The position numbers and the translations under genes are program-made. Of a DNA stretch of 6,013 nucleotides, positions 1 through 6,013 are shown one piece after another. Source of the stretch: Nitrospirota bacterium (GTDB lineage: Bacteria > JACPQY01); contig JACPQY010000014.1 in the NCBI GenBank assembly GCA_016190245.1, forward strand, positions 1-6,013. Reading direction: 5' to 3'. Positions within the stretch are counted from its first letter, which is position 1; every line of letters starts with the position of its first letter. The notes under the pieces were generated by a model. It had not been told where the DNA came from, ran no database searches, and worked only from the letters and a program-made list of their open reading frames with translations.

Positions 1-834
1 GCCCCCACCCCCTCCTCCTCCGCCCGAGCCGGGGCTGCACGAGGGGGTGTCGCACGGGAAGTAGGGATTGCACAGCCATCCGCACAGGTAGGAGAAATGG
101 GTGACGGAGACATCCACGGTTTTGCCGTCTTCATTCACGACGCCGTGTCCGACGTATTCAAACTGACCGGTCTCGTAGCCGAACGTGAAGGCGGGGATAC
201 CGTCGCCGGGGGAGAAACCTTCGATGGCCATCCTCACGGTGACAGGTTTCTTGAACACGAGCCCGCTGGGTTGGAGGTCCACGGCCGTGGCGGTGTACGC
301 ATCCATCGGCATGGGGGTCTGGGCGGTGGAGCGCAAGGGGGTGACACGGATGTCCGCGGGACGGTCGAGGGCGCCGGGCGGGATGTCCACGGCATAGGAC
401 CCTGTGGAATCGGTGGCGGTGCCGCCCTCGAGGCCGACGGTCGTCACTTTGGTGTCGAGGGCCGTCATCACCACGCGGCCCAGCGAGATGCTGAGGAAGG
501 GTTCGGGGTACGCGACGCGCGTGGCCCGGGTGTGGCCTGCCTTGGCGAATGTGAGTTGGGTATAGCCGGGTTGATCGAGGGGGATGGAGAATTCGCCGGT
601 CTCGCCGGTTTCGTAGTCCACGCCCGGCTGGGTGCTGACGGTGATGGTGACATCGGTCAGGGGTTGGAGGCGTTCGTTGACGACCGTGCCGGACGCGAGG
701 CTGGGGGGCGGCTCTTCGAGGATGGAGGGGCGGTGGGGTTTGGAGCAGGCGGGGAACAGAAAGCAGTGAACGGTGAGCAGCAAATAGACAGCAGTAAGCA
801 GTGAGCGGTGAGCAGTGAAGAGTGGACAGTACAC
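1..834 (-). CDS. Putative lipoprotein with carboxypeptidase-regulatory-like and ZU5-like domains (3' end outside window)
   Basis: The minus frame is open from about 834 to base 1, giving 278 codons without a stop; the C-terminus lies off the left edge. From the GTG at 834 the product has an export signal (residues 1-29) ending in LFPAC, a slightly degenerate lipobox with Cys30 as the lipidation site. Residues about 47-122 (SGTVVNERLQPLTDVTITV..., then TGETGEFSIPL) look like a carboxypeptidase-regulatory-like beta-sandwich. Residues about 127-205 (DIPPGALDRPADIRV... and PSGLVFKKPVTVRM) resemble the ZU5-like domain that often follows it in bacterial surface proteins. A Cys-rich stretch (Cys251, 255, 261, 266) and eight glycines end the visible part. 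The function is unknown; an outer-membrane or surface structural role is inferred. The start is uncertain: the frame stays open further upstream, no clear Shine-Dalgarno precedes the GTG, and a TTG at 783 is an alternative. The signal peptide coincides with a heptamer repeat array. Confidence 0.8.
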   Translation of the reverse strand, partial: MYCPLFTAHRSLLTAVYLLLTVHCFLFPACSKPHRPSILEEPPPSLASGTVVNERLQPLTDVTITVSTQPGVDYETGETGEFSIPLDQPGYTQLTFAKAGHTRATRVAYPEPFLSISLGRVVMTALDTKVTTVGLEGGTATDSTGSYAVDIPPGALDRPADIRVTPLRSTAQTPMPMDAYTATAVDLQPSGLVFKKPVTVRMAIEGFSPGDGIPAFTFGYETGQFEYVGHGVVNEDGKTVDVSVTHFSYLCGWLCNPYFPCDTPSCSPGSGGGGGGGG

Positions 835-845
835 GGTGAATGGTG
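762..845. repeat. Family A heptamer array, 12 units (consensus AGCAGTG)
   Basis: Twelve consecutive 7-bp units keep phase over 84 bp on the plus strand, for example AGCAGTG, AACGGTG, AGCAGTA, AGCGGTG, AAGAGTG, CACGGTG and AATGGTG. The array overlaps the 5' end of the lipoprotein gene and encodes most of its signal peptide. Because 21 bp equals three units and seven codons, the protein also repeats every seven residues. The type resembles the short tandemly repeated heptamers (STRR) known in cyanobacteria, but the unit sequence differs. Confidence 0.85.
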
Positions 846-860
846 CTCGGCCCAAGCCCA

Positions 861-878
861 AGTGAGCGGTGAGCGGGA
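861..878. repeat. Detached end of the family A heptamer array
   Basis: After a 15-bp interruption, AGTG followed by the units AGCGGTG and AGCGGGA continues the same heptamer type as the 762-845 array. It lies in the intergenic region upstream of the lipoprotein gene. The interruption suggests either an insertion into, or decay of, a longer array. Confidence 0.6.
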
Positions 879-906
879 AGAAGGAGGGGAGGGGTGGGCG
901 CGGAAC

Positions 907-933
907 TCGTAGGGACCGATTCCTATCGGTCCG
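907..933. repeat. Family B hairpin repeat, intergenic copy
   Basis: A CTCGTAG tag is followed by a perfect hairpin: arm GGACCGAT at 913-920, loop TCCT, arm ATCGGTCC at 925-932. It has the same architecture (8-bp arms, 4-base loop, CGTAG tag) as the copies inside the cytochrome gene at 2510, 3071 and 3110. No T-run follows, so it is not an intrinsic terminator. Its position between divergent genes could place it in a 5' leader, but no regulatory role is shown. Confidence 0.85.
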
Positions 934-1035
934 GGCAGTGGGCGCGTGGGGATTGGTCGCCACGTCCTCCCACCGGGGGAGTGGGCGGACCCGGGGGGGG
1001 ACGAAACTTAAAACGAACCGCGTGGGATGATACGC

Positions 1036-1039
1036 AGGG
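1036..1039 (+). promoter_or_regulatory. Shine-Dalgarno site for the 69-aa membrane ORF
   Basis: AGGG lies six bases upstream of the ATG at 1046, a suitable ribosome-binding spacing. It supports this ATG over the in-frame +1 alternative at 1027, which would read a different frame through the gene. Confidence 0.55.
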
Positions 1040-1045
1040 TACTGG

Positions 1046-1255
1046 ATGGACAAGGAAGACAGGCGGGAGTTTCTCAAGTTCTTCATCCGGCTGGCGGAGA
1101 TCATGTTCGCCGTCATGATTGCAGCCCCGTCGGCCGGCTTTGTGTTGGGCAAGGATGTGACGCGCAGTGGCTTGTTGTGGGGGGCCGCGATCGGTTTGGC
1201 AGGCTCCTTGATTTTCTTGTGTTTCGCGTTCATACTGGCCCGGAGATGGAAATAA
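1046..1255 (+). CDS. Small two-helix membrane protein of unknown function
   Basis: This 69-residue product begins with a charged cytoplasmic-type segment (MDKEDRREFLKFF). Two hydrophobic segments follow, at about residues 12-33 (ends in FAVMIAAPSAGFVLG) and 43-64 (LLWGAAIGLAGSLIFLCFAF), joined by the polar loop GKDVTRSG. It ends in the basic tail ARRWK. The topology predicts an inner-membrane hairpin with both ends in the cytoplasm. I do not recognise a family; it loosely recalls small accessory subunits such as AtpZ/AtpI-type proteins, but no diagnostic motif is present. An AGGG site six bases upstream and the coherent membrane topology support a real gene despite its size. Its stop overlaps the start of the next ORF by 10 bp, suggesting co-translation. 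It runs opposite to both neighbouring large genes. Confidence 0.7.
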   Translation: MDKEDRREFLKFFIRLAEIMFAVMIAAPSAGFVLGKDVTRSGLLWGAAIGLAGSLIFLCFAFILARRWK

Positions 1256-1335
1256 ACGGCTACACAATCGCCATGCTGGCGGGCCTCGTGATGGCCATCA
1301 CGTCGGGGCTCCTCGCCCTGAAGATGGTCCGGTAG
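1246..1335 (+). CDS. Very small single-helix membrane peptide (29 aa)
   Basis: The ATG at 1246 lies inside the last codons of the 69-aa ORF in another frame. It opens a 29-residue ORF: MEINGYTIAML, then a hydrophobic stretch about residues 7-25, ending LALKMVR. The product would be one transmembrane helix with a positive C-terminal end, so probably C-terminus in the cytoplasm. CGGAG lies directly before the ATG with no spacer, which makes an independent ribosome site poor; translation probably depends on coupling to the upstream ORF through the 10-bp overlap. It could partner with the two-helix protein. At this length a chance ORF is possible. It ends 22 bp before the stop of the convergent cytochrome gene, and I see no clear terminator between them. 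Confidence 0.45.
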   Translation: MEINGYTIAMLAGLVMAITSGLLALKMVR

Positions 1336-1357
1336 GTCGGTCTCACTACTTTTCATT

Positions 1358-3736
1358 TCAGCGGTCCCTCCCAAAGAATTTTTCCCTGAAGCCTTCTGCG
1401 CTCGACCCGAGGTAGTGTTTGAGGATGAAGGTCGTGGGCAGACTTGTTTCCAAGATCGCGTGGCGGAGCGCACCGAACGAGGCGGGTGCGATGCCTTGAC
1501 CGTGGCACGTGAGGCAGGCGGCCTTTTCTCGGATGCTTCGGATCTCCTCGAGTGTGAGGGGGCGCGCGTTGGGATGATGGGTGACTTGAAGGGGGGTGCC
1601 GCACTCGTGCTGGAGGGGCTCGCCATCCATGGGCTCGCCTGGGGCGCGAGTACAGGGCCTTCCTGGCCCGTCGGGTCGTAGGAGGGCGTTGAGCGGGAAA
1701 TCGATGGAGGCGGGCAGGCCCGCCCTGGATTTGGCGGGCAGGCCCGGTCGGTCGGCGTAGAGATCCGTTCCGAGGCCGAGGGCGCGGAGGGAACGGTCGG
1801 CACACTCGCGCTGTAATGGCTCGGAGTCCATGGACTCGCCTGGGGCGCGAGTGCAGGGCCCTCCTGGCCCGCACCGCTCGATACCCCGCCTCACCCTCGT
1901 GGCTCGGCCAGCACTCGCAGTACAGGGCCCTCCTGGCCCGTGACAGTAGTCGCACGTGACCCCTTGGCGGCCGACCGTGTGGGGGGAGGAGGGGTTCATG
2001 GAAAAATTCGGCAGTCGGTAGTCGTGAGTCGGGAGGTGCGGGGTGGGAGGTGATGGGGTGTCGTGGATTGCGATCATGAGAGGTTGGCGGTCCAGAAGCC
2101 TGCGGCCGCTGCTGGACGTGACCGTGTAGAGAACTTGGGAGGACGGCACGAAGAGGGCGAGCTTGTCCCGGCGTTTGCCGAAGACGGGGTAGTTGCGCCC
2201 GGTGGGGGCATTCATGGGGGTGAGTGTCCACGCGCCCGGGGAGCGTTGGCCCGTCTGGAGGTCGGGCGCGGACTTGCGCTCGTCGTACTCCATGTGGCAG
2301 CCCAGATAGCACCGCGCGGTCCACTGGGTGTGGCAGGCGACGCATTCGACCTTGTCGAGGTGGGATGTGGTATGGGCGAGAGATGAAGACTGAGGCTCGA
2401 GTGCTGAGTGCTGAATGCTGAATGCTGAGAGCTGAGGAATGGGGAGGGGTTGGTTGTCGAGGCGGCGGTGGAGGATGGGTTGATCGCCCGAGCGAGTGAT
2501 TCTCAGTTCGGACGGATGAGAATCCGTCCCTACATGGCCGGAGGGCGAGGCCGAAGCCACATGACACGCCTCACAGGTGATGGTGGTGTGGTCCTCCATG
2601 AGGATCTTGTCCGGGCCGGAGCGCATGAGTTCCGACTCGGTGTGGCAATCTATGCAGACCATGCCTGCGGTGTAGTGGACATCGGGGGCGACGCTTTCGT
2701 AGGTGCCGCCGTGGAGGGAGACGGCCCGTACGTCGGTGGGCGTGAACAGGCCGTCGGCCGGGAACAGACCCCGGTAGGACGTGGCCTTCCTGCTGCCATT
2801 GTGGCACGTCTCGCACTGGGAGACGGGGATCTTCACGGTCATCTGGTGGCGCGTAGGGCCGGGAGACGTGGCGCTCTGCATGGCGTTGTCCGCGGTCTGC
2901 CGGCGGCCGTCGGTGGCGTACGGGACGTGGCAGGCGGCGCAGCCGGAGGAGCGGAAGTTGCCCTCGGGGGTGGAGGCGGAGCGGTTCTCGCTGCCCAGAT
3001 GGCAGGTGATGCAGGCTTTGCGGATGAGGTCGAAGCCCATTTGGAGGCGGAGGGGGAGTGGTTCGGAGGCGGACGGATCGGAATCCGTCCCTACGCGACG
3101 GACGCGAGGCTCGTAGGGACCGATTCTCATCGGTCCGGATTCGGACGCACCAGAATTCGCCCCTACGAGATCCGAGGGTTTCATGCGTTTGACATCGTCG
3201 AGGGTGAGGCGAGGCAGCTCGATCTCGTCGCCCACGAAGGAGCGGAGGATCACGCGGATCTGGCCGACGGTGGTGGCATGTGGAGAGTGGAGGATGCCTT
3301 CGACGTTCTGGGGGTGGCAGGGGCCGCACGCGAGGGGCGCGAGACGGAGATCGGAGGGGTTGCGGACGATGGGAGGGTGGTGCTTTGCTCGTGAGTCGGG
3401 AGTCGGCAGTCGGGAGTCGGAAGCGCCGAGCAGGATGGGGCGGGAGATGAGGTCGGGGGGAATCTCCGAGTGAGATGAGGGAAGGTGGCAGAACAGACAG
3501 TAGGGGTCATCGTGAGTCGTGATACTCGCCCTTCTCGCGCGGCCGTCCTGGCCGCTTGGGCCTGGGCGAGTACCGCGCCCTCCTTGGCTGGGTCGGGAGT
3601 CGTGAGTCGAGGGGCGGGCATTCAGATTCTCGAGGATGGCGCGGGTGCAGTCGGGTTGGATGTCTTCGATGCCCGCGTGGCAATCGGCGCAGGGCTTTGC
3701 CATGGGGGTCGAGACCATGAGCAGGAGAGGCAGCAC
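1358..3736 (-). CDS. Multihaem c-type cytochrome (11 CXXCH plus 1 CX3CH), laden with in-frame repeats
   Basis: From the GTG at 3736 this is 792 residues with a short hydrophobic leader (MLPLLLMVSTPMA) directly before the first haem site. CXXCH motifs start at Cys16, 80, 137, 242, 266, 308, 361, 388, 465, 595 and 741; Cys476 begins a CX3CH motif (CYLGCH). Several His residues outside the motifs (for example in SLHGG, PDVHYTAGM, EDHTT and SHLDK) are candidate distal haem ligands. Haem would be attached in the periplasm or outside the cell, and the expected role is electron transfer. The segments CETCHNGS...SYRGLF and PDVHYTAGMVCIDCHTESELM resemble, from memory, large multihaem cytochromes of Desulfobacterota and Nitrospirota; I cannot name the subfamily. 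The gene starts two bases after the propeller gene's stop, so coupling is likely. The start is uncertain: GAGGG (3754-3750) is 13 bases from the GTG but seven from a CTG at 3742, and an ATG lies at 3718. About a quarter of the protein is encoded by short repeats, all between haems. Confidence 0.88.
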   Translation of the reverse strand: MLPLLLMVSTPMAKPCADCHAGIEDIQPDCTRAILENLNARPSTHDSRPSQGGRGTRPGPSGQDGRARRASITTHDDPYCLFCHLPSSHSEIPPDLISRPILLGASDSRLPTPDSRAKHHPPIVRNPSDLRLAPLACGPCHPQNVEGILHSPHATTVGQIRVILRSFVGDEIELPRLTLDDVKRMKPSDLVGANSGASESGPMRIGPYEPRVRRVGTDSDPSASEPLPLRLQMGFDLIRKACITCHLGSENRSASTPEGNFRSSGCAACHVPYATDGRRQTADNAMQSATSPGPTRHQMTVKIPVSQCETCHNGSRKATSYRGLFPADGLFTPTDVRAVSLHGGTYESVAPDVHYTAGMVCIDCHTESELMRSGPDKILMEDHTTITCEACHVASASPSGHVGTDSHPSELRITRSGDQPILHRRLDNQPLPIPQLSAFSIQHSALEPQSSSLAHTTSHLDKVECVACHTQWTARCYLGCHMEYDERKSAPDLQTGQRSPGAWTLTPMNAPTGRNYPVFGKRRDKLALFVPSSQVLYTVTSSSGRRLLDRQPLMIAIHDTPSPPTPHLPTHDYRLPNFSMNPSSPHTVGRQGVTCDYCHGPGGPCTASAGRATRVRRGIERCGPGGPCTRAPGESMDSEPLQRECADRSLRALGLGTDLYADRPGLPAKSRAGLPASIDFPLNALLRPDGPGRPCTRAPGEPMDGEPLQHECGTPLQVTHHPNARPLTLEEIRSIREKAACLTCHGQGIAPASFGALRHAILETSLPTTFILKHYLGSSAEGFREKFFGRDR
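1601..1670. repeat. Family C long direct repeat, copy 1
   Basis: This 70-bp segment matches 1802-1871 at about 59 of 70 positions by hand alignment, with no gap. It contains CTCGCCTGGGGCGCGAGT (an inverted pair CTCGC/GCGAG) followed by the hairpin GGGCC-TTCCT-GGCCC. It encodes cytochrome residues about 689-712 (PCTRAPGEPMDGEPLQHEC). Confidence 0.85.
1709..1746. repeat. Paired GGCGGGCAGGCCCG elements
   Basis: GGCGGGCAGGCCCG occurs at 1709-1722 and again at 1733-1746. The first copy extends to a perfect inverted repeat, GGCGGGC/GCCCGCC, with a 2-base centre (1709-1724). Both lie between the two 70-bp family C copies and encode the repeated peptide GLPA at residues 665-676. Confidence 0.75.
1802..1871. 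repeat. Family C long direct repeat, copy 2
   Basis: This is the second copy of the 70-bp unit, exactly 201 bp (67 codons) from copy 1, so both are read in the same frame. It encodes residues about 622-645 (PCTRAPGESMDSEPLQREC). The hairpin core is GGGCC-CTCCT-GGCCC at 1857-1871 or so. Confidence 0.85.
1911..1940. repeat. Family C short copy (hairpin core only)
   Basis: GCACTCG, then a TACAGGGCCCTCCTGGCCCG segment, repeats the terminal part of the 70-bp units. The hairpin is GGGCC (1925-1929), loop CTCCT, GGCCC (1935-1939). It encodes GPGGPCTASAG, immediately after the haem motif CDYCH (residues 595-599). Confidence 0.8.
2013..2061. repeat. Family A heptamer array in the cytochrome (AGTCGGG type)
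   Basis: The in-phase units AGTCGGT, AGTCGTG, AGTCGGG, AGGTGCG, GGGTGGG and AGGTGAT, plus a weaker seventh unit, cover this stretch. They encode about residues 559-575 (SPPTPHLPTHDYRL), between the CX3CH site and the eleventh CXXCH site counted with it. Confidence 0.75.
2389..2437. repeat. Family A heptamer array in the cytochrome (GCTGAAT type)
   Basis: Seven in-phase 7-bp units occur: ACTGAGG, CTCGAGT, GCTGAGT, GCTGAAT twice, GCTGAGA and GCTGAGG. They encode residues about 434-450 (LSAFSIQ HSALEPQ), a peptide with its own seven-residue periodicity, between the haem motifs CEACH and CVACH. Confidence 0.85.
2510..2533. repeat. Family B hairpin repeat in the cytochrome
   Basis: GGACGGAT at 2510-2517, loop GAGA, ATCCGTCC at 2522-2529, then the tag CTAC. 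The arms pair perfectly. It encodes VGTDSHPSE (residues 402-410), ten residues after the haem motif CEACH. Confidence 0.85.
2884..2911. repeat. Possible degenerate family A heptamers
   Basis: CGTTGTC, CGCGGTC, TGCCGGC and GGCCGTC can be read as four degenerate 7-bp units. They encode about DGRRQTADNA (residues 276-285), between the haem motifs CAACH and CETCH. The phase is weaker than in the other arrays. Confidence 0.4.
3071..3095. repeat. Family B hairpin repeat in the cytochrome (first of a triple cluster)
   Basis: GGACGGAT (3071-3078), loop CGGA, ATCCGTCC (3083-3090), tag CTACG. The arms pair perfectly. It encodes VGTDSDPS (residues 215-222), nearly the same peptide as the copy at 2510. 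Confidence 0.85.
3110..3136. repeat. Family B hairpin repeat in the cytochrome, opposite orientation
   Basis: The tag CTCGTAG precedes GGACCGAT (3117-3124), loop TCTC, ATCGGTCC (3129-3136). It is nearly identical to the intergenic copy at 907-933 and has its tag on the opposite side from the copies at 2510 and 3071. It encodes GPMRIGPYE (residues 201-209). Confidence 0.85.
3143..3167. repeat. Degenerate family B element
   Basis: GGACGCAC, then CAGAATTCGCCCCTACG, has the overall layout of a family B element, including the CTACG tag, but the arms pair only partly. It directly follows the 3117-3136 hairpin, making three elements within 97 bp. It encodes LVGANSGAS (residues 190-198). Confidence 0.55.
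3387..3421. repeat. Family A heptamer array in the cytochrome (AGTCGGG type)
   Basis: GCTCGTG, AGTCGGG, AGTCGGC, AGTCGGG and AGTCGGA run in phase. They encode SDSRLPTPDSRA (residues 106-117), between the second and third haem sites. Confidence 0.85.
3523..3571. repeat. Nested inverted repeat (family C type)
   Basis: Outer arms ACTCGCCC (3523-3530) and GGGCGAGT (3564-3571) enclose an inner perfect hairpin GCGGCC-GTCCT-GGCCGC (3539-3555). The inner loop (TCCT) matches the family C hairpins at 1650-1670 and 1925-1939. It encodes residues 56-72 (TRPGPSGQDGRARRASI), just before the second haem site. Confidence 0.75.
3591..3611. repeat. Family A heptamer array in the cytochrome, three units
   Basis: GGTCGGG, AGTCGTG and AGTCGAG are three in-phase units, exactly 21 bp. 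They encode PSTHDSRP (residues 42-49). The array lies 20 bp from the nested inverted repeat, so two repeat families are stacked between haems 1 and 2. Confidence 0.75.
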
Positions 3737-3738
3737 GT

Positions 3739-6013
3739 TCAGGGTTGGACCCTCAGGATGTGAGATCCGGTGGAGACGAGGATCGAGCCGTCGGCGGCCA
3801 CGGCAAGTCCCGCCGCGGCAGGGAGGGCTTTCTTGAGGGAGATGTTGGGCAAAGAAGGGTTCTGCACTCCGAGGCACACCAAGGGCGTAGCGAAAGCGAT
3901 GCCGGAGCCGATACACAGTGTCTGCCCGGAGAGCGCGAACTGCGCCCATGTGGCCGGGAGGGCGGTGGACACAAGTGTTGACAGGAGGCTCGGCGAGGCA
4001 CCCACCGTGATGTCGTAGATCCTGAGCGTCGGCCCGAGGCCGGTCTGCACGCTCGTCAGGTAGAGGTGGTTGCCGGAGACAAACACGCTGTTCGGCGTCT
4101 CCCCGGAAGGGAGCGCTACGGTGGACAGGATGGAAGGGGAGGTGGGGATGGACACGTCAATCACGTGGATGCCTTGCGTCCCGGAGGAAGGCGAGGAGAA
4201 GGGCACGTAGCAGTAGGAGCCCGCACACGCGAGATTGGTGAGGGCGGGGGCGTTGGGGATGGGCAGCGAGGTCGGCCCGAGGAGGTTGGCGGGGTCGGTC
4301 GCATCGATCGCCTCGAACTTGTCGGTGGCGTTCGACACGCCGAACACGTAGTTCCCCAGAGCGGCAAGGCTCGAAAGCGTGACGGTGAGCGTATCCGACA
4401 GCGCGGGGGCCGCGGGCGCGGCCAGGGAGTAGCTTCTCAGTCCGAAGAGCGTGACCGCGAAGAGCCAGCCGGGGCGGGTGGTGAGGTAGGTGGCGTACGC
4501 CGTGGCGGAGGGGATCTTGTGGACGGACTGGAGCGTGACCGCGTCGATCGTGTGGAGGGCGTAGCCCCACTTGGAGAGGGCGTAGAGATAGGCCCCTTGG
4601 CGTTCCATGAGGCCGATCTCGTCGTCGGTCGAATCGAGCAGCGTGTAGGAGAGCTCGGTTGGAGCGGAGGGGCTGGACACGTCCACGATCGAGAGGCCTG
4701 TTGTGATGACGACGCCCGAGGCTGTCGTGCGAGTGGCGTAGAGGCGATTGGACGAGAGGAGGAGCTTGCCGAACAGACCGGTCGAGCCGCTGCCGAGCGA
4801 GCCGAGCAGGGAGATGGCGCCCGGGTTTGTGACATCGAGGGCGAGGAGCGTGGGGGCCGACGACGCCCCGAGCGAGAAATACGCGGTGTTGCCCGAGACG
4901 GCCAGATCGAGTCCGCCCGTTCCGACGGCGAGGTTGCGCGAGGGGTTGTACGTGCCGAGGAGCGCGGGGATCTGCGGGTTGGAGACGTCGTGCACTTCGA
5001 GCGTGAGAGGGTAGGGGGGCGCCGTGCTCGAGACGAGCAGGTAGAGGCGCGTGCCCGAGAGCGTCATGGATTGGACGATCTTGCCCGTGAGGGGGGTGTT
5101 GGACTTGAGGCCGAGCTGGAGGTCGTAGAGGGCGAGATAGTTGGCGGAGGTCGAGAGATCTTTCCAGACGGCTGCCAGGAGGTTCCCCCCCGCGCGCATC
5201 ATGGCGAGGCCGGGATTGGAGATGCCGGTGGGCACGGGGAGTGTGGAGGTGCGCTTGAGGCCGAGGCCGAGACGGCCCTGCGAGGGGTCGGAGAACTCGA
5301 AGGCCCCGATTTCCGGCGTGGGGCCTACCGCGAGGGGGATGTACAGCGTCCGGTTGACGTACCCGGATCCACCCGTGAGGAGTATGGAGGTGCCGGCGGC
5401 AAGGGGCACGTAGTCCCCCGAGGGTTGGGAGTCCGCACCGGCGAGGAGACTCACCGCTCCGAGGCCGAGCGTGAACAGATAGCCGTTTCCCCAGAGGCGG
5501 TCGGTGCTGCCGGAATGAACATAGGGCAGGATCGAAGTCGAGAGCGGTGCCGCGGAACCGGGCTTCACGGCGGTGAGCGCGGGCGACGCGGGATTGGCGA
5601 CGTCGAAGAGACACGACCCGCCGTCCCAGCAGGGAACATGGAGAGTGGAGCCGACCAGATTGAGATCGCCGTTCGAGATGACGCGTTTCACGAGGGTGGG
5701 GGCGCTCACGGCGGGTTGCATGAACGTGACCGTGATCGAGGCCGCGCCCACGCGCGTCTGGGAGTCCACCGCTTCTACGGTGAGGACATGGCTGCCGCCG
5801 GAGTAGTAGGTCGGATCGACCGAGCCGGAATAGGGAGCGGCTGTGAGCGCCGCCAACGGGGCTTGGTCGAGGTAGAAGTAGACCGTTGTGGGGGCGACGT
5901 CATTCGTGACGGTGGCCGACAGCGTGAAAAGTTGTGGTGGAAGAAAGGCGCCGGTGGCGGGACTGGTGATCGAGAGGGCGATGGGGGGCAGCGGGGGCGG
6001 GCCGCCGGGTGGA
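3739..6013 (-). CDS. Ig-like and LVIVD-repeat beta-propeller surface protein (N-terminus outside window)
   Basis: The frame is open from the right edge to the TGA at 3739, giving 757 residues; the true start is outside the window. A TTG at 5856 would cut through a domain and is unlikely to be the start. After a proline-rich linker, residues about 9-97 form a bacterial Ig-like domain (ALSITSPATGAFLPP, VYFYLDQAPLA, SGGSHVLTVEAVDSQ, ASITVTF). The rest is a beta-propeller array with LVIVD-like repeats: FDVANPASPAL (about 136), VHDVSNPQIPALLGTY (341), LDVTNPGAISLLGSL (393), SIVDVSSPSAPTEL (444), AIDATDPANLLGP (569), HVIDVSIPTSPSIL (617) and IYDITVGASPSLL (665). Nearby cysteine pairs (CWDGGSC, CAGSYC) could form disulfides, consistent with an exported protein. 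LVIVD proteins are usually cell-surface or secreted, with poorly known functions; binding is the likely role. The gene is free of the short repeats that fill the downstream cytochrome gene, and the close spacing suggests one operon. Confidence 0.88.
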   Translation of the reverse strand, partial: PPGGPPPLPPIALSITSPATGAFLPPQLFTLSATVTNDVAPTTVYFYLDQAPLAALTAAPYSGSVDPTYYSGGSHVLTVEAVDSQTRVGAASITVTFMQPAVSAPTLVKRVISNGDLNLVGSTLHVPCWDGGSCLFDVANPASPALTAVKPGSAAPLSTSILPYVHSGSTDRLWGNGYLFTLGLGAVSLLAGADSQPSGDYVPLAAGTSILLTGGSGYVNRTLYIPLAVGPTPEIGAFEFSDPSQGRLGLGLKRTSTLPVPTGISNPGLAMMRAGGNLLAAVWKDLSTSANYLALYDLQLGLKSNTPLTGKIVQSMTLSGTRLYLLVSSTAPPYPLTLEVHDVSNPQIPALLGTYNPSRNLAVGTGGLDLAVSGNTAYFSLGASSAPTLLALDVTNPGAISLLGSLGSGSTGLFGKLLLSSNRLYATRTTASGVVITTGLSIVDVSSPSAPTELSYTLLDSTDDEIGLMERQGAYLYALSKWGYALHTIDAVTLQSVHKIPSATAYATYLTTRPGWLFAVTLFGLRSYSLAAPAAPALSDTLTVTLSSLAALGNYVFGVSNATDKFEAIDATDPANLLGPTSLPIPNAPALTNLACAGSYCYVPFSSPSSGTQGIHVIDVSIPTSPSILSTVALPSGETPNSVFVSGNHLYLTSVQTGLGPTLRIYDITVGASPSLLSTLVSTALPATWAQFALSGQTLCIGSGIAFATPLVCLGVQNPSLPNISLKKALPAAAGLAVAADGSILVSTGSHILRVQP

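Follow-up and report, generated by a model that had tools for sequence, protein, structure and literature searches.

A dodecahaem cytochrome gene probably interrupted in frame by three families of dispersed repeats

Repeats known within and between genes

GTAG-tagged REPs are thought to be moved by RAYTs, which are single-strand transposases, and an adjoining RAYT gene is common, though not universal. Described GTAG-tagged REPs include in-frame intragenic singles, dimers and clusters that encode tens of residues (Di Nocera et al., 2013; PMC3733652). TIR-flanked relatives of RAYTs (TIRYT) with GGGGWSAS terminal repeats have also been described (PMC3733652). In Rickettsia, palindromic elements with CGTC-tagged ends lie in frame within genes that stay open (PMC3733652), and heptanucleotide repeats are known from Calothrix, Nostoc and Xanthomonas (PMC4692102).

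The window analyzed here, meaning the whole stretch of 6,013 bp, is the entire contig JACPQY010000014.1 of a MAG of 3.29 Mb, estimated to be 85% complete. It carries a multihaem cytochrome gene in which palindromes of the GTAG type occur. As in the described superfamily, these have an unpaired GTAG at one end, an 8-bp stem and a short loop, form sub-families with complementary stem changes and head-head and tail-tail dimers, and are mostly extragenic, with some in-frame intragenic copies. Unlike the described cases, no flanking RAYT was found here, two unrelated repeat classes occupy the same host gene, and that host is a multihaem cytochrome, whereas the earlier work emphasizes DNA-repair genes (PMC3733652). 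An earlier interpretation of this DNA, made without database searches (the sequence-only reading), had named the Rickettsia elements as precedent. This is a fair comparison with regard to palindromes in open genes, but the intragenic GTAG-tagged REPs are closer (PMC3733652): the phylum here is a different one, other repeat families share the gene, and the hairpin was rejected as a Rickettsia element because its tag is GTAG, not CGTC. The heptamer arrays resemble the heptanucleotide repeats in that 7 bp is the commonest period, but their units differ and they also occur in frame inside housekeeping genes. Intragenic GTAG-REPs and Rickettsia elements are thus already known; what is new is the presence of three families in one gene, together with a repeat load that no other gene in the 597 kb surveyed reaches.

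The cytochrome gene and its repeat blocks

The features of the gene, and one repeat outside it, are as follows.

1358-3736, minus strand: dodecahaem c-type cytochrome gene, 792 aa, GTG start, one open frame, 12 haem motifs
3511-3602, minus strand: insert A, residues 45-76, GC-rich double-hairpin element adjoining short heptamer runs
3368-3447, minus strand: insert B, residues 97-123, heptamer array GACTCCC/GACTGCC, read as DSRLPTP (TRF 3389-3420)
3060-3180, minus strand: insert C, residues 186-226, cluster of three GTAG-REPs (3071-3094, minus; 3113-3136, plus; 3143-3166, minus, degenerate)
2505-2541, minus strand: insert D, residues 399-411, single GTAG-REP (2510-2533, minus)
2390-2436, minus strand: insert E, residues 434-449, heptamer array CAGCATT/CAGCACT (TRF)
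2294-2311, minus strand: haem 10 motif CYLGCH, residues 476-481, atypical CX3CH
2004-2053, minus strand: insert F, residues 562-578, heptamer run
1803-1947, minus strand: insert G, residues 597-645, GC-rich element, two tandem units 69 bp apart
1595-1674, minus strand: insert H, residues 688-714, one GC-rich unit
909-932, plus strand: intergenic GTAG-REP copy, with a heptamer array close by at 790-818

The predicted haem sites comprise 11 CXXCH motifs and one CX3CH, and Pfam assigns the product to Cytochrome_C7-like. The nearest NCBIfam model is that of ExtM (NF040943), a selenite/tellurite-operon cytochrome that shares the haem-motif core; at 151.9 bits, far below the curated cutoff of 800, the product would be a distant ExtM-like cytochrome outside the ExtM equivalog by the bit-score criterion. 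There was no sequence match in the PDB, and Rfam gave zero matches within the 6,013-bp window. An AlphaFold2 prediction (the cytochrome with two homologues) had a mean pLDDT of 31, and the insert positions could not be placed in it. At haem 10, one extra residue turns the CXXCH of 18 aligned homologues into CX3CH. A putative atypical haem site of the CX3CH form is on record for ImcH and for some homologues of CymA (PMC6295460), so that this site need not be dead.

The eight repeat blocks amount to approximately 220 residues, or about a quarter of the length of the gene. Seven were delimited by comparing the DNA of the gene with stretches from elsewhere in its genome, and residues 434-449 were added by a TRF tandem scan. 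The sequence-only reading had proposed invasion by at least three repeat families within a 792-codon open frame, and both the frame (1358-3736, minus strand) and the invasion are borne out; relatives of the blocks were found elsewhere in the genome. Seven of its eight listed insertion sites hold. The remaining one, residues 276-285, has no repeat match and aligns to conserved orthologue sequence (YATDGRRQTAD / YADDGRSHSSD). Its block at residues 600-712 is indeed repeat DNA, but is not a single block, since two insertions flank a conserved ALGLGT. Between inserts G and H, at 1700-1755 of the window, there is a short GC-rich palindrome-like duplication (GGGCGGGCCTGCCCGCC), unassigned to a family.

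Insertion judged from orthologues, codons and copies

The orthologue panel used for gap and spacing comparisons consisted of 19-20 sequences from other lineages at 30-35% identity. A closer orthologue was sought in 386 genomes and in G001, a member of the same family and the only family relative compared, which has no copy of the gene; the best identity found was 35%. In alignment with the panel, repeat residues lie opposite gaps, with a mean gap fraction of 0.70 versus 0.16 for other residues (equally extreme in 2 of 746 circular shifts). The spacing of haem motifs is expanded accordingly, to 64 residues versus 18-27 in orthologues for h1-h2, 57 versus 34-36 in most orthologues for h2-h3, and 146 versus 46-95 for h11-h12, with the caveat that h8-h9, h10-h11 and h3-h4 are likewise long in some orthologues. 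The intervals h4-h8 and h9-h10 are free of repeats and near orthologue spacing, h7-h8 being 27 residues in all and h9-h10 differing by the one residue of the CX3CH; we therefore interpret the repeat-loaded intervals as those that tolerate a change in length.

Codon structure separates the two parts of the gene. Repeat codons have GC contents of 0.68/0.65/0.66 at the three positions, with no codon bias and a coding score of -0.20 per codon, in comparison to 0.62/0.52/0.835 and +0.21 per codon for non-repeat codons, whose score is near that of other multihaem genes and which show the genome's normal third-position bias (0.835). Finally, copies of the repeats are dispersed in the source genome, with 41 of the GTAG-REP, mostly extragenic, and 15 of the GC-rich element found by search. 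These three independent lines of sequence evidence (orthologue gaps and spacing, codon structure, and dispersed copies) concur in pointing to insertion.

The GTAG-REP family and its possible mover

The count of tandem arrays and the host-gene rankings covered 597 kb of same-genome stretches containing repeat matches. The GTAG-REP pattern (GTAG followed by GGACSSAT TCYN ATSSGTCC) has 41 copies in the source genome and three in G001. Reversed-pattern controls for this repeat and the GC-rich element gave no matches, and the copy numbers of both are far above chance. Among 26 distinct copies, columns 1-4 (the terminal unpaired GTAG) are invariant, partly by construction, given that copies were retrieved with a pattern containing GTAG. 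In the 8-bp stem, 95.7% of cells are paired, the covariation score is 0.294 versus 0.092 in shuffled alignments, and 21 cells are changed on both sides versus 7.7 in shuffles (0 of 500); single strands fold as the predicted hairpin. Neighboring copies form eight head-head and six tail-tail pairs, with a head-head spacer of 8 bp in seven of the eight.

Although 87% of the sample is coding, only about 7 of the 41 copies are intragenic. All eight convincing intragenic GTAG-REPs (L140, L147, L139 and the window) share one reading phase, read as VGTDSxPS or GPMRIGPY. This common phase is suggestive, being at the 3% chance level for approximately five independent events with two mostly stop-free phases per strand.

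Eight Y1 (TnpA-type) transposase genes were examined (G000; C13, C79, C28, C68, C22, C74 and C81; loci L133, L134 and L151-L156), and none of the eight has a GTAG-REP within 500 bp in this 85%-complete genome. Six or seven of them are flanked instead by inverted repeats of their own with GGGG(A/T)C ends, in which they resemble TIRYT (PMC3733652). Mobilization of the GTAG palindromes by one of these transposases, most of which have such repeats, was considered and is unsupported; the mover may lie in the missing part of the genome. Judged on its tag, stem, dimers and distribution, the hairpin is nonetheless a member of the GTAG-tagged REPs, though one lacking the link to a transposase.

The GC-rich element and heptamer arrays

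The GC-rich unit is approximately 70 bp in length, with a usual tandem spacing of 69 bp and the terminus GTAC-W-GGGCC-KTCST-GGCCC. There are 15-19 copies in the source genome and none in G001, which together make up the coverage of the phylum. A related 88-bp element constitutes insert A, which has an 88%-identical copy on C83 as well as others.

Among tandem arrays, a period of 7 is the most frequent, accounting for 63 of 241 arrays in the 597 kb, 25 of them within called genes. The case for heptamers rests on these tandem arrays, as the heptamer pattern search gave 64 matches versus 30 in its control; insert B has up to 37 matches in the genome. A 7-bp unit encodes an identical seven-residue cycle whatever the frame, such that a stop-free array is stop-free in all phases. 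In-frame arrays were found in a GMC oxidoreductase gene and in the following three genes.

L137, 3931-6645: valyl-tRNA synthetase (ValRS)
L116, 4649-6757: methionyl-tRNA synthetase (MetRS)
L145, 16081-17229: MnmA

At the position of the array, most homologues of ValRS, MetRS and MnmA (64-68% identity in G001, plus more distant ones) are shorter or have a gap, whereas one distant MetRS carries its own low-complexity stretch at the site. In-frame repeats are therefore tolerated in presumably essential genes.

Repeat load

The sequence-only reading had regarded several families in one cytochrome as unusual. With families defined from the cytochrome itself, its eight blocks cover 623 bp, or 26% of its length, and the next gene has two blocks and 7%. 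Self-comparison again places the cytochrome first, at 15.6% in five blocks, with others at 12.3% or less and in no more than two blocks. Both rankings are confined to the 597 kb sampled.

Translation, decay and selection

We consider it probable, at roughly 0.8, that members of the dispersed GTAG-REP, GC-rich and heptamer families interrupt a dodecahaem cytochrome gene at eight sites without breaking its frame. The REPs and GC-rich units would have been inserted by DNA-level transposition or copying, while the heptamer arrays would have expanded through slippage. Events that shifted the frame or damaged the haem core would then have been lost, and the product would be translated with loops enlarged by approximately 220 residues. 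That frame and haem core are under selection, as proposed earlier, is supported by normal codon bias outside the repeats and by motifs that are intact and in order. The related argument that no haem motif is broken was set aside, given that about 61 of the 792 residues (under 8%) belong to motifs; the position of all blocks between haem sites is likewise true but nearly automatic, and carries little weight.

The most probable of the rivals is decay. In a pseudogene released from constraint, repeats would accrue as they do in intergenic DNA, and a GC-rich frame could stay open by luck. The cytochrome exceeds every other gene examined in repeat load by a wide margin, the families are elsewhere largely (GTAG) or often extragenic, haem 10 is altered, and the open frame alone is weak evidence, as another frame of the coding strand has only two stops. 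Against this, all 12 motifs share one frame and follow the order seen in orthologues, GC3 outside the repeats is normal, and in-frame heptamer arrays also occur in essential genes of this genome. Furthermore, seven or eight net insertions kept the frame; for seven of random length the naive chance is (1/3)^7 = 5e-4, a figure that assumes independence and ignores the choice of the case for its openness. Decay is thus unlikely in our estimation. It is less probable still that the inserts are selected additions providing new surface contacts or haem spacing. The exceptional load and the single phase of intragenic GTAG copies would fit this, but insert codons lack a coding signature, the same families are intergenic, and approximately five independent insertion events put the shared phase at no more than a 3% chance level, given two stop-free phases per strand. 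As for an assembly error that fused unrelated pieces at repeats, the contig is short and the MAG incomplete; yet the same orthologous protein continues in order and frame between inserts, and most inserts are probably below read length, which makes such an error scarcely credible.

Beyond the reading of in-frame interruption of this one gene, it is conceivable, if rather doubtful, that the lineage habitually decorates translated proteins genome-wide with stop-free heptamers and fixed-phase GTAG-REPs, essential genes included, and that the cytochrome is the extreme case. The gene serves as a natural map of insertions in a multihaem cytochrome, distinguishing inter-haem intervals that accept tens of extra residues from those that do not, and shows the extent to which the loops of such a protein can stretch. 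It is also a concrete case of extragenic repeats turned into coding sequence, and adds a phylum sampled by two genomes to those with in-frame REP decoration, alongside heptamers in essential tRNA-synthetase genes.

Genomic context

The gene immediately upstream of the cytochrome, at 3739-6012 of the window, runs in the same direction and encodes a product in which a Big_7 domain is combined with LVIVD repeats. The stop of this upstream gene almost abuts the start of the cytochrome gene, which suggests that the two may form a single operon.
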